Shown here: positions 1 through 53,636 of the stretch, in pieces
Layout of the letters: each line of letters starts with the position of its first letter
How positions within the stretch are numbered: position 1 is the first letter of the stretch
DNA from: Flavobacteriaceae bacterium
Lineage (GTDB): Bacteria; Bacteroidota; Bacteroidia; Flavobacteriales; Flavobacteriaceae
NCBI GenBank assembly: GCA_002702895.1
Contig: PACX01000024.1
Coordinates: forward strand, 1 to 53,636
DNA length: 53,636 bases
Direction of reading: 5' to 3'
Position numbers and translations under genes: made by a program
Notes under the pieces: generated by a model
Told to the model about the DNA's origin: nothing
What the model saw: the letters and a program-made list of their open reading frames with translations, nothing else
Databases searched by the model: none

Positions 1-790
1 CTTTTTGATAATTTGGAACTCTAATTCTTGCCTCCTTTATTTTTAATGAAGGTGTTTTTTTTAGCTTTTCAAGTAGTTTCATATAATATTTGTATGCCGT
101 GTAAACGCCAAAACGAGCTTCATTTGGAAGTAAAACAATACCCTTTAAAGCTATATTAAAATCATCTTCTATTTCCTCAATAATATTTTTTTTAGATTTT
201 TCATCAAATTTATTAACGTCAACTCCAGGAAAATAAGTTCTATTTAATGTTTCAAAATCTGTATTTATATCTCTTAAAAAATTAACTTTTTGAAAGGCAG
301 AACCAAGTGCCATAGCATATTTTTTTAAATCTTTATATAAAATATCATCTCCTTTAACAAAGATTTTGAGACACATAAGACCAACAGAATCAGCAGATCC
401 ATAAATATATTCTTTATAATCATTTTTATTACTGTAGGATTTTTTATTCAAATCCCATCTCATACTCCTTAAAAAAGCCTCAATTAATTTTATGTCAATT
501 TTATATTTATTTACAGTTTTTTGAAATGAATTTAGTATTGGATTTATACTTATTTTACGATTTATTGCTATATAAACATCTTCTTCAAGACTGTCAAGAA
601 TTTCCTTTTTTGGGTATTGATGAAAACTATCAACAATTTCATCTGCTATCCTGACAAATCCATAAACATTGTAAATATCTTGTCTTATTGAGTTATCAAT
701 AAGTTTTGTTGCTATTGAAAAAGAAGTGCTATATTTTTCTGTAACAACCTTACTTAGATCTTTAGATATTGAATCAAAAATTTTTTTCAT
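1..790 (-). CDS. crtB: phytoene/squalene synthase family protein (CrtB), 3' end beyond window
   Basis: Translation of the minus strand from the ATG at 790 gives about 263 residues with no stop before the window edge, so only the C-terminus (probably fewer than 25 residues) is missing. The two Asp-rich substrate motifs of trans-isoprenyl diphosphate synthases are present: DEIVD at residues 50-54 and LRDINTD at 172-178. These bind Mg2+ and diphosphate for head-to-head condensation of two geranylgeranyl diphosphates to phytoene, the first committed carotenoid step. In Flavobacteriia this gene usually sits with other crt genes, which would lie to the left. A palindrome lies 35 bp upstream (825-840). 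Squalene synthase is the alternative within the family; the lineage favours phytoene synthase. Confidence 0.87.
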   Translation of the reverse strand, partial: MKKIFDSISKDLSKVVTEKYSTSFSIATKLIDNSIRQDIYNVYGFVRIADEIVDSFHQYPKKEILDSLEEDVYIAINRKISINPILNSFQKTVNKYKIDIKLIEAFLRSMRWDLNKKSYSNKNDYKEYIYGSADSVGLMCLKIFVKGDDILYKDLKKYAMALGSAFQKVNFLRDINTDFETLNRTYFPGVDVNKFDEKSKKNIIEEIEDDFNIALKGIVLLPNEARFGVYTAYKYYMKLLEKLKKTPSLKIKEARIRVPNYQK

Positions 791-824
791 GTGAGAATTT
801 AATATATGAAATAAAACCCAACAA

Positions 825-840
825 TTTGTAAAATTACAAA
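825..840. promoter_or_regulatory. 16-bp inverted repeat upstream of crtB
   Basis: TTTGTAA-AA-TTACAAA: two perfect 7-base arms with a 2-base spacer, 35 bp before the crtB start codon and between crtB and the tRNA-Leu 3' end. Size, symmetry and position fit a dimeric regulator's operator. The TTGT...ACAA core resembles sites of CRP/FNR-type proteins, but no regulator can be assigned. It could also be chance in AT-rich DNA. Confidence 0.35.
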
Positions 841-882
841 AAACTAAAAAGTTACATTTGATATGTAATTGACGTATTTCTG

Positions 883-967
883 TGCGCACGAGAAGAGTCG
901 AACTTCCACAGGATTAACTCCTACTAGGCCCTCAACCTAGCGCGTCTACCAATTCCGCCACGTGCGC
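883..967 (-). tRNA. tRNA-Leu (anticodon GAG)
   Basis: Read on the minus strand from 967 this is a class II tRNA of 85 nt. The acceptor arms GCGCACG and CGTGCGC pair perfectly. The anticodon stem CTAGG/CCTAG encloses the loop TTGAGGG, giving anticodon GAG (CTC/CTT codons). There is a long variable arm and a T-arm containing TTCGA. The discriminator base is A and no CCA is encoded. It lies 4 nt after tRNA-Lys and is probably processed from the same transcript. Confidence 0.95.
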
Positions 968-971
968 AGTG

Positions 972-1044
972 TGACTTGACTGGGGTTCGAACCCAGGACC
1001 CTCTCCTTAAAAGGGAGATGCTCTACCAGCTGAGCTACCAAATC
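972..1044 (-). tRNA. tRNA-Lys (anticodon TTT)
   Basis: Minus strand, 73 nt. The acceptor stem GATTTGG/TCAAGTC pairs with two G-T wobbles, the D-arm has the usual AGCTGG loop, the anticodon stem TCTCC/GGAGA encloses CTTTTAA (anticodon TTT), and the T-arm is CTGGG-TTCGAAC-CCCAG. Discriminator A; CCA is not encoded. It is the promoter-proximal member of a Lys-Leu tRNA pair. Confidence 0.96.
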
Positions 1045-1065
1045 TTAACAATAATTGAATGGCTG

Positions 1066-1097
1066 CAAATATAGCTTCAATAAATTTATTATTCAAA
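1066..1097 (-). promoter_or_regulatory. Bacteroidota-type promoter for the tRNA-Lys/tRNA-Leu pair
   Basis: On the minus strand TTTG (1097-1094) is followed after 20 nt by TATATTTG (1073-1066), matching the Bacteroidota sigma-ABfr consensus TTTG-N19~22-TAnnTTTG. The mature tRNA-Lys begins 21 nt after the -7 box. This is one of the best promoter matches in the window. Confidence 0.7.
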
Positions 1098-1109
1098 GAG
1101 AATTTCTTA

Positions 1110-1117
1110 TAAATTTG
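1110..1117 (+). promoter_or_regulatory. possible -7 element for aroK
   Basis: TAAATTTG fits TAnnTTTG and ends 21 nt before the proposed aroK start. No convincing -33 TTG is seen at the expected distance, so this is a weak call. If real, it is divergent from and almost adjacent to the tRNA promoter. Confidence 0.3.
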
Positions 1118-1138
1118 TCAAAAATATATCTATAAAAA

Positions 1139-1687
1139 TTGAATAATTCTAAATTCCAAATTGACTCTAATATTATTATAATTGGATATATGGGAAGTGG
1201 AAAATCCTTAGTGTCTAAATCTTTAGCAAATATTTTAAATGTAAAATACTTAGATCTAGATGAGATTATAGAAAATAGAGAGAAAATGAAAATTTCAGAA
1301 ATTTTTGAACAAAAAGGAGAATTACAATTTAGAAGAATTGAAAAAGAAGTTTTATTAGATGTTCTAGAATCTTCTAAAAATAATGTTATTTCCTTAGGAG
1401 GAGGAACACCATGTTATTTTGATAATATGAGTTTGGTCAATACAAAATCTAAATACGTTTTTTACATAATAAATTCTAATAAAGTATTATCTAAAAGACT
1501 TTTTAAAGAAAGAAAGAATAGACCTGTTATTTCTAAAATAGAATCTTTAGATAAAATGATGGAATTTGTTTCTAAACATATTTTTGAGAGAATGCATTTT
1601 TACAATATGGCAAAGTATCATATAAATGCTGAAAAAAAAGATTTAGATCTAATTATAAATGAAATTATTGAAATTCTCAATCAATAA
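1139..1687 (+). CDS. aroK: shikimate kinase
   Basis: 182 residues, normal for the family. It has the Walker A motif GYMGSGKS (residues 16-23), the shikimate-binding DLD at 39-41, FRRIE, the SLGGG glycine cluster in the shikimate pocket, and the lid arginine in KNRP. The enzyme phosphorylates shikimate with ATP, the fifth step of chorismate synthesis; aroQ of the same pathway is at 45.6 kb. The start is TTG: an in-frame TAA lies two codons upstream and the first ATG falls inside the P-loop, so no ATG can serve. The last 11 bp overlap the convergent phosphoribosyltransferase gene. Confidence 0.93.
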   Translation: MNNSKFQIDSNIIIIGYMGSGKSLVSKSLANILNVKYLDLDEIIENREKMKISEIFEQKGELQFRRIEKEVLLDVLESSKNNVISLGGGTPCYFDNMSLVNTKSKYVFYIINSNKVLSKRLFKERKNRPVISKIESLDKMMEFVSKHIFERMHFYNMAKYHINAEKKDLDLIINEIIEILNQ

Positions 1688-2177
1688 TTGCATATGATTT
1701 ATTTTTATCAAAAACTACATTTACATTTTCTTTAATAGAGGTTGATAATGAAATCCCTTTAAAATCAATTTTTATTGGAAATTTTTTATGGTTTCTGTCA
1801 ATTAAAACAGCAGTATTGAAGTTTGATAAGGGAATTTCCAATAAATATTTAACACCATATATAAGAGTTTTTCCAGAATTTAAAACATCATCAATTAATA
1901 CAATAGATTTATTTTTTATTTGAACTAAGTCAAAATCAAATTCAATATTTTTGAACGGATTTTTTTTATTTATTTTTAAACAGCATAAATTAATTTTTGA
2001 ATTAGAAATAGTTTTTAATTCTTTTTGAATTAATTTCGAAAGTATATATCCATTTTTATGTATGCCTATTAAAAATATCTCAGATTCATTTTGATTATTC
2101 TCATGAATTTGAAAGGCAATTCTCTTAATAATTTTATCGATTTTATCTTGATTCAATATTTTATTATGTTCTTTCAA
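1677..2177 (-). CDS. phosphoribosyltransferase, PyrR-like
   Basis: 166 residues with the type I phosphoribosyltransferase PRPP loop VLIDDVLNSGKTL (about residues 92-104), an N-terminal helix-rich segment and an IGIHKNGY motif as in PyrR. PyrR proteins bind UMP and regulate pyrimidine genes or have weak uracil phosphoribosyltransferase activity; whether either applies here cannot be told, since no pyr gene is nearby. The start is TTG at 2177 because there is no earlier in-frame ATG and no internal ATG before the conserved region. It converges on aroK with an 11-bp overlap. Confidence 0.75.
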   Translation of the reverse strand: MKEHNKILNQDKIDKIIKRIAFQIHENNQNESEIFLIGIHKNGYILSKLIQKELKTISNSKINLCCLKINKKNPFKNIEFDFDLVQIKNKSIVLIDDVLNSGKTLIYGVKYLLEIPLSNFNTAVLIDRNHKKFPIKIDFKGISLSTSIKENVNVVFDKNKSYAIID

Positions 2178-2286
2178 TTTTCTGTATAAAGAGATAAATA
2201 TACCTATTCTAATGACAATATTATATCTATTTTTATTAGATTAAAAAATATAAGAAAATTGTATCTTGCGCCATATTAATTTGATT

Positions 2287-3288
2287 ATGAAAAATTTTTT
2301 CAAAATACTTTTTTATAATTTCTTTTTGATTGCTCTTATATATTCATGTTCAAGTGATTCTAATAATGATGATCAGGCTGCACCACCTAATGATATTGGC
2401 CCGCAGTATATTGCAGAAAATGATTCAATAATAGAGTTTCTTAAAACACATTTTTATAATTACGAAGATTTTGAAAACTTACCTTCTAATCAAAAAGTTG
2501 AATTGGTAATTGATACTATAGATGGAGATAATTCTACCAAAACACCTCTTTACGATCAAGTTAGTACTATGTCTATTAATATTGAAGATGAAAATGAAAA
2601 TATGGTTGCTCATAATTTGTATTATATAATTAATAGAGAAGGAAATGGTGCTAATCCTACTGTAGCTGATTCTGTTTTTGTTTCATATAAGGGTATGTTA
2701 CTTGGAAAATCAACTTTTGACTCAAGAAAAAATCCTATTTGGTTGGATCAAACTTCTGTAGTTCGAGGTTTTCAAGAATTTACACCCCTACTTAAAAGAG
2801 GAGATATTATAATTAATAATGATGGCACTTATTCTTTTGATAATTTTGGAATAGGAATGGTAATATTTCCATCTGGACTAGGCTATTATAATAATGGTAC
2901 CGCTACAATTCCAGCATATTCTCCTCTTATATTTCAAATCAGTTTACATACACTTTCTATTGCTGATCATGATGCTGATGGAATTGATTCAATTAATGAG
3001 GATTTGAATAAGGATCATTTGTTTAATAATGATGATACAGATTCAGATAATTTACCTAATTATAGAGATTCTGATGATGATGGTGATGGAGTTGTAACTA
3101 AAGATGATTACGATTATAATGGAGATGGAGTTGCTGACGATACAGATGGGGATGGAACTCCAAATTACTTGGATAATGATGATGATGGGGATGGAATTTT
3201 AACCATTGATGAATATGATGTTGACGGAGATGGAGTAGCTGATGATACAGATGGTGATGGAATTCCAGATTATTTAGATAATGATTAA
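2287..3288 (+). CDS. FKBP-type peptidyl-prolyl isomerase lipoprotein with Asp-rich TSP3-like Ca-binding tail
   Basis: From the ATG at 2287 the protein has 333 residues and begins with a lipoprotein signal ending in [13 protein letters not shown] at 2266 would add seven residues without improving the signal. Residues about 100-230 look like an FKBP fold, with [16 protein letters not shown] and a [13 protein letters not shown] end matching the FKBP12 strands and hydrophobic pocket. From about residue 233 to the C-terminus there is an array of DxDxDG motifs ([43 protein letters not shown]) typical of thrombospondin type 3 or dockerin-like calcium-binding repeats. It is probably an envelope foldase or stalk anchored in the outer membrane. 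The next gene is convergent, 4 bp away. Confidence 0.78.
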
Positions 3289-3292
3289 GTTT

Positions 3293-3922
3293 TTACAAGT
3301 AAAAAGACAAAGCTAAAAGATATAATTTTCCAGAAGATGTTATAAATTGATTTTTATTCCCAATAGAATTTTTCATATAATTTATTTCGTTTTTTTTAAA
3401 ACCTCTTTCTGCTCTAATATCAATTTCAAATCTTAAAAATTTAACCCCAAATCCATATTGTAATCCTATACGGTAATCATTTTTTAAATCATCTATATTG
3501 AAATTATCAAAATTCACTTTCTTTATATATTCAAATCTAGGTCCAACAAAAATGTTTAAATTCTTAAAAAATTTATAACCAATCATAACAGGAATATCAA
3601 ATTTCTTTTGATCAAAATTTGTAATAACATTTTTTGTTTGAACAAGAATATAAGGGATGTCGTAACTATTTTTTATTTGAGTAAAATTAAACTCTGGTTT
3701 TAAATAAAAGTCTTTAATTTTAAGTTTTAAAAAAATTCCGAAATGTTGACCATTCCTAGATTCAAAAATATTTATTTTATTATCAATAGATTCAATATCT
3801 GCTGTAATATTTAATTGACTATTAAAATTTATACCAGCTTTTAATCCATAATCTATGGAAATAAGTTGCCCATATGAAAAATTTATAAAAAAAAATAAAA
3901 AAAAAAGAATTAAGTTTTTCAA
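3293..3922 (-). CDS. outer membrane beta-barrel protein (PorT-like family)
   Basis: 209 residues starting with a clear signal peptide (KNLILFFLFFFINFSYGQ). The rest alternates polar and hydrophobic residues in short strands (GLKAGINFN, FYLKPEFNFTQ, FGVKFLRFEIDIRAERGF) and ends in an aromatic LALSFYL, as in small outer-membrane barrels of the Bacteroidota PorT/OMP_b-brl family. The start is TTG at 3922, immediately after the TAA of the transketolase gene: the preceding in-frame codon is that stop, and no ATG exists before residue 180. It is therefore probably the last gene of the transketolase operon. Function unknown. Confidence 0.7.
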   Translation of the reverse strand: MKNLILFFLFFFINFSYGQLISIDYGLKAGINFNSQLNITADIESIDNKINIFESRNGQHFGIFLKLKIKDFYLKPEFNFTQIKNSYDIPYILVQTKNVITNFDQKKFDIPVMIGYKFFKNLNIFVGPRFEYIKKVNFDNFNIDDLKNDYRIGLQYGFGVKFLRFEIDIRAERGFKKNEINYMKNSIGNKNQFITSSGKLYLLALSFYL

Positions 3923-4876
3923 TTATTTTCTTTTGATCACTTTAATAACTGAATCAATTATTGATTCATAATTAATACCATACTTTTTCATTAATTGCTG
4001 AGGAGTTCCAGATTCACCAAATGTATCATTTGTAGCAACAAATTCTTGAGGAACAGGATTGTTTTTTACTAAAACTCTTGAAACACTTTCTCCTAATCCT
4101 CCTAGATAGTTGTGTTCCTCTGCTGTTACAACACATCCTGTTTTATTAACTGATTTTAGAATTTCTTCATCATCTAATGGTTTAATGGTATGTATGTTTA
4201 AAACATCAACAGAAATTCCTTTATTATATAAAAATTTTGCTGCCTCTAAGGCTTCCCATACTAAATGTCCAGTTGCTATAATTGTTGCATCAGATCCATC
4301 TTGTAATTTTACAGCTTTACCAATTTTAAAATTCTGATTACTAGAAGTGAAAACAGGAACTGACGGTCTTCCGAATCTTAGATAAACAGGTCCTTTATAT
4401 TCAGCTATTGCAATTGTTGCCGCTTTAGTTTGGTTGTAATCACAAGGGTTAATAACTACCATCCCTGGTAACATCTTCATAAGTCCTAAATCTTCTAAAA
4501 TTTGATGTGTAGCTCCGTCTTCTCCTAAGGTGAGTCCAGCATGAGAAGCACATATTTTAACATTTTTATTTGAATATGCAATTGACTGACGAATTTGATC
4601 ATATACTCTACCAGTAGAAAAATTTGCAAAAGTACCCGTAAATGGAATTTTACCTCCAATTGTTAGACCAGCAGCAATTCCCATCATATTAGCTTCAGCT
4701 ACTCCAACTTGAAAGAAACGATTTGGATTTTCATTTATAAATTCATTCATTTTTAGTGAACCAACTAAGTCTGCACATAAAGCAACTACATTAGGATTTT
4801 TTCTACCAAGTTCAGCTAAACCAGCACCAAATCCACTTCTTGTATCTTTCTTTTCTTTAAAAGTGTATGATTTCAT
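3923..4876 (-). CDS. transketolase, C-terminal (pyrimidine-binding plus regulatory domain) subunit
   Basis: 317 residues covering the Pyr domain and the C-terminal domain of transketolase: ARPAxxA-type opening, the cofactor-proximal Glu in FQVGVAEANMMGIAAGL, HAGLTLGEDGATHQ, VAEEHNYLGGLGE and a DTFGESGTP end. It pairs with the upstream TPP-binding subunit to give a two-chain transketolase transferring two-carbon units in the pentose phosphate pathway. It begins 9 bp after the partner gene ends, so the two are co-transcribed. The split is normal for Bacteroidota and is not a frameshift. Confidence 0.92.
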   Translation of the reverse strand: MKSYTFKEKKDTRSGFGAGLAELGRKNPNVVALCADLVGSLKMNEFINENPNRFFQVGVAEANMMGIAAGLTIGGKIPFTGTFANFSTGRVYDQIRQSIAYSNKNVKICASHAGLTLGEDGATHQILEDLGLMKMLPGMVVINPCDYNQTKAATIAIAEYKGPVYLRFGRPSVPVFTSSNQNFKIGKAVKLQDGSDATIIATGHLVWEALEAAKFLYNKGISVDVLNIHTIKPLDDEEILKSVNKTGCVVTAEEHNYLGGLGESVSRVLVKNNPVPQEFVATNDTFGESGTPQQLMKKYGINYESIIDSVIKVIKRK

Positions 4877-4885
4877 TAATAAAAT

Positions 4886-5731
4886 TTAGTAGTCTCCCAA
4901 AGTTTCTTTGTTTTGTGCTAATGCAGATTCCAATTGTTCATCATTTGGGGCTTTGCCATGCCAAGCATGAGTATGCATCATAAAATCAACTCCATTACCC
5001 ATCATTGTTTTAAGCAAAACACATACAGGTTTTTTTTTTCCAGTTAATGATTTAGCTTTTTTCATTCCATTGAAAATTTCAGACAGATCATTTCCTTTTT
5101 CAATTTCAATGACAGTCCAGTCAAATGCTTCAAATTTATTTTTTAAACTTCCCATTCTTAATACATCGTCAGTTGATCCATCAATCTGTTTTCCATTTAA
5201 ATCAATAGTAGCAATTAGATTATCAATTTTTCTAGCTGAAGCATACATAATTGCTTCCCAATTTTGACCTTCTTGAAGCTCGCCATCTCCATGAAGACTA
5301 TAAATTAAATTTGGATCATTATTTAGTTTTTTTGCTTCACTTGCACCAATAGCAACCGAAAGCCCTTGTCCTAACGAGCCTGAAGCAATTCTTACACCAG
5401 GAAGTCCTTCATGTGTTGTTGGGTGCCCTTGTAGTCTAGAGTTTAATAATCTAAAAGTATTTAATTCTTCAATTTTAAAATATCCTGAACGAGCTAATAC
5501 ACTATAAAAGACCGGAGATATATGTCCATTTGAAAGAAAAAATAAATCTTCTCCAATTCCGTCCATATTAAAACCTGCTTTTCTATTCAAAATTGTTGAG
5601 TATAGGGCAACAAAAAATTCAGTACAACCTAATGACCCGCCAGGATGTCCGGAGTTTACTTTATGGACCATTCTTAAAATATCTCTACGAACTTGAGTAA
5701 CAAAATCAGATAGATTACTTAATTCAGTCAT
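4886..5731 (-). CDS. transketolase, N-terminal (TPP-binding) subunit
   Basis: 281 residues matching the TPP-binding half of transketolase: HPGGSLGCTE, LSNGHISPVFY, the GDGELQEGQNWEA thiamine diphosphate motif and the conserved His-rich end HTHAWHGKAPN. It acts with the downstream subunit on ketose and aldose phosphates. It is the first gene of the minus-strand transcript tktN-tktC-barrel. The 187-bp upstream region is shared with the divergent tgt and contains three DnaA-box-like repeats. Confidence 0.92.
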   Translation of the reverse strand: MTELSNLSDFVTQVRRDILRMVHKVNSGHPGGSLGCTEFFVALYSTILNRKAGFNMDGIGEDLFFLSNGHISPVFYSVLARSGYFKIEELNTFRLLNSRLQGHPTTHEGLPGVRIASGSLGQGLSVAIGASEAKKLNNDPNLIYSLHGDGELQEGQNWEAIMYASARKIDNLIATIDLNGKQIDGSTDDVLRMGSLKNKFEAFDWTVIEIEKGNDLSEIFNGMKKAKSLTGKKKPVCVLLKTMMGNGVDFMMHTHAWHGKAPNDEQLESALAQNKETLGDY

Positions 5732-5819
5732 TTAGAGAATAAAAATTGAATGATAAAAGTATAATTAATAAGGATTTTATAAAAATATTATGAATGTATT
5801 TTTAACCAAATATATCGAT

Positions 5820-5865
5820 TTGTTGATAAGCTATATTAATTGTTGATAAAATAAATTGTTTATAA
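5820..5865. repeat. three DnaA-box-like direct repeats in the tgt/transketolase intergenic region
   Basis: TTGTTGATAA at 5820-5829 and again at 5840-5849 (20-bp period), then TTGTTTATAA at 5856-5865. On the other strand these read TTATCAACAA, TTATCAACAA and TTATAAACAA, each containing TTATnnACA, the degenerate DnaA box. They lie in AT-rich divergent intergenic DNA. They may be a replication-origin element, a DnaA-regulated promoter or a regulator operator. The strand layout of the window does not favour an origin here. Confidence 0.4.
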
Positions 5866-5918
5866 ATCATATAGATTAAATTGCACATATAATTATATTT
5901 ATAAATTCTGAAATTGAT

Positions 5919-7049
5919 ATGGAATTTGAATTAAATATTACAGATTTAAAATCAAAAGCAAGGGCAGGTGTTATATCTACTGATCACGGAATAATAGAAA
6001 CTCCAATATTTATGCCTGTTGGTACTGCTGCAACCATAAAAGGTGTTCATCAAAGGGATGTTGAAAATGAAATAAATCCTGATATTATTCTATCAAATAC
6101 ATATCACTTGTATTTAAGGCCTGGTGAAAATATAATTAAAAAAGCAGGTGGAATACATAAATTTATGAATTGGAATAGAAGTATTTTAACTGATAGTGGT
6201 GGTTATCAAGTATATTCTTTGTCAAATAATAGAAAAATTAAAGAAGAAGGTGTAGAGTTTAAATCTCATATTGATGGTTCATTACATTTTTTTTCACCTG
6301 AAAGAGCTATTAAAATTCAAAAATCAATTGGAGCAGATATAATTATGGCTTTTGATGAATGCGCTCCATATCCTTGTGAATTTAATTATGCAAAAAAATC
6401 TATGGAAATGACTCATAGATGGTTAAAAAGATGTTTTAAAGAATTTAAAAATACGGCTCCCAAATTCGATTATAATCAAACCCTTTTTCCAATTGTTCAA
6501 GGAAGTACATATAAAGATTTGAGAATTCATTCAGCAGAATTTATTGCTAATACTCAAGCAGAAGGAAATGCAATTGGAGGACTTTCAGTTGGAGAACCAG
6601 CAGAAGAAATGTATGGAATGACTGAAGTTGTTTGTAATATTCTCCCTAAAGATAAACCAAGATATTTGATGGGTGTTGGAACTCCAATTAATTTATTAGA
6701 AAATATATCCTTGGGAATAGATATGTTTGACTGTGTAATGCCATCAAGAAATGCTAGAAATGGAATGCTTTTTACTATTGATGGAACAATTAATATTAAA
6801 AACAAAAAGTGGAAAGATAATTTTGATGAAATAGATTCTAATAATTATTCGTTTGTTGACTTAAGCTATTCTAAAGCTTATTTAAGACATCTTTTTATTA
6901 CTAAAGAAGCATTAGGAAGACAAATTGCAACAATTCATAATTTAGCATTTTATATTTGGTTAGTGAAAGAAGCAAGAAAACAAATAATAAAAGGCACCTT
7001 TTTTGAATGGAAATGTAAGATGATTAAAAGAATGAACAACAGATTGTAA
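5919..7049 (+). CDS. tgt: tRNA-guanine transglycosylase (queuine tRNA-ribosyltransferase)
   Basis: 376 residues, usual length. The general-base Asp92 lies in TDSGGYQV and the nucleophile Asp271 in MFDCVMPSRNARNG; PVGTAATIKGV and the base-recognition GGLSVGEP are also present. The enzyme swaps guanine 34 for preQ1 in tRNAs with GUN anticodons. The region that normally carries the CxCxxC zinc ligands (about residues 303-318) holds no Cys, although His340 in ATIHN is kept; from memory this is usual for Bacteroidota Tgt. It is followed after 2 bp by an LptF/LptG permease, as is common in Flavobacteriia. Confidence 0.95.
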   Translation: MEFELNITDLKSKARAGVISTDHGIIETPIFMPVGTAATIKGVHQRDVENEINPDIILSNTYHLYLRPGENIIKKAGGIHKFMNWNRSILTDSGGYQVYSLSNNRKIKEEGVEFKSHIDGSLHFFSPERAIKIQKSIGADIIMAFDECAPYPCEFNYAKKSMEMTHRWLKRCFKEFKNTAPKFDYNQTLFPIVQGSTYKDLRIHSAEFIANTQAEGNAIGGLSVGEPAEEMYGMTEVVCNILPKDKPRYLMGVGTPINLLENISLGIDMFDCVMPSRNARNGMLFTIDGTINIKNKKWKDNFDEIDSNNYSFVDLSYSKAYLRHLFITKEALGRQIATIHNLAFYIWLVKEARKQIIKGTFFEWKCKMIKRMNNRL

Positions 7050-7051
7050 TA

Positions 7052-8128
7052 ATGAAGATATTAGATAGATATATTGTTATAAAGTATTTAAGCACTTTTT
7101 TTATTATGCTTTTTCTTTTTATGCCTATAGGAATTCTTATTGATATTTCTGAAAAGATTGATAAATTCAAAGAATTTGATGTTCCATTAAATGAAATTTT
7201 TAACTATTATATAGATTTTTTGTGGTATTTTGGAAATACTCTTTATCCTCTTTTTGTTTTTCTTTCTGTTGTATGGTTCACATCTAAAATTGCAAATAAT
7301 TCTGAAATTATAGCTATTCTTAGTTCAGGAATATCTTTTAATAGATATTTAAGACCTTTTATGATTGCATCTTCTATTATAGCTTTTATAGCTTTTTACT
7401 CTGGCATGTTCATTGTTCCAGAAAAAAATAAAAGCTATAATGAGTTTTCTTATAAATATTTAAAAAAAGGAAAGAAATCAAGAACAACATCAAAAATATA
7501 TAAACAGATTAATGAAAATGATTTTGTTTATGTAAGTAATTATAATCCAACAAGAGAACTTGCTTATGACTTTTCCTATGAACATTTTATTGATAATGAA
7601 TTAAAATATAAAATAAGTGCAAGAAATATAAGGTGGGTTAAGGAAGATAGTATTTATAGATTAATGGATTATTTTAAAAGAAGTTTTGTAGGTGAAGATC
7701 AATTCATCGAATCAAAAAAAGTTTTAGATACTATTTTCCCTTTTAAAATTAATGAACTCTCATCTTTAAATTATATGGCTGAAACTCAAAACTTTTTTGA
7801 ATTAAATGAATTTATTAAACAGGAAAAGAAAAGTGGATCTCCCCTTATTAATAATCATTTATTAGTAAGACATAAAAGATGGAGTCTACCTTTATCAACA
7901 TTTATATTAACTTTATTAGCTGTCTCTTCCTCTTCATTTAAAAGAAGAGGGGGGATGGGTCTAAATTTAGCCTTTGGAATTATAATGGCTTTTACATTTG
8001 TTTTTTTTGATAAATTTTTCTCAGTAATGGTTGTTAAATCTGGTCTTTCCCCTTTTTTAGGTGCATGGATACCAAATTTTATTTTTCTTACTCTCGCAAT
8101 TTATTTTTTAAAATATGCAAAAAAATAG
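7052..8128 (+). CDS. LptF/LptG (YjgP/YjgQ) family permease
   Basis: 358 residues with three N-terminal membrane segments (about 10-32, 55-75, 100-122), a long soluble periplasmic domain rich in aromatic and charged residues, and three C-terminal membrane segments (about 280-350). This is the topology of LptF/LptG, the inner-membrane half of the ABC exporter that extracts lipopolysaccharide and feeds the Lpt bridge. The motif SSSFKRRGGMGLNLAFGI precedes the last membrane helices, as in the family. Which of the two paralogues it is cannot be decided. It overlaps the next gene by 14 bp. Confidence 0.88.
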   Translation: MKILDRYIVIKYLSTFFIMLFLFMPIGILIDISEKIDKFKEFDVPLNEIFNYYIDFLWYFGNTLYPLFVFLSVVWFTSKIANNSEIIAILSSGISFNRYLRPFMIASSIIAFIAFYSGMFIVPEKNKSYNEFSYKYLKKGKKSRTTSKIYKQINENDFVYVSNYNPTRELAYDFSYEHFIDNELKYKISARNIRWVKEDSIYRLMDYFKRSFVGEDQFIESKKVLDTIFPFKINELSSLNYMAETQNFFELNEFIKQEKKSGSPLINNHLLVRHKRWSLPLSTFILTLLAVSSSSFKRRGGMGLNLAFGIIMAFTFVFFDKFFSVMVVKSGLSPFLGAWIPNFIFLTLAIYFLKYAKK

Positions 8129-8990
8129 ATTCAAAAGTTTAATACACTTCCATTTTATTGTTTTTATTTTTGGATTTACAGCTATTTTAGGCTCCTTGAT
8201 TACTATTGGATCAGTTAAACTAGTTTGGTACAGGATGTTAATAGCTTCTTTATCCTTATTTCTCATATCATTTTTTTTAGGAAAAAATATATTTATCTCA
8301 AAAAGGATGCTTTTTAAATTATTATTCTGTGGATTTATAATATCAATGCATTGGGTTTTTTTCTTTCAAGCCATAAAGCTTTCAAATGTTTCTATTACAT
8401 TATCAATTCTTTCCTTAGGAGCATTTTTAACTTCTTTTTTAGAACCTCTTTTTTATAGAAAAAAAATTATTTTATATGAGGTATTTTTAGGTCTTTTGGT
8501 AGTGACAGGTACTATAATTATTTTTAATACTCAATTTCATTATTTAGAAGGTATTCTTTTTGCTTTTGGTTCTGTTTTATTTAGCGTTTTTTTTACTTTA
8601 TTAAATGGAAAATTGGTTGGAAGAATTTCTTCTTTTACTATTTCTTTTTATGAACTTGTCGGAGGTCTTATTACAGTATCTTTTATATTATTAATTAATA
8701 ATGATTTTAATTTAAATCTTTTTAATTTAAAACCTACTGATTTAGGTTGGCTTTTAATTTTAGGAACAGTATGTACAGCATATGCATTTGTGATTTCTGT
8801 TGATGTTATGAAACATTTATCTCCATACTCATTAATGCTTTCAATAAATATGGAGCCAATCTATGGAATAATATTAGCTATTATTATTTTAAATGAATCG
8901 AATGACATGTCTTTTGAATTTTATTTAGGTTTTATAATGATATTTATGGCTGTAATTATGAATGGAATTTTTAAGTTAAAACAAAAATAA
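8115..8990 (+). CDS. EamA/DMT-superfamily membrane transporter
   Basis: 291 residues, almost entirely hydrophobic, with about ten predicted transmembrane segments in two similar halves, as in EamA (drug/metabolite transporter) proteins. Recognisable pieces are WYRMLIASLSLFLI, MHWVFFFQAIKLSNVS in the first half and GTVCTAYAFVISVDVMKHLSPYSLML in the second. The substrate is unknown; relatives export amino acids or metabolites. Its start lies inside the permease gene, suggesting coupling. The stop codon lies within an 11-bp inverted repeat that may end the tgt transcript. Confidence 0.85.
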   Translation: MQKNRFKSLIHFHFIVFIFGFTAILGSLITIGSVKLVWYRMLIASLSLFLISFFLGKNIFISKRMLFKLLFCGFIISMHWVFFFQAIKLSNVSITLSILSLGAFLTSFLEPLFYRKKIILYEVFLGLLVVTGTIIIFNTQFHYLEGILFAFGSVLFSVFFTLLNGKLVGRISSFTISFYELVGGLITVSFILLINNDFNLNLFNLKPTDLGWLLILGTVCTAYAFVISVDVMKHLSPYSLMLSINMEPIYGIILAIIILNESNDMSFEFYLGFIMIFMAVIMNGIFKLKQK

Positions 8991-9012
8991 TATTGGTCTA
9001 GAATATTATTTT
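8984..9012. terminator. AT-rich hairpin between eamA-type gene and accA
   Basis: AAAATAATATT and AATATTATTTT form perfect 11-base arms around the 7-nt loop GGTCTAG. The upstream gene's TAA is inside the left arm. Being A/T-only it would be a weak terminator. It also overlaps the proposed accA promoter, so it may act as DNA (operator) and not as RNA. Confidence 0.4.
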
Positions 9013-9019
9013 ATATTTG
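9012..9019 (+). promoter_or_regulatory. possible -7 element for accA
   Basis: TATATTTG fits TAnnTTTG, 21 nt before the ATG chosen for accA. A TTG at 8993-8995 gives a somewhat short 16-nt spacer. Its position supports the accA start at 9041 over the upstream in-frame codon at 9017, which would lie almost on the -7 box. Confidence 0.45.
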
Positions 9020-9040
9020 ATTATAATTTATCTCTATATT

Positions 9041-9994
9041 ATGGAATATTTAGATTTTGAAGAACCATTAAAAGAGTTAGAAGATCAGCTTCGTGAATGT
9101 AAATTGATTGGAGATAAAAGTGAAATTGATGTTTCAGAGACTTGTAAAAAGTTAATTGAAAAAATTAGAGTAACTAAAAAACAGATTTATAAAAAAATTT
9201 CACCATGGCAAAGGGTTCAACTTTCAAGACATCCATCTAGGCCATATACATTAGATTATATTAAGGCTTTAACAAATAATACTTTTCTTGAACTTCATGG
9301 TGATAGAAATATAAAAGATGATAAAGCAATGATTGGAGGTTTAGGAAAAATTAATGATCAAACTTTTATGTTTGTTGGACAACAGAAAGGATATAATACT
9401 AAAACAAGACAATACAGAAATTTTGGCATGTCTAACCCTGAAGGTTATAGAAAAGCTTTAAGGTTAATGAAATCAGCTGAAAAATTTAATATTCCTGTTG
9501 TTAGTTTAATAGACACACCTGGGGCATACCCTGGATTAGAAGCAGAAGAAAGAGGTCAAGGTGAAGCAATTGCTAAAAATTTGTTCGAAATGTTTAAATT
9601 AAAAACTCAAATAATTTGTATTGTAATTGGTGAAGGAGCATCTGGCGGTGCGTTGGGAATAGGGATAGGAGATCATGTAATGATGCTTGAAAATACTTGG
9701 TATTCAGTTATTTCGCCAGAATCATGTTCTTCAATTTTATGGAGAAGTTGGGATTTTAAAGAAAAAGCAGCTAAAGCTTTAAAGCTTACACCAAGTGATA
9801 TGAAAAAAAATAAGTTAATAGATAAGATTATTTCTGAACCACTTGGAGGTGCCCATAGAGACAGAGAAAAGACATTTTTAAATGTAAAGAATGCCATTAT
9901 TAATTCATACAATTCTCTAAAAAAAAAGAAATTAAATAAACTTATACAAGAAAGAACGAATAAGTTTATTTCAATGGGTGTTTACAATTCGTAA
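9041..9994 (+). CDS. accA: acetyl-CoA carboxylase carboxyltransferase subunit alpha
   Basis: 317 residues from the ATG at 9041, the standard AccA length; the open frame extends to 9017 but the extra residues do not fit the family. It has the N-terminal helical segment, [35 protein letters not shown], the oxyanion-hole region [21 protein letters not shown] and [15 protein letters not shown], then [11 protein letters not shown]. It forms the carboxyltransferase with AccD to make malonyl-CoA for fatty acid synthesis. It has its own promoter-like element and precedes dnaB. Confidence 0.96.
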
Positions 9995-10098
9995 TTCTTA
10001 TAGATATTAACATTTTTTTTTCTTTGTTAACAAAAATTTGTTTGTTTTATATATTATAATATCTGTAAAATAGAATTATGTTTTCTTAAGTTTACTGA

Positions 10099-11616
10099 AT
10101 GGACAATGCTAAACCGCTTTTTGAGAGATCTAATAAAAAAACTCAGGTAGTTTCTTTTGAAAGAGGAAAAATTCCTCCTCAGGCTATAGAATTAGAGGAA
10201 GTTGTTCTAGGAGCTATGATGATTGATAAAAAGGGAGTAGATGCAGTTATAGACATTTTAAACCCACATGCTTTTTACAAAGAGGCCCATCAGTTTATTT
10301 TTGAAAGCATTATAAAATTATTTGAAAATACTGAGCCTATAGATTTACTTACAGTTTCTGCTAAATTAAAAAAAGAGGGTAAACTTGATAAAGTTGGTGG
10401 AGATTACTATTTAGTTCAATTAACTCAAAAAGTTTCTTCCTCTGCTCATATTGAATATCATGCAAGGATAATTTTACAAAAATATATTCAAAGAAGTTTA
10501 ATTAAAATTTCCACAGAAATAATCGAGGATTCATATGATGAAACTCAAGATGTTTTTAATCTTTTGGATTTAGCTGAATCAAAACTTTATGATATTACCC
10601 AAGGTAATATTAAAAAATCTACTGAAACTGCTCAAAGTTTAGTTATTCAAGCTAAAAAGAAAATCGAGGAAATCTCTAATAAGGATGGCTTAAGTGGAGT
10701 TCCATCAGGCTTTTCTGATTTAGATAAACTTACATCAGGATGGCAACCTAGTGATTTAATAATTATTGCTTCTAGACCAGGAATGGGAAAAACTGCTTTG
10801 ACTTTATCTATGGCAAGATATATGACGGTAGTTAAAAATATTCCAGTAGCATTTTTCTCTTTGGAGATGTCCTCTATTCAACTTATAACAAGATTGATTT
10901 CCTCTGAAACTGGTTTGTCCTCAGAAAAATTAAGAACAGGAAATCTAGAAAAGTTTGAGTGGGAACAGTTAAATGTAAAAGTTTCTTCATTAGAAAATGC
11001 CCCTTTATTTATTGATGATACTCCTTCACTGTCCATTTTTGATTTGAGGGCTAAAGCTAGAAGATTATCTTCTCAATATGGGATTAAACTTATAGTTATT
11101 GATTATTTACAATTAATGACAGCAGGAGGAAGTAATAAAAATGGAAATAGAGAACAGGAAATATCAACTATTTCTAGAAATTTAAAAGCTTTAGCTAAAG
11201 AATTAAATGTCCCAGTAATTGCATTATCACAGTTATCAAGAGCAGTTGAAACAAGAGGAGGAAGTAAAAGGCCTATTCTTTCTGATTTAAGAGAATCTGG
11301 TGCAATTGAACAAGATGCAGATATAGTTTCATTTATTTATAGACCTGAGTATTATAAAATTGATGAATGGGATGACGAAGAAAGAACACCATCATCTGGA
11401 CAAGCTGAATTTATTGTTGCAAAGCATAGAAATGGAGGTTTAACTAATATTAGATTAAAGTTTGTTTCAAGTTTAGGTAAATTTGAGAATATTGATAATT
11501 ATGATTCACCTTTTGAATTTCAATCAAAGATAAATCAAGACGGACCTAAAGTTAATCCTGATCAAGCATTTGAAAGTGGAAGTTACAGAGAAAATGAGGA
11601 AGATACTCCTTTTTAA
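10099..11616 (+). CDS. dnaB: replicative DNA helicase
   Basis: 505 residues with the N-terminal DnaB domain (ELEEVVLGAMMIDKKG), a linker, and a RecA-type motor: Walker A SRPGMGKTAL (about 224-233), SLEMSSIQLITRLIS, Walker B LIVIDYLQLM (about 330), ALSQLSRAVE and the arginine-finger region SDLRESGAIEQDAD. The C-terminal tail is acidic. It unwinds DNA ahead of the replisome. No intein or insertion is present. It ends 8 bp from the convergent rplT. Confidence 0.97.
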   Translation: MDNAKPLFERSNKKTQVVSFERGKIPPQAIELEEVVLGAMMIDKKGVDAVIDILNPHAFYKEAHQFIFESIIKLFENTEPIDLLTVSAKLKKEGKLDKVGGDYYLVQLTQKVSSSAHIEYHARIILQKYIQRSLIKISTEIIEDSYDETQDVFNLLDLAESKLYDITQGNIKKSTETAQSLVIQAKKKIEEISNKDGLSGVPSGFSDLDKLTSGWQPSDLIIIASRPGMGKTALTLSMARYMTVVKNIPVAFFSLEMSSIQLITRLISSETGLSSEKLRTGNLEKFEWEQLNVKVSSLENAPLFIDDTPSLSIFDLRAKARRLSSQYGIKLIVIDYLQLMTAGGSNKNGNREQEISTISRNLKALAKELNVPVIALSQLSRAVETRGGSKRPILSDLRESGAIEQDADIVSFIYRPEYYKIDEWDDEERTPSSGQAEFIVAKHRNGGLTNIRLKFVSSLGKFENIDNYDSPFEFQSKINQDGPKVNPDQAFESGSYRENEEDTPF

Positions 11617-11624
11617 AAAATAAA

Positions 11625-11969
11625 CTATTTTACTTTATTAACTATTTCAGAAAAAGCATCTGGATTATTCATAGCTAAATCTGCTAGAACCTTCCTGTTA
11701 ATATCAATTTTTTTTTCCTTTAATTTTCCCATAAGTTCAGAATAAGATAAACCGTGAAGTCTAGCTCCAGCATTTATTCTAGTTATCCACAGTGCTCTAA
11801 AAGTTCTTTTTTTATTTTTTCTATCCCTATATGCATATGAAAGTCCCTTTTCAACAGCATTTTTAGCTATTGTCCAAACATTTTTTCTTCTTCCAAAGTA
11901 TCCTTTGGCTTGTTTGAGTATTTTTTTTCTTCTTTGTTTTGATGCAACAGAGTTTACAGATCTTGGCAT
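11625..11969 (-). CDS. rplT: 50S ribosomal protein L20
   Basis: 114 residues, full length: the basic N-terminus ([20 protein letters not shown]), GYFGRRKN, the RNA-binding [20 protein letters not shown] and NRKVLADLA. It is an early 23S rRNA assembly protein and the last gene of thrS-infC-rpmI-rplT. The 80-bp gap to rpmI is larger than the other spacings in this operon and might hold leader RNA, though I could not draw a convincing structure. Confidence 0.97.
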
Positions 11970-12049
11970 AATTTAATTTTTTAGAATCGGCGTCATTTAA
12001 ATGAACTTTAAGCCTTTTTCTTGGTTACACTTAATTTATTATTAAACCT

Positions 12050-12247
12050 TTATTTTAATCTTAATTGTTTTTTTATATTATCACTATCACTTTCATGCAC
12101 TAAAGTTGAGTGAGTAAGTGCTAACTTTCTTTTTTTAGATTTTTTTGTCAAAATATGACTCTTGAAAGCATGCTTTCTTTTAATCTTTCCAGTTCCAGTT
12201 ACTTTAAACCTTTTTTTAGCACTAGATTTTGTTTTCATTTTAGGCAT
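12050..12247 (-). CDS. rpmI: 50S ribosomal protein L35
   Basis: 65 residues, typical. [18 protein letters not shown] opens the protein, followed by [23 protein letters not shown]. It lies between infC and rplT in the conserved order and is separated from infC by 21 bp. Confidence 0.97.
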
Positions 12248-12268
12248 AATCTCTTACTTATAATTATT

Positions 12269-12820
12269 TTATTTCTTTGGGGCCACAAACATAATCATTT
12301 TTTTCCCTTCCATTGTAGGTAAAGACTCAACTTTTCCATATTCTTCTAATTCTTGGGCCAATCTTAATAATAAAATTTGTCCTTTTTCTTTATAAATTAT
12401 AGATCTTCCTTTAAAAAAAACAAAAGCTTTTAATTTGGCCCCTTCTTTTAAAAACTTAATTCCATGTTTTTTCTTAAACTCATAATCATGTTCATCTGTA
12501 TTTGGTCCAAATCTAATTTCTTTAACAATTACTTTGGTAGATTTAGCTTTCATTATCTTTTCCCTTTTCTTCTGCTCATATAAGAACTTTTTATACTCCA
12601 TTATTTTACATACTGGAGGATTAGCTTTTGGAGAAATTTCTACTAAATCTAATTCTTGATCTTTAGCTAAAATTAATGCTTTATTTATTGGATATATACC
12701 AACTTCAACATTATCACCAACTAGCCTTATTTCATTAGCTCTAATATCCTCATTGATTTTATGTGGATTTTTCTTAATTATTCTAGCAGGTTGTCTGCTT
12801 CTTTTCCTTCGAATTGCTAT
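12269..12820 (-). CDS. infC: translation initiation factor IF-3, proposed AUA start
   Basis: The ATG at 12601 would give only 110 residues and drop the N-terminal domain. The frame continues upstream without stops and encodes that domain: [25 protein letters not shown], then [18 protein letters not shown]. In-frame TAA of thrS sits just six codons further up, leaving ATA at 12820 (reading M-A-I-R-R-K-R...) or ATT at 12814 as start; both are non-standard. With ATA the protein has 183 residues, the normal size. E. coli infC starts at AUU and uses it for autoregulation through IF-3 discrimination; the same logic is inferred here. The C-terminal domain carries [17 protein letters not shown] and [11 protein letters not shown]. 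Confidence 0.93.
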
Positions 12821-12835
12821 AGTTGTATATTTAAA

Positions 12836-14779
12836 TTAATTAAAATCTTTTATTTCTTCAGATGATTTATCATTAATGAATTTTATTAATTCTTTAACAG
12901 ATTTTTCACCATAATCTTTTCCTCCGTTCCCTCTTACAGGAAAAGTATCATTTTTAATTTCATTATCACCGATAATTATCATGAATGGAATCTTATTTAA
13001 TTCAGCCTCTCTAATTTTTTTACCAACAGTTTCATTTCTATTATCAGCAAGTGCGCGAATTTCGTGATTTTCTAGTAAATTTAAAACTTTTTCAGCGTAT
13101 TTTTTATGATTTCCCCCAACTGGAATTAAGATTAATTGGTTAGAAGTTAGCCATAAAGGAAAGTTTCCTCCTGTATGTTCAATTAGAATAGCAATGAACC
13201 TTTCCATACTTCCAAATGGAGCTCGATGTATCATTACGGGACGTTTCAAATTATTTTTATTATCTATATAACTTAATTTAAATCTTTCTGGAAGATTGTA
13301 GTCAACCTGTATAGTTCCTAATTGCCATTCTCTTCCTAAAGCATCTTTTACCATAAAATCAAGCTTTGGACCATAAAATGCAGCCTCTCCGTAAACGACT
13401 TTATATTTTAGATTTTTTTCTTTTGTTGCATTAATAATTGCCTTTTCAGCAGTTTCCCATACTTCATCAGATCCAATATATTTTTCTTTATCATTAATAT
13501 CTCTTAATGAGATTTGAGTTTTAAAGTTTTCAAAACCTAATGATTTAAATACATATAGAACTAAATCAATAACATTTTTAAATTCAGAATTTAGTTGATC
13601 CTGGGTACAAAAAATATGTGCATCATCTTGAGTAAAGCCTCTTACTCTAGTTAATCCATGAAGTTCACCGCTTTGTTCATATCTATAAACTGTACCAAAT
13701 TCTGCATATCTTACTGGAAGCTCTTTATAGCTCCATTTTTTTGAATTATATATTTCACAATGATGAGGACAATTCATAGGTTTAAGTAAAAATTCTTCAC
13801 CATCAGCTGGAGTTGAAATTGGTTTAAAACTACTATCTCCATATTTTTGATAATGACCAGATGTTTCATATAAATCTTTATTTCCTATATGAGGAGAAAT
13901 TACTTGTTTATATCCAGCTTTTTTTTGTGCTTTTTTCAAAAAAGATTCTAACCTATCTCTTAATTCTGCCCCTTTGGGAAGCCATAAGGGTAAACCCAAA
14001 CCTACTTTATTAGAGAATGTAAAAAGTTCTAGTTTTTTACCTAATTTTCTATGATCTCTTTTTTTAGCTTCTTCAATTAAATTCAAATATTCATTTAGTT
14101 CCTTTTGTTTTGGAAAAGATATTCCATATACTCTTGTAAGTTGCTTATTATTTTGATCAGCTCTCCAGTATGCGCCTGCTATATTTAAAAGTTTTACAGC
14201 TTTAATAAATCCAGTATGCGGCAAATGTCCACCTTTGCATAAATCACTAAAATCATCGTGATCACAAAAAGTTATCTTTACATCTTGTAGATTATTAATT
14301 AACTCTAATTTATATTCATTCCTTTTTTTATTATAATAATCAAGTGCTTCTTTCTTTTCTATTGATCTTAATTTAAATAAATGTTTTTCTCTACTAATTT
14401 CAATCATTCTTTTTTCAATTCTTGGAAAATCTTTTTCTGAAAGTGTATGATTTCCTAAATCTACATCATAATAAAATCCATTAGAAATAGCAGGACCTAT
14501 TGTCAATTTTATACCAGAATAAAACTCCTCTAAAGTTTGAGCTAATATGTGAGCCGAGGAATGCCAAAATGCTTTTTTACCTTCATCATCATTCCAAGTG
14601 TAAAAAATAAGATTTCCGTTATTTTTAAGTTTTGTAGAAGTTTCAATAGTTTGATTATTAAAACTAGCAGAAATTATATTTCTTGCTAATCCATCACTTA
14701 TTGAGGAAGCTATTTCAAAAGGAGTAATATCAACTTGATATGATCTTGATGCTCCATCTGGAAAAGTAATTTCAATCAT
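12836..14779 (-). CDS. thrS: threonyl-tRNA synthetase
   Basis: 647 residues, standard: TGS domain (1-60, FPDGASRSY), editing domain with HSSAHILAQTLEEFY and the zinc-like CKGGHLPHTG, class II core with MNCPHHCEIY (zinc/threonine Cys), FGTVYRYEQSGELHGLTRVRGFTQDDAHIF (motif 2), HRAPFGSMERFIAIL (motif 3), and the C-terminal anticodon-binding domain. It charges tRNA-Thr. It is the first gene of the thrS-infC-rpmI-rplT operon; the stop lies 15 bp before the proposed infC start, in the same frame. Confidence 0.97.
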   Translation of the reverse strand: MIEITFPDGASRSYQVDITPFEIASSISDGLARNIISASFNNQTIETSTKLKNNGNLIFYTWNDDEGKKAFWHSSAHILAQTLEEFYSGIKLTIGPAISNGFYYDVDLGNHTLSEKDFPRIEKRMIEISREKHLFKLRSIEKKEALDYYNKKRNEYKLELINNLQDVKITFCDHDDFSDLCKGGHLPHTGFIKAVKLLNIAGAYWRADQNNKQLTRVYGISFPKQKELNEYLNLIEEAKKRDHRKLGKKLELFTFSNKVGLGLPLWLPKGAELRDRLESFLKKAQKKAGYKQVISPHIGNKDLYETSGHYQKYGDSSFKPISTPADGEEFLLKPMNCPHHCEIYNSKKWSYKELPVRYAEFGTVYRYEQSGELHGLTRVRGFTQDDAHIFCTQDQLNSEFKNVIDLVLYVFKSLGFENFKTQISLRDINDKEKYIGSDEVWETAEKAIINATKEKNLKYKVVYGEAAFYGPKLDFMVKDALGREWQLGTIQVDYNLPERFKLSYIDNKNNLKRPVMIHRAPFGSMERFIAILIEHTGGNFPLWLTSNQLILIPVGGNHKKYAEKVLNLLENHEIRALADNRNETVGKKIREAELNKIPFMIIIGDNEIKNDTFPVRGNGGKDYGEKSVKELIKFINDKSSEEIKDFN

Positions 14780-14800
14780 TTATTTAGTTAGTTATTATAA

Positions 14801-14830
14801 CAAAGATAATATCATTGAATTACTTAACAA
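14801..14830 (-). promoter_or_regulatory. promoter of thrS-infC-rpmI-rplT
   Basis: On the minus strand TTG (14830-14828) is followed after 19 nt by TATCTTTG (14808-14801), a close match to the Bacteroidota promoter consensus. The thrS ATG is 22 nt downstream. The -33 element overlaps the 3' end of the upstream DUF6095-like gene. Confidence 0.7.
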
Positions 14831-15056
14831 CTTTACTTTCTTTTTTTTTAAAAATAGAATCCATAATGTTTTTCAGTCCTTTAATACCCAAAAAAATTGA
14901 TAAAACACAAATAAAAATACTTAAAGATAAGACAGGAATAAACCATGGATGATCTTGGTTTTTAAAAGATTGAAAAAGTAGAGTAGGACCTACAAACATT
15001 AGAAACATAGATAAAAAAATATTTTTAAAGCCTTTTTTAAAAAGATTAGATTTCAT
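14820..15056 (-). CDS. small two-helix membrane protein, DUF6095-like
   Basis: 78 residues with two hydrophobic segments (about 11-29 and 38-62) separated by a short polar turn containing the FKNQDHPWFIPVL motif, and a Lys-rich C-terminus. This matches what I recall of the Flavobacteriia DUF6095 family; the assignment is by memory of the pattern. It overlaps murQ by 11 bp and is probably translated with it. Function unknown. Confidence 0.65.
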   Translation of the reverse strand: MKSNLFKKGFKNIFLSMFLMFVGPTLLFQSFKNQDHPWFIPVLSLSIFICVLSIFLGIKGLKNIMDSIFKKKESKVVK

Positions 15057-15864
15057 TTTTATAATTTTTTATAGCATTCCTAACGCTTTTATACTTATAT
15101 AATAATTTAGAAGCATCATTTACATTAATTCCAACTGAATCCATAATTATTTTGATTCCTCTATTTACAAGCTTTTCATTGGAAAGTTGCATGTCAACCA
15201 TTTTATTACCTAATACTTTTCCAATTTTAATCATTGCAGTGCTTGAAATCATATTTAAAATTAATTTTTGAGCTGTTCCGGCTTTCATTCTAGAACTACT
15301 AGTTATTACTTCTGGACCAACAACTACCTCAATTGGATATTCAGAAATTAAGGAAATTGGACTTCCTGGATTACAAGTAATGCATCCTGTAGGTATTTGA
15401 TTTTTATTGCAATTTTTTAATGCTCCAATTACGTAAGGAGTAGTTCCTGAGGCAGTAATACCAATTACAAAATCATTTGAAGAAATTTTATGTTTTAAAA
15501 GATCTTTCCAGCCTTGATTGATATTATCTTCTGCCTTTTCAATACTTTTTTTTATAGCTTTATCTCCACCAGCAATTATACCGATAACTAAACCGGCATT
15601 TACTCCAAAAGTTGGAGGACATTCTGAAGCATCAACAATGCCAAGTCTTCCACTTGTTCCAGAGCCAATATAAAATAATCTACCACCGATTTTTAATTTT
15701 TCAATTATTTTATCAACAAGTTTATTAATTTTTAAGATTTCTTTTTTTACAGAAATTGCTACTTTTTGATCTTCAGAATTTATAATTTCTAAAAGCTCCA
15801 GAGTAGACTTTTTTTCTAAATTATCGTAGTTTGAGTTAGATTCGGTTATTTTTTTAAAGGTCAT
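15046..15864 (-). CDS. murQ: N-acetylmuramic acid 6-phosphate etherase
   Basis: 272 residues, SIS fold. It shows GSGTSGRLGIVDASECPPTFG (sugar-phosphate binding), GITASGTTPYVIGAL, and SSSRMKAGTAQKLILNM with the catalytic Glu region. It cleaves the D-lactyl ether of MurNAc-6-phosphate during peptidoglycan recycling, giving GlcNAc-6-phosphate. It fits a window that also contains MltG, DapF, DapA and a lysozyme-fold protein. It is preceded by the DUF4249 gene with a 10-bp gap. Confidence 0.95.
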   Translation of the reverse strand: MTFKKITESNSNYDNLEKKSTLELLEIINSEDQKVAISVKKEILKINKLVDKIIEKLKIGGRLFYIGSGTSGRLGIVDASECPPTFGVNAGLVIGIIAGGDKAIKKSIEKAEDNINQGWKDLLKHKISSNDFVIGITASGTTPYVIGALKNCNKNQIPTGCITCNPGSPISLISEYPIEVVVGPEVITSSSRMKAGTAQKLILNMISSTAMIKIGKVLGNKMVDMQLSNEKLVNRGIKIIMDSVGINVNDASKLLYKYKSVRNAIKNYKNEI

Positions 15865-15874
15865 TTAAATTTTG

Positions 15875-16714
15875 TTAATCAAAAACTCCGTCTGGAGCAT
15901 CATTTTTTGATAGTCTAAAATAATCAAATTCATAAACTCTAAAGTATCCTAATGGGAATTTATTATCATTATTTAAATTAGTAATATTTCCTCTAATAGC
16001 TGAACTTGAGGTTGAAAAAGGTCTGCCATTTTGTGCGCCTGCCTGTGAAGTTAATATATTAAGATAATTAAAATAGTCTTCACTTATTCCATTAATCTCT
16101 ATAGTAATGAATTCGCTATTTTGTAAATATTCGGTTTTATCAATAAAAAAGGAAAAGGTAAATTCATTACCATTAATATATTTATCTAAGGCAGTCAAGT
16201 AATCAAACTTTCCTGATTTTTTAGGTCCAAATTTCCATAGATAATAATTTCCTTCTTCCGGTGGATCCTTAAATGTAATTCTTAATTCAACTTCATCTTT
16301 GTTTAAAGATTTCCGATTTCCAAATCTCACAGATTTAATTTCTGGACTCTTAATTAATTTTTCATTAGACCTATAATTATTTCCGTTAGATGAAACAGAT
16401 AAGATGTACTGACTATCATCAACATTTTTTATTATTGTAGTATACTCAAAACTTTTATTGTTGTATAAAAGATCATATTTTTTTTGGTTAATTTCAATTG
16501 TGACAGTAGCATTGTTAATTACACTAGGTATTTCAGAAAAATAGGGCACTGTCTCACTTAATTTTACAATTGCTTTACCATGAACACTATCTCTATGTTT
16601 TATTACGCTAGCATCTATTACGAGTCTTTTATCATTAAATTCTGTTTCTAAATCAATTACTTTCTCGCAACCAGAAACAATAATTATTAATAAAATAAAT
16701 TTTAAAAATTTCAT
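15875..16714 (-). CDS. DUF4249-type surface lipoprotein, partner of TonB receptor
   Basis: 279 residues with a lipoprotein signal (MKFLKFILLIIIVSGCEK). The order and motifs (DLETEFNDKRLVIDASV, NATVTIEI near residue 90, PPEEGNYYLWKF, and a C-terminal FPLGYFRVYE strand) match DUF4249 proteins, which in Bacteroidota follow a carboxypeptidase-regulatory-domain TonB receptor. It is likely an outer-membrane-anchored subunit that caps or feeds the receptor. Its ATG overlaps the receptor stop (TAATG), so translation is coupled. Ligand unknown. Confidence 0.82.
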   Translation of the reverse strand: MKFLKFILLIIIVSGCEKVIDLETEFNDKRLVIDASVIKHRDSVHGKAIVKLSETVPYFSEIPSVINNATVTIEINQKKYDLLYNNKSFEYTTIIKNVDDSQYILSVSSNGNNYRSNEKLIKSPEIKSVRFGNRKSLNKDEVELRITFKDPPEEGNYYLWKFGPKKSGKFDYLTALDKYINGNEFTFSFFIDKTEYLQNSEFITIEINGISEDYFNYLNILTSQAGAQNGRPFSTSSSAIRGNITNLNNDNKFPLGYFRVYEFDYFRLSKNDAPDGVFD

Positions 16715-19068
16715 TAGAATGTAAAATTATAAGTTATACTAGGAACTATTCCAAAAATTGAAAGTTGAACAGCTTCATTTTTTAAAGTTTCACTATTTTC
16801 TCTAAAAAAAATTGAGTTCGCGTTATCTCTATTATAAAGATTGTAAAATCCAAAAATCCATTCACTATCTATTTTTTTATTTTTTATTGGTTTTAAAGAA
16901 ATTGAGATATCAATTCTATGATAATTAGGTAATCTTTTTGAATTTCTAGGTCCATAATTTGGAACATTTAAATCCATGAAAGTGTATTGTCCAATAGGAT
17001 AATTTGTGGGTTGTCCAGTTTGAAAAATAAAATTAGTATTTAATGTTAGTTTATTTGAAATTTTATAATTTGAAACAAAACTAATGTCATGTGTTTTGTC
17101 ATGTGGAGTAAGATACCATTCTCCGTTATTAATTCCAGTTTCAAAACTAGTCCTTCCTTCTGTTTTTTGCTCTGATTCGGAAAAGGTATAAGCAATCCAA
17201 TATCTGTGTGTTCCTATATTCTTTTTAAATAAAAGCTCTAATCCGTATGCTCTAGATTTTCCAGAAAGTAATATACGCTCAACAGCTTCATTAGCTACTA
17301 AATCAGCACCATCAATATAATCTAGTCTATTATTTGTTTTTTTATTGAATAACTCAATTTCAAAATTAAATTGTTTTTTAATTTTTGATTGAAAACCTAG
17401 TGCGAATTGATCCATTCTTTGGGGTTTCAAATAAGGGCCGCTTGGAGTCCATACATCAAGTGGGGCTGGAGCACTAGTATTAGAAATTAGATGAATATAT
17501 TGATTTAATCTATTGTAGCTTATCTTAATTGATTTATTGTCAAAATTATAGGCTAAATTTAATCTTGGTTCAATATTGCTATATGATTTTATGGTTCTTT
17601 TATCATTATCAAATTGACCAACTATTTTAGCTCCTTTATAAATTCCAAGTGAATTATCAAAAATAACTGGATTGTCATTAAAATATTTATTGAGACCATT
17701 TTGTTTAAATCTTAAAAATTGATTAAATCTTAACCCATACCTCAAAGATAGCTTTGATGATATTTTATGAATAACATCAAAATATGCAGAATTTTCCAAA
17801 GCATATTTTTTATTTAAATCTTTAAAATTTATTCCAGAATTGTTTAATGGCTTTATTTCTCCTGGGTTAAATTCATAATAAATTGAATTTAATCCATAAT
17901 TAAATTGAATATTATCGGAATAATAATTTTTTAAGTCAAATTTTAAATTCAAATTTTTTATTCCAGAATTCCAGTTAAAACCAATAAAGTCAAGAGTTAA
18001 GCCATAATAATAATCACTGTAAATTAATGAGGTATTTGAAAATATTTTATCATTAATTAAATGATTCCATCGAACATTAATAGTAGAGTTTCCATATGTA
18101 TTTGAAAAAGTATTACTAAGTCTAAATAAATCTCTTCCAAAATATCCTGACAAAAAAATTGTATTATTATCATCTATTTTAAAGTTTGATTTAGTATTAA
18201 GATCATAAAAATAGGCTTCATTTTCAATTTCAGTCAATTTCAAAAATAAATGAGCATATGATCCCCTTCCAGCTATTAGGAAGGAACTTTTATTTTTTTG
18301 AATTGGTCCTTCATAAAGTAATCTGCTTGATATTAAACCAATTCCTCCACTTAATTTATTTTCTTTACTGTTACCATCTTTTTGATAAACATCTAATACA
18401 GAAGATAACCTTCCACCATAGGATGATGGAATACCTCCTTTATAAAGTTTTAGTTCTTTTATAGCATCTGAATTAAAAACTGAAAACAATCCAAATAAAT
18501 GTGATGAGTTATAAATTATAGCTTCATCAAATAATATAAGATTTTGATCTCCTGCACCTCCTCTAACATTAAAACCTCCAGTTCCTTCACCGGCATTAGA
18601 AACACCTGGTAGTAATTGTATGGTTTTTAAAAGATCAGATTCTCCAAATAAAACAGGTGTTTGTTTAATTGTTTGGTTAGATAAAATATTAAGACTCATT
18701 ATTGGCTTTCTAATGTCAATTTCCTCCAAATTTTGGGTTACTATAACTTCATCTAAATTTTCAATGTTTTCTTCTAAATAAAAGTTTGTTTTTGTATCAT
18801 TTTCTAAATTGATAGTTTTTGTAATTATTTTGAATCCAATTGAGCTGATTTCTATTTTATAAATTCCACTTGGAACTGTTATGGAATAGAATCCATAACT
18901 GTTTGTGATTGTGCCTGTGCTAAGTTTAGGAAAAATGATATTTGCCCCAATAACTAATTCATTACTTTCTGAGGACATTATATAACCACTTAAAGTATAT
19001 AATTTATTTTGAGAATGTAGAATGTTTAGTGATAAAAAAAATATAAAAAAAAGAAATTTTTTTTGCAT
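16714..19068 (-). CDS. TonB-dependent receptor with N-terminal carboxypeptidase-like domain
   Basis: 784 residues from the ATG at 19068, which gives a compact signal peptide (MQKKFLFFIFFLSLNILHSQ); an ATG at 19089 and TTG at 19092 are alternatives. Residues about 25-105 form the carboxypeptidase-regulatory-like fold (LSGYIMSSESNELVIGANI). A plug domain follows (ESDLLKTIQLLPGVSNAGEGTGGFNVRGG, then SSHLFGLFSVFNSDAIKELKLYKGGIPSSYGGRLSSVLDV), and then a 22-strand-type barrel ending in an aromatic strand (ITYNFTF). It imports a ligand that cannot be named, and is expressed with the DUF4249 lipoprotein. Confidence 0.9.
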   Translation of the reverse strand: MQKKFLFFIFFLSLNILHSQNKLYTLSGYIMSSESNELVIGANIIFPKLSTGTITNSYGFYSITVPSGIYKIEISSIGFKIITKTINLENDTKTNFYLEENIENLDEVIVTQNLEEIDIRKPIMSLNILSNQTIKQTPVLFGESDLLKTIQLLPGVSNAGEGTGGFNVRGGAGDQNLILFDEAIIYNSSHLFGLFSVFNSDAIKELKLYKGGIPSSYGGRLSSVLDVYQKDGNSKENKLSGGIGLISSRLLYEGPIQKNKSSFLIAGRGSYAHLFLKLTEIENEAYFYDLNTKSNFKIDDNNTIFLSGYFGRDLFRLSNTFSNTYGNSTINVRWNHLINDKIFSNTSLIYSDYYYGLTLDFIGFNWNSGIKNLNLKFDLKNYYSDNIQFNYGLNSIYYEFNPGEIKPLNNSGINFKDLNKKYALENSAYFDVIHKISSKLSLRYGLRFNQFLRFKQNGLNKYFNDNPVIFDNSLGIYKGAKIVGQFDNDKRTIKSYSNIEPRLNLAYNFDNKSIKISYNRLNQYIHLISNTSAPAPLDVWTPSGPYLKPQRMDQFALGFQSKIKKQFNFEIELFNKKTNNRLDYIDGADLVANEAVERILLSGKSRAYGLELLFKKNIGTHRYWIAYTFSESEQKTEGRTSFETGINNGEWYLTPHDKTHDISFVSNYKISNKLTLNTNFIFQTGQPTNYPIGQYTFMDLNVPNYGPRNSKRLPNYHRIDISISLKPIKNKKIDSEWIFGFYNLYNRDNANSIFFRENSETLKNEAVQLSIFGIVPSITYNFTF

Positions 19069-19125
19069 TTCACAAAATTGCTGAATCATCAATTAAGAAT
19101 ACACAAAAAATATGCCAATTTGAGT

Positions 19126-20355
19126 TTAATTATTTAAACTGGATTCTAAACTATCTTTTATGCAATCTAAAAATTCTTGAGTATTTAAGTAGTGAGATCT
19201 ATTTAAAGCTTTTCCGTGAATTAAAAGAGCTAAATCCTTAGTCATATAACCATTTTCAACAGCTTTTATACAAACAGTCTCCAGTGTTTTACAAAATTCA
19301 ATTAATTCATTATTATTATCAAGTTTTCCACGGTGAGCAAGTCCTCGAGTCCAGGCAAATATAGATGCAATTGGATTGGTTGATGTTTCATTACCCTTTT
19401 TATGTTCTCTATAATGTCTTGTTACAGTGCCGTGTGCTGCTTCAGCTTCCATTGTTTTTCCATCAGGAGTTACGAGCGTTGATGTCATTAATCCTAAAGA
19501 ACCAAAACCTTGGGCAACTGTATCAGATTGAACATCTCCATCATAATTTTTACATGCCCATACAAAACCTCCATTCCATTTCATAGCCGCAGCAACCATA
19601 TCATCAATCAATCGATGTTCATATGTAATACCAGCTTTTTTGAATTTATCTTTGAATTCAGTATTAAAAACCTCATGAAAAATATCTTTAAATCTTCCAT
19701 CGTAGGCTTTTAGAATAGTATTTTTTGTTGATAAGAATAAAGGCCATTTTTTATTCAAAGCTTGATTCATACATGATCTAGCAAAACCGTATATAGATGA
19801 ATCAATATTATACATACTCATAGCTACACCATCTTCTTGAAAATTATAAACTTCCCATGTTTTTGAAGCATCTCCATTTTCTGGTGTGAAAGTCATTGTA
19901 AGCTTTCCTTTACCATGAGTAACAATATCTGTAGCCTTGTACTGATCTCCAAATGCATGCCTACCAATGCATATTGGTTTTATCCATCCCTGAACATATC
20001 TTGGAACATTACTCATTATGATCGGTTCTCTAAATACTGTTCCACCTACAATATTTCTTATTGTACCATTAGGGGATCTCCACATTTTTTTTAAAGTAAA
20101 TTCTTTGACTCTATCCTCATCTGGTGTTATTGTTGCACATTTAATACCAACATTGAATTTTTTGATAGCTTCAGCAGAATCAATGGTAACTTTATCGTCT
20201 GTAAAATCTCTATTTTTTATACCTAAATCAAAGTATTTAATTTTAATATCAAGATATGGAAGAATAAGTTTGGATTTAATAAAATCCCAGATTATTCTAG
20301 TCATTTCATCTCCATCTAAGTCAACTACTGGATTTTTAACAACAATTTTTTTCAT
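19126..20355 (-). CDS. icd: NADP-dependent isocitrate dehydrogenase, eukaryote-like homodimeric type
   Basis: 409 residues, the size of eukaryote-type (IDH1/IDH2-like) enzymes. Features include [13 protein letters not shown] at the N-terminus, [11 protein letters not shown], the isocitrate-binding [19 protein letters not shown], a [10 protein letters not shown] segment, the metal-binding [20 protein letters not shown] and [31 protein letters not shown]. It oxidises isocitrate to 2-oxoglutarate in the citric acid cycle, making NADPH. It lies 14 bp after rplS on the same strand and may be co-transcribed with it. Confidence 0.95.
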
Positions 20356-20369
20356 AAAAACTTTTGAAA

Positions 20370-20720
20370 TTAACTTTTAAGTTCTTTAATTCTAGCTTTT
20401 TTTCCTCTTAATTGTTTGAAGTAATAGATTCTAGATCTTCTTACTTTACCTTTCTTGTTAACTTCAATTTTTTGAATTGCAGGTAAATTAATTGGAAAAA
20501 TTCTTTCAATACCAATAGTTCCAGACATTTTTCTAATTGTAAAAGTTTTCGTTAGACCTGATCCTTTAATTTGAATAACAAGACCCTTAAAAAACTGAGT
20601 TCGGACCTTGTCTCCCTCTCTAATTTCATAATAAACTGTAATTGTATCTCCTGATTTGAAACTTGGGATTTCTTTTTTCGTTACAAATTTATCTTGAACG
20701 AATTTTACTAAAGATTCCAT
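20370..20720 (-). CDS. rplS: 50S ribosomal protein L19
   Basis: 116 residues, full length: [53 protein letters not shown] and a basic tail ([22 protein letters not shown]). It lies at the 30S-50S interface. It follows trmD in the conserved trmD-rplS order, after 105 bp of relatively GC-rich leader sequence. Confidence 0.97.
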
Positions 20721-20738
20721 TATTTAAGATTTTAATTA

Positions 20739-20765
20739 AATCGTCACAACATTCACGATTATCGT
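20739..20765 (-). promoter_or_regulatory. possible structured leader of rplS
   Basis: The 105-bp trmD-rplS gap is locally richer in G+C than other gaps. AATCGT (20739-20744) can pair with ACGATT (20755-20760); alternatively ACGAT (20755-20759) pairs with ATCGT (20761-20765). Two exclusive pairings ahead of a ribosomal-protein gene suggest an autoregulatory leader, but the evidence is only the repeats. Confidence 0.3.
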
Positions 20766-20825
20766 CAGCGGTTATATCAATTGGAATGCGAATTTACCAT
20801 TTTTTTTTATTTCAAGAAAATTTGA

Positions 20826-21503
20826 TTAATCAAAAAAATTTGGCCGAATTTTTTTAGTTCTTTCTATTGCTTTTTCCTCTCTCCAATTTTCAATTTTTCC
20901 TTTATTTCCAGACATCAGTATTTTGGGAACACTCATATTATCAAAATTTTCTGGTCTAGTATAAACAGGCGGAGCTATCATTCCATCTTGAAAAGAATCG
21001 GATAAAGCAGAAGTTTCATCACCTAAAACCCCTGGTATTAGCCTTATAATTGAGTCACATAATACTGCTGCAGGAAGTTCTCCACCAGAAAGCACATAAT
21101 CTCCAATTGAAATTTCCATTGTAATTATTTTGTCCCTAACTCTTTGGTCAACTCCTTTATAATGACCACAGAGGATTATTAAATTTCCTCCAATGGATAA
21201 TTTATTTGCAATTTTTTGATTTAATATTTTAGCATCTGGAGTCATATATATAATTTCTTTATAAACCCTATCTTTTTTTAATAAATCAATACAATTTTTA
21301 ATAGGTTCAATCATAAGTACCATTCCTGAACCTCCACCAAACTGATAGTCATCCACCTGTTTTCTTTTGTTTGAGGCATAATCTTTTAAATCATGAAAAT
21401 GAATTTCTACAATTTTTTTTTCAATTGCTCGTTTAATTATGGAAGCATTAAATGGACTCTTAATTAATTTAGGTAAAACACTTATAATATCAATTCTCAG
21501 CAT
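20826..21503 (-). CDS. trmD: tRNA (guanine37-N1)-methyltransferase
   Basis: 225 residues from the ATG at 21503 (MLRIDIISVLP); a TTG three codons earlier is unlikely because it would overlap the protease gene. The trefoil-knot SAM site is visible in LCGHYKGVDQRV and ISIGDYVLSGGELPAAVL, with DYQFGGGSGMV and the C-terminal YTRPENF and MSGNKGKIENWR motifs. It methylates G37 next to the anticodon to prevent frameshifting. The start is 1 bp after the HtrA gene's stop. Confidence 0.96.
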   Translation of the reverse strand: MLRIDIISVLPKLIKSPFNASIIKRAIEKKIVEIHFHDLKDYASNKRKQVDDYQFGGGSGMVLMIEPIKNCIDLLKKDRVYKEIIYMTPDAKILNQKIANKLSIGGNLIILCGHYKGVDQRVRDKIITMEISIGDYVLSGGELPAAVLCDSIIRLIPGVLGDETSALSDSFQDGMIAPPVYTRPENFDNMSVPKILMSGNKGKIENWREEKAIERTKKIRPNFFD

Positions 21504-21504
21504 A

Positions 21505-22887
21505 TTATTCAAAAATTAATCTTTCCTTTTCTCCATCAGGACTAACAAACGTGATTTGGTTAATTTTTGTATCATTCTGAAAATTAGAAATATCAGTAGT
21601 ATTATTTATTTTCTCACCATTTATTTCCGTCAGAACATACCCAGCTGAAATTCCCATCCTGTAAAGAGTATTATTTCTATGATTTAAAACTTTTACTCCA
21701 TTTTTTAATCCTAAACTAGCCAACTCATCCATAGACATATTTTTTAATTGCATACCATAGAATTCTATATTTTCATTTTTTTCAAGAGCAACACTAATTT
21801 TCAAGTTATTATTATTTCTTTTTAAACCAACGGAAACTATATCACCCGGTCTTTTAGTACTTAAATATCCAGAAAGATCAGAAAATTTAGCAATTTTTAA
21901 ACCGTCTAAACTCATAATAACATCTCCCTTCTTAATTCCAGCTATTGCAGCACCCATAGTTGGCTCTACATCATTTACATAAAAACCTTCAGTCAATGAG
22001 ATATTTAATTCATCAGCATTCCTGGAATTTAATCCAAAACCAGTAACTCCTAATAATCCTTTTTGTACATTTCCAAATTCAATAATGTCCTCAAATATTT
22101 TTCTAGCAACATTACTAGGAACAGCAAAAGAGTAACCCACAAAACCACCAGTTCCACTGGTTATGGCAGTGTTAATTCCAATTAAATCTCCATTAGTGTT
22201 TACTAATGCGCCTCCACTATTTCCAGAATTTACAGCAGCATCAGTTTGTATAAATGATTGGTTTTTAGAGTCATAGTCATTTAAATCTCTAGATTTTGCA
22301 CTAATAATTCCTGCAGTTACAGTTGAAGTTAAATTATATGGATTTCCAACTGCAAGAACCCATTCTCCAATTTTAGTTTGATCTGAATCAGCAAACCTGA
22401 TGTATGGAAAAGTTTTATCACTATCTATTTTTAAAACTGCGATATCTGATAATTCATCTTTTCCAATTAATTCCGCTTCATACGTTTTATTGTTATTTGT
22501 TGTTACTTCAATAGTAGTAGCATTTTCAATTACATGATTGTTAGTAATTATATATCCGTCTTTTGAAATTATTACTCCTGATCCCATTCCAATTCTAGTT
22601 CTATTACTTCTATTATTAAAATAGTCCCAAACTGATGAAGACCCAGTAGAAATACTTGTATTTTTTACATGAACCACAGAATTAATAGTTTTTTGTGCAG
22701 CAACTGTAAAATCAATATTTGAATTTGAACTTATTGCAGGACTAGTATCGTAAGAAATATTTACCATCTTGTTTCCAGAAACTAATTTGTCTTGAACTAA
22801 ATTATGATTGTAATATAAATTGTGAATGTAAAGAGCAATTACTCCTCCAACTAAGGAAAATACAAACGGAAGTATTATTTTTTTCAT
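21505..22887 (-). CDS. HtrA/DegQ-type periplasmic serine protease with two PDZ domains
   Basis: 460 residues from the ATG at 22887; the frame extends to 22905, but a -7 promoter element overlaps that upstream codon. An N-terminal membrane anchor or signal (KKIILPFVFSLVGGVIALYI) is followed by a trypsin fold with the complete triad: His118 in TNNHV, Asp148 in LSDIAVL, Ser224 in NSGNSGGALV. Two PDZ domains follow (about 255-355 with ELNISLTEGFYVNDV, and 370-460). It degrades or refolds misfolded envelope proteins. Confidence 0.94.
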   Translation of the reverse strand: MKKIILPFVFSLVGGVIALYIHNLYYNHNLVQDKLVSGNKMVNISYDTSPAISSNSNIDFTVAAQKTINSVVHVKNTSISTGSSSVWDYFNNRSNRTRIGMGSGVIISKDGYIITNNHVIENATTIEVTTNNNKTYEAELIGKDELSDIAVLKIDSDKTFPYIRFADSDQTKIGEWVLAVGNPYNLTSTVTAGIISAKSRDLNDYDSKNQSFIQTDAAVNSGNSGGALVNTNGDLIGINTAITSGTGGFVGYSFAVPSNVARKIFEDIIEFGNVQKGLLGVTGFGLNSRNADELNISLTEGFYVNDVEPTMGAAIAGIKKGDVIMSLDGLKIAKFSDLSGYLSTKRPGDIVSVGLKRNNNNLKISVALEKNENIEFYGMQLKNMSMDELASLGLKNGVKVLNHRNNTLYRMGISAGYVLTEINGEKINNTTDISNFQNDTKINQITFVSPDGEKERLIFE

Positions 22888-22902
22888 TTTTAAAATTTTC
22901 AA

Positions 22903-22910
22903 CAAAATTA
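22903..22910 (-). promoter_or_regulatory. possible -7 element of the HtrA gene
   Basis: Minus strand TAATTTTG fits TAnnTTTG and sits 15 nt upstream of the ATG at 22887. No good -33 element is seen. It supports 22887 over the upstream start at 22905. Confidence 0.35.
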
Positions 22911-23020
22911 ATTTTTAAATTAATAGAAAACATATATTTAACTAGATTTTAACAGGATTTATATTTAAAATTTAAAATTTAAAATTTTATTCATCTTTTT
23001 TTATCTTCGTTTCCTAATTA

Positions 23021-23800
23021 ATGAAAATAAAATTTCAAAAATATCAAGGAACGGGGAATGATTTTATTATAATCAATAATAATTCACTTTACTTTCCTCA
23101 GAAAAATCAAGCTTTAATAAAGAGACTTTGTGACAGAAAATATGGTATTGGTTCTGATGGTTTAATTTTAATAAATCCCTGTGATAAAACAGATTTTGAG
23201 ATGCTATACTTCAATTCTGATGGTTTTTTGGGCTCTTTGTGTGGAAATGGTGCTAGATGCTGTGTAAAGTTTGCTAATAGTCAAAATATAATAAATGATA
23301 ATACTTTTTTTAATGCTTATGATGGAAAACATAGTGGATCTATTAATAAAGATATTATTACTTTATCTATGAACTCGGTTAATATTATAAAAAAATTTAA
23401 TGACGATTTGTTTTTGGATACTGGATCACCGCATTATGTAAAAATTGTTGAAAATCTAGCAAATTTTGATGTTTTTAATCAAGGTAAATTAATTAGAAAT
23501 AGCTCTGATTTTAAAAAGAATGGAGTAAATGTGAATTTTGTTCAAATTATTTCAAAAAATAAATTTTCAGTAAGAACATTTGAAAGAGGTGTGGAAGACG
23601 AAACGCTTTCTTGTGGTACAGGAGTTACTGCTGTTGCTTTAGCTATGTTTCATTTAAAAAAAACCAATTCAAAAAAAATTAAAATAAATACTAGGGGAGG
23701 AGAATTATCAGTGAATTTTAATGTTACTAAAAACAGTTATACTGATATTTATTTAACAGGTCATGTTGAAATGATATATTCTGGAGAAATTGAAATCTAA
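23021..23800 (+). CDS. dapF: diaminopimelate epimerase
   Basis: 259 residues with both catalytic cysteines: Cys74 in SLCGNGARC and Cys198 in LSCGTGVTA; also QGTGNDFIIINN at the N-terminus and RTFERGVEDE. It converts LL- to meso-diaminopimelate for peptidoglycan and lysine. It opens a three-gene peptidoglycan stretch: mltG begins directly after its stop. TATCTTCG at 23002-23009 resembles a -7 box just upstream. Confidence 0.96.
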   Translation: MKIKFQKYQGTGNDFIIINNNSLYFPQKNQALIKRLCDRKYGIGSDGLILINPCDKTDFEMLYFNSDGFLGSLCGNGARCCVKFANSQNIINDNTFFNAYDGKHSGSINKDIITLSMNSVNIIKKFNDDLFLDTGSPHYVKIVENLANFDVFNQGKLIRNSSDFKKNGVNVNFVQIISKNKFSVRTFERGVEDETLSCGTGVTAVALAMFHLKKTNSKKIKINTRGGELSVNFNVTKNSYTDIYLTGHVEMIYSGEIEI

Positions 23801-24853
23801 ATGGAAAATAAAAAATTATATAAAATTATTATATCAATTGGTTTACTAAGTTTTTTCTTTATTTCTTGTGTATTACTTTATGATCATTATAAAACCTACT
23901 ATTCTGCAAATACAAATTTTAGTGATGAGGCTGCTTTTATATACATAAAAACTGGTACAGATTCAAATAATTTACTGACACAAATCACACCCTTTATTAA
24001 AGATTCTTCAACTTTTTTTGATGCAGCATATAAAACTAAATATATTTTAAACATAAAGGCTGGTAAATATGAAATAAAAAAAGGTTTTTCAAATAAAGAA
24101 ATTATTAATTCATTAAGATTTAAAAATATCCCCGTTAAAGTGACTTTTAATAATATTGAACGGATAGAAAATTTAGCTTCCAGAGTTTCTAAATATATTG
24201 AAGCCGATAGTTTGAGTTTAATGAAATCATTCTATGATAAAAAATTTTTAAAAAATAATGATTTAGATACTGAATCTGTTTTCTCTATTTTTTTACCAAA
24301 TACTTATGAGTTTTATTGGAATTCAGATGCTAATGAATTTAGAGATAAGATGCTTATACAATTTAATCTTTTTTGGAATTTGTCAAGAAAAGAGAAAGCT
24401 AAATCTTTAAATTTGAATCCCATTCAGGTTTCTGTATTAGCATCTATTGTTCAGCGTGAGACCCCTAAAGTTGATGAAAGACCTAAAATTTCTGGTGTTT
24501 ATTATAATAGGTTAAAAAAGAGAATGAAACTGCAAGCTGATCCAACAGTAGTTTACACAATAAAAGAAAAAAAAGGCTTTGACATAAAAATTAGAAGAGT
24601 TTTATATAGAGATTTAAAAATAAAATCTCCTTATAATACATATATTAGTAAAGGCTTGCCACCTGGACCAATATACATGCCTGATATTTCCTCTATTGAA
24701 TCAGTTTTAAATTTGGAAAATCATAATTATTTGTTTTTTGTAGCTAATGTTCAAAGACCAGGTTATCATATGTTTGCCAAAACTCTCTCTCAACATAATA
24801 GAAATAAAAGACAATATACCTCATGGTTAAGAAAAAATAAGATAAATAGATAA
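23801..24853 (+). CDS. mltG: endolytic murein transglycosylase MltG
   Basis: 350 residues: an N-terminal membrane anchor (about 9-27), a LysM-like or YceG N-domain, then the catalytic domain with IFLPNTYEFYWN, SIVQRETPKVDERPKISGVYYNRL (catalytic Glu220), MKLQADPTVVYTI and SPYNTYISKGLPPGPI. It cuts nascent glycan strands at the membrane and sets their length. It starts immediately after dapF's stop. Its own stop is buried in an 11-bp inverted repeat. Confidence 0.95.
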   Translation: MENKKLYKIIISIGLLSFFFISCVLLYDHYKTYYSANTNFSDEAAFIYIKTGTDSNNLLTQITPFIKDSSTFFDAAYKTKYILNIKAGKYEIKKGFSNKEIINSLRFKNIPVKVTFNNIERIENLASRVSKYIEADSLSLMKSFYDKKFLKNNDLDTESVFSIFLPNTYEFYWNSDANEFRDKMLIQFNLFWNLSRKEKAKSLNLNPIQVSVLASIVQRETPKVDERPKISGVYYNRLKKRMKLQADPTVVYTIKEKKGFDIKIRRVLYRDLKIKSPYNTYISKGLPPGPIYMPDISSIESVLNLENHNYLFFVANVQRPGYHMFAKTLSQHNRNKRQYTSWLRKNKINR

Positions 24854-24876
24854 TTATCTGATTAACAGATAATTAT
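24850..24876. terminator. inverted repeat over the mltG stop codon
   Basis: ATAATTATCTG and CAGATAATTAT form 11-base perfect arms around ATTAA. The TAA of mltG lies in the left arm. There is only a weak T-run afterwards, so termination is uncertain. A -7-like box for the next gene lies 10 bp downstream. Confidence 0.45.
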
Positions 24877-24885
24877 AATTTTAAG

Positions 24886-24893
24886 TATGTTTG
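24886..24893 (+). promoter_or_regulatory. possible -7 element for the lysozyme-fold gene
   Basis: TATGTTTG fits TAnnTTTG and ends 22 nt before the ATG at 24916. No TTG is found at the -33 position, which lies in the inverted repeat. Confidence 0.3.
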
Positions 24894-24915
24894 CACCAGA
24901 TTTTTTTATATATCA

Positions 24916-25530
24916 ATGATAAAAAGATTTGAAAAAAAATTATTCTTATTTCTTTTAGTTCTATTATTAAATAGTTCCTTTCACCCCCCGTCTTTTTATT
25001 TAAAATATAAACCATCTGCTTTAAAAGAACACACAGTTTCTAATGATGCTGAAGAATACTCTACTAATGTTATTTATTTATATAAAGATTTTACAGGATT
25101 TAAAGAGCTTTTAGCATTTAAGGAATCAGGAGGATCGTATTCACGCACTAACAAATATGGATACATGGGAAAATATCAGTTTAATTTAAATACATTAAAA
25201 ATGTTTAATGTTAGAAATGCATTAAATTATATTGATAACCCAGAACTTCAAGAAAAAGTTTTTTTATTAAATGTTCAGAGAAATAAATGGATTTTAAGAA
25301 AAGATATTAAATGGTTTATTGGATCTAATATTAATGGAATTGAAATTACTGAATCAGGTATTATAGCAGCTGCACACTTATCAGGCCCAGGAAATGTAAA
25401 AAAATATTTGAGAGGAAGTGGAAAAGAAGATTTTAAAGATTCATTTGGCACATCCATTAGTTCATATATGAATTACTTTAAAAATTTTGACTTGTCTTCA
25501 ATTAAACCAATAAGAAATCCTAAAATATAG
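24916..25530 (+). CDS. secreted lysozyme-fold (transglycosylase-like) protein
   Basis: 204 residues with an N-terminal signal or anchor (KKLFLFLLVLLLNSS). From about residue 65: FKELLAFKESGGSYSRTNKYGYMGKYQFN, where ES-G plus the later GYMGKYQF match the catalytic Glu and substrate region of soluble lytic transglycosylase and lysozyme-fold enzymes. ESGIIAAAHLSGPGNVKKYL is the usual second half. It is likely to act on peptidoglycan in the periplasm together with MltG. The exact family is not recognised. It overlaps the convergent methyltransferase gene by 11 bp. Confidence 0.72.
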   Translation: MIKRFEKKLFLFLLVLLLNSSFHPPSFYLKYKPSALKEHTVSNDAEEYSTNVIYLYKDFTGFKELLAFKESGGSYSRTNKYGYMGKYQFNLNTLKMFNVRNALNYIDNPELQEKVFLLNVQRNKWILRKDIKWFIGSNINGIEITESGIIAAAHLSGPGNVKKYLRGSGKEDFKDSFGTSISSYMNYFKNFDLSSIKPIRNPKI

Positions 25531-26224
25531 ATTCAATTATAAAAATAGATGGTCTTTTGTTGTATATTTCTTTATTATTTTTCCAGTTTTCAATTGTATC
25601 TGTTTTAATTAATTCATTTTCTAAGGTAACGTCTGTTGCTATACATAACCTGGTTAAAGGTTTTAAATAGTTTATTAAATCTATAATAAGCTTATCGTTT
25701 CTATAAGGCGTTTCCATAAAAATTTGAGCAACTAAATTTGATTTTTTTTCCATTACCTTAATTTCTTCTTTTCTTTTCTTTTTATCAATAGATAAGTAAC
25801 CATTAAACTCAAATTGTTGACCATTCATTCCCGATGCCATCAATGCTAAAAAAATTGATGAGGGACCAACCATTGGAATAACTTTAATTTTTTTCAAATG
25901 AGCAATTGAAACTAGTTCTGCACCTGGATCTGCTATTCCAGGACATCCAGCATCAGAAATTAAGGCAATATCATTACCTTGAAGACAAGGATTTAAGAAA
26001 TCTTTTATAGATTCTTTTTTAGTAAACTTATTTAAGGTATAAATGATTAATTCTGCTTGATTTTTTTTAGGATTTATAGCTTTTATAAAAGCTCTACCTG
26101 GTTTTTCATTTTCAAAAACAAAGTAGCTAATATCTTTAATAACTTTTTTAACACTTTTATCAAATTTATAATTAGATAAATTACCTAAATAATTTGGAAC
26201 TAAATAAAGAGATCCATTGTCCAC
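25520..26224 (-). CDS. SAM-dependent methyltransferase, RsmI-like (tetrapyrrole methylase fold)
   Basis: 234 residues from GTG at 26224 (reading MDNGSLYLVPNYLGN), 25 bp after dnaA's stop. The open frame runs into dnaA, but those residues do not belong to the family. Motifs: LYLVPNYLGN, FVFENEKPGRAFIK, LISDAGCPGIADPGAELV and MVGPSSIFLALMASGMNGQQF, the SAM-binding GPS loop of RsmI. RsmI 2'-O-methylates C1402 of 16S rRNA. Bacteroidota carry this short form beside dnaA, and whether it keeps that target is unknown. Confidence 0.88.
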   Translation of the reverse strand: MDNGSLYLVPNYLGNLSNYKFDKSVKKVIKDISYFVFENEKPGRAFIKAINPKKNQAELIIYTLNKFTKKESIKDFLNPCLQGNDIALISDAGCPGIADPGAELVSIAHLKKIKVIPMVGPSSIFLALMASGMNGQQFEFNGYLSIDKKKRKEEIKVMEKKSNLVAQIFMETPYRNDKLIIDLINYLKPLTRLCIATDVTLENELIKTDTIENWKNNKEIYNKRPSIFIIESIF

Positions 26225-26249
26225 TTTTATAAATCTTAAATAATTATTT

Positions 26250-27674
26250 TTATACTGTAAATTTCTTTGAAAGATCTTCCACGTACTTTCTAAATTGTTT
26301 ATCAGTAAATGAAAGGTTGTCAACAGTTTTACATGCATGTAGAACAGTTGCATGGTCTCTATGACCAATTTGAGTTCCAATACTAGCTAAAGATGCTTTA
26401 GTGAATTTTTTAGCAAAAAACATTGCTAACTGCCTAGCTTGTACTATATGTCTTTTTCTAGTTTTGGATTGAAGAGTGGAAACATCCATTTGAAAATATT
26501 CAGACACTATTTTTTGAATATAATCAATTGAAACTTCTCTTTTAGTGTTTTTTACAAATTTATCAACAACACCTTTTGCTAGATCAATCGTTATCTCTTT
26601 CCTATTAAATGAGGATTGGGCTATTAGAGAAATTATAGCACCTTCCAATTCTCTGACATTAATTTTTATATTTTTTGCTACATAATCAATAATTTCATCG
26701 GAAATATTAACTCCATCACGAAAAAGTTTATTTTTTAAAATAGAAACCCTTGTTTCATAATCTGGCCTTTGTAATTCTGCAGATAATCCCCATTTAAATC
26801 TGGATAAAAGTCTCTGCTCTATATCTTGCATATCTACAGGAGCTTTATCTGAAGTTAAGATTACTTGTTTGCCATTTTGATGTAGATGATTGAAAATATG
26901 AAAGAAAACATCTTGAGTCCCTGTTTTACCTGATAAAAATTGCACATCATCAATAATTAAAACATCAATTATTTGATAAAAATGTATAAAATCATTTCTA
27001 TTATTTTTTTTAACTGATTCTATATATTGTTGAGTAAATTTTTCAGCAGAAATATATAATACAGTTTTTTCAGGAAATTTTTCTTTAATATTTACACCAA
27101 TTGCATGTACCAAATGAGTTTTACCTAATCCAACACCTCCAAAAATTAATAAAGGATTAAAAGATGTCCCCCCAGGTTTATTTGAAACTGCCATTCCAGC
27201 AGACCTCGCGAGTCTATTAGCATCTCCTTCTAAAAAATTATCAAAATTGTAATTTGCGTTAAGTTGAGATTCTATTTTTAAATTTTTAATTCCAGGAATT
27301 ATAAATGGATTTTTTAATTGAGTATTTAAATTTCTAAAGGGAATATCTACCTTTTGAGAGGGAATATTTGACTTGTATTGACTAGGGATTTTTTCAGTAA
27401 ATGGTTTTAGATTGCCAAAAGTATTTTCCATTTTAATTATATATACTAATCTGGCTTTATTTCCAAGTTCTTTCGTTAGAGCTAGTTTAAGTAATTTTAT
27501 GTAATGTTCTTCAAGCCATTCATAAAAAAATTTACTTGGAACTTGAATGTTTAAAACATTTCCTTCAAGCTTTAAAGGTATAATAGGGTCAAACCATGTT
27601 TTATATGCTTGGATTTGTATGTTGTCTTTAACAAATTTGAGACAATTATTCCATACAGATTCAGCTGTTAACAT
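26250..27674 (-). CDS. dnaA: chromosomal replication initiator protein
   Basis: 474 residues with all four domains: N-terminal VWNNCLKFVKDNIQIQAYKTWF (domain I), a linker, the AAA+ domain with Walker A GGVGLGKTHLVHAIG and Walker B VLIIDDVQFLSGK, the Arg-finger segment SRFKWGLSAELQRPDYETR, and the DNA-binding helix-turn-helix with the signature IGHRDHATVLHACKTV. It binds DnaA boxes to open the origin. An inverted repeat (27695-27710) sits 21 bp upstream, but no DnaA-box cluster is seen there. Confidence 0.97.
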   Translation of the reverse strand: MLTAESVWNNCLKFVKDNIQIQAYKTWFDPIIPLKLEGNVLNIQVPSKFFYEWLEEHYIKLLKLALTKELGNKARLVYIIKMENTFGNLKPFTEKIPSQYKSNIPSQKVDIPFRNLNTQLKNPFIIPGIKNLKIESQLNANYNFDNFLEGDANRLARSAGMAVSNKPGGTSFNPLLIFGGVGLGKTHLVHAIGVNIKEKFPEKTVLYISAEKFTQQYIESVKKNNRNDFIHFYQIIDVLIIDDVQFLSGKTGTQDVFFHIFNHLHQNGKQVILTSDKAPVDMQDIEQRLLSRFKWGLSAELQRPDYETRVSILKNKLFRDGVNISDEIIDYVAKNIKINVRELEGAIISLIAQSSFNRKEITIDLAKGVVDKFVKNTKREVSIDYIQKIVSEYFQMDVSTLQSKTRKRHIVQARQLAMFFAKKFTKASLASIGTQIGHRDHATVLHACKTVDNLSFTDKQFRKYVEDLSKKFTV

Positions 27675-27694
27675 TTATAAAATAATATTTTTGG

Positions 27695-27710
27695 TTGTTA
27701 TAAATAACAA
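27695..27710. promoter_or_regulatory. 16-bp inverted repeat upstream of dnaA
   Basis: TTGTTAT-AA-ATAACAA: perfect 7-base arms with a 2-base spacer, 21 bp before the dnaA ATG. The geometry is the same as the crtB repeat at 825-840 but the sequence differs. Candidate operator for dnaA control; chance is possible. Confidence 0.35.
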
Positions 27711-27865
27711 TAAAATTTGAAAAACTTTATTGAACTTTAATAAGTAACAAATATGTACAAATTTTTATTAAAAAAAAATCATTTTGCTATTGAATTTTAA
27801 ATTTTTTTTGTTCATATTAAGGACACACAAGTTTTCAATTAAAAAAAATATTAAATACTTAAAAT

Positions 27866-28261
27866 TTGGAGGATAAATTAGATATCAATGTTAGGTATAG
27901 TGAAACAGATCAAATGTCTTTTGTTTACCATGGAAATTATGTAAAGTATTTTGAAATGGGTAGGATTTCCTGGCTTAAAAAACTTGGGTTTTCCTATAAA
28001 AAAATGGAAGAGGATGGTGTTATGTTACCTGTGATTGACTTAAAAATTAATTTTAAACAATCCGCAGTATTTGATGATAAATTAACTTTAATTACTAAGT
28101 TAGTTAAACTGCCATCCTACATGATTGAATTTAATTATGAAATTATTAAGGAAGATAAAATTATTACTTTTGGATATACTAAATTAATTTTTTTAAATTC
28201 CAAAACAAATAAACCAATCAGATGTCCAATTAAGATTTTAGATGCAATTAGAAGGGCTTAA
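27866..28261 (+). CDS. acyl-CoA thioesterase, YbgC/4HBT family
   Basis: 131 residues, hot-dog fold. The signature YSETDQMSFVYHGNYVKYFEMGR carries the catalytic Asp15 and His22. The rest includes LPVIDLKINFKQSAVFDD and a C-terminal GYTKLIFLN strand. Relatives hydrolyse short or medium acyl-CoAs and in many bacteria associate with Tol-Pal or lipid metabolism. The start is TTG at 27866; the first ATG lies inside the active-site motif, so it cannot be used. It overlaps ribD at its 3' end by 14 bp. Confidence 0.87.
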   Translation: MEDKLDINVRYSETDQMSFVYHGNYVKYFEMGRISWLKKLGFSYKKMEEDGVMLPVIDLKINFKQSAVFDDKLTLITKLVKLPSYMIEFNYEIIKEDKIITFGYTKLIFLNSKTNKPIRCPIKILDAIRRA

Positions 28262-29261
28262 AAATTTCAAGCATATCCTTATCAATAATCTTTTTTAAAA
28301 CAATTTTTCCATTAATTTTAGGGGCACTTAGTCCTTGATTCATTTTTTTTTCATTAGTAAATATTCTAGCTTCATCCCAAAGATTATTTTTTATAAACTC
28401 CTGTAAAGTTTTTTTTCCTCCTTCAATAATTACAGATTGAATTTTTTTCTTAAACAAAAATTCACTTATTCCAATTGACAATGATTTACTATTGTCAATA
28501 TTTTTATCAATTATTTTAATTGTATTAGCTTGATTATCAAAAACATTATATGTCTTTTTTAAATCATTTTTCAAATCGATTACTATTCTAATAGGATTTA
28601 TTCCTTTCCAACTTCTAATATTTAACATTGGATTATCAGATCTAACGGTATTATACCCAATTAAAATCGCATGTTCTTCAGATCTCCATTTATGAACTAA
28701 TTGTCTGCTTTTTTCTGAACTAATCCAATATGGTTTTGTTTTATCTTTTTTTATTGGTGCAATAAATTTATCTTTTGATTGTGCCCATTTTAAAATAATA
28801 AATGGTCTTCTGTATTTATTATAATGAAGAAAAACTTTATGTAATTCTTTACATTCTTTTTCTAAAACTCCTTTAATTACATTTATTTTACCTTTTTCTA
28901 ATAAATGGATACCATTACCATTTACTTTAGTACTATTGTCTAAAGTTCCTACAACAACATTTGGTATTTCATAATTTATGATAGAATTACAACATGGTGG
29001 GGTCTTGCCGTAATGACAACATGGTTCTAATGTGACGTATAAGGTAGATTTTTTTAAAATTTCCTTTTCTTTAACATTATTAATTGCATTGATTTCAGCA
29101 TGATTCCCGCCATACTCACTAGAAAATGCTTCGGAAATTATTTTATTATTATGAACTATTATACATCCAACACAAGGATTTGGGAATGTTGTGCCTAATC
29201 CTTTTTTAGCAATTTCAATGCACCTTGACATATAAAATTCATGACTGGAATTATTAATCAT
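28248..29261 (-). CDS. ribD: bifunctional riboflavin deaminase/reductase RibD
   Basis: 337 residues, two domains. The N-terminal deaminase (1-145) has the zinc site NHAEINAI and PCCHYGKTPPC. The C-terminal reductase (145-337) has FIILKWAQSKD, AILIGYNTVRSDNPMLN and VIIEGGKKTLQEFI. It catalyses deamination and then side-chain reduction in riboflavin synthesis. No other rib gene is near. A promoter-like TAATTTTG lies 52 bp upstream (29313-29320). Confidence 0.95.
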   Translation of the reverse strand: MINNSSHEFYMSRCIEIAKKGLGTTFPNPCVGCIIVHNNKIISEAFSSEYGGNHAEINAINNVKEKEILKKSTLYVTLEPCCHYGKTPPCCNSIINYEIPNVVVGTLDNSTKVNGNGIHLLEKGKINVIKGVLEKECKELHKVFLHYNKYRRPFIILKWAQSKDKFIAPIKKDKTKPYWISSEKSRQLVHKWRSEEHAILIGYNTVRSDNPMLNIRSWKGINPIRIVIDLKNDLKKTYNVFDNQANTIKIIDKNIDNSKSLSIGISEFLFKKKIQSVIIEGGKKTLQEFIKNNLWDEARIFTNEKKMNQGLSAPKINGKIVLKKIIDKDMLEIFKPF

Positions 29262-29312
29262 TCTTAATTATATAAATTATTCTATTGATATTTATGATGT
29301 ATCTTCATAATA

Positions 29313-29320
29313 CAAAATTA
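29313..29320 (-). promoter_or_regulatory. possible -7 element for ribD
   Basis: Minus strand TAATTTTG fits TAnnTTTG, 52 nt before the ribD ATG. No -33 element is obvious. The gap holds a leader of roughly 45 nt, without a recognisable FMN riboswitch. Confidence 0.28.
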
Positions 29321-29329
29321 ATCTAAAAA

Positions 29330-29824
29330 ATGGAAGTTAAAACAGAATGGATTATAAGAGAAATTGTTAATTCTGATAATAAAGAATTAGAAAATGTTTT
29401 ACGATCTGTTATGATAGAATTTAAGGTTCCAAAAAAGGGTACAGCACTCAGTGATCCAGAACTAAAAAAAATGAGCGTTGCTTACGAAAAATCTAAGAGT
29501 ATTTATTTTGTGATTGAGAAAAATGGTAAAATATTTGGTGGTGCTGGTATTTCTCAATTAAAGAATTCAGATGAAAATATTTGTGAACTTCAAAAAATGT
29601 ACTTTTTAAATAATGCCAGAGGAATTGGTTTAGGTAAGAAAATGATTAAAAGATGCATAGAAAATGCTAGAAAATATAAATATGATATGTGTTATATTGA
29701 AACAATGCACAATATGAAATCAGCTCAAAAATTATATTTATCAGAGGGCTTTAGTTATATTAATAAACCAAAGGGTAACACAGGACATTCTTCTTGTCCT
29801 GTATGGATGATAAAGTATTTATAA
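29330..29824 (+). CDS. GNAT family N-acetyltransferase
   Basis: 164 residues. The acetyl-CoA loop is ARGIGLGKKMIKRCIENAR, preceded by the strand ELQKMYFLN and followed by CYIETMHNMKSAQKLYLSEGF, the motif B region. The substrate is unknown. The stop overlaps the prmC start as TAATG, so the two are coupled; an acetyltransferase beside prmC is suggestive of ribosome or release-factor modification, but this is speculation. Confidence 0.85.
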   Translation: MEVKTEWIIREIVNSDNKELENVLRSVMIEFKVPKKGTALSDPELKKMSVAYEKSKSIYFVIEKNGKIFGGAGISQLKNSDENICELQKMYFLNNARGIGLGKKMIKRCIENARKYKYDMCYIETMHNMKSAQKLYLSEGFSYINKPKGNTGHSSCPVWMIKYL

Positions 29825-30663
29825 TGACATTAATTGAGTACTATAATTTATTTTTTAACATATTAGATTCTAAAATTCAGAAAAATGAATTAAATGAGTT
29901 TTTTTTCTGGCTTATTGAATACTATTGTAATATCAATAGAATGGAATATATTTTAAATCCAAACTATTTAATTGATAAAGATCAAAAATCCAATCTTTTT
30001 AAAGCTATTGAACAACTAAAAAAAAATATGCCAATTCAATACGTTATTGGAGAATCAGAGTTTATGAATCTTAAATTTTACTTAAATAATAAAGTTCTAA
30101 TTCCAAGACCTGAGACTGAAGAATTAGTCTCTTGGGTTTTAAGTATGAAACCTGTAAATAAAAAAATTTTAGATATTGGTACAGGAAGTGGATGCATTGC
30201 AATCACATTAGCGAAATTTATAAAATCTTGTGACTTAACTGCATGGGATATTAATAAGGAAATATTAGAAGTTGCAAGAAAAAATGCTCTTTCAAATAAG
30301 GTTAAGGTATTATTTGAGATTCAGGATATATCCAGAATAAAATCAGATAGAAAATTCGATATAATTGTATCTAATCCTCCTTATATTTGTAATAGTGAAA
30401 AGAAAAATATAAAAGAAAATGTTTTGCTTTTTGAACCTCATAAAGCATTATTTGTTGATGATAATGATCCTTTATTTTTTTATGATAAAATAATTGATTT
30501 TGGAAAGAAAAATTTAAATAATAATGGAAATATTTTTTTTGAAATTAATGAAAATCACAATCAAAAAGTTTCAGATCTTTTAATTAAAGCAGGTTTTCAC
30601 GATATTGAATTAAAAAAAGATTATAGATTAAAAAATAGAATGATAAGAGCTAGTTTTAAATGA
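29824..30663 (+). CDS. prmC: peptide chain release factor N5-glutamine methyltransferase
   Basis: 279 residues from the ATG at 29824 (MTLIEYYN), which overlaps the preceding stop as TAATG; the open frame extends to 29794 inside the GNAT gene. SAM site KILDIGTGSGCIAITLA, and NPPY in IIVSNPPYICNSE. LIPRPETEELVSW is the PrmC hallmark. It methylates the GGQ glutamine of RF1 and RF2. It overlaps ligA as ATGA. Confidence 0.94.
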   Translation: MTLIEYYNLFFNILDSKIQKNELNEFFFWLIEYYCNINRMEYILNPNYLIDKDQKSNLFKAIEQLKKNMPIQYVIGESEFMNLKFYLNNKVLIPRPETEELVSWVLSMKPVNKKILDIGTGSGCIAITLAKFIKSCDLTAWDINKEILEVARKNALSNKVKVLFEIQDISRIKSDRKFDIIVSNPPYICNSEKKNIKENVLLFEPHKALFVDDNDPLFFYDKIIDFGKKNLNNNGNIFFEINENHNQKVSDLLIKAGFHDIELKKDYRLKNRMIRASFK

Positions 30664-32666
30664 ATTCTGTAAAAAAAAATATCGAAAATTTAAGAAACGA
30701 ATTACATCTCCATAATTACAATTATTATGTATTAGATAAACCTGAAATTAGTGATTATGATTTTGATATGAAATTAAAAGATCTTATTAATCTAGAGAAA
30801 AAACATCCAGAGTTTGAGGATATTAATTCTCCAACAATGAGAGTTGGAGGTGTAATACTAAAAAACTTTAAAACTGTAAAACATGAATTCCCAATGTATT
30901 CTTTAGATAATTCTTATTCCAAAGATGATTTGGAAGATTGGATTAATAGATTGTATAAGAATTTGCAAGATAATGATCTTCAATACTTGTGTGAATTAAA
31001 ATTTGATGGTGTTTCTATTAATTTAACATATGAGTATGGAAAATTAATAAAAGCAGTAACTAGAGGAGATGGTGAAAAAGGAGATGATATTACAGAAAAT
31101 ATTAAAACTATAAAAACTATTCCATTAAAATTAAGAGGAAATTATCCAACTAAATTTGATATTAGAGGAGAAATAATTATTGAAAAAGATAATTTTTTTA
31201 AAATGAATAAAAAAAGATTGTCTGAAGGTTTAGAGCCATATATGAATCCAAGAAATACAGCTTCCGGAAGTCTTAAATTACAAAATAGTAGTGAAGTAGC
31301 TAAAAGACCTTTAAAATGTTTTTTATATCAGATAGTTAGTTCTGAGCAAAAGCTTAAAACTCAAAATGAATATTTATTAAATGCATTAGATTGGGGATTT
31401 AATATTTCTAATACTTATAAGCTCTGTAATAGTATAAACGATATAATGGAATATATTAGTTATTGGGATAAGAAAAGGAATAACTTAAATTTTGAAATAG
31501 ATGGAATTGTTATAAAAGTAAATAAAATTGATTATCAATTTAAACTTGGTTTTACCTCGAAATATCCAAGATGGTCAATTGCATATAAATTTAAAACTGA
31601 ACAAATATCTACCAAGTTATTAAGTGTTTCTTATCAAGTTGGAAGAACAGGTGCTATAACACCAGTAGCTAATTTAGAACCTGTTCTTTTGGGTGGAACC
31701 TATGTTAAAAGAGCATCTTTACATAATCAGGACCAAATAAACAAATTTGATTTGTATTTGAATGATATTGTAATTGTAGAAAAAGGAGGGGAGATTATTC
31801 CAAAAATAGTAGGTGTAGAAATAGAAAAAAGAGATGTTAAATCTGAAAAAATTAAATTTATAGAAAATTGTCCATCTTGTTTTAAACTTCTTTCGAGAAA
31901 AGAAGAGGAAGCTCACCACTATTGCTTGAATTATAATGATTGTCCTCCACAAATCACTGGAAGAATTCAACATTTTATTTCTAGAAAAGCAATGGATATA
32001 AATGGCATTGGAAATGAAACAATTGATTTACTTTATAATAATGGATTAATTTCAAATTATGCTGATCTATATAATCTTAAAAAAGAAGATTTAATTTTGT
32101 TGGATAGAATGGCTGAAAAATCAGTTGAAAATATTTTTATTGGATTAGAAGATTCTAAAAAAATTGGATTTGAAAGGGTTTTGTTTGCCTTAGGAATAAG
32201 ATATGTTGGTCAAACCGTAGCAAAAAAAATAGCTAAAGAATTCAAATATATAAATAAACTAATGTCAGCTTCAATTGATGAATTACTTTTAGTTGATGAA
32301 ATTGGAGAAAGAATTTCAGAAAGTATTGTTGAATTTTTCAGTAATAAAGAAAATATTGAGATTATATATAAACTTAAAAATATAGGCTTACAATTTGAAA
32401 TAGATAAATCTAGTCAATTAACAAACTCTATTTTATCCGGAAATATATTTGTTGTTTCAGGAATTTTTACTGATCATTCAAGAGATGAATTAAAAAACAT
32501 GATAGAAATAAACGGAGGAAGATTATCTTCGTCAATTTCTTCAAAAACAAATTATTTGTTAGGAGGTGATAATATAGGCCCAAGTAAACTTTTAAAAGTA
32601 AAAAAATTAGGAATTCCAGTAATTTCTGAAAATGATTTAATAGAAATGATAAACCTTAAACTTTAA
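30660..32666 (+). CDS. ligA: NAD-dependent DNA ligase
   Basis: 668 residues, full length. The adenylation lysine is Lys114 in ELKFDGVS, within NTase domain 1-320. An OB domain follows, then a zinc finger (CPSCFKLLSRKEEEAHHYC...C), helix-hairpin-helix repeats around MDINGIGNETID and ALGIRYVGQTVAKKIA, and a BRCT domain (about 590-668, FVVSGIFTDHSRDELKNMIE). It seals Okazaki fragments. It starts inside prmC's stop and its last 11 bp overlap the convergent metallophosphatase gene. Confidence 0.97.
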   Translation: MNSVKKNIENLRNELHLHNYNYYVLDKPEISDYDFDMKLKDLINLEKKHPEFEDINSPTMRVGGVILKNFKTVKHEFPMYSLDNSYSKDDLEDWINRLYKNLQDNDLQYLCELKFDGVSINLTYEYGKLIKAVTRGDGEKGDDITENIKTIKTIPLKLRGNYPTKFDIRGEIIIEKDNFFKMNKKRLSEGLEPYMNPRNTASGSLKLQNSSEVAKRPLKCFLYQIVSSEQKLKTQNEYLLNALDWGFNISNTYKLCNSINDIMEYISYWDKKRNNLNFEIDGIVIKVNKIDYQFKLGFTSKYPRWSIAYKFKTEQISTKLLSVSYQVGRTGAITPVANLEPVLLGGTYVKRASLHNQDQINKFDLYLNDIVIVEKGGEIIPKIVGVEIEKRDVKSEKIKFIENCPSCFKLLSRKEEEAHHYCLNYNDCPPQITGRIQHFISRKAMDINGIGNETIDLLYNNGLISNYADLYNLKKEDLILLDRMAEKSVENIFIGLEDSKKIGFERVLFALGIRYVGQTVAKKIAKEFKYINKLMSASIDELLLVDEIGERISESIVEFFSNKENIEIIYKLKNIGLQFEIDKSSQLTNSILSGNIFVVSGIFTDHSRDELKNMIEINGGRLSSSISSKTNYLLGGDNIGPSKLLKVKKLGIPVISENDLIEMINLKL

Positions 32667-33567
32667 TAGAACTTGATTTTTTTGAAATTTTATTCTCTGT
32701 TAGATAAAAGTCAATTTTTCCAAGATTTATACCAAAACATCCAACCTGATTAATTATTACTTGTTTACCTTTTAAATTTTTAACCTTAACAGGGTTTTTC
32801 ATAAATGTATGAGAATGACCACCGATAATAAGATCAATGTCTTTTGTTTTTTCTGCCAATATCAAATCACACATTATACCATCTTTATATCCTCTATTAA
32901 ATCCTAAATGAGATAAACAAATTATGATATCACACTTTAATTCATTTTTTAGTTTATTGGTAACATCTTGAGAAATTTCTATAGGATCTAAATATTCTAT
33001 TCCACTGTACAAATTTTTATCTACTAATCCCTTTAATTTAATTCCAATTCCAAATACACCAATTTTAATACCATCAACAATAAAAATTTCATAATTTTTA
33101 ATTTTTTCTTCCAATGGAGTATTTTTAATAGTATAATTTGAATTTAATAATGGGAAGTTAGCATGTTTTAAAGATTTAGCTAGTTTCTTAATTCCATTGT
33201 CAAATTCATGATTTCCTAAGGTTGAAGCGTTGTAACCTAATTTACTCATAAGTTTTAATTCAATTTCTCCTCCAAAAAAATTGAAATATGGAGTTCCTTG
33301 AAAAATATCTCCAGCATCTAAAACAAGGGTATTTGGATTTTCTTTTTTAAAAGTATTTATCATTTTTGCTCTAGCAATTATTCCTCCACCATTTGGATTA
33401 ATAGGATCAGTTGAGGGGAAAGGATCAATATGGCTATGAACATCATTAGTGTGTAAAATTGTAATCTTTTTTGAATTAAATTTTATTTTTTCAAAACTTA
33501 TAAAAGGAAAAGCTAATCCAAAAATTGTTGAAGAAGTAATTTTATCTATAAAGTATCTTCGTTTCAT
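32656..33567 (-). CDS. metallophosphatase half of a split 5'-nucleotidase, putative Tat signal
   Basis: 303 residues beginning KRRYFIDKITSSTIFGLAFP, a twin-arginine-like signal. The calcineurin-like fold follows: LHTNDVHSHIDPFP, VLDAGDIFQGTPYF, LGNHEFDNG, IICLSHLG and GGHSHTF, the five metal-binding motifs of UshA/5'-nucleotidases. It removes phosphate from nucleotides or sugar nucleotides in the periplasm. The substrate-binding C-terminal domain is encoded by the preceding gene, and the two are coupled by a TAATG overlap. The domain order is therefore reversed relative to UshA. Confidence 0.88.
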   Translation of the reverse strand: MKRRYFIDKITSSTIFGLAFPFISFEKIKFNSKKITILHTNDVHSHIDPFPSTDPINPNGGGIIARAKMINTFKKENPNTLVLDAGDIFQGTPYFNFFGGEIELKLMSKLGYNASTLGNHEFDNGIKKLAKSLKHANFPLLNSNYTIKNTPLEEKIKNYEIFIVDGIKIGVFGIGIKLKGLVDKNLYSGIEYLDPIEISQDVTNKLKNELKCDIIICLSHLGFNRGYKDGIMCDLILAEKTKDIDLIIGGHSHTFMKNPVKVKNLKGKQVIINQVGCFGINLGKIDFYLTENKISKKSSSIKV

Positions 33568-34340
33568 TAAAATCTTATAATTCTATTATCTTTTTTACCA
33601 ATTATGGTATCTTTTTTTGTAATGTAATTTATTAGAACATCTCTAATATTCGTTTTAAGTGGATACAATTCTAATGGATTCTTAAAAAAGTCCATTTTAT
33701 CTCCTCCCTCTTGAAGAAAATTTGATGTTAAAACATAATATGTATCATCAACATTAAATTTTTTATTCTCAACTATTACTTTATCAATTTTTTCTCCTAT
33801 AAATTCTATTTGTATACCAGACGTAGGATGTGCTAATTTTGCTTTATTTATGTATTTTATTAATTCCAAAACTTTTTTTCCTGTCAGTTTAACAACAGTT
33901 GATGTATTATTAAAAGGCATAATAGTAAAAAGATGATGTTGAGTGATTTGTCCTTTATTTAAATTTCCTCTAACTCCTCCAAAATTTAATAAACAAAAAT
34001 CAATATTTTTTGAATACATTTTATTAAAAACAGGTTTTGATTCCTCGATTAATATATCTGCTAAAAGATTTCCTAAAGATGATTCTAATATACCGTCTCG
34101 AATACTTAGTGATTTTTTGGAATACCCTATTATTTTTTGTAGATCTTTAATTTTGTTTTTATAGGGCTGTACTAAATTATCTAATTCTTCATTTTTAACT
34201 ATTGAATCTAAAACTATTATATTTTCTACTTTTATATTATTAATTTGATAATTATAATTATTACATGATAAAAACAATATTATTATTACTATAACAATAT
34301 TTTTATATTTCTTATTATTAAAATATAATATAGGTTTCAA
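33567..34340 (-). CDS. 5'-nucleotidase C-terminal domain lipoprotein
   Basis: 257 residues with a lipoprotein signal (YKNIVIVIIILFLSCNN) near residues 13-32. The body matches the 5'-nucleotidase C-terminal domain: SSLGNLLADILIEE, DFCLLNFGGVRGNL, LFTIMPFNNTSTVVKLTGKKVLELI, YYVLTSNFLQEGGDKMDFF. In UshA this domain binds the nucleotide base by Phe and Gly-Asn-rich segments. It is separate here and encoded upstream of the phosphatase half; the proteins probably meet in the periplasm. Confidence 0.85.
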   Translation of the reverse strand: MKPILYFNNKKYKNIVIVIIILFLSCNNYNYQINNIKVENIIVLDSIVKNEELDNLVQPYKNKIKDLQKIIGYSKKSLSIRDGILESSLGNLLADILIEESKPVFNKMYSKNIDFCLLNFGGVRGNLNKGQITQHHLFTIMPFNNTSTVVKLTGKKVLELIKYINKAKLAHPTSGIQIEFIGEKIDKVIVENKKFNVDDTYYVLTSNFLQEGGDKMDFFKNPLELYPLKTNIRDVLINYITKKDTIIGKKDNRIIRF

Positions 34341-34378
34341 TGATGAAATATGTAATTTTACAGTGTTATTAAATATAT

Positions 34379-34894
34379 ATGATTTTTAAATCACTACATA
34401 ATAAATTATTAAAAAAAAAGATTGAGAATTCTTTAATTAAGCTTTCAAATCAGAGAAGGTTTAAGCCAAATCCTATTAAAACTCTAGGATGTATTGTAGA
34501 TCCATCCTTTCCTGTTTCAGTTGATAAATTTATTGAATTGTCAAATTCTTTGGGCTTAAAAGAAAAAGATTTTAAAATTATAACATTCCAGGAAAACAAA
34601 AATACTTTTAATGTTTTTTCAAATATGAATATGACACCTGAATGTGTTTCCTTTTCTGGAAATTTAAATGGAAAAGATTCGTTAGAATTTATTTCTTTTG
34701 AATTTGATTTATTAATTAATTTTTTCAGATCAAATAACTTTTTAATTTTACTTTCTTCTAAAACAAATGCAAAATTTAGAGTTGGGTTTGAGTCTGTAGA
34801 CTCTAAATTAAATGATTTAATTTTTTCTGAAAAAATTAAAAATTTTTTAGATTTTAAACTAGAATTAATTAAATATTTGAAATTGATAAAATGA
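34379..34894 (+). CDS. conserved flavobacterial protein, DUF6913-like
   Basis: 171 residues, no signal peptide. Features: a basic N-terminal segment, KTLGCIVDPSFPVSVDKFIELSNSLG in which a strand-loop-helix is preserved, and an aromatic-rich middle (FEFDLLINFFRSNNFLILLSSKTNAKFRVGFES). From memory, a protein of this kind (DUF6913) commonly precedes dapA in Flavobacteriia; I cannot confirm it. It overlaps dapA as ATGA. Function unknown. Confidence 0.55.
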   Translation: MIFKSLHNKLLKKKIENSLIKLSNQRRFKPNPIKTLGCIVDPSFPVSVDKFIELSNSLGLKEKDFKIITFQENKNTFNVFSNMNMTPECVSFSGNLNGKDSLEFISFEFDLLINFFRSNNFLILLSSKTNAKFRVGFESVDSKLNDLIFSEKIKNFLDFKLELIKYLKLIK

Positions 34895-35784
34895 TTAATT
34901 TAATTAATAGATTAAAAGGGACGGGAGTAGCATTAATTACTCCATTTAAAAGCGATTTATCTGTTGATTATGATATTATAGGAAAATTAGTTGATTTTGT
35001 AATAAATGGTGGTGTAAATTATATTGTTGTTCAAGGAACTACAGGAGAATATGCAACATTATCTGAAAATGAGAAAGTTAAATGTAGAGAAGCTTTTGTT
35101 GAGGCAAATGAAGGAAGGGTTCCACTTGTTATTGGAATAGGATCAAACTATACTGATTATTTGGTTGATTATATTAACAAATCAGATTTAACAGGATTTT
35201 CTGCATTACTTTCAGTTTCACCTTACTATAATAAACCAACACAAGAAGGTCTTTTTCAGCATTTTTCAAAACTTGCAGTTTCATCTAAACTTCCTATTAT
35301 ATTATATAATGTTCCATCTAGAACTGGTTGTAATATGGATCCTAAGACTACTATCAGACTTGCAAAAAAATTTAAAAATATAATTGGCATTAAAGAAGCG
35401 AAGGGTGATATAAAACAAATGAACTGTTTAATACAAAATAAACCACCAAATTTTTTAGTTCTTTCAGGAGATGATGATACTGCTGCAACGAGTATTTTAA
35501 ATGGTGCAGATGGTGTTATTTCTGTGGCTGCTGGATCTATTCCAAAACTTTTCAGTAAGACAATTAATTATGCTTTAAATAAAGATAAGAAGAATACTAA
35601 AATATTAATTGATTTAATAAAACCATATTTGAAATTACTTTTTGATGAAGGAAATCCCTCTGGGACTAAGGCTGCACTTTCAATTTTAAAAATATGTCAA
35701 AATAAATTAAGATTACCATTAATTCCTGTTTCAGAAAGTCTTTATACCAAAATAGAAAAATTTATTTCTCAAAATCCTGAGTAG
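34891..35784 (+). CDS. dapA: 4-hydroxy-tetrahydrodipicolinate synthase
   Basis: 297 residues, TIM barrel. Motifs: GTGVALITPF, VVQGTTGEYATLSENE, SVSPYYNKPTQEGLFQHF (Tyr of the catalytic triad), GIKEAKGD (Schiff-base Lys) and LSGDDDTA. It condenses pyruvate with aspartate semialdehyde, the first committed step towards diaminopimelate and lysine; DapF is at 23.0 kb. It opens the conserved stretch dapA-bamD-rpoZ-coaBC-DUF4835. Confidence 0.96.
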   Translation: MINLINRLKGTGVALITPFKSDLSVDYDIIGKLVDFVINGGVNYIVVQGTTGEYATLSENEKVKCREAFVEANEGRVPLVIGIGSNYTDYLVDYINKSDLTGFSALLSVSPYYNKPTQEGLFQHFSKLAVSSKLPIILYNVPSRTGCNMDPKTTIRLAKKFKNIIGIKEAKGDIKQMNCLIQNKPPNFLVLSGDDDTAATSILNGADGVISVAAGSIPKLFSKTINYALNKDKKNTKILIDLIKPYLKLLFDEGNPSGTKAALSILKICQNKLRLPLIPVSESLYTKIEKFISQNPE

Positions 35785-35818
35785 TTTTTATATATTTACA
35801 ATCCTTTTAATTTACTAA

Positions 35819-36622
35819 ATGTCAAATAAAATATATATTTTTTTTCTTCTCACAATTATTAGTATTTCTTTTTCATGTAATGAATTTCAAAAAGTTCTTA
35901 AAAATGAAGACATTAAGACCAAGTATGATATGGCTGAAAAGTATTATGAAAATCAAGAATTTAGAAGGGCTAGTAGGTTATTTGAACAGATTAAACCAAA
36001 ATATAGAGGAAAACCGCAAGGAGAGAGAATTACTTTTTTTTATGCTAATTGTCTTTTGAATACCAAAAGTTATGTATTGGCAGCTTATGAATTTGAAAGT
36101 TTTGCTAAAGCATATCCATTGAGTGAAAAAGTTGAAGATGCTATATATCTATCTGCTTTTTCTTATTATAAAACTTCTCCTGTTCACAGTCTTGATCAAA
36201 ATGAAACAAATGAAGCTATTGGTAAGCTTCAAGAATTTATAAATACTTATCCCAATTCTGAAAGAATGTCCTCAGCTAATGATTTAGTTCAAGAACTTAG
36301 AATAAAATTAGAATTTAAAGCATTTGAAATTGCAAAACAATACAATACAATTAGGGATTACAAATCTGCTATAATAGTTTTAGATGACTTTATTTCAGAT
36401 TATCCTGGAACTCCATACAGAGAAGATGCTCTTTTTTATTTATTGGACTCATCTTATGAGTTGGCAATAAATAGTATTGATTCAAAAAAATTAGAAAGGC
36501 TGAAAAATGCAAGAAAGATTTATGATGAATTATTAGAAACATATCCTGAATCTAAGTATGTAGATAAATCAAATCAACTATTAAATACAATAGAAAAAGA
36601 AATTACTACATTTGCAAAATAA
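35819..36622 (+). CDS. bamD: outer membrane protein assembly factor BamD
   Basis: 267 residues with a lipoprotein signal ending ISISFSCN and TPR repeats throughout (AEKYYENQEFRRASRLFEQI, FFYANCLLNTKSYVLAAYEFESF, AIYLSAFSYYKTSP, AIVVLDDF-like segments). This is the BamD/YfiO pattern: an outer membrane lipoprotein that binds BamA and helps insert beta-barrels. The position between dapA and rpoZ is the usual Flavobacteriia arrangement. Confidence 0.9.
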   Translation: MSNKIYIFFLLTIISISFSCNEFQKVLKNEDIKTKYDMAEKYYENQEFRRASRLFEQIKPKYRGKPQGERITFFYANCLLNTKSYVLAAYEFESFAKAYPLSEKVEDAIYLSAFSYYKTSPVHSLDQNETNEAIGKLQEFINTYPNSERMSSANDLVQELRIKLEFKAFEIAKQYNTIRDYKSAIIVLDDFISDYPGTPYREDALFYLLDSSYELAINSIDSKKLERLKNARKIYDELLETYPESKYVDKSNQLLNTIEKEITTFAK

Positions 36623-36645
36623 TTAATTTCATTTAAAAAACTATT

Positions 36646-36969
36646 ATGGATTTTAAAAATACAAGTGCTCCTTTAAATACAATAACTTATGATAGAAATG
36701 TAGTTGATGCTAAAACAGAAAATATTTATGAAGCTATTTCTATTATTTCTAAAAGAACAATTCAAATTAATGATGAAATAAAAAAGGAGTTGTTGGATAA
36801 ACTTGAAGAGTTTGCCAGTCCTACAGAAAGTTTAGATGAAATCTTTGAAAATAAAGAACAAATAGAAGTCTCAAAGTTCTATGAAAAACTTCCTAAGTCC
36901 CATGCTATGGCAATTGAAAATTGGTTGCTAGATAAAATATATTATAGAAATACTGAAATTAAAGAATAA
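36646..36969 (+). CDS. rpoZ: DNA-directed RNA polymerase omega subunit, Bacteroidota type
   Basis: 107 residues. APLNTITYDRNVVDAKTENIYEAISIISKRTIQIN resembles the omega helices that clamp the beta' C-terminus; the acidic middle and the C-terminal KFYEKLPKSHAMAIENWLLDKIYYRNT are typical of the Bacteroidota form, which is longer than the E. coli protein. It begins 23 bp after bamD and ends 2 bp before coaBC. Confidence 0.82.
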   Translation: MDFKNTSAPLNTITYDRNVVDAKTENIYEAISIISKRTIQINDEIKKELLDKLEEFASPTESLDEIFENKEQIEVSKFYEKLPKSHAMAIENWLLDKIYYRNTEIKE

Positions 36970-36971
36970 AG

Positions 36972-38189
36972 ATGTCCATCCTAAATGGAAAAAATATTCT
37001 TTTAGGTATTTCAGGTGGAATAGCAGCATATAAGGCTGCTTTTTTGGTAAGATTATTAATAAAAAATGGAGCTCATGTTCAAGTTATAATGACTCCGAAT
37101 TCTAAAGATTTTGTAACTCCATTAACTATTTCTACATTATCTAAAAGACCTGTTTTGTCAGAGTTTTTTAATAAAGATAATCAAAATGAATTGTGGAACA
37201 ACCATGTTGATTTAGCATTATGGGCTAACTATTTTATTATTGCACCTGCTACAGCTAATACTTTGTCTAAAATGGCATCTGCAAGAGCTGATAATTTATT
37301 AATTGCAACTTATCTTTCGGCAAAATGTCCAGTATTTTTTGCTCCAGCAATGGATTTAGATATGCATAAAAATCAAGCTAATAAATTAAATATTAGTAAA
37401 CTAATCAAATTTGGAAATATTCATGTTCCTGTTAATTCTGGATTTCTTGCAAGTGGATTGGAGGGTGAGGGAAGGATGAAAGAGCCTAATCAGATCATTG
37501 ATTTTGTTTCTGATTATATTTTAAATCGTAAAAAACTTTACGGTAAAAAGGTATTAATTACTGCTGGACCTACATATGAAGCTATTGATGCAGTAAGATT
37601 TATTGGCAATTTTTCTAGTGGAAAGATGGGTTTTGCATTAGCTAAAACTGCTGCTAAATTAGGTGCAGAAGTTTCCTTGATTACTGGTCCTACTAGTTTA
37701 TCTGTTAAAAATAACAGAATAAAGTCTTTTAATGTTATAAGTGCAGATGAGATGTTTAAAGTTTCTTCTGATTTATTTGTGCAATCAGATATAGCTATTT
37801 TATCAGCTGCAGTTTCAGATTTTAAACCCAAAAAAGCAAAAAATAATAAAATAAAAAAAAGCTCAAAGTCTAATCTTTCTATTGATTTGGTTTCAAATGT
37901 TGATATTTTAAAGTATCTAGGTTCTATAAAAAAAACAAATCAATTATTAATAGGTTTTGCTCTAGAAACTGATAATGAAATAGATAATGCAATTAAAAAA
38001 ATTAAAAATAAAAACTTGGATGCTATAGTACTAAATTCTTTAAAAGATAAAGGAGCTGGTTTTAATTACGATACTAATAAAGTTACTTTCATAAACAATA
38101 AAAATGATTTAACTGAGTTTAAATTAAAAACTAAACTTGAAGTTGCTGAGGATATCTTTAATGAAATAATTAAACTAAATGATAAGTAG
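36972..38189 (+). CDS. coaBC: bifunctional phosphopantothenoylcysteine decarboxylase / phosphopantothenate-cysteine ligase
   Basis: 405 residues. The N-terminal flavoprotein decarboxylase domain (1-185) has GISGGIAAYK, catalytic His78 in NNHVD and PATANT. The C-terminal ligase domain has TAGPTYEAIDAVRFIGNFSSGKMG, VSDFKPKKA and GFALETDNE. It makes 4'-phosphopantetheine for CoA, with coaE at 41.7 kb. The position equivalent to E. coli Asn125 is Asp128 (PAMDLDM) and that of Cys158 is Ser161 (LASGLEGEGRM). From memory these changes are common in Bacteroidota. It overlaps the next gene by 11 bp. Confidence 0.95.
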   Translation: MSILNGKNILLGISGGIAAYKAAFLVRLLIKNGAHVQVIMTPNSKDFVTPLTISTLSKRPVLSEFFNKDNQNELWNNHVDLALWANYFIIAPATANTLSKMASARADNLLIATYLSAKCPVFFAPAMDLDMHKNQANKLNISKLIKFGNIHVPVNSGFLASGLEGEGRMKEPNQIIDFVSDYILNRKKLYGKKVLITAGPTYEAIDAVRFIGNFSSGKMGFALAKTAAKLGAEVSLITGPTSLSVKNNRIKSFNVISADEMFKVSSDLFVQSDIAILSAAVSDFKPKKAKNNKIKKSSKSNLSIDLVSNVDILKYLGSIKKTNQLLIGFALETDNEIDNAIKKIKNKNLDAIVLNSLKDKGAGFNYDTNKVTFINNKNDLTEFKLKTKLEVAEDIFNEIIKLNDK

Positions 38190-39075
38190 AATTATATTTT
38201 TTGTATTTATTTTTTTCATAAATATTAATTACACACAAGAAATTAATTCTAAAGTAATTGTTAATTCAGATCAAATAAATCAAACTAATAAATCTATTTT
38301 TTCAAATTTAGAGAAATCAATTATAACTTTTATTAACTCAAAATCATGGTCTAGTAATAATCTACTAAATCATGAAAAAATTGATTTAAACATTCTTATT
38401 ACAATTTTATCTTATTCAAATAATAAATTTAAAGCTAATTTTGAATTTCAATCTTTAAGACCAGTACTAAATTCTACATATCAAACGCCTCTTTTTAATT
38501 TTGTAGATAAAAATGTAGAATTTGAATATGAAGAATTTGAAACTCTTTTTTTTGTTGAAAACAAATTTCAATCGGATTTAGTTTCAGTATTATCCTATTA
38601 TATAAACATTATTTATGGAATTGATAATGATAGTTTTATAAATAATTCAGGAAGTATTTTTTACAGTAAAGCTCAAGAAATTTTAAATTTAGCTAATCAA
38701 AGTGGTTTTTCTAATACTTGGCAGTCAGCAAGTTCAGGTGGAAGAATTAATAAATTTTGGTTAGTTGAAAATTTAAATTCTCCAAACTCTAGAGAGTTTA
38801 AAGACCTTTTATATAATTATCATGTGAATGGATTAGATTTAATGCATAAAGACAAATTGTTATCAAAGCAAAATATTTTATCATCGATAGTTTCTTTAGA
38901 ACGAATGAATAGAAGAATCCCAAATTCTATTTTACTTAGAATTTTTTTTGAAACTAAGTCAGATGAAATAAGAGATATCTTTTCATCTGGACCAGAAGTT
39001 GAAACAGTTAATTTATATAATCAATTAAATAGAATGGCGCCCTTCTTTTCTAGCAAGTGGAATAACATTAGATAA
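38179..39075 (+). CDS. DUF4835 family protein, exported
   Basis: 298 residues with a signal peptide (IIFFVFIFFININYTQ). The composition and landmarks (FQSLRPVLNSTYQTPLFNF, LVSVLSYYINIIYGIDNDSF, WQSASSGGRINKFWLVENLNS, PEVETVNLYNQLNRMAPFFSSKWNNI) match what I know as DUF4835, a Bacteroidota gene always between coaBC and recN. Function unknown; the signal suggests a periplasmic or outer-membrane role. Its stop lies in the left arm of an inverted repeat around the recN promoter. Confidence 0.82.
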   Translation: MISRIIFFVFIFFININYTQEINSKVIVNSDQINQTNKSIFSNLEKSIITFINSKSWSSNNLLNHEKIDLNILITILSYSNNKFKANFEFQSLRPVLNSTYQTPLFNFVDKNVEFEYEEFETLFFVENKFQSDLVSVLSYYINIIYGIDNDSFINNSGSIFYSKAQEILNLANQSGFSNTWQSASSGGRINKFWLVENLNSPNSREFKDLLYNYHVNGLDLMHKDKLLSKQNILSSIVSLERMNRRIPNSILLRIFFETKSDEIRDIFSSGPEVETVNLYNQLNRMAPFFSSKWNNIR

Positions 39076-39079
39076 TGTA

Positions 39080-39112
39080 TTTGGATTCATATTATAAACT
39101 AAGTTATATTTG
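39080..39112 (+). promoter_or_regulatory. promoter of recN, flanked by inverted repeat
   Basis: TTTG (39080-39083), 21-nt spacer, TATATTTG (39105-39112): a strong match to the Bacteroidota promoter consensus. Arms AATGTATTT (39074-39082) and AAATACATT (39117-39125) surround it. The recN TTG start is 19 nt after the -7 box. recN is commonly damage-inducible, so a regulator site is plausible. Confidence 0.65.
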
Positions 39113-39131
39113 ATTAAAATACATTATTATA

Positions 39132-40784
39132 TTGTTAACAAAAGTTTCTATAAAAAATTTTGCTTTAATTGATTCTTTAGAAATTAATTTTACCAAAGGG
39201 TTTTCTACAATTACCGGAGATACTGGATCAGGTAAATCAATTTTATTAAATGCTTTGTCATTAATAATAGGAAAACGTGCAGACCGTAATCTATTAAAAA
39301 ATAAAAAAATAAAATGTGTAATTGAGGCAGAATTTGAATTAGAAAATTTTAAATTAAAAAAAATATTTGAAAAAAATAACTTAGATTATTTTAACCAATC
39401 CATTTTTAGAAGGGAGGTTTTACCAAATGGTAAATCAAGATCTTTTATTAATGATACACCTACTAATTTGGATTTAATGAAAGCTATTGGTGAAAAATTA
39501 TTAGATATTCATACTCAGAATGAATCTTTAATTCTGTCTAAAGATAATTTCTTTTTTTCTTTAATTGATAACTTATCAGAGCAAAATAATATTGTAAAGA
39601 ATTTTTCACAAAATTTAACTTTACATAAAGAACTTGTTTTTGAGTTGGGAAAATTAAATAGAATAAATGTTAGTTTTCAAAATGATTATGATTATAATCT
39701 TTACCTTTTAAATGAATTAAAAGATGCGAAATTGCTTATAGGTGAGCAAAAAGACTTAGAGGAGAATCTTAAAATTTTAAAAAATTCAGAAGAAATAATT
39801 GCTTCTCTAAATCAAATCGATAATCTAATTCAGAATGATGAAAAAAGTATAGAAAATCAAATAAGAAGTTTAAATATTATATTAAGTAATATCTCAAAAT
39901 TTTCTGATAAATATTCTACAATTAAAAAGAGAATTGAAAGCATTTTAATTGAGCTAGAGGATATAAAATTAGAATTTATGAGTTCGTCATCGGATTTTAA
40001 AAATAACACATTAGAACTGGAGGAGATGGAGTCTAGATTAAATTTAATTTACACTCTTCAAAAAAAACATTCTGTTAATTCAATTTCGGATTTAATTCAA
40101 AAAACTAATAATCTTGAAAATAAGTTAGAAAAAAATAATAATATAATTATTGATATAGAAAATTTAAAAAATGATATTATGATGAAGGAGTCTTTATTAA
40201 AAGAACAATCAAAAAAAATTTCTATGTCAAGAAAAAAAGTCTTGCCAAAATTAAAAAACAAAATTGAATCCATTTTAACTAATCTTGGAATGAAGAATTC
40301 CTCTTTTATTTTTAATATTAAAGAATCAGAAAATTATAATAAATATGGAAAAGATATTATTGAAGTTCTTTTCTCAGCTAATAAAGGAATTGATTATTCA
40401 CCAATTTTTAAAGTTGTTTCTGGCGGAGAACTTTCTAGAATTCTTTTATCAATTAAATCTATATTATCTAAACATTTAAATTTACCATCTTTGATATTTG
40501 ATGAAATTGATACTGGAATTTCAGGAGAAATGTCTAATGCTATGGCAAATTTAATGTTGAAAATGAGTAAAACTATGCAAATTATATCTATTACTCATTT
40601 ACCTCAAATTGCAGCTAAGGGAGAAAATCAATATAATGTATCTAAATATCAAAAATCAGGAATAACCAATATTAAGATTATTAAATTAAATAGTAAACAA
40701 AGAGTAGAAGAAATTGCTAAAATGCTTTCAGGTGACATTGTTTCTTCCTCTGCATTAAAACATGCTAAACAGTTACTTAATTAA
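39132..40784 (+). CDS. recN: DNA repair protein RecN (SMC-like ATPase)
   Basis: 550 residues. Walker A is GDTGSGKSILLNAL, followed by a long coiled coil (about 150-370, ELGKLNRIN, EMESRLN, and so on), then the signature VVSGGELSRILLSIKSI and Walker B LIFDEIDTGISGEM. It tethers DNA ends during double-strand break repair. The start is TTG at 39132 (MLTKVSIKNFALI, matching the usual RecN N-terminus). A clear promoter lies upstream. fabI follows after 21 bp. Confidence 0.95.
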   Translation: MLTKVSIKNFALIDSLEINFTKGFSTITGDTGSGKSILLNALSLIIGKRADRNLLKNKKIKCVIEAEFELENFKLKKIFEKNNLDYFNQSIFRREVLPNGKSRSFINDTPTNLDLMKAIGEKLLDIHTQNESLILSKDNFFFSLIDNLSEQNNIVKNFSQNLTLHKELVFELGKLNRINVSFQNDYDYNLYLLNELKDAKLLIGEQKDLEENLKILKNSEEIIASLNQIDNLIQNDEKSIENQIRSLNIILSNISKFSDKYSTIKKRIESILIELEDIKLEFMSSSSDFKNNTLELEEMESRLNLIYTLQKKHSVNSISDLIQKTNNLENKLEKNNNIIIDIENLKNDIMMKESLLKEQSKKISMSRKKVLPKLKNKIESILTNLGMKNSSFIFNIKESENYNKYGKDIIEVLFSANKGIDYSPIFKVVSGGELSRILLSIKSILSKHLNLPSLIFDEIDTGISGEMSNAMANLMLKMSKTMQIISITHLPQIAAKGENQYNVSKYQKSGITNIKIIKLNSKQRVEEIAKMLSGDIVSSSALKHAKQLLN

Positions 40785-40805
40785 TATTATATTTAAATTA
40801 AAATT

Positions 40806-41624
40806 ATGTCATACAATCTTTTAAAAGGAAAAAAAGGAATTATTTTTGGTGCCTTAGATGAAAATTCAATTGCCTGGAAAACAGCAGAAAGAGTTTATGA
40901 AGAAGGAGGTGAATTTGTTCTTACAAATGCTCCTGTTGCAATGAGAATGGGTCAGATTGAATTACTTGCAAAAAAAACAAATTCAAAACTTATTACAGCT
41001 GATGCCACAAAATTAGAAGATTTAGAAACTCTTATCAATGATACTATGAAAATATTTGGAGGTAAAATTGATTTTGTTTTACATTCTATTGGCATGTCAG
41101 TTAATGTTAGAAAACAAAAACATTATACGGATTTAAATCATAATTGGATGGAAAAAGGATGGGATGTTTCAGCAGTTTCATTTCATAAGCTTCTTCAAAG
41201 TTTATACAAATTAGATGCAATGAATGAATGGTCTAGCATTGTTGCTCTTTCATATATGGCTGCACAGAGAGTTTTTCCAAATTATAATGATATGGCTGAT
41301 AATAAAGCTTATTTGGAATCAATAGCTAGAAGCTTTGGATATTTTTTTGGAAAAGAAAAGAATGTTAGAGTAAATACAATTTCTCAGTCACCAACTCCTA
41401 CAACTGCAGGAAAAGGAGTTAAGGGATTTGAAGGTTTTATTTCTTATGCAGAAAAGATGTCTCCATTAGGAAACGCTACAGCTTTAGATTGTGCAAATTA
41501 TACTGTTACTTTATTTTCAGATTTAACTAAAAGGGTAACACTTCAAAATTTATATAATGATGGTGGATTTTCTAATGTTGGAGTAAGTCAAGATATAATT
41601 GATATAATTTCATCCTCTGACTAA
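40806..41624 (+). CDS. fabI: enoyl-[acyl-carrier-protein] reductase (NADH)
   Basis: 272 residues, short-chain dehydrogenase fold. GIIFGALDENSIAWKTA at the N-terminus, VLHSIGMSVN, LSYMAAQRVFPNYNDMADNKAYLE (the Tyr-x6-Lys catalytic pair) and ISQSPTPTTAGKG, which is the Bacteroidota version of the substrate loop. It reduces trans-2-enoyl-ACP in the last step of the fatty acid elongation cycle. AccA at 9.0 kb supplies the same pathway. Confidence 0.95.
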   Translation: MSYNLLKGKKGIIFGALDENSIAWKTAERVYEEGGEFVLTNAPVAMRMGQIELLAKKTNSKLITADATKLEDLETLINDTMKIFGGKIDFVLHSIGMSVNVRKQKHYTDLNHNWMEKGWDVSAVSFHKLLQSLYKLDAMNEWSSIVALSYMAAQRVFPNYNDMADNKAYLESIARSFGYFFGKEKNVRVNTISQSPTPTTAGKGVKGFEGFISYAEKMSPLGNATALDCANYTVTLFSDLTKRVTLQNLYNDGGFSNVGVSQDIIDIISSSD

Positions 41625-41712
41625 TTTGTATATTCATTATTTATACAGTAAAACTATTTTAAATTATTTATATTAAATTGGCTTTAAAAGAAATAATTTT
41701 TAATAGATTAAA

Positions 41713-42300
41713 ATGAAAAATATAGGCCTTACAGGAGGAATTGGCTCTGGAAAATCTACAATTTCAAAAATATTTATAAGCAAAGGTATCCCGGTATATG
41801 ATTCCGATTCAAAAGCTAAATTCCTGATGAACTCTTCTATTGAATTAAAAAATAATATTATTAAAAAATTTGGAAATGAATCTTATAAAAACAATAAACT
41901 AAATAGAAAATATCTCGCAAATATTGTTTTTAATGATAGATTAAAAATGATGAAGATAAATTCTTTAGTTCATCCATATGTGTATAAAGATTATAATGAT
42001 TGGAAAAGAGGTATTTTTTCAAAATACGTTATTTTTGAATCGGCTCTCATATTTGAAACTGGATCTTATAAAAATAATGATTTCAATATTTTGGTTGTTT
42101 CTGATATTGATAAAAGAATTAAAAGAATTAAAAACAGAGATAAATTATCAAAAAAAGATATAATCAAAAGAATTCGTAATCAATGGAGTGATGATAAAAA
42201 AATTTCTTTATGTGATTATATAATAAAAAATAATTCTTTGACAAATACTAAAGAAAAAGTGATAAAAATGATTGAATATCTAGATGAAAAATTTAAATGA
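41713..42300 (+). CDS. coaE: dephospho-CoA kinase
   Basis: 195 residues. P-loop GLTGGIGSGKSTISK at the N-terminus, YDSDSKAKFL and SLVHPYVYKDY for dephospho-CoA binding, and RIKRIKNRDKLSKKDIIKRI as the lid. It phosphorylates the 3'-OH of dephospho-CoA, the last CoA step. The sensor kinase gene starts 24 bp after its stop, an arrangement common in Bacteroidota. Confidence 0.93.
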   Translation: MKNIGLTGGIGSGKSTISKIFISKGIPVYDSDSKAKFLMNSSIELKNNIIKKFGNESYKNNKLNRKYLANIVFNDRLKMMKINSLVHPYVYKDYNDWKRGIFSKYVIFESALIFETGSYKNNDFNILVVSDIDKRIKRIKNRDKLSKKDIIKRIRNQWSDDKKISLCDYIIKNNSLTNTKEKVIKMIEYLDEKFK

Positions 42301-42324
42301 TATTAATATTTTATTATAAAAAAA

Positions 42325-43917
42325 ATGAATAAGAAGATTTATTTTACACTTATTTTTATAATGAGTATCGCACTCATTGGTATTATTTTGGTTCAAGCTT
42401 TTTGGATTAAAACTACATTAGACAATAAGGAAGAACAATTTTCTTTAAATATTAATCAAGCTCTAAAATCTGTTTCTGAACAGATTCAAAGTAGAGAATT
42501 AAGAGATTACTTGGCTGTATATCAAAAATTAGTGGATAGCATTGGTTCACCAAAAGAATCTCAACTAACTGCAGTTTTTAAATATGTTGATAGGAACGAA
42601 AATACTAATCAAACTTACATATATTCTCATGGAATTTTAGAAGAAGACTATAATATTTCTGCTAAATTATTTGAACCTAATGTTGATGATTCTTCTTCAA
42701 TTCTTGAATATAAAGGTTTAAAAACAACAACTATAATAGATGAGGCATTTGATAGAGAAATGAAAAATATGAGTAGTATTGAAAGATTGCAAAGAGTTGA
42801 AAGACTTTCTTTGATGGACAAAGCTAAATATGCTTCAGTATTTATGGAACTTGCAGCATTAAAACCTATTCACAGAAGATTAACTAATATTGAACTTGAA
42901 CTTTTATTACAAAGAGAATTGAGAGATAGAGATATAGATATTCCTTTTCAATATAGAGTTTTTAATGGAAGTTTTGTAACTAAAGTAGGATCAGATAATT
43001 ATACAAATTTAGAAGGATTAAAAAGATACAAATCTCCATTATTTGTTAATGAGAAAGGGGATAGTGATTTTGAATTAGTAATTGCTTTTCCTGAAAGAAA
43101 ATTATATTTAAGATCCTCTTTAATTAATTTAATTCTTTTATCACTATTATTTACTTTAACAATAATTATTACTTTCTCATCTACAATTTATCAAATACTA
43201 AAACAAAAAAAAGTATCAGAAATTAAATCAGATTTCATAAATAATATGACACATGAATTTAAAACTCCAATTACAACAATTAAGCTAGCATTAGATGCAA
43301 TAAATAATGATAAAATAAAAAATGATTTAAATAAAAGAAATAAATATTTAAAAATGATAAAAGATGAAAATGAAAGAATGAATTTTCAAGTTGAAAATGT
43401 GTTAAGAATGTCTCAGCTTGAAAGAAGAGAAAATATTTTAAAAAAATCTATATGTGATATTCATGATGTTATAGAAAAAGCTATTTCTCATTTAAATTTG
43501 TTGTTAAAAGATAGAGACATTGATGTTTCATTAAATTTTTCTGCATTAAATTCAAAAATTTTTATTTCTAATGAAAGTTTCATTAATGTTTTTGTTAATA
43601 TATTAGAAAATGCTATTAAATATTCGAAAGAAGACCCTAAAATTATTATTGATACGTCTGATTTAGAAAATTCATTATTAGTAAAAATTCAGGATAATGG
43701 AATTGGAATGAATTCAGAAGTAAAGGATAAGATATTTCAAAAATTTTATAGAGAAACTAAAGGAAATATTCATAACGTGAAAGGGCATGGTTTAGGATTA
43801 TCATATGTAAAAAAGATATTAGATTTACATGATGGCACAATTTATGTAGATAGTGAAGCAGGAGTTGGCAGCACTTTTTCTATAAATCTTCCAACAAATA
43901 ATTTAATAAACAGATGA
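42325..43917 (+). CDS. membrane sensor histidine kinase (RprX-like)
   Basis: 530 residues. Transmembrane helices at about 7-27 and 265-288 flank a periplasmic sensor of roughly 235 residues with no recognised fold. The HisKA domain has His310 in NMTHEFKTPITTIK; the HATPase_c has NVFVNILENAIKYSK (N box), QDNGIGM, KIFQKFYRE and GHGLGLSYVKKI (G boxes). It overlaps the response regulator gene. Its position after coaE and its pairing with an OmpR-family regulator recall RprX/RprY of Bacteroides, but this name is inferred from context. The signal is unknown. Confidence 0.9.
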   Translation: MNKKIYFTLIFIMSIALIGIILVQAFWIKTTLDNKEEQFSLNINQALKSVSEQIQSRELRDYLAVYQKLVDSIGSPKESQLTAVFKYVDRNENTNQTYIYSHGILEEDYNISAKLFEPNVDDSSSILEYKGLKTTTIIDEAFDREMKNMSSIERLQRVERLSLMDKAKYASVFMELAALKPIHRRLTNIELELLLQRELRDRDIDIPFQYRVFNGSFVTKVGSDNYTNLEGLKRYKSPLFVNEKGDSDFELVIAFPERKLYLRSSLINLILLSLLFTLTIIITFSSTIYQILKQKKVSEIKSDFINNMTHEFKTPITTIKLALDAINNDKIKNDLNKRNKYLKMIKDENERMNFQVENVLRMSQLERRENILKKSICDIHDVIEKAISHLNLLLKDRDIDVSLNFSALNSKIFISNESFINVFVNILENAIKYSKEDPKIIIDTSDLENSLLVKIQDNGIGMNSEVKDKIFQKFYRETKGNIHNVKGHGLGLSYVKKILDLHDGTIYVDSEAGVGSTFSINLPTNNLINR

Positions 43918-44621
43918 TGAAAAATAGTAATAAAAATATTTTATTAGTTGAAGATGATATTAATTTTGGAACATTATTAAATGATTTTTTAACTCTTCAT
44001 TCCTACAATGTAGTTTTGGCAAAAAATGGTATTGAGGGATTAGAAAAATTTAAAAAGTCTAAATTTGGTTTATGTATTTTAGATGTTATGCTTCCTTTTA
44101 AAGATGGCTTTACTTTAGCAAAAGAAATTAGAGAAATTGACAAGGATGTTCCATTATTTTTTTTAACTGCTAAAACTTTAAAAGAAGATGTTTTAAGAGG
44201 ATATAAAATTGGAGCAGATGATTATTTAACTAAGCCTTTTGATTCCGATATTTTATTGCTTAAAATTAAATCTATTTTTAAAAGAAAACAGTTAATAAAT
44301 AGTAAAGAAATTATTAAACATGAATTTAATTTTGCTAAATTTAAATTTAATTCAAAACTAAGAACTTTACAATTTGAAGAAGAAATTACCACAAAATTAT
44401 CCCCAAAAGAAAATCAATTGTTAAGAATGCTTTTAAATTACCAAAATGATTTAATGCCAAGAGAATTAGCTCTTGTTAAAATATGGAATGACGATAATTA
44501 TTTTACATCCAGGAGTATGGATGTTTATATTGCTAAAATTAGAAAATATTTAAGTAGTGATCCTAGTGTTGAAATAGAAAATATTCATGGTGAAGGATTT
44601 AGATTAATTATTAATCAATAA
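43914..44621 (+). CDS. OmpR/PhoB-family response regulator (RprY-like)
   Basis: 235 residues. The receiver domain has EDD at 13-15, phospho-acceptor Asp57 in CILDVMLPFKDG, the Thr in FLTAKT and KPF. The winged-helix C-terminal domain includes LSPKENQLLRMLL and SRSMDVYIAKIRKYLSSDPSVEIENIHGEGFRL. It overlaps the kinase as ATGA (or starts at the second ATG at 43917). It converges on xerD with a 2-bp gap. Confidence 0.93.
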   Translation: MMKNSNKNILLVEDDINFGTLLNDFLTLHSYNVVLAKNGIEGLEKFKKSKFGLCILDVMLPFKDGFTLAKEIREIDKDVPLFFLTAKTLKEDVLRGYKIGADDYLTKPFDSDILLLKIKSIFKRKQLINSKEIIKHEFNFAKFKFNSKLRTLQFEEEITTKLSPKENQLLRMLLNYQNDLMPRELALVKIWNDDNYFTSRSMDVYIAKIRKYLSSDPSVEIENIHGEGFRLIINQ

Positions 44622-44623
44622 TA

Positions 44624-45526
44624 TTATTGTTTTGTCCTAGGATGAAATTTCATCACAGAATCAATTAGATGCTTCTTATTTACATGTAAATATCTTTCAG
44701 TTGTTGTTATACTTTCATGTCCCATCATTTTTTGAATTGTTATCAGATCAGCTCCATTTTCTATTAAATGAGTTGCAAAAGAGTGTCTTAATGTATGTGG
44801 ACCTATTTTTTTCTTAATATTTGATGCTTTCTTTAGTTTTTTTAAAATTAAAAAAATCATAACCCTTGATAAAATAGTTCCTCTTTCATTTAAAAAAAGA
44901 GTATCTTCAAAACCTTTTTTAATTTTTTGATTTGACCTTGAATCTAGCATATAATTATTTATATATATTTGAGATTGCTTACTAATTGGTACAAATCTCT
45001 CTTTATTTCCTTTTCCTGTTACTTTTATTAAAGATTCCTTAAAATACAAATCAGAAATTTTTAAATTAATTAATTCAGAAACTCTAAGTCCACAACTATA
45101 TAATAGTTCTACAATTGCAATATTTCTTAACCCAGTTTTAGATGTAAATTCAACACAGGCTATAATTTTATCAATTTCTTCAATTGTTAGAGTACTTGGG
45201 AGGTTATATCCTAATTTAGGTGATTCTATATTATCCATTGGGTTATTCTGAATCAAATTTTCTAATAATAAATAATCAAAGAAACGTCTAATTCCTGAAA
45301 TTATTCTTGCTTGAGTAGGTGGTTTAACCTTTTTTGAAATATTATATACAAATTCTTTTGTAATTTTTGATGATATCTCATTAGGATCTTTTTTAATCTT
45401 ATTATTTTTTAAAAAAAGAATAAATTTTTTTATATCAAACAGGTAACTTTCTACTGTATTTATTGATAAATTTCTTTCAATCTTTAAATAATTTTTAAAA
45501 TTATTAATTGCTATGTCCCAATTCAT
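44624..45526 (-). CDS. xerD: site-specific tyrosine recombinase XerC/XerD
   Basis: 300 residues, complete catalytic set: Arg148 (CGLRVSE), Lys172 (GKGNKERFVP), His244 and Arg247 (HTLRHSFAT), His270 (MMGHESI) and Tyr279 (TERYLHV). The N-terminal SAM-like domain is YLKIERNLSINTVESYLFDIKKF. It resolves chromosome dimers at dif. No attachment sites or mobile-element genes are nearby, so it is the housekeeping enzyme and not an integrase. C and D forms are not distinguishable by eye. Confidence 0.88.
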   Translation of the reverse strand: MNWDIAINNFKNYLKIERNLSINTVESYLFDIKKFILFLKNNKIKKDPNEISSKITKEFVYNISKKVKPPTQARIISGIRRFFDYLLLENLIQNNPMDNIESPKLGYNLPSTLTIEEIDKIIACVEFTSKTGLRNIAIVELLYSCGLRVSELINLKISDLYFKESLIKVTGKGNKERFVPISKQSQIYINNYMLDSRSNQKIKKGFEDTLFLNERGTILSRVMIFLILKKLKKASNIKKKIGPHTLRHSFATHLIENGADLITIQKMMGHESITTTERYLHVNKKHLIDSVMKFHPRTKQ

Positions 45527-45575
45527 ATATAAAATTGATTAATTAAATGTTATATTCATATTTTAAAATATTTTA

Positions 45576-46004
45576 ATGAAATTACAAATTATTAATGGTC
45601 CCAATTTAAATTTGTTAGGAACAAGAGAAAAAGATATATACGGAGGCCAGAATTTTGAAGTTTACTTAAAAAAATTAAAATCAAAATTTAAAAATGTTGA
45701 TCTAAATTATTTTCAATCTAATATTGAGGGGGAATTAATTGATAAAATTCATGATGTTGGATTTGATTTTGATGGAATAATTATAAATGCAGCTGCTTAT
45801 ACTCATACATCTGTTGGATTAGGTGATGCAATAAGGTCAATACCAATTCCAGTTATAGAAGTTCACATTTCAAATACATATTCAAGAGAAGAATTTCGAC
45901 ATAAATCATTTTTAAGTGCTCATGTAAAGGGAATAGTTATGGGTTTTGGATTAATGAGTTATGATTTAGCTATCTCAAGCTTTACAGAAACTATAAGTGA
46001 ATAA
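45576..46004 (+). CDS. aroQ: 3-dehydroquinate dehydratase, type II
   Basis: 142 residues, typical for the small dodecameric type II enzyme. NGPNLNLLGTREKDIYGG carries the catalytic Arg and Tyr; ANYTHTS-type IINAAAYTHTSVGLGDAI and EVHISNTYSREEFRHKSFLS follow, with His-Ile-Ser-Asn binding the substrate. It dehydrates 3-dehydroquinate to 3-dehydroshikimate in the shikimate pathway, together with AroK. It converges on lpdA with a 14-bp overlap. Confidence 0.95.
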   Translation: MKLQIINGPNLNLLGTREKDIYGGQNFEVYLKKLKSKFKNVDLNYFQSNIEGELIDKIHDVGFDFDGIIINAAAYTHTSVGLGDAIRSIPIPVIEVHISNTYSREEFRHKSFLSAHVKGIVMGFGLMSYDLAISSFTETISE

Positions 46005-47385
46005 CTTCATCATATGCATCTGCAACAGCTTCCATTATAGCTTCACTCATAGTAGGATGTGGATGTATAGCTTTGAGTACTTCATGTCCAGTTGTCTCTA
46101 ACTTTCTGCCTAAAACTACTTCAGCAATCATATCCGTAACCCCTTCACCAATCATATGACATCCCAGCCATTCTCCATATTTAGAATCAAAAATAACTTT
46201 TACAAAACCTTCACTTTTTCCTGATGCTTGAGCTTTGCCAGATGCACTAAAAGGAAATTTACCTACCTTAATATCATAACCCTTTTTTATAGCTTGATCT
46301 TCGGTTAGACCAACTGATGCAATTTCTGGTGAACAATAAGTACATCCTGGAACATTATTGTAGTCTATTGGAGAAACGTCCATGTTAGCAATTTTTTCAA
46401 CACAAAGAATTCCTTCTGCAGAAGCTACGTGAGCTAAAGCTTGTCCTTTAACAACATCACCAATTGCATAATATCCTTTCATATTAGTTCTGTAATATTC
46501 ATCAACTAATATTTTATCATTGTTTAATTCAATACCAATATCCTCTAATCCAATATTTTCAATATTGGATTTGATTCCAACTGCACTTAAAACAATTTCA
46601 GAATTAATTTTGGTTTTTTCTCCTTTAGATGATTCAAAATATACTTCTACACCATTGTTAGTTATTTTTGTTTCTTTTAACTCTGAAGAGGTAAAAATAT
46701 TAATTCCTTTTTTCTTCAAAATTTTCTCTAGCTCTTTTGAAATTTCTTTATCTTCAACGGGAACTATTCTATCTAAATATTCAATTATAGTAACGTTGGA
46801 ACCCATTGAATTATAAAAAAAGGCAAATTCAATTCCAATTGCACCAGATCCAACTATAATAATATCCTTAGGTTGCCTATTTAATGACATAGCTTCCCTA
46901 TATCCAATAATGTTCGTGCCATCTTGTTTTAGGCTAGGTATTTCTTTTGACCTTGCACCAGTAGAAATTATTATTCTTTCAGAAAAAATAATTGTTTCTT
47001 TTTTAGATTTATCAATGATTGTAACAGTATGATCATTGGTTAATTTACCAAAGCCATTAAAAACTTTAATTTTATTTTTTTTTAATAAAAATGTCACACC
47101 TTTACTCATTGAATCGGCAACTTTTCTACTTCTTTTAACAACCGCATTAAAATCTTTATTAATTTCATTAACACTTATTCCATAATCTTTGGCATTTTTT
47201 AAATAATCAAAAACTTGTGCAGATTTTAATAAAGCTTTAGTAGGAATACATCCCCAATTTAAACAAACCCCTCCCAAGCTTTCTTTTTCAATTATAGCAG
47301 TCTTTAAACCAAGTTGAGAAGCTCTAATAGCAGTAACATAACCACCTGGTCCACTACCTAAAACTATCAAATCAAATTTTTCCAT
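45991..47385 (-). CDS. lpdA: dihydrolipoyl dehydrogenase
   Basis: 464 residues. FAD site LGSGPGGYVTAIRASQLGL; redox disulfide Cys41 and Cys46 in GGVCLNWGCIPTK; NAD site IIIVGSGAIGIEFAFFYNSMG; C-terminal HPHPTMSEAI with the catalytic His. It re-oxidises lipoyl groups of the 2-oxoacid dehydrogenase complexes or glycine cleavage. Unlike the usual placement beside E1 and E2 genes, it follows two MsrB-family genes on the same strand with a 5-bp gap. Confidence 0.95.
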   Translation of the reverse strand: MEKFDLIVLGSGPGGYVTAIRASQLGLKTAIIEKESLGGVCLNWGCIPTKALLKSAQVFDYLKNAKDYGISVNEINKDFNAVVKRSRKVADSMSKGVTFLLKKNKIKVFNGFGKLTNDHTVTIIDKSKKETIIFSERIIISTGARSKEIPSLKQDGTNIIGYREAMSLNRQPKDIIIVGSGAIGIEFAFFYNSMGSNVTIIEYLDRIVPVEDKEISKELEKILKKKGINIFTSSELKETKITNNGVEVYFESSKGEKTKINSEIVLSAVGIKSNIENIGLEDIGIELNNDKILVDEYYRTNMKGYYAIGDVVKGQALAHVASAEGILCVEKIANMDVSPIDYNNVPGCTYCSPEIASVGLTEDQAIKKGYDIKVGKFPFSASGKAQASGKSEGFVKVIFDSKYGEWLGCHMIGEGVTDMIAEVVLGRKLETTGHEVLKAIHPHPTMSEAIMEAVADAYDEVIHL

Positions 47386-47390
47386 ATTTA

Positions 47391-47849
47391 TTATTGTTTT
47401 TTAAATGATAACGCAGCTGAATTAATACAATATCTTTTTCCAGTTGTTTCTTTAGGACCATCATTAAATACATGACCAAGATGACCGTCACATTTAGAAC
47501 ATTTGACTTCAATTCTTTTCATATTATATGAAAGGTCTTCAACATAAACAATTGTTGAAGGTATTGCCTTATCAAAGCTTGGCCATCCACAATTACTTTC
47601 ATATTTATTTGTACTTGAAAATAGAGTTTGATCGCAACCCTTACAGTTGTAATTTCCATTTTTGAAATGCAAATTATACTCACCTGTAAATGGTCTTTCA
47701 GTATAAGATTTTCTTAAAACTTTATAACTAAGATTGTCTAGATCATTTTTCCATTCTAAATCTGACTTTTGAATTTGTTTTTTTTCCTGAGAGAAATTAT
47801 AATTTGTCATAATGATACTTATTACAATAATAATATAAATATTTTTCAT
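47391..47849 (-). CDS. msrB: peptide-methionine (R)-S-oxide reductase MsrB, exported
   Basis: 152 residues with a signal peptide (YIIIVISIIMTNYNFSQ). Zinc ligands Cys69/Cys72 and Cys117/Cys120; active-site His123 and His126 (DGHLGHVF); catalytic Cys141 in KRYCINS; GWPSF at 88-92 with Cys87 in place for the resolving thiol. It repairs methionine R-sulfoxide in envelope proteins. It is coupled to the upstream paralogue by a TAATG overlap. Confidence 0.94.
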   Translation of the reverse strand: MKNIYIIIVISIIMTNYNFSQEKKQIQKSDLEWKNDLDNLSYKVLRKSYTERPFTGEYNLHFKNGNYNCKGCDQTLFSSTNKYESNCGWPSFDKAIPSTIVYVEDLSYNMKRIEVKCSKCDGHLGHVFNDGPKETTGKRYCINSAALSFKKQ

Positions 47850-48253
47850 TAATTTATTTTTAGAGTTTTAAAAATCAATGCATTTTTAGTGACACAGTGC
47901 CGATTTCCAGTTGATTTAGGTCCATCATCCCATACATTACCCAACTGTGCTCCACATTTTTTACATTCTAACTTTGTTTTGTTTATAAAATTTTTTTTGT
48001 ACTTAACCTTGTTGTCAATAGACTTATCAAAACTTTCATCATCATAATCTGATTTATACTTATTTTCTGACTTATATAGAGGAGAATTACATTTTTTACA
48101 ATAATAAACACCTTTTATATTTTTATCATTTTCTGTAATTAAATCTTTTAATTCCGAATTATTTATAGTTTGATCCATAGATTTTTTTTGTTTAAAATCA
48201 GTACAGCTTTTTAAAAAGTAGACTAATAAAATAATTAAACAAAACTTTTTCAT
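47849..48253 (-). CDS. degenerate MsrB paralogue lipoprotein, probable pseudoenzyme
   Basis: 134 residues with a lipoprotein signal (LIILLVYFLKSC, lipobox Cys17). It keeps the four zinc Cys (52, 55, 97, 100) and the catalytic-position Cys120, but the active-site His pair is Gln103 and Asn106 (GAQLGNVW against DGHLGHVF), the Asn after the catalytic Cys is Thr122, and GWPSF is replaced by DDESF. MsrB catalysis is therefore not expected; a zinc-binding or scaffold role, or another thiol chemistry, is possible. First gene of msrB-like-msrB-lpdA. Confidence 0.85.
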   Translation of the reverse strand: MKKFCLIILLVYFLKSCTDFKQKKSMDQTINNSELKDLITENDKNIKGVYYCKKCNSPLYKSENKYKSDYDDESFDKSIDNKVKYKKNFINKTKLECKKCGAQLGNVWDDGPKSTGNRHCVTKNALIFKTLKIN

Positions 48254-48273
48254 TTTTATTTTTAAAAGTTGAA

Positions 48274-48281
48274 CAAAACTA
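48274..48281 (-). promoter_or_regulatory. possible -7 element for the msrB-like/msrB/lpdA operon
   Basis: Minus strand TAGTTTTG fits TAnnTTTG and ends 20 nt before the ATG at 48253. No -33 TTG at the right spacing is seen. Confidence 0.33.
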
Positions 48282-48349
48282 ATTAATAATTTTAAAAAAA
48301 TTAGGATAATTTGTGTTAACTATATTTCATATATTTATTAGAAATTACA

Positions 48350-49657
48350 ATGCCAAAAATTTTATCTAAAAAGGGAGATTCTAAGGTTCTAAATGCATGG
48401 GCTTTTTATGACTGGGCTAATTCTGTTTATCCTCTTGTTATTTCTTCTTCTGTTTTTCCAATTTATTATGGAGCTTTGTTTATAGATAGCTTGTATATTG
48501 AAGTATTTGGATTTAATTTTAAAAATACTGCATTAATTAGTTTTTTAACAGCATTTGCATTTTTATTTCTTTCCATAATTACTCCTTTACTCTCTGGAAT
48601 TGCAGATTATATGGGGAATAAAAAAACTTTCCTTAAGTTTTTTTGTTATTTAGGTTCTTTTTCTTGTATAGGATTATATTGGTTTGATTTAGAAAATATT
48701 CATATTGGTTTACTTTTTTATTTTTTAGCTCTAATTTCCTTTTGGGCTAGTTTAGTTTTTTATAACTCATATTTACCTGACATTGCTTATAAAGAACAAC
48801 AAGATTACATTAGTGCTAAAGGATATGCAATGGGTTATATAGGTAGTGTTATTCTTTTAATCTTTAATTTGTGTATGGTTTTATATCCAAATTCATTTGG
48901 TATTTATGGTGATGGTGCTGAGCTTACAGCAATGAAATATTCTTTTGTTTCAGTTGGAATTTGGTGGATTGTTTGTAGCCAATATACTTTTTATCATCTT
49001 CCAAATTTTATAGAAAAAAGAAAAATTATTAATGATGTAATTTTTAATGGTTTTAAAGAACTTAAAGAAGTTTGGAATGAACTCAAAGAAATTATAATTA
49101 TTAAGAAATTTTTAATTGCATTTTTCATATACAGCTCTGCACTTCAGACTGTTTTACTTATTGCAACATATTTTGGTGAACAAGAAATTATTTGGCCTGA
49201 AGGCGAAAAAACTATAGGTTTAATTGTCAGTATACTTTTGATTCAATTGATTGCTATTTTTGGAGCAATGTTTACAGCAAAGCTTTCTGAAAAGTTAGGT
49301 AACATTTATACATTGTTAATCTTAAATTTATTTTGGGCAATTTTGTGTGTAGGAGCATATTTTATTACTAAACCATTAGAGTTTTATATTGCAGCTGGAT
49401 TAGTTGGTCTTGTAATGGGAGGAATACAAGCATTGTCACGTTCTACTTTTTCTAAAATGATTCCAGAAACCTACAATACAACGTCTTATTTTAGTTTCTA
49501 TGACGTAACGCAAAAAGTAAGTATTGTTATTGGAATGACTTTGTTTGCATTTGTTGATCAAATTACAGGAAGCATGAGAAGTTCGATTTTAGTTTTCTTA
49601 TTTATATTTCTTATTGGAGCTTTTCTTTTAAATAAAATTAAAATTAAGAATGTTTAA
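48350..49657 (+). CDS. MFS transporter, UMF1/Atg22-like family
   Basis: 435 residues, about 12 transmembrane segments. The opening LNAWAFYDWANSVYPLVISSSVFPIYY is the hallmark of the UMF1 family (related to yeast vacuolar Atg22). VMGGIQALSRSTFSKMIP is the conserved late-half motif. The N-terminus is cytoplasmic and basic. Substrate unknown; family members are often called amino-acid effluxers but evidence in bacteria is lacking. It is monocistronic by spacing, with lon 103 bp downstream. Confidence 0.87.
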   Translation: MPKILSKKGDSKVLNAWAFYDWANSVYPLVISSSVFPIYYGALFIDSLYIEVFGFNFKNTALISFLTAFAFLFLSIITPLLSGIADYMGNKKTFLKFFCYLGSFSCIGLYWFDLENIHIGLLFYFLALISFWASLVFYNSYLPDIAYKEQQDYISAKGYAMGYIGSVILLIFNLCMVLYPNSFGIYGDGAELTAMKYSFVSVGIWWIVCSQYTFYHLPNFIEKRKIINDVIFNGFKELKEVWNELKEIIIIKKFLIAFFIYSSALQTVLLIATYFGEQEIIWPEGEKTIGLIVSILLIQLIAIFGAMFTAKLSEKLGNIYTLLILNLFWAILCVGAYFITKPLEFYIAAGLVGLVMGGIQALSRSTFSKMIPETYNTTSYFSFYDVTQKVSIVIGMTLFAFVDQITGSMRSSILVFLFIFLIGAFLLNKIKIKNV

Positions 49658-49718
49658 TATTATGGCATGGATCTTGTCTTATTTATAATATACAAATTAT
49701 ATAGATAATATAATTAGA

Positions 49719-49740
49719 TGTCATAATGAATTGTATGACA
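49719..49740. promoter_or_regulatory. inverted repeat upstream of lon
   Basis: TGTCATA (49719-49725) and TATGACA (49734-49740) are perfect 7-base arms with an 8-nt spacer, ending 20 bp before the lon ATG. It is not a CIRCE element. It could be an operator for a stress regulator or a hairpin in the lon leader RNA. Confidence 0.42.
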
Positions 49741-49760
49741 CATTGACTTAAAAAATAATA

Positions 49761-52205
49761 ATGTCCAAATCTAAAATATTAAATCTTGACATGATGTCAC
49801 TGCAAAATATTGATCAAGATTCTGATTTAATCCCTTTAATGACATCGGATGATGAGGAAGCAATTTCAAAAGAATCTCTTCCTCATACTCTGCCAATCCT
49901 ACCTTTAAAAAATACAGTTATGTTTCCTGGTGTAGTAATTCCTATAACTGCCTCAAGAGATAAGTCTATTAAATTAATTAAAGATTCAAATGTAAATACA
50001 AAATTAATTGGAGTAGTATCCCAAAAGGATTCTAAAATTCAAAATCCAAATTTAAATGACATTCAATCAACTGGAACCGTTGCTAAAATTTTAAGAGTGT
50101 TACAAATGCCTGATGGTAATGTCACTGTTATTATCCAAGGTAAAAAACGCTTCTCAATTGAAAAAGTTGTATCAGAAACTCCTTATATAACAGCTGAGAT
50201 ACAAGAAATAAAAGAGATCAAACCCTCTGTTGATAATAAAGAATTTAATGCAACTATTGAATCAATTAAGGATATTGCTCTACAAATTATAGAGGAAAAC
50301 CCTAATATTCCAAGTGAAGCATCATTTGCAATTAAAAATATTCAGAGCGATTCTTTTTTAGTAAATTTTGTCTGTTCCAATATGAACCTAAGTGTCCAAG
50401 AAAAATATGATATTTTAAAAACCAGTGATCTTCATGAAAGAGCTCTCATGTGTTTGAAACAAATGAATGTTGAACTTCAGAGACTTTCATTAAAAAACGA
50501 TATTCAATCAAAAGTTAGGTCTGATTTGGATCAACAACAAAGGGAATATTTCTTACACCAACAATTAAAAGCTATCCAAGAAGAATTAGGTGGTGTTTCA
50601 TATGATGAAGAAATTAATGAAATGAGAAATAGGTCAAAGAAAAAGAAATGGGAAAAAGAAATTAAAGACCATTTTTTAAAAGAATTAGGAAAACTTCAAA
50701 GGATGAATCCTCAGGTTGCTGAATATTCAATTCAAAGAAATTATTTAGATTTATATTTAGATCTTCCTTGGAATGAATTTTCTGTAGATAAATTTGATTT
50801 AAAGCGTGCTCAGAGAATTTTAAATAGAGATCATTATGGATTAGAAGATATTAAAAAAAGAATAATTGAACATATTGCTGTTTTAAAACTTAGAAATGAT
50901 ATGAAGTCTCCTATTTTATGTTTTAATGGACCTCCGGGCGTTGGAAAAACTTCATTAGGTAAATCTATTGCTGAAGCTTTAGGAAGAGAATATGTTAGAA
51001 TTTCATTGGGTGGTTTAAGAGATGAGTCTGAGATTAGAGGACATAGGAAAACTTATATTGGGGCTATGCCTGGTAGAATTATTCAAAGTTTGAAAAAAGC
51101 TAAAACCTCTAATCCAGTTTTTGTTCTAGATGAAATTGATAAACTTTCTGTTGGTAACCAAGGGGATCCATCCTCTGCAATGTTAGAAGTTTTAGATCCT
51201 GAACAAAACACCTCATTTTATGATAATTTTATTGAAACAGGTTTTGACTTATCTAAAGTCATGTTTATTGCCACATCTAATAATATTTCAAATGTTCAAC
51301 CAGCACTTATAGATAGAATGGAAATAGTTAATGTTTCTGGATATACAATTGAAGAGAAATTTCAAATAGCAAAGAAACACTTGTTGCCAAAGCAAATATT
51401 TGAACACGGTTTAGAAAAAAATATTATAAAATTAAATAAGGTATCGTTAGAAAAAATTATTGAAGGATATACTAGAGAGTCTGGTGTTAGGGGACTTGAA
51501 AAACAAATTGCAAAAGTTATTAGATATGTAGCAAAGTCTATAGCAATGGACGAGAAATTTTCAAAGAATATTTCAGTTGATGAATTGGAAGAAATTTTAG
51601 GAATTTCAATCTCTAAAGATAAATATGAAAATAATGATGTTGCTGGAGTCGTAATAGGACTAGCATGGACTCAATTTGGAGGAGATATTTTGTTCATTGA
51701 GTCTACATTATCTAGTGGAAAAGGTAATTTGTCTATTACTGGAAATCTTGGAAAAGTAATGAAAGAGTCTGCTACAATTGCCTTAGAATATATTAAATCA
51801 AATTCAAGTGAATTAAAAATTGATATTGATAAATTATCAAAATATAATTTACATATCCATGTTCCTGAGGGAGCAACCCCTAAGGATGGTCCAAGTGCTG
51901 GAATTTCTATGTTAACTTCTCTTGTGTCTTTGTTAATGCAGAAAAAAGTTAAGAACAAATTGGCCATGACAGGTGAAATTACCTTAAGAGGGAAAGTTTT
52001 ACCAGTAGGAGGAATTAAGGAAAAAATATTAGCTGCTAAAAGAGCTAAAATCAAAGAAATTGTTTTAAGTATAGATAATAAAAAAAATATCTTAGATATT
52101 AATAAATCTTATTTGAAAGGTCTTAAATTTCATTACGTATCTAACATGAATGAAGTTATTGATATTGCAATAACAAATCAAAAAGTAAAAAATTATAAAT
52201 GGTAA
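49761..52205 (+). CDS. lon: ATP-dependent protease Lon
   Basis: 814 residues, complete. N-terminal LON domain (about 40-240, LPILPLKNTVMFPGVVIPI), coiled-coil linker (REYFLHQQLKAIQEELG), AAA+ domain with Walker A GPPGVGKTSL from residue 390 and Walker B PVFVLDEIDKL, and protease domain with Ser712 in KDGPSAGI and Lys755 in GGIKEK. It degrades misfolded and regulatory proteins. cmk starts inside its stop region (ATGG...TAA overlap of 7 bp). Confidence 0.97.
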   Translation: MSKSKILNLDMMSLQNIDQDSDLIPLMTSDDEEAISKESLPHTLPILPLKNTVMFPGVVIPITASRDKSIKLIKDSNVNTKLIGVVSQKDSKIQNPNLNDIQSTGTVAKILRVLQMPDGNVTVIIQGKKRFSIEKVVSETPYITAEIQEIKEIKPSVDNKEFNATIESIKDIALQIIEENPNIPSEASFAIKNIQSDSFLVNFVCSNMNLSVQEKYDILKTSDLHERALMCLKQMNVELQRLSLKNDIQSKVRSDLDQQQREYFLHQQLKAIQEELGGVSYDEEINEMRNRSKKKKWEKEIKDHFLKELGKLQRMNPQVAEYSIQRNYLDLYLDLPWNEFSVDKFDLKRAQRILNRDHYGLEDIKKRIIEHIAVLKLRNDMKSPILCFNGPPGVGKTSLGKSIAEALGREYVRISLGGLRDESEIRGHRKTYIGAMPGRIIQSLKKAKTSNPVFVLDEIDKLSVGNQGDPSSAMLEVLDPEQNTSFYDNFIETGFDLSKVMFIATSNNISNVQPALIDRMEIVNVSGYTIEEKFQIAKKHLLPKQIFEHGLEKNIIKLNKVSLEKIIEGYTRESGVRGLEKQIAKVIRYVAKSIAMDEKFSKNISVDELEEILGISISKDKYENNDVAGVVIGLAWTQFGGDILFIESTLSSGKGNLSITGNLGKVMKESATIALEYIKSNSSELKIDIDKLSKYNLHIHVPEGATPKDGPSAGISMLTSLVSLLMQKKVKNKLAMTGEITLRGKVLPVGGIKEKILAAKRAKIKEIVLSIDNKKNILDINKSYLKGLKFHYVSNMNEVIDIAITNQKVKNYKW

Positions 52206-52894
52206 ACCAGTTTATAATAACAATTGACGGAACTTCATCAACTGGGAAAAGTACAATAGCAAAAAGAATAGCAAAAAAGATAGGATATGTTTATATTGAT
52301 TCTGGAGCTATGTATAGAGCTTTGACATACTATTCTATTCAAAAAAATATAATTTCTAAATCTTTTTTTAAGAAAGATCTTCTTATTAATGCTTTACCTT
52401 CAATAAAAATTAATTTCATTAAAAATCCTATTAGTAAAAATTTAGAAGTCAATTTAAATGGAAATTTTATTGAAGACAAGATAAGATCTTTATTGGTTTC
52501 AGATTTTGTAAGTGAATTAGCAAAATTAGAAGATGTAAGATCTTACATGGTAAAGATTCAACATTCATTAGGAAATAAAAAAGGAATAGTAATGGATGGT
52601 AGAGATATTGGGACTGTTGTTTTTCCAAATGCAGAATACAAATTTTATTTAGATGCATCAAGTAAATTGAGAGCTAAGAGAAGATATGATGAATTGATTA
52701 AAGAAAATAAAGAAATTACATTTAATGAAGTATTTGAAAATATTTGTTCTAGAGACGAAATTGACATAAATAGATCTAATTCCCCCCTAAAAAAAGCCTC
52801 AGATGCTATTTTAATTGATACTGAAAATCTTAATTTAGATCAAGTTGAAAATAAAATTTTAAAATATTTAAACTTCTCAAATTTAAATACTTAA
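52199..52894 (+). CDS. cmk: cytidylate kinase
   Basis: 231 residues. P-loop GTSSTGKSTIAK (residues 11-19 core), YIDSGAMYRALTYY, the CMP-binding segment MDGRDIGTVVFPNAEYKFYLDAS and the RRYDELIKE lid. It phosphorylates CMP and dCMP. It starts 7 bp before the lon stop. rpsA follows after a gap of about 146 bp, as in many bacteria where cmk precedes rpsA. Confidence 0.95.
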   Translation: MVNQFIITIDGTSSTGKSTIAKRIAKKIGYVYIDSGAMYRALTYYSIQKNIISKSFFKKDLLINALPSIKINFIKNPISKNLEVNLNGNFIEDKIRSLLVSDFVSELAKLEDVRSYMVKIQHSLGNKKGIVMDGRDIGTVVFPNAEYKFYLDASSKLRAKRRYDELIKENKEITFNEVFENICSRDEIDINRSNSPLKKASDAILIDTENLNLDQVENKILKYLNFSNLNT

Positions 52895-53040
52895 TAAAAA
52901 GTTTGTTTAAAGAATAAAATGCCTTATTTTCGCGATCCTTTTAGTTGGTTAATATAGAATGCTAAAAGTTTGATTTTGATTAACATCTTCTAATTTGTTC
53001 CTTTAATTCTATAAATAAATTAGAATACAAAGTAATTTTT

Positions 53041-53636
53041 ATGCCCTCACCAAAAAAAGATAGTAATTCCAAAAAAGCTATCAAAAAGAAATCCAAGACA
53101 AAGAAAGAAATCAAGGATACGTTAACAGTAAAGAAAGTAGTTAAAAAAGTTTCAAAACCAAAGAAACTATCAGAATCTAATGTTAAAGCTTTAGAGAATA
53201 AGAACCAGATTGTTGAAAAAACTAAAGATGTTAAAAAAACTAAATTAAAAGAGAATAAAGTAAGTAAAAAAGATTCTCAAGAAGTTTCAAATTTAGAAAA
53301 ACCATTCTATTCTGATAAATTTTTAAATGATTTTGATTGGGAAAATTTTGAGGAAGGCATAGAAAAAGTTGATGAAAAAAGTTTAGTTGAGCTAGAAAAA
53401 TTAATTGAAAAAAACTTTGTTGACACCTATAATGATAGTGTTATTGAAGGAGTCATTATTAATTTAACAGATAGAGAAGCTATTATTGATATTAATGCTA
53501 AATCAGAGGGTGTCATATCACTCAATGAATTTAGATATAATCCTGATTTAAAAGTTGGAGATAAAGTTGAAGTTTTAGTTGATATTCAAGAAGATAAAAC
53601 AGGTCAGTTAATATTATCTCACAGAAAAGCTAGAAC
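53041..53636 (+). CDS. rpsA: 30S ribosomal protein S1, 5' part with lysine-rich extension
   Basis: The ATG at 53041 opens a frame that runs to the window end (about 198 residues). From residue ~98 it matches Bacteroidota S1: FDWENFEEGIEKVDEKSLVELEKLIEKNF, then the S1 motif VIEGVIINLTDREAIIDINAKSEGVISLNEF and KTGQLILSHRKAR. Residues 1 to about 87 are almost only Lys, Ser, Asn and Glu, a basic low-complexity extension I do not recall in the usual family members, which have a short N-terminus. It follows cmk. S1 holds mRNA on the 30S subunit. Confidence 0.9.
   Translation, partial: MPSPKKDSNSKKAIKKKSKTKKEIKDTLTVKKVVKKVSKPKKLSESNVKALENKNQIVEKTKDVKKTKLKENKVSKKDSQEVSNLEKPFYSDKFLNDFDWENFEEGIEKVDEKSLVELEKLIEKNFVDTYNDSVIEGVIINLTDREAIIDINAKSEGVISLNEFRYNPDLKVGDKVEVLVDIQEDKTGQLILSHRKAR

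Follow-up and report, generated by a model that had tools for sequence, protein, structure and literature searches.

A selectively maintained, degenerate MsrB-like putative lipoprotein encoded beside intact msrB in a genus of Flavobacteriaceae

Introduction

MsrB, also named SelR, is the peptide-methionine (R)-S-oxide reductase, EC 1.8.4.12. The CULT and yippee/Mis18 domains are related beta-tents, which bind ligands or peptides without redox chemistry. PMC4287342 describes an occurrence of MsrB in all cellular life and gives R97, H111 and F113 as the specificity-setting cradle positions of the X. campestris enzyme. As set out in an excerpt of PMC6210582, MsrB depends for its activity on a catalytic Cys, a Trp for the methyl group of the substrate and an imidazolium acid, which is His103 in the N. 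meningitidis enzyme; by our own assignment, His103 is the second His of HLGH and this Trp is that of GWPS. According to a part of PMC3680461, MsrBs of the 1-Cys type can take reduction directly from thioredoxin. Etrx1 and Etrx2 are lipoprotein redox partners of the pneumococcal SpMsrAB2, both with a thioredoxin fold and two Cys (PMC3914529, in part). In the open-access literature, nothing was found on a pseudoenzyme or lipoprotein MsrB-like protein of the type described here.

Such a protein is encoded in the window, i.e., the whole stretch of 53,636 nucleotides of Flavobacteriaceae DNA (contig PACX01000024.1) that we analyzed. Here one MsrB copy is without acid catalyst and substrate pocket and is still subject to purifying selection, and its neighbor has moved to another compartment; this is a natural experiment in repair-enzyme change. 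A lineage of this kind would show whether the thiol of MsrB works usefully without methionine-sulfoxide chemistry.

Table 1. Features of the msrB region, in window coordinates. Residue counts refer to the degenerate copies of the same genus.
Feature	Position	Strand	Remarks
Dihydrolipoyl dehydrogenase-like gene, directly downstream of msrB	45991..47385	-	Named from translation; same neighbor in G065, G139, G169 and G055
Intact msrB, 152 aa	47391..47849	-	Export-type N-terminus; resolving Cys present; 1-nt overlap with the degenerate gene (TAATG, one base common to the stop codon of the latter and the msrB start)
Degenerate SelR/MsrB gene, putative lipoprotein, 134 aa	47849..48253	-	ORF with ATG start; Pfam SelR 74.7 bits; NCBIfam MsrB equivalog below cut-off
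RHCVTKN tail with catalytic-position C120	47882..47902	-	R118, C120 and N124 in 20/20; K123 in 19/20; H119 in 19/20 (Tyr in G155); synonymous codons vary
QLGNVW in place of HLGHVF	47930..47947	-	N106 at the general-acid His; Asn in 20/20, two by alignment only
Second zinc CxxC (C97, C100)	47954..47965	-	C97 in 20/20; C100 in 19/20 (Tyr in G155)
DDESF in place of the substrate-pocket GWPSF loop	48029..48043	-	Trp lost in 17/17; loop deleted in G155 and G163
First zinc CxxC (C52, C55)	48089..48100	-	Both in 19/19 readable copies
Lipobox-type Cys17 codon	48203..48205	-	Predicted lipid attachment, motif-based; Cys in 19/19 readable copies; TGT and TGC used
Divergent MFS-type transporter gene	48350..49657	+	Syntenic marker; adjoins the MsrB genes in G065, G169 and G055; same region in G139

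Results

A SelR-domain protein without the active site of MsrB

The product of the degenerate gene begins with a hydrophobic stretch that ends in a lipobox-like FLKSC; a charged linker then leads to a SelR domain, which starts near residue 43. It passes the Pfam SelR model PF01641 with 74.7 bits (E 7.7e-21; cut-off 24.9), while the intact neighbor at 47391-47849(-) reaches 165.5 bits. The NCBIfam equivalog for MsrB, TIGR00357, is failed by the degenerate protein (70.5 bits, cut-off 113.05) and passed by the neighbor (173.5 bits). Annotators should be warned that calls at the Pfam level would score this gene as a second MsrB.

The first-pass annotation of the window had proposed an MsrB pseudoenzyme that keeps the zinc site and the thiol, and all the changes it named are present in the sequence of 47849-48253(-). 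HLGHVF is changed to QLGNVW at residues 103-108, GWPSF to DDESF at residues 71-75 and RYCINS to RHCVTK at residues 118-123, with the zinc ligands C52, C55, C97 and C100 and the catalytic-position C120 all retained. Both active-site His are gone, the general acid being replaced by Asn, and so are the Trp of the substrate pocket and the Asn of the active site. The resolving Cys is missing as well (Y70). With the acid and the Trp absent, normal MsrB chemistry seems unlikely for this protein. The contrast drawn earlier between a lipoprotein and a signal-bearing active copy agrees with motif and hydrophobicity: C17 lies in FLKSC, and the intact MsrB of the window has a hydrophobic N-terminus without a lipobox Cys. 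Hydrophobicity and lipobox motif thus predict that the degenerate protein is a bacterial lipoprotein. The same two features, a hydrophobic N-terminus and then a lipobox Cys, were found in all 15 degenerate copies scanned.

Genes around the pair and the Msr complement of the genome

Between positions 44624 and 52205, the window carries xerD-like, aroQ-like and lpd-like genes, the msrB pair, the MFS transporter gene and a lon-like gene (names from translations). This order is wholly or partly retained in the other genera read. Five bases separate msrB from the dihydrolipoyl dehydrogenase-like gene. A promoter scan gave 25 sites vs. 20.3 expected, an uninformative excess.

In the genome of the window (1.87 Mb, 93.9% complete), the only two SelR matches are this pair, and there are two MsrA matches, one of them exported-looking. 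As the SelR pair consists of one degenerate and one export-type protein, the cytosol of the organism seems to lack MsrB and to be served by an MsrA (L171). Two DsbD-type transmembrane matches and three thioredoxin-like matches were found above cut-off.

The degenerate copy is present throughout the genus

We found SelR matches in 20 of 22 same-genus genomes, the other two being 64% and 78% complete, and each of the 20 has a degenerate copy. Eighteen of these ORFs are complete; that of G154 is split over two contigs and that of G161 is cut by a contig end. None of the 20 contains an internal stop or a frameshift. The degenerate copy is located directly upstream of intact msrB, on one contig, in 19 genomes, and G149 has the two on different contigs. 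The genes of the linked pairs overlap by 1-14 nt in 18 of 19 cases and are separated by 3 nt in the remaining one.

Three size classes could be distinguished: a long one of 12 genomes (including the two cut copies; complete ones 132-137 aa), a reduced one of six (117-127 aa) and a minimal one of two (G155 and G163, 86 aa). The minimal form had no match in NCBIfam and was recognized by its position and tail, and its residue positions rest on alignment. It has the substrate-loop half deleted and keeps the lipobox anchor, CxxC and an R-(H/Y)-C-I-D-K-N tail. At the two minimal loci (L049, 1052-1312; L050, 1953-2213), a block of about 30 residues between the zinc CxxC pairs is apparently lost.

The loss of both active-site His holds for the window's protein and only in part for the genus. 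At the second position the change to Asn is universal (20/20), whereas the first is variable (K in eight copies, His in three, Q, I, N and T in two each, E in one). The pocket Trp is replaced by D, N or S in all 17 copies having the loop, D110 is present in 16 of 20, and a single copy of the 20 still has Asn behind the Cys. In the intact in-genus copies (20/20), both His, Trp, Arg, Cys, Asn and Asp are all present. Residual, weak MsrB activity from a remodeled active site, for which the common fold, the Cys, the three copies with the first His and the one with the Asn could be quoted, is very improbable given that the general-acid His (so named for N. meningitidis MsrB in an excerpt of PMC6210582) is Asn in every copy, the Trp is absent wherever its loop exists and two copies lack this loop. 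For the same reasons (the Trp and the loop), a role in binding methionine oxide, one of those suggested in the first-pass annotation, is disfavored. Of the other roles suggested there, that of a thiol partner or sensor may apply.

A profile search with the degenerate family over 299 genomes of 236 genera gave out-of-genus scores of at most 100.1 bits, against 184 for long in-genus forms; since a reduced in-genus copy scores 94, the score alone leaves room for reduced copies in other genera. In a named genome collection, the ten best of 80 loci (465 confirmed in all) came from nine genomes and belong to the degenerate family, and the next ones are no more than 42% identical, with ordinary MsrB motifs in those aligned. 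Viral contigs yielded 20 stretches that matched a pattern, none of them a relative. When 395 genomes of the order were scanned with a DNA pattern for the tail, the sole match was the window, whose genome was also the only one of the genus in this sample. By these searches, the degenerate lipoprotein appears to be a variant of the SelR family confined, as far as we looked, to one genus. The named carriers are MAGs or single-cell genomes of marine origin and include AG-319-A09, MED-G65 and BACL29 MAG-121220-bin8 isolate FRAM18_bin219, and the genus is probably MAG-121220-bin8 of the marine Flavobacteriaceae. An excerpt of PMC6794258 presents MAG-121220-bin8 as a genus-level Flavobacteriaceae clade that is abundant ahead of spring blooms and has genomes of less than 2 Mb.

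Purifying selection acts on the protein

For ten long degenerate copies (129 codons), a codon model gave an omega of 0.076 (lnL -2651.7). Fixing omega at 1 (with a kappa of 2) lowered lnL to -2844.1, i.e., omega = 1 is rejected by about 192 log-likelihood units. Five reduced copies gave lnL -1349.4 with omega free and -1421.9 at omega 1 (about 72 units), the best grid value lying between 0.05 and 0.1. For msrB of the same ten genomes omega was 0.028. In pairwise comparisons (Nei-Gojobori, 10 genome pairs), the degenerate gene had a dN/dS of 0.10-0.45, compared with 0.05-0.14 in msrB, and exceeded msrB in every pair, which indicates weaker constraint; the absolute values are rough, as synonymous sites are partly saturated. 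Bootstrap pN/pS intervals stayed below 1 in six of eight pairs, and those of G168/G158 and of the minimal pair G155/G163 reach above 1. At the invariant residues the synonymous codons vary (CGG, CGA, AGA and AGG for R118; TGT and TGC for C120 and C17), indicating that the target of selection is the protein and not the DNA.

The degenerate gene is real, conserved and selected, and shows neither the stops and frameshifts nor the omega near 1 of a pseudogene. The earlier proposal of a pseudoenzyme under selection, with orthologs adjoining msrB, is therefore well supported: linkage is kept in 19 of 20 genomes, the specific substitutions are maintained and omega is far below 1. Decay through random substitutions or stop codons, which the first-pass annotation had set against it, is not what the genus displays. 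A slow decay, or a leader cistron kept for msrB translation with a functionless product, is improbable and already disfavored, although the stepwise shortening (from 132-137 through 117-127 to 86 aa), the faster evolution of the protein relative to msrB, the gene overlap and the empty lipoprotein slot in genus g55 (G055) would fit it. Opposed to it are the rejection of omega = 1 in both the long and the reduced class, 20 copies without an internal stop or frameshift, and the conservation of the lipobox Cys, of R118 and of C120 despite differing synonymous codons.

Predicted structure and the substrate cradle

The degenerate protein was modeled with AlphaFold2 from 26 aligned sequences, nine of them degenerate copies and 17 intact MsrBs, and the latter may favor the MsrB fold. 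The mean pLDDT was 74.6, with block means of 73-98 over residues 51-130 and a disordered linker. In a Foldseek search with this model, MsrBs ranked first (6q9v_A, E 5.7e-07), and VIA-align resulted in a tie between human MsrB1 (3mao, Z 12.9) and Mis18 yippee domains (Z 12.4). The model thus predicts a beta-tent fold, with two beta-meanders and an apical zinc.

In our own alignment, R97, H111 and F113 of the X. campestris enzyme correspond to K92, N106 and W108. These cradle positions are uniformly re-set in the genus: K92 in 18 of 18 copies, N106 in 20 of 20, and at position 108 either W (12 of 20) or Ile (the remaining eight). Such a pattern, together with the equal fit of the model to MsrB and Mis18 yippee, is what one would expect if the old substrate cradle had been re-specified to bind another small ligand or a peptide without redox chemistry. 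We nevertheless regard a binder of this sort, the strongest competitor of the thiol-partner reading discussed below, as unlikely. There is no aromatic cage of the CULT/yippee type, as the long forms offer W108 as the only aromatic and the reduced forms have lost it; the constant Cys would be left unexplained, and much of the cradle is missing from the 86-aa forms.

Origin from a tandem MsrB pair

The region was read completely in three further genera (G065, G139 and G169). In each, an intact lipoprotein MsrB is followed by a signal-less MsrB and then by the dehydrogenase gene, and the MFS gene flanks the opposite end. Among 23 out-of-genus paired loci, the upstream copies are lipobox-like in 22 and have RHC in 22, and the position of the resolving Cys is Ser or Thr in 21; the downstream copies have the resolving Cys in 23 of 23 and a lipobox in none. 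The key counts were repeated with types set by gene position and not by CGWPS. Judged by these sequences, the absence of the resolving Cys in the degenerate protein is mostly ancestral, and RHC in place of RYC likewise. A hydrophobic N-terminus on the downstream MsrB was found in 20 of 20 in-genus copies vs. one of 23 out-of-genus copies, where it precedes the first Met. Since all 67 distinct out-of-genus SelR ORFs read keep both His, Trp, Arg, Cys, Asn and Asp, as do the 20 intact in-genus copies, chance does not explain the active-site losses.

This arrangement elsewhere suggests two events in the genus, in either order: a retargeting of the downstream enzyme and a loss of catalysis by the upstream lipoprotein. 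The intact neighbor is probably not the parent of the degenerate copy. Position, lipobox, RHC and the missing resolving Cys indicate that the latter is probably a degenerate form of the 1-Cys lipoprotein MsrB which is intact in the same slot elsewhere. In a quick tree the degenerate copies fell among the upstream lipoprotein copies (support 97), but when they were constrained to group with the intact copies of the genus, the log-likelihood rose by 13.59 (p-AU 0.704); the two conflict and the protein tree leaves the parentage undecided. Region-wise log-odds without the linker favored the upstream type in nine of ten long copies (+0.4 for that of the window; negative for G150) and were negative for all five reduced copies, and with the linker they were negative for three of ten long copies, including the window's; types were set by the presence of CGWPS, except for two hand-moved rows, so this score is partly circular. 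As the tree is undecided and the score mixed, the parentage rests mainly on synteny.

Two further observations concern the tandem arrangement. G055 is a case of the lipoprotein simply being lost: its slot is empty and the downstream-type MsrB has a signal-like N-terminus. Its locus (L178), from another small-genome genus, has a single MsrB relocated in parallel without a surviving pseudoenzyme. The intact in-genus MsrB (47391-47849 in the window) is mostly like the downstream, cytosolic type, but in all 20 copies its tail after DGP leans toward the type of the upstream lipoprotein; this could reflect gene conversion between the tandem copies.

Discussion

By synteny and motifs, a maintained, non-canonical SelR-domain protein, predicted to be a lipoprotein, fills in this genus the slot of an intact MsrB lipoprotein (mostly without a resolving Cys) of other genera of the family. 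Being kept in good order beside a working MsrB with its repair parts lost, it probably serves another function now, one based on its thiol. All copies retain the anchor, the tail and the thiol together with its Arg, even those in which the substrate loop is deleted, which favors a membrane-tethered thiol partner. Our best guess, a tentative one, is a lipid-anchored single-Cys thiol partner of the exported MsrB, for which the Etrx lipoproteins and SpMsrAB2 offer a precedent (PMC3914529). The exported two-Cys MsrB would have taken over periplasmic methionine-R-sulfoxide repair, after which the lipoprotein would have ceased to reduce the substrate and kept its thiol chemistry. Anchored in the membrane and co-produced with MsrB from overlapping genes, it may offer C120, within R118-H119-C120, as the partner thiol. 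A DsbD-type transporter might pass electrons to it by way of a thioredoxin-like protein of the periplasm, and the genome has candidates for both; alternatively, a transient mixed disulfide could tether or gauge oxidized MsrB. The direction of electron flow and the physical contact with MsrB are guesses. The gene overlap is probably ancestral, the same arrangement existing in G169, and is thus weak evidence for a physical partnership. Against a partner role, C120 could be a structural relic, and the exported MsrB has a resolving Cys of its own and should not need an external one.

The thiol could instead serve an oxidoreductase that is independent of MsrB and acts on a substrate other than methionine sulfoxide, e.g., protein sulfenic acids. 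The thiol and Arg retained in 20 of 20 copies, the mostly 1-Cys ancestry and the direct reduction of 1-Cys MsrBs by thioredoxin, as described in a part of PMC3680461, would suit such an enzyme, but the acid catalyst is absent at its known place and no genomic link to another substrate was seen, which makes it quite unlikely. The partner role in its most specific version would define a new class of Msr accessory protein, namely a lipid-anchored, zinc-stabilized beta-tent without methionine-sulfoxide chemistry that acts in trans with its exported MsrB neighbor through one conserved Cys, with one subclade discarding the substrate half and keeping the thiol half. In this full form we consider the proposal doubtful.

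Among known systems, the degenerate protein is comparable to MsrB/SelR (TIGR00357) in fold, the four zinc Cys, the catalytic-position Cys and the Arg, but it is without the general-acid His, the pocket Trp and the resolving Cys, and reaches 70.5 bits vs. 113. With the upstream lipoprotein MsrB of the tandem pairs of the Flavobacteriaceae type it has in common the slot, lipobox, zinc site, RHC and lack of a resolving Cys (21/23); yet none of those read has lost GWPS, either His or the Asn, all of which are altered in the window's protein. CULT (cereblon) and yippee/Mis18 resemble it in their beta-tent fold and in substitutions at the same cradle positions, whereas it has no aromatic cage, keeps the MsrB Cys and is much closer to MsrB in sequence. 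Etrx1 and Etrx2 are, like the degenerate protein as we propose it, lipid-anchored and partnered with an extracytoplasmic Msr; unlike these proteins of the thioredoxin fold, it is a predicted beta-tent with one free Cys.
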